From Candidatus Latescibacterota bacterium (GTDB lineage: Bacteria > JAAXHH01 > JABIQT01), in NCBI GenBank assembly GCA_018667995.1, contig JABIQT010000124.1:1-8799 (forward strand): a DNA stretch of 8,799 bases, given 5' to 3'. Shown piece by piece: positions 1 to 8,799 of the stretch (positions are counted from its first letter, which is position 1; each line of letters opens with the position of its first letter). Made by a program: the position numbers and the translations under genes. The notes beneath the pieces are model-generated. The model ran no database searches. It worked only from the letters and a program-made list of their open reading frames with translations, and was not told the DNA's origin.

Positions 1-1
1 G

Positions 2-1138
2 GACCCTCTGCCAGTCATCAACATCGGCCTGTCACCATCTGAAAAGCCCGGGTCTAACACCAATCCATTCATGCGGAATTCGGCCCCGCCACCGAAGGAT
101 AAGGGAAATGTTCAGGCATTGATGGGAGCGCTGGGTATCAGCTGGAACATGTCACAGGTCGTCTGGGACGCCTATAATCCGCATCCAGACCTTTCACACC
201 TGCCTGAAGAAGTGGTGTTCATCGGAGCCGGAAACGAAAATCCGGACGCTTTCAATACGGCCATCGCCAGCACCGCCCCACTGCAGGAACTGGTGATGCT
301 ATTTCCCGGCCATCTACAACCGTCGGCCACGGCAGACCTCGACTTCCAGCCTTTGATTCAGTCTTCGGAGTTCTCTGGCACCTCAATGTATAGCCAATTG
401 GTACAGCGCAACTTCTTCGGCGCCGCCCAACTCGTACCACCTCAGGGCAGACGCCGCCCCAACCTGAATACATACACCATTGCTGCTCAAATCTCTGGTA
501 CAAGGACAAACGGTGACTCGGCTGACTCTCTCAACGTCGTTGTTGTGGCCGATTTAGATTTCATCTCACAACAGTTTTTTGATATTCGACGGATGGGCGT
601 CGGCGGTTTGAACTTCGACAATGTCACATTTTTCCTCAACGCGGTGGATGTCCTGATGGAAGATGAGTCTTTCATCGCCTTGCGTAGTAAGCGCGTAAAG
701 TATCGCACGTTGGAGTCGGTTGAGGCACAAACACGTGCGTATACGGATCGCAGGGCAGCGGAAGAGATCCAGGCGGAACAGGAAGCCGAACAAGCTCTAT
801 CCGAGGCACAGCGACGATTGACCGATCGTGTGAACGAGGTACGCCAGAGAGCGGATTTGGATGCCCAGACCAAACAGATCATGGTTCGTAATCTTGAGGA
901 AGTAGAAAATCGTCGTTTTGAAACCCTCAAAGGAAGTATAGAATCCGAGAAGGACGCTAAAATCCGCTCCAGCAAAGAGAATATGGAGCTCCAGATTCGC
1001 CAGATCCAAAACGCCATAAAGAACCTCGCCACACTTCTCCCACCTATTCCGGTATTCGCCCTGGGGGTCTGGATCTTCGTTCAGCGCCGTAGAAGGGAAA
1101 AGGACGCGGCGGTGGCGGCGAGAAGACTTAGAAGCTGA
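2..1138 (+). CDS. GldG-like ABC transport auxiliary protein, C-terminal part (5' end outside the window)
   Basis: The frame is open from base 2, so the gene enters from the left. The ATG at 71 lies inside the domain and has no Shine-Dalgarno sequence, so it is not taken as the start. The visible 378 residues look like the C-terminal half of the GldG/ABC_transp_aux family, named for gliding motility and found beside ABC-2-type transporters. Features in order (numbered from base 2): an LPVINIGLSP segment at 3-12; a QALMGALGI..W and VWDAYNPHP region at about 38-62; a VVVVADLDF strand at 179-187; FFLNAVDVL at about 210-218; a highly charged, probably coiled-coil stretch at about 240-340; one membrane segment at about 342-360; and an Arg/Lys-rich tail. 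The bulk should therefore lie outside the cytoplasm with the basic tail inside. The next gene is a DUF4340 protein 37 bases downstream, the usual partner. The transported substrate cannot be told from this sequence. Confidence 0.85.
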   Translation, partial: DPLPVINIGLSPSEKPGSNTNPFMRNSAPPPKDKGNVQALMGALGISWNMSQVVWDAYNPHPDLSHLPEEVVFIGAGNENPDAFNTAIASTAPLQELVMLFPGHLQPSATADLDFQPLIQSSEFSGTSMYSQLVQRNFFGAAQLVPPQGRRRPNLNTYTIAAQISGTRTNGDSADSLNVVVVADLDFISQQFFDIRRMGVGGLNFDNVTFFLNAVDVLMEDESFIALRSKRVKYRTLESVEAQTRAYTDRRAAEEIQAEQEAEQALSEAQRRLTDRVNEVRQRADLDAQTKQIMVRNLEEVENRRFETLKGSIESEKDAKIRSSKENMELQIRQIQNAIKNLATLLPPIPVFALGVWIFVQRRRREKDAAVAARRLRS

Positions 1139-1164
1139 GTACAAATCTACAGACAGATATTGAT

Positions 1165-1168
1165 GGAG
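1165..1168 (+). promoter_or_regulatory. Ribosome binding site of the DUF4340 gene
   Basis: GGAG lies seven bases before the ATG at 1176. It favours that start over the out-of-frame ATG at 1171, which lies only two bases after the motif. Confidence 0.65.
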
Positions 1169-1175
1169 AAATGCT

Positions 1176-2543
1176 ATGAATGAGACACAGAAGACCATGG
1201 TGTTCATCGGTGCCGCCGTTGTACTTGGTGTCCTGGCACTGCTCACCACCCCAAGCAATCCCACACCCGAAACTTTTTCGGACAAAGGGGAGATCTTCTT
1301 CCCCGATTTTTCAGATCCCAACATAGCGACGTCGCTCGAAGTTGTTGAGTTTGATCAGCAGACCGGGGTACCGAGACCATTCAAGGTCAGCTATCAGGGC
1401 GGAAAATGGACGATTCCCTCCCATCACAATCATCCAGCGGACGGCAAGGACCGACTCGCAAGGACCGCCGCCGGTGTTATAGACATTGCCAAAGACGACA
1501 TCGTTTCGGATAACACAACCGACCATGAGGCATTAAACGTATTGGACCCCGTTGACGAGACGAGTACCAAACTCTCCGGCAGGGGCAAGAGGATAACCAT
1601 CAAGGACAATGGTGGGAACACCCTCGCAGATCTTATCATTGGAAATCAGGTAGTAGGACGCGAAAAGTTCTACTATGTGAGAGTACCGAATCAGAAGAGA
1701 ACTTATGCCGCCCGCGTCGACCTTGATCTTTCGACGAGCTTCTCAGACTGGATTGAGAAGGACCTGCTTCTGGCAGACCAGGCCAAGATCACAGAAGTTA
1801 CGATCAAAGATTACTCCATAAACGAACGCAGTGGCCGACTCAACCAGCGAGATACCGTTGTCTTGAAGAAAACGGATGATACCTGGCGCGCTAATAGAAT
1901 GTCCTCCAGTCAAGAAGTCACTAGCGACAATATGGACAGCATGCTCGGGGCGCTCGACTCACTGACGATTGTTGGTGTGCGCCCTAAGCCGGATGGGCTT
2001 TCCCTCAGCCTCTCTAAGGTTGGAGGGGCAGGGATCAGCATTACTCAGTCAGATTTGCGATCACTTCAAAGCCGTGGCTTTTACTTCACGCAGGATTCGC
2101 AGCTGGTATCAAATGAAGGAGAAACCCAGATCAGGACCCAAGAGGGAGTCGTATACACCCTGCGGTTCGGCGAGGTGGTATTTGGCACCGGAGAAGCGGT
2201 GTCTGCCGGCACTTCAGCCGATGGTGGAGGAGCCGGAGGTCCCGGTGAAAACAGATATCTATTCATCACAACAGAATTCGATGGAAAGATGTTTCCGGAG
2301 CCGAAGAAGCCTTCCAACATGTCCTTTCAGAGTAAGGCGGACAGCACCTGGACCAGCGATGATCGACGCAACTCCCAACAATTCACCGACCACCAGACAT
2401 GGATCCAGCAGGTCGAAAAAGGGCAGACAATATCTGCGGATCTCAACACACGTTTCGCAAAATGGTACTACGTGATTTCGGCCAGTAGTTTTGACCGCGT
2501 GCATCTGAAACGCCGAGACCTCGTAACCCGAAAAGCGAGTTAG
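1176..2543 (+). CDS. DUF4340 domain membrane-anchored protein, partner of the GldG-like protein
   Basis: This 455-residue protein starts at an ATG with a good GGAG site. Residues 8-24 form a single hydrophobic N-terminal helix, an uncleaved anchor or signal anchor, and the remainder is hydrophilic and probably extracytoplasmic. A DUF4340-like repeat pattern is visible: a PFKVSYQGGKWTI strand at 68-80, an IIGNQVVGREKFYYVRV segment at 154-170, and a second unit with VVLKKTDDTWRA at 228-239. The C-terminal end RFAKWYYVIS...F..VHLKRRDLV (426-450) resembles the end of many GldG-associated DUF4340 proteins. A Gly/Ala-rich loop at about 343-358 probably interrupts the fold. The domain has no known enzymatic activity; its co-occurrence with GldG-type ABC auxiliary proteins suggests an accessory role in the same envelope complex. 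It sits 37 bases after the GldG-like gene, consistent with one operon. Confidence 0.85.
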   Translation: MNETQKTMVFIGAAVVLGVLALLTTPSNPTPETFSDKGEIFFPDFSDPNIATSLEVVEFDQQTGVPRPFKVSYQGGKWTIPSHHNHPADGKDRLARTAAGVIDIAKDDIVSDNTTDHEALNVLDPVDETSTKLSGRGKRITIKDNGGNTLADLIIGNQVVGREKFYYVRVPNQKRTYAARVDLDLSTSFSDWIEKDLLLADQAKITEVTIKDYSINERSGRLNQRDTVVLKKTDDTWRANRMSSSQEVTSDNMDSMLGALDSLTIVGVRPKPDGLSLSLSKVGGAGISITQSDLRSLQSRGFYFTQDSQLVSNEGETQIRTQEGVVYTLRFGEVVFGTGEAVSAGTSADGGGAGGPGENRYLFITTEFDGKMFPEPKKPSNMSFQSKADSTWTSDDRRNSQQFTDHQTWIQQVEKGQTISADLNTRFAKWYYVISASSFDRVHLKRRDLVTRKAS

Positions 2544-2573
2544 CGCGGTTTCCTCAAAGCAAGAGAGCCCTCG

Positions 2574-3377
2574 ATGCCCACACAGGATCAGGTCGACCAT
2601 TATAACAGCCAGGGATACATGATCGTAGATGATCTCGCCGATGGCGAAATGCTTCAGAGACTGCTTCGTGCCTCCGAGCGCGCCAAAGCAAAAGTGCGAG
2701 CTGGCGAGGTAGACGTATACACGCATTGGGCCACGAAAGATAATAAGGAGCCCTGGGCCATACGAGGTATTCTTGCGCCCGAATTCGACGAAACGGTTTT
2801 CGCCGAGCATATGCTATCCGATTCGATAATGAAGTACGTGCACTACTTCCTTGGAACAGAGCTGCGTTTGGGCTCCATCCTCATTTTTACCAATCCTTAT
2901 CATAAAGATTGGGGATTAGGATGGCACCGTGACCTGGGAAAGCAGGAACGTGACGGCTCCTATGAACAGGAGATGGCCATTCTGAACAAGCCCCAGTTCG
3001 GAATGCGCTGGCAGCTTGCGCTTGTCGATGATGCGTGCCTGATGCTGGTACCGGGAAGCCATCGCCGTTATAGAACCGACCATGAGCGGGAATGCTTAAT
3101 CAACGACGGACACGCCGATATTCCGGGTCAGATTGCGATCGATCTCAAAGCCGGCCAAGCCGCCATATGGAATGGCAATACTATCCACCGGAGCGTGATA
3201 AAAAAGGACGTGGAGCGACTTACCATTGCAGGTAGCTGGTCTCAGAATCGGGACAGCGATGAACCAGAAGAGACGGATGTGCGATTCACCTGGCGCCTCA
3301 AAGACTCTGTACGTGCCCATCTCCCTCAAAAAATGCATATCCATTACGATCGATGGCGTGCCCTCCAACTAGGATAG
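2574..3377 (+). CDS. Phytanoyl-CoA dioxygenase (PhyH) family Fe(II)/2-oxoglutarate oxygenase
   Basis: This complete 267-residue protein has the size usual for bacterial PhyH-family enzymes, which use Fe(II) and 2-oxoglutarate to hydroxylate small organic substrates. The N-terminus has the common opening QVDHYNSQGYMIVDDL (6-21). The metal triad is visible: HRD gives H118 and D120, and IHRS gives H205. R215, ten residues after H205, is the expected 2-oxoglutarate carboxylate ligand. The VPGSH segment at 159-163 is also typical. No signal peptide is seen, so it should be cytoplasmic. The start is the first good ATG, with only a weak purine-rich stretch (AAGAGAG, 2561-2567) upstream. It begins 30 bases after the DUF4340 gene with no terminator between them. 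The substrate is unknown: PhyH paralogues diverge widely, and the human phytanoyl-CoA activity should not be assumed. Confidence 0.9.
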   Translation: MPTQDQVDHYNSQGYMIVDDLADGEMLQRLLRASERAKAKVRAGEVDVYTHWATKDNKEPWAIRGILAPEFDETVFAEHMLSDSIMKYVHYFLGTELRLGSILIFTNPYHKDWGLGWHRDLGKQERDGSYEQEMAILNKPQFGMRWQLALVDDACLMLVPGSHRRYRTDHERECLINDGHADIPGQIAIDLKAGQAAIWNGNTIHRSVIKKDVERLTIAGSWSQNRDSDEPEETDVRFTWRLKDSVRAHLPQKMHIHYDRWRALQLG

Positions 3378-3381
3378 CGTC

Positions 3382-3414
3382 ATGAGCATCCCAAATCCCA
3401 CCGCAGCAGACTAA
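3382..3414 (+). other. Ten-codon open frame with its own ribosome binding site, in frame with the M14 gene
   Basis: An AGGA at 3371-3374 lies seven bases before an ATG at 3382. This opens MSIPNPTAAD and ends at TAA (3412-3414). It lies between the PhyH and M14 genes and shares the reading frame of the M14 gene. It could be a leader peptide, a former N-terminus of the M14 protein cut off by a nonsense change, or chance. The AGGA overlaps the last codons of the PhyH gene. Nothing shows that the peptide is made. Confidence 0.25.
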
Positions 3415-3428
3415 CAACTTTCTCGATT

Positions 3429-3432
3429 AGGA
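3429..3432 (+). promoter_or_regulatory. Ribosome binding site supporting a TTG start for the M14 gene
   Basis: AGGA lies nine bases before the TTG at 3442. The frame has no in-frame ATG between the TAA at 3412-3414 and the beginning of the conserved domain, so this site is the main reason for choosing TTG. Confidence 0.5.
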
Positions 3433-3441
3433 AGCATCAAT

Positions 3442-4731
3442 TTGCAGACGTATGGGCACAATCCCACTTGGGACACCGCTCGACAAAGTCTACCCGATCG
3501 AATCTTCGAAAACGACGAGATCGTATTGACGAGCAATTTTGAGTGTGGCAACGGTTATAAGATCCAGCGTCTACACGGAGGCGCATATGAAATCCACATC
3601 GAGCCTGAACCTGGCAATCATCACTTTTCAGGTAGCGGATGTTATTTCTGCTTCTCGGCTTCCAACAAAACCGACGAAACGCTGACGGTTCTGTTTGAGA
3701 TCAGGGCAGCCGACGGTTCCTGGGATCGGCAGCGACGTGAGAAGATCGGCGCCTTCCTCGAAGACCACCCGGGTGAAGTGCCCCCCTTGTCCTTCGAGGG
3801 CAGTTCGCGTTTTGCGATCGTGCGGGACGGTGACGACTGGTCTCACGTTCCTGACGGACAGATGCGCCGGGCAATGGACCATCATGGATTGGCCTTCTCC
3901 TTCGACCTGCCCCCCCGATCCGAACATCAAGCACCGCTCTATTTCAGCAACTATCATTGGTATCCCTATACGGAGATGTCATCGTACCTGAAACAAATGG
4001 CTGACGAGCACCCCTCGATTGAACTGATTTCGCTGGGCAAAAGCGTACAGGACCGCGACGTCTGGGCCGTAGAGTTAGGAAATGAAGCGGCAAACGCGCC
4101 GGTCATCATCTGTGCAGCGACACCCCAGGCCGATGAGATGGGCAATTGGGCATGTCGTGCAAACCTCGAATTTCTACTCGGAGGATCGGAGGCCGCAACA
4201 GCGATACTGTCGCGCCATCGTGTCTGTCTTATACCCCATCCAAATCCAGACGGTACGGTGCTCGGCCTGATGGTCACCGATGCCGCGGACAAGTTCCCCT
4301 ACTTCATGGGTTCAGAGACCATAGCGGGTGACCCCGATTCTCCCGTGGAGCAAGTGACTCTCTGGGAATACATGAAGCAGAAACGACCGTGGCTGTTCAT
4401 CGAGTGGCACTCCAATCATTGGCACTGGCGGCCCGGCCATACGCTCATACGCTATGCCCCACAGCTTATTTCGGATCCGGCGTTGCGCCGAGTCTGGGAC
4501 AACTGGGATCGCCGCCTTGAGGCCCTGCCGAACACATTCGATGAAGAGGGTGGCCGCACAGATCGCACCAACGCCTACACCATGTCAATCGGTCTGGGTG
4601 TCGCAACGGAACTGGACGGAATCCCCATCATGCTGAAAGTCCACGATAAATTCCCGCTCCGGGAAACTCTCGACTACGTGAATCGGTGCCTTCAGGCAGC
4701 AACTGAGGCGTTCGCGGACGAGATAGTTTGA
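3442..4731 (+). CDS. M14-type, cytosolic-carboxypeptidase-like metallopeptidase with a substituted zinc ligand
   Basis: This 429-residue protein starts at TTG. Residues about 30-165 resemble the beta-sandwich domain found before the catalytic domain in cytosolic carboxypeptidases (SNFECGNGYKIQRL at 31-44, then GCYFCFSASN and a FSFDLPPR strand). LYFSNYHWYPYTEMSSYLKQM (166-186) matches the junction with the M14 domain. In the catalytic part, ATPQADE at 226-232 aligns with the ARVHPGE-type HxxE zinc motif, so E232 is kept but Q229 (codon at 4126) replaces histidine. NPDG lies at 268-271. EWHSN gives the second histidine ligand, H323. ATELDG gives E390 as the likely catalytic glutamate, although alignment there is less certain. 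The Asn-Arg substrate-binding pair of classical members is not evident. No signal peptide is seen, so it is probably cytoplasmic. It may be an enzyme with an altered metal site or a non-catalytic homologue; the substrate is unknown. Confidence 0.75.
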   Translation: MQTYGHNPTWDTARQSLPDRIFENDEIVLTSNFECGNGYKIQRLHGGAYEIHIEPEPGNHHFSGSGCYFCFSASNKTDETLTVLFEIRAADGSWDRQRREKIGAFLEDHPGEVPPLSFEGSSRFAIVRDGDDWSHVPDGQMRRAMDHHGLAFSFDLPPRSEHQAPLYFSNYHWYPYTEMSSYLKQMADEHPSIELISLGKSVQDRDVWAVELGNEAANAPVIICAATPQADEMGNWACRANLEFLLGGSEAATAILSRHRVCLIPHPNPDGTVLGLMVTDAADKFPYFMGSETIAGDPDSPVEQVTLWEYMKQKRPWLFIEWHSNHWHWRPGHTLIRYAPQLISDPALRRVWDNWDRRLEALPNTFDEEGGRTDRTNAYTMSIGLGVATELDGIPIMLKVHDKFPLRETLDYVNRCLQAATEAFADEIV

Positions 4732-4751
4732 GCATGGGCTTACAGATATCG

Positions 4752-4783
4752 GGTGCTCCGTCGGCTATCGGGAATGGAGCACT
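4752..4783 (+). terminator. Hairpin after the M14 gene, possible terminator
   Basis: Twenty bases after the M14 stop, GTGCTCC (4753-4759) pairs perfectly with GGAGCAC (4776-4782). Wobble and A-T pairs extend the stem at both ends, around a 12-base loop. There is no run of T after it, so it is not a classical intrinsic terminator; it may instead protect the 3' end. TATCGGG occurs twice here, at 4747-4753 and 4766-4772. Confidence 0.35.
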
Positions 4784-4830
4784 GCACTCGCCCTGATATA
4801 CTATCTAAACGGCACGCATTTTAGGGAACC

Positions 4831-4847
4831 ACCCGTATCATACCGGT
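4831..4847. promoter_or_regulatory. 17-bp imperfect dyad, possible operator
   Basis: The half-sites ACCcGTAT and ATACcGGT are inverted repeats with one mismatched position per arm, around a single central base. This size and symmetry suit a dimeric regulator. It lies about 160 bases upstream of the EndoQ-helicase gene in the only long intergenic gap. No second copy was noticed in the window, and no regulator gene is present to link to it. Confidence 0.3.
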
Positions 4848-4935
4848 CCGAGTCTGCGTCTGTTTATGAAAATCGGGGTGGAATGCACTGAGAGTGGATC
4901 CCACACGAACACCTCCCTGTGACGTCCAATTTGCA

Positions 4936-4968
4936 TTGACATTAACTTAGCGGCGTATCATCTATACA
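4936..4968 (+). promoter_or_regulatory. Possible promoter of the EndoQ-helicase gene
   Basis: A perfect -35 hexamer TTGACA lies at 4936-4941. The best -10 candidates are TATCAT at 4956-4961 (14-base spacing, short) and TATACA at 4963-4968 (21-base spacing, long). Neither spacing is ideal, so the call is tentative. The position suits it: it lies 40-75 bases before the start codon in a long gap after a possible terminator. Confidence 0.3.
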
Positions 4969-5009
4969 TCGTCATATGCCTTCCCCCATACGAAACACCA
5001 GGGCCATCG

Positions 5010-8000
5010 ATGCGCTTCCATGCGGACCTTCATCTCCATTCCCATTTTTCTCGAGCAACCAGCAAGAACCTGAATCTCGAGCATCTCTCTAAATGGGCTC
5101 AGTTGAAGGGCATACGAGTTGTGGGGACCGGTGATTTCGTCCACCCCGAGTGGATGGATGAGCTCAAGAGAAAACTGATCCCTGCGGAAGAGGGACTATT
5201 CAAACTCAAACCTGAATTTGATAAAGAAACGCGGCAGCAGATTCCCGGTCCGTGCAGTTCCCCCGTTCGATTCATGCTTACCGTTGAAATATCCAATATT
5301 TATAAGCGGCACGATAAAGTTCGGAAAGTCCACAACATTGTATTCGCTCCGAGTTTCGAGGCAGCCGAGAAGATCCAGGCCCGGCTTGATACCATCGGGA
5401 ATATCCGCGCCGATGGCAGACCCATACTTGGGCTCGATTCCCGTGATCTACTGGAGATAACGCTGGAATCAGATCCCTTATCCTACCTGATTCCGGCGCA
5501 TATCTGGACCCCATGGTTTTCCGCATTGGGATCAAAGGGGGGCTTCGACCGTATAGAGGACTGCTTCGGTGATCTTACCTCCCACATTTTCGCTGTAGAA
5601 ACAGGTTTGTCTTCCGATCCTCCCATGAACTGGCGACTGTCGCAGCTTGACCCCTATGTGCTTGTCTCCAACTCCGATGCGCACTCTCCGCCAAAACTGG
5701 GGAGGGAGACCACCTTGTACGATACGGAATGTACCTATCCGGACATTTACCGCGCGCTCAGTGATCCAAAAGACATGGGATTGGCGGGTACCGTTGAGTT
5801 CTTCCCCGAAGAAGGTAAGTATCATTACGATGGCCACCGAAAGTGTCAAACGCGACTTCACCCGCGCGAGACTATCACCCATAACGGCCTGTGCCCTGTC
5901 TGCGGAAAATCCGTAACGGTCGGTGTGATGGCCCGTGTGGAAGAATTAGCCGATAGGCCAGATGGGGCCAGGTCACCACGTTGGCGCCCGTACCGGAGTG
6001 TTATACCTCTTCCTGAAATAATTGGTGAGGCATTGCAGGTGGGGCCCGGATCCAAAAAGGTAGCGATCCAGTATGATAGATTGTTGTCGAAACTAGGGAA
6101 CGAGATTCAGATACTGATGGATGTTCCTCTTGAGGATATTCAGTCTGCCTGTGGAGACGTCATCGCGGAGGGCGTCGATCGGATGCGTCAGGGAATGGTG
6201 CATATCGCTCCAGGATATGACGGTGAATTCGGTAAGGTACGGATATTTGATGAGGGAGAGCGTGATACTATCCAGGCACAGACCAGCCTCTTTCAGACAC
6301 GTTCGACCGTGCCGACCAAGACCGTAGAAGCCGGACAAGATCCATTGCAGCCCGAGAATGAAATACCCGACCCGACAAAGGAACCAGATTCCGAGACCAT
6401 AGCTGTAGATCAGACGACCACGACATCCTCAGCAGGACCGTTGACTAGCACTGAGTCTATCTATCCGCCAGCGCTCTCTGATAGCGATGCTGCGGTACCG
6501 GATATAACCAGTTTGGCCGATGGCTTGAATGCGACGCAGATACAGGCTGTGACCTACCTCGGCGGCCACTTACTCATTGTAGCTGGACCCGGTACAGGTA
6601 AGACCCACACCTTGGTACAACGTGTGGCGTATCTGGCAAAAGCTGCGGGTGCACCGGACAAGATACTTGCCCTGACTTTCACGAATAAGGCGGCCGAAGA
6701 AATGAAGGATCGGCTTGCGCTGATTTTGCCTGATGAAGCCAAGGAAGTACGGGTCGGTACATTCCACAGCATATGTCTTGATTTCTTACGCGAGTGGGCG
6801 AAAGAACGTGAAGTCTCAGTTTCGTTCTCTCTTGCCACGCCGGAGGATCTTGACCATATCATACGCACCGTCTGGCCAGACGATACGCTTTCCCAGCGAC
6901 ACAATCGCCTGGACAGAATCTCCAAGTGGAAGGGCCATGGATATACGGAAGAACTACCAGAGGAAGTTCTCCAGTACAATCGGTTGCTTCGTAAGTACAA
7001 CCTCCTCGACTTTGATGACATCATATTTGAGACGCTAAAACTCATACGCGCTAGTGAGACGTTCAGGCACACCATCCATCAGTCGTATCGACATCTTTTT
7101 GTTGATGAGTACCAGGACATAAATGCAGCCCAGCATGCACTGTTGAAGCAGCTCGTCCAGTACGGCGTTCGGATCACGGCCATCGGCGATCCAAATCAGG
7201 CTATCTACGGATTCCGTGGTGCTGATTCCCGTTTCTTCGGCAGTTTTTCGGACGACTTTCCGGGTGCAAGAACACTATATCTTGCCGAGAATTATCGGTC
7301 CGTCGCTTCGATCATCGACGCGTCTTCCCAGGTCATCGCCGAGTCGGAAACAGCGGATACGAGCGAGGTGCCGCAACTAACCCCGACGCTCTATGGAGCG
7401 GGTCGAATTACGGTTCATGATTCAGCCACCGAGCCCGCCGAGGCTGAGTGGGTCGTGCATCAGATAGAACAACTTGTGGGCGGCACCAGCATGTTCTCCC
7501 AGGATTCAGGGCGTGTTGAGCGGGAAGCGGTGGCTGAACATTCGTTCGGGGATTTCGCCGTCCTCTACAGAATAAACAGCCTTCATACGCCATTGGAAGA
7601 GGCCTTTCAGCGGAGCGGAATTCCATACCACATCTCCGGTAATAAACCATTGATTCAACAGCCGGCAGTGATTGAATTGGTCACCATGTTCCGCCTCGCA
7701 CTGGGCTTGACTGCGACGACCGGAGCCGTTATGCGCCTTCTGCACACTCTGGTCCCGGGAGTTGGTGACAAAACGAAGCTAATGATCGAAGCCAACTGGC
7801 GACCTCAACCACAGGTTTCGTTGGAACACGTACGTAGTCTGATGGAAGTAGACAGGTTGCTATCCACAATTAGCCGGGAGGGGCTCCGTAGCCTGCTTCA
7901 GAACCTACGAACCATTACTGCACACCTCCGCGTTTCGGATATTGGGGCGGCCGTGACGCACGTGCCAGCCCTGGGCATTTGGGAAACCTTGATAGCTGCC

Positions 8001-8471
8001 AGTCCCGGCGCAGAGGACAGTCTTAAGAAGTTGACCAGATGTGCCCGCCTTGAGCAAAATGCAACCGCCTATCTGGATAATATATTGCTCAGCAGGGCTT
8101 ATGATGACTTCGGTGATGCCGGGGAACGGGTTTCACTGATGACACTGCATGCGGCAAAAGGTCTGGAGTTTCCGGTTGTGTTCATTGTCGCCTGTGAACA
8201 CGATCTACTACCACTTCAGTATCCTGGGATGGTGGCTGATATGGAAGAAGAACGTCGTCTATTTTATGTGGGTATGACCCGTGCCAAAGAGCGACTTTTT
8301 CTCGTGAGAGCCAGACGGCGAATGCTATTCGGCAGCGCACATCAGACTTACCCATCACCGTTCATTGCGGACATTGAAGCGCATCTCAAGCACTATGAGG
8401 TTGGCAAACCAGCACGAGAAGCCAAAACCAAAGCGGAGCCTCCATCACAGATGAACCTCTTTCAGGAATGA
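5010..8471 (+). CDS. Endonuclease Q (PHP nuclease) fused to a UvrD/PcrA-type DNA helicase
   Basis: This 1153-residue protein has two enzymatic modules. Residues 1 to about 415 match the EndoQ family, whose characterised members nick DNA 5' of deaminated bases. PHP metal residues are in place: H8 and H10 (DLHLH), D42 and H45 (GTGDFVH), E93, H108, H164 (IPAHIWTPW), E197, and D223 with H225 (SDAH). A zinc ribbon follows (H276, C279, C295, C298), then the EndoQ end with PGYDGEFGKVRIF (401-413). A Pro/Thr/acid-rich linker covers about 430-503. The superfamily 1 helicase then shows the Q motif (Q510), Walker A AGPGTGKT (525-532), VGTFHS (582-587), VDEYQD (698-703), GDPNQAIYGFRGAD (726-739), ENYRS (760-764), TLHAAKGLEFP (1045-1055) and YVGMTRAKERL (1086-1096). 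All motifs look intact. It is the first ATG in frame, with AGGG at 5000-5003. Two clamp-binding-like motifs are present: QTSLF (424-428) and QMNLF (1147-1151). The inferred role is repair of deaminated DNA: nick, then unwind. Confidence 0.9.
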   Translation: MRFHADLHLHSHFSRATSKNLNLEHLSKWAQLKGIRVVGTGDFVHPEWMDELKRKLIPAEEGLFKLKPEFDKETRQQIPGPCSSPVRFMLTVEISNIYKRHDKVRKVHNIVFAPSFEAAEKIQARLDTIGNIRADGRPILGLDSRDLLEITLESDPLSYLIPAHIWTPWFSALGSKGGFDRIEDCFGDLTSHIFAVETGLSSDPPMNWRLSQLDPYVLVSNSDAHSPPKLGRETTLYDTECTYPDIYRALSDPKDMGLAGTVEFFPEEGKYHYDGHRKCQTRLHPRETITHNGLCPVCGKSVTVGVMARVEELADRPDGARSPRWRPYRSVIPLPEIIGEALQVGPGSKKVAIQYDRLLSKLGNEIQILMDVPLEDIQSACGDVIAEGVDRMRQGMVHIAPGYDGEFGKVRIFDEGERDTIQAQTSLFQTRSTVPTKTVEAGQDPLQPENEIPDPTKEPDSETIAVDQTTTTSSAGPLTSTESIYPPALSDSDAAVPDITSLADGLNATQIQAVTYLGGHLLIVAGPGTGKTHTLVQRVAYLAKAAGAPDKILALTFTNKAAEEMKDRLALILPDEAKEVRVGTFHSICLDFLREWAKEREVSVSFSLATPEDLDHIIRTVWPDDTLSQRHNRLDRISKWKGHGYTEELPEEVLQYNRLLRKYNLLDFDDIIFETLKLIRASETFRHTIHQSYRHLFVDEYQDINAAQHALLKQLVQYGVRITAIGDPNQAIYGFRGADSRFFGSFSDDFPGARTLYLAENYRSVASIIDASSQVIAESETADTSEVPQLTPTLYGAGRITVHDSATEPAEAEWVVHQIEQLVGGTSMFSQDSGRVEREAVAEHSFGDFAVLYRINSLHTPLEEAFQRSGIPYHISGNKPLIQQPAVIELVTMFRLALGLTATTGAVMRLLHTLVPGVGDKTKLMIEANWRPQPQVSLEHVRSLMEVDRLLSTISREGLRSLLQNLRTITAHLRVSDIGAAVTHVPALGIWETLIAASPGAEDSLKKLTRCARLEQNATAYLDNILLSRAYDDFGDAGERVSLMTLHAAKGLEFPVVFIVACEHDLLPLQYPGMVADMEEERRLFYVGMTRAKERLFLVRARRRMLFGSAHQTYPSPFIADIEAHLKHYEVGKPAREAKTKAEPPSQMNLFQE
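8464..8467 (+). promoter_or_regulatory. Ribosome binding site for the second PhyH gene, inside the end of the helicase gene
   Basis: AGGA sits within the last codons of the EndoQ-helicase gene, nine bases before the ATG at 8477. The tight spacing suggests the two genes are translated from one message. Confidence 0.6.
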
Positions 8472-8476
8472 GACTC

Positions 8477-8799
8477 ATGCCGCTGAACCAGGAACAGATC
8501 GCTTCCTTCAAGAACGACGGTTTTCTTAGGATCAATGATTTCTATGACGAGTCGACCCGAGACCGTTGGAAATCGCAGATCTGGGACAGGGCCGGCACGA
8601 GACTTGAGACCCTTGCCGAGGCACCGCCGATCCCCAATGCCCTCAACGGGTTTGCCTTCGATGCGGCCACCGAACCGGCACAGTATCCTCCCTTACTTGA
8701 AATCGCGGCGCAACTGGGAGGAGGACAGTTCGGGAGGGGCCCGGATGATCATGGAGGAGGAGGCGCGCCCATTGTGAAGTGGCCAAGGCCCGAGGAGCC
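8477..8799 (+). CDS. Phytanoyl-CoA dioxygenase family protein, N-terminal part (3' end outside the window)
   Basis: The frame is open from the ATG at 8477 to the right edge, giving 107 residues. The opening MPLNQEQIASFKNDGFLRINDFYD is the typical start of PhyH-family oxygenases: a helix with a ...F..DGF... pattern leading into the first strand. The visible end includes a Gly-rich LGGGQFGRGPDDHGGGG segment (87-103) and PIVKWPRPEE, which often comes shortly before the iron-binding HxD. The metal ligands lie beyond the window, so activity cannot be judged. It begins five bases after the EndoQ-helicase stop and has its own AGGA site, so co-transcription is likely. The sequence is clearly different from the PhyH protein at 2574-3377, so this is not a local duplication. 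The family call rests on the N-terminal pattern alone. Confidence 0.7.
   Translation, partial: MPLNQEQIASFKNDGFLRINDFYDESTRDRWKSQIWDRAGTRLETLAEAPPIPNALNGFAFDAATEPAQYPPLLEIAAQLGGGQFGRGPDDHGGGGAPIVKWPRPEE

Follow-up and report, generated by a model that had tools for sequence, protein, structure and literature searches.

EndoQ, the sliding clamp and UvrD-type helicases

EndoQ cuts DNA 5′ of dU, dI, dX and AP sites and leaves 3′-OH and 5′-phosphate products (PMC4357722). The archaeal enzyme binds PCNA through a C-terminal PIP box with a KD of 55 nM. Deletion of the box abolishes both binding and stimulation, and stimulation requires an intact PCNA ring in addition to the C-terminal motif, so that the first-pass annotation of the DNA described here was correct in stating that archaeal EndoQ works with PCNA (PMC4858679). 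That bacterial EndoQ ends in a beta-clamp motif was pointed out in 2016 (PMC4858679). The beta clamp itself is a dimer with two identical sites, and the consensus of the peptides that bind it is QL[S/D]LF or QxxLF (PMC12309361). E. coli MutS has two clamp-binding sites of unequal strength, the weaker of which mattered more for repair, and in mismatch repair UvrD carries out 3′-5′ unwinding from the MutH nick (PMC11253446). Ordinary PcrA ends in a Tudor-type domain that binds RNA polymerase (PMC5397179). In the Candidatus Latescibacterota locus considered here an EndoQ module and a UvrD/PcrA-like helicase module are encoded in one chain, each followed by its own predicted clamp-binding motif.

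Architecture of the fusion protein

The window is the whole 8,799-nt stretch of contig JABIQT010000124.1 that was analysed, and all features discussed lie on its + strand. An ORF at 5010..8471 encodes an EndoQ-UvrD/PcrA-like fusion protein of 1153 aa, recognised from NCBIfam profiles and from PDB and Foldseek matches. Residues 99-410 match NCBIfam TIGR00375 and residues 503-1143 the pcrA/rep profiles. The TIGR00375 score is 175 bits, under the curated cut-off of 326.6, as are the scores of all relatives scored. The EndoQ module (residues 1-418; 5010..6263), a PHP-type lesion-specific endonuclease by homology along PfuEndoQ 4-388, matches PfuEndoQ (PDB 5zb8) over residues 4-418 with an E of 7e-54; residues 1-430 of the fusion give 2e-55. 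In Foldseek the module aligns with 5zb8 at a TMt of 0.88. It is counted as an EndoQ because homology in both sequence and fold spans the PHP-plus-zinc-finger body. H8, H10, D42, E93, H108, E197, D223 and H225 are invariant in 62 fusions, as are the zinc-site residues C279, C295 and C298; these PHP metal ligands and the zinc site are assigned by homology.

The helicase module (residues about 503-1128; 6516..8393) matches PcrA (PDB 1pjr) over residues 504-1130 with an E of 7e-76 and contains PF00580 (E 1e-63) and PF13361 (E 5e-38). Its fold aligns with UvrD 2is1 at a TMt of 0.83 in Foldseek, and together with the SF1A helicase motifs this places it in the UvrD/PcrA family. Similarity to 1pjr stops at PcrA residue 649 of 724, so that the PcrA C-terminal Tudor domain is missing. 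Beyond the helicase core there is only a short, variable basic tail (residues 1129-1146; 8394..8447; pLDDT about 40-60, high column entropy) and then a clamp-type motif, whereas ordinary PcrA/UvrD proteins from the same and related genomes end in a Tudor-type region. Since the module scores 378 bits against the cut-off of 911 for the PcrA equivalog TIGR01073 and its similarity to PcrA ends near residue 649, it is best called UvrD-like rather than PcrA. The missing tail is the more telling of the two, because most ordinary PcrA proteins of related phyla also fall under the TIGR01073 cut-off. Comparison of the two kinds of C-terminus suggests that this helicase carries a clamp-linked recruitment element in place of a transcription-linked one.

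The two motifs lie on this ORF where they had been placed, QTSLF at 6279..6293 (residues 424-428) and QMNLF at 8448..8462 (residues 1147-1151), the latter ending two residues ahead of the stop codon. Both match QxxLF at positions 1, 4 and 5, in agreement with the proposed fit to the beta-clamp consensus. A variable linker (residues 429-500; 6294..6509), predicted to be disordered from column entropy and pLDDT, separates the internal motif from the helicase. In the AlphaFold prediction, made for a single chain of the fusion, pLDDT is below 50 at residues 429-444 and 446-494, and the C-terminal tail is also of low pLDDT. The suggestion that both motifs lie in unstructured regions holds for QMNLF. 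For QTSLF it needs amending, since a predicted helix (417-426) reaches into the first residues of the motif and the disorder (429-494) starts just after it. Both motifs are nevertheless predicted to lie in or beside accessible, flexible segments, QMNLF in the low-pLDDT tail and QTSLF at the edge of a 66-residue disordered linker. Among homologous fusions the stretch from the internal motif to the helicase measures 29-131 aa and the C-terminal tail 9-32 aa.

Conservation of the two motifs

A scan of genome contigs and of relatives' genomes yielded 87 fusions, which came to 75 once near copies had been removed. They occur in Bacillota, Bacteroidota, Chloroflexota, Spirochaetota, Thermodesulfobacteriota, Gemmatimonadota, Planctomycetota, Latescibacterota, KSB1 and others; Moorella, a culturable non-pathogen, is one carrier. 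When 62 fusions are aligned, Q424, Q1147, L1150 and F1151 are among the columns conserved to at least 90%. Q424 is present in 57 of the 59 aligned fusions and is followed by hydrophobic residues at 427-428; at the other end the counts are 61/61 for Q1147, 59/61 for L1150 and 60/60 for F1151. The check proposed at the outset, of motif against linker conservation, came out clearly: column entropy is 0.25 bit at Q424 and 0 bit at Q1147, against mostly 3.3-3.9 bits, near random, in the linker columns from 429 on. On the evidence of the alignment, both motifs are kept by evolution across many bacterial phyla. Conservation of the two is uneven. The Q, L and F of the C-terminal motif are near-invariant across the fusions, but the internal QTSLF is replaced by QIALL or QTNLL in close relatives, all three forms being found within the source bacterium's own order.

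The internal motif was scored at a fixed offset, 13 residues behind the EndoQ body, in a strict (Q-x-x-[LIM]-F) and a relaxed form (Q-x-x-[LIMF]-[FLMIY]). The strict form is present in 40 and the relaxed form in 63 of the 75 non-redundant fusions. In 1000 within-linker shuffles the strict form averaged 0.06 and never exceeded 2 of 75, and the relaxed form never exceeded 3. The C-terminal QxxLF, scored within the last 15 residues, is found in 61/66 closed non-redundant fusions, in 33/44 of the stand-alone EndoQ proteins examined and, where EndoQ and helicase are separate genes, in 10 of the 12 UvrD partners (12/12 when relaxed). The background among unrelated neighbouring ORFs of at least 250 codons is 2/682. 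Ordinary PcrA/UvrD proteins of the same and related genomes do not have it (0/26), which rules out that UvrD helicases in general carry the motif. A 27th "ordinary" helicase and sole positive, L101, was left out of this count as a contig-edge piece of an EndoQ-linked helicase; in the tree it groups with the clade of the Latescibacterota fusion.

The clamp and polymerases of the same genome

The genome of the source bacterium encodes one DnaN, adjoining recF. Aligned with solved beta clamps, this DnaN contains the segments TDGHRLA, FPDYERV and C-terminal MPLRL, which we take to line the peptide pocket. The replicative DnaE of the genome carries QTSLF, the very pentapeptide of the fusion's internal site, in the context RDKGQTSLFDVGDDDE (ORF residue 916); the DnaE peptide with its clamp-type motif is RDKGQTSLFDVGD. 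Its position presumably lies near that of QADMF in the E. coli enzyme. QADMF is the motif of Pol III alpha (PMC12309361). A DinB-type polymerase of the genome has QDDLF near its C-terminus. The MutS gene is broken off at a contig end and its motif region is missing.

Split operons and trees

EndoQ and the helicase are encoded by separate genes in Omnitrophota, Nitrospirota and one Desulfobacterota genome; these genes are adjacent and co-directional, with the UvrD gene directly downstream. The split EndoQ proteins (about 425-437 aa) terminate in QxxLF (for example ...KEGQLTLF and ...SEDQMVLF) and the helicases in a motif of their own (...KDDEQLSLF, ...KEKQLTLF). The internal motif of the fusions is, by this comparison of sequences, the counterpart of the C-terminus of stand-alone EndoQ. 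In the EndoQ tree the Omnitrophota split pairs fall inside the fusion clade beside the source bacterium's order, and the helicase tree agrees on these pairs. They are best read as the product of fission of a fusion, with several forks weakly supported and re-fusion a possibility. The Nitrospirota and Desulfobacterota pairs diverge close to the base of the fused group, perhaps as an older, unfused state. Because the Omnitrophota pairs lie inside the fusion clade, both motifs outlived a change of gene architecture, and on either view of the pairs their persistence across architectures argues that each enzyme has its own clamp hook.

Two predicted clamp motifs of unequal strength

That the fusion carries two beta-clamp motifs, one per enzymatic module, as first proposed, is strongly supported at the level of sequence by their conservation, the split operons, the absence of the motif from ordinary UvrD/PcrA and the QTSLF of DnaE. 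The preferred reading, to which we give a probability of about 0.8, is of a repair enzyme that is tethered to the clamp and both incises and unwinds deaminated or abasic DNA, each half with its own predicted clamp motif.

The two motifs are not equal. Counted by sequence, with relatedness ignored, position 2 is L or M in 54/61 C-terminal against 22/62 internal motifs, and F fills position 5 in 60/60 and 47/62, respectively. Overall strictness, again with relatedness ignored, is 40/75 for the internal and 61/66 for the C-terminal motif (Fisher p 2e-7). Of the 75 non-redundant fusions, 35 deviate from strict QxxLF at the internal site, mostly to QxxLL or QxxFF, and the internal Q-pattern is lost in about five fusions that retain a strict C-terminal motif; for these reasons the internal motif could, in some lineages, be a weak contact or one that can be dispensed with. 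The E. coli MutS motif QMSLL is a precedent for QxxLL; a literature search for this string found no paper. The C-terminal motif is not recognisable in a few fusions (L018, L054, L071 and L171). By these counts the C-terminal motif resembles the strong consensus more closely and is more constrained than the internal one, and it is probably the main tether, the internal motif being a weaker or regulatory contact. A weak motif need not be unimportant, given that the weaker site of MutS mattered more for repair.

It is possible, if somewhat doubtful, that the two motifs do more than tether: one chain could grip both pockets of a single beta-clamp dimer, with EndoQ and helicase on different protomers, or the motifs could compete and so provide a switch between cutting and unwinding. 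Such an arrangement would suit a chain whose two motifs differ in strength and whose linker and tail are long and flexible, as well as a dimeric clamp with two identical sites (PMC12309361), and E. coli MutS likewise has two unequal sites (PMC11253446). A linker of 29-131 aa and a tail of 9-32 aa make it physically conceivable that one chain holds both pockets. Yet separate EndoQ and UvrD proteins keep one motif each, so that the clamp need not be bridged by a single chain, and the internal motif is lost in some fusions. A main tether with a secondary contact accounts for the difference in strength between the motifs at least as well as bridging or a switch.

A less probable alternative is that only the C-terminal motif works as a tether and that the internal one, left over from the C-terminus of stand-alone EndoQ, is decaying. 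Its lower strictness, the low share of L or M at its position 2 and its loss from about five fusions with a C-terminal motif all point this way. Against decay, the columns a few residues beyond the motif are random but Q424 is retained in 57/59 fusions, which indicates that purifying selection persists, and QTSLF is identical to the DnaE motif of the source genome.

It is improbable that the motifs are kept for some other reason, QTSLF because it belongs to the EndoQ fold and QMNLF because it touches another partner or another part of the protein. The predicted helix 417-426 does overlap the first residues of QTSLF, and a partner cannot be named from sequence alone. The conserved pattern (Q, two free positions, L, F) is nonetheless that of the clamp consensus at both sites, and the same pentapeptide stands at the DnaE clamp site. 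Archaeal EndoQ without its C-terminal PIP region retains its fold (PMC4858679), and the PfuEndoQ crystal structure is of a 400-residue chain that does not include the tail. A role of QTSLF solely as a fold element is ruled out, since stand-alone EndoQ proteins of the same clade end on the motif or only a few residues from it, and the archaeal enzyme withstands deletion of its own motif (PMC4858679). Chance resemblance, for which the shortness of a loose QxxLF pattern and the biased composition of the tails might speak, is ruled out for practical purposes by the linker shuffles (at most 2/75 against 40 observed), the 2/682 background ORFs and near-invariant columns across phyla.

Proposed mechanism and implications

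For the clamp-tethered enzyme, a plausible course of events can be outlined, with the substrate of the nuclease, the polarity of the helicase and the succession of steps taken over from relatives. QTSLF would derive from the end of a stand-alone EndoQ, and QMNLF would stand where PcrA/UvrD has its Tudor domain, each serving the peptide pocket of the beta clamp. The clamp would bring the fusion to DNA, where the EndoQ module would nick 5′ of dU, dI, dX or an AP site, giving a 3′-OH and a lesion-bearing 5′ end. The tethered 3′-5′ helicase would then load at the nick and peel off the lesion-bearing strand by moving 3′ to 5′ on the intact strand, after which a polymerase would take over the same clamp for resynthesis.

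The arrangement of genes and motifs suggests that clamp-guided cutting and unwinding form one coupled repair pathway. As to what follows incision by EndoQ, the fusion and the paired operons point to a bacterial answer, in which a dedicated UvrD-like helicase on the same sliding clamp removes the damaged strand ahead of resynthesis. A clamp motif in place of the PcrA Tudor tail also suggests how one helicase family goes to transcription-linked or to replication-linked repair. More tentatively, EndoQ and a clamp-ended UvrD-like helicase, in one chain or one operon, might make up a widespread and so far undescribed route by which bacteria excise deaminated bases, coordinated through the two pockets of a single clamp being filled together or in turn. 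A literature search found no report of an EndoQ-UvrD fusion, of a clamp motif on its helicase or on UvrD, or of the paired motifs, which is weak evidence of novelty as most subscription papers lay outside the search. The clamp motif on bacterial EndoQ was already known (2016, PMC4858679); the fusion, the helicase motif and the dual arrangement are seemingly new.

Comparison with known systems

The archaeal enzymes PfuEndoQ (PF1551) and TkoEndoQ (TK0887) resemble the fusion in having a sliding-clamp motif behind the catalytic part. Theirs is a PIP box for PCNA (QRSITEFL, QRTLLQYI) at the very end of a stand-alone protein (PMC4858679), whereas the fusion has a bacterial QxxLF in mid-chain and a helicase beyond it. 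Stand-alone bacterial EndoQ, as in Bacillus pumilus and the B. subtilis homologue, shares the beta-clamp consensus with the EndoQ part of the fusion, there at the C-terminus (PMC4858679); unlike the fusion it has no helicase in the same chain. PcrA and UvrD have the same SF1A helicase core as the fusion and a Tudor-type RNA-polymerase-interaction domain that the fusion does not have, the latter ending instead in a predicted clamp motif. Mismatch repair by MutS/MutL and UvrD would be alike in outline, with clamp-bound recognition, nicking, UvrD-type unwinding and resynthesis. MutS, with its two unequal clamp sites (PMC11253446), provides a parallel to the two motifs of the fusion. In contrast to mismatch repair, one chain or operon here combines recognition, nicking and unwinding, and what EndoQ recognises is a damaged base rather than a mismatch.

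The EndoQ module of the window fusion (5010-6300) matches no Pfam family, and its score against NCBIfam TIGR00375 falls under the cut-off, which is reached by none of the EndoQ relatives from 288 genomes. EndoQ-module proteins are therefore probably under-annotated, or carry the name of the helicase only. Upstream of the fusion, window positions 71-4731 encode an ABC-transport auxiliary protein (PF09822), a DUF4340 protein, a PhyH-type dioxygenase and an M14-type peptidase, genes with no obvious connection to DNA repair.

At 13 of the homologous loci (L012, L017, L021, L023, L064, L067, L069, L072, L073, L078, L079, L081 and L082) EndoQ and the UvrD-like helicase are encoded by separate, neighbouring and co-directional genes. 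The helicase partner is just ~510 aa long in several Omnitrophota pairs, shorter than the fused helicase module, and thus seems to be partly reduced.

Among 682 unrelated neighbouring ORFs of at least 250 codons, a C-terminal QxxLF, the beta-clamp-binding consensus, occurs in only two, both encoding radical-SAM proteins next door to EndoQ. One adjoins EndoQ at locus L162 (2744-3826, + strand) and the other lies immediately behind the fusion at L033 (- strand). These proteins could be a clamp-tethered repair partner of EndoQ. Both are kin to the Rv2578c/PA0069 family, and the L033 protein also matches spore photoproduct lyase faintly.
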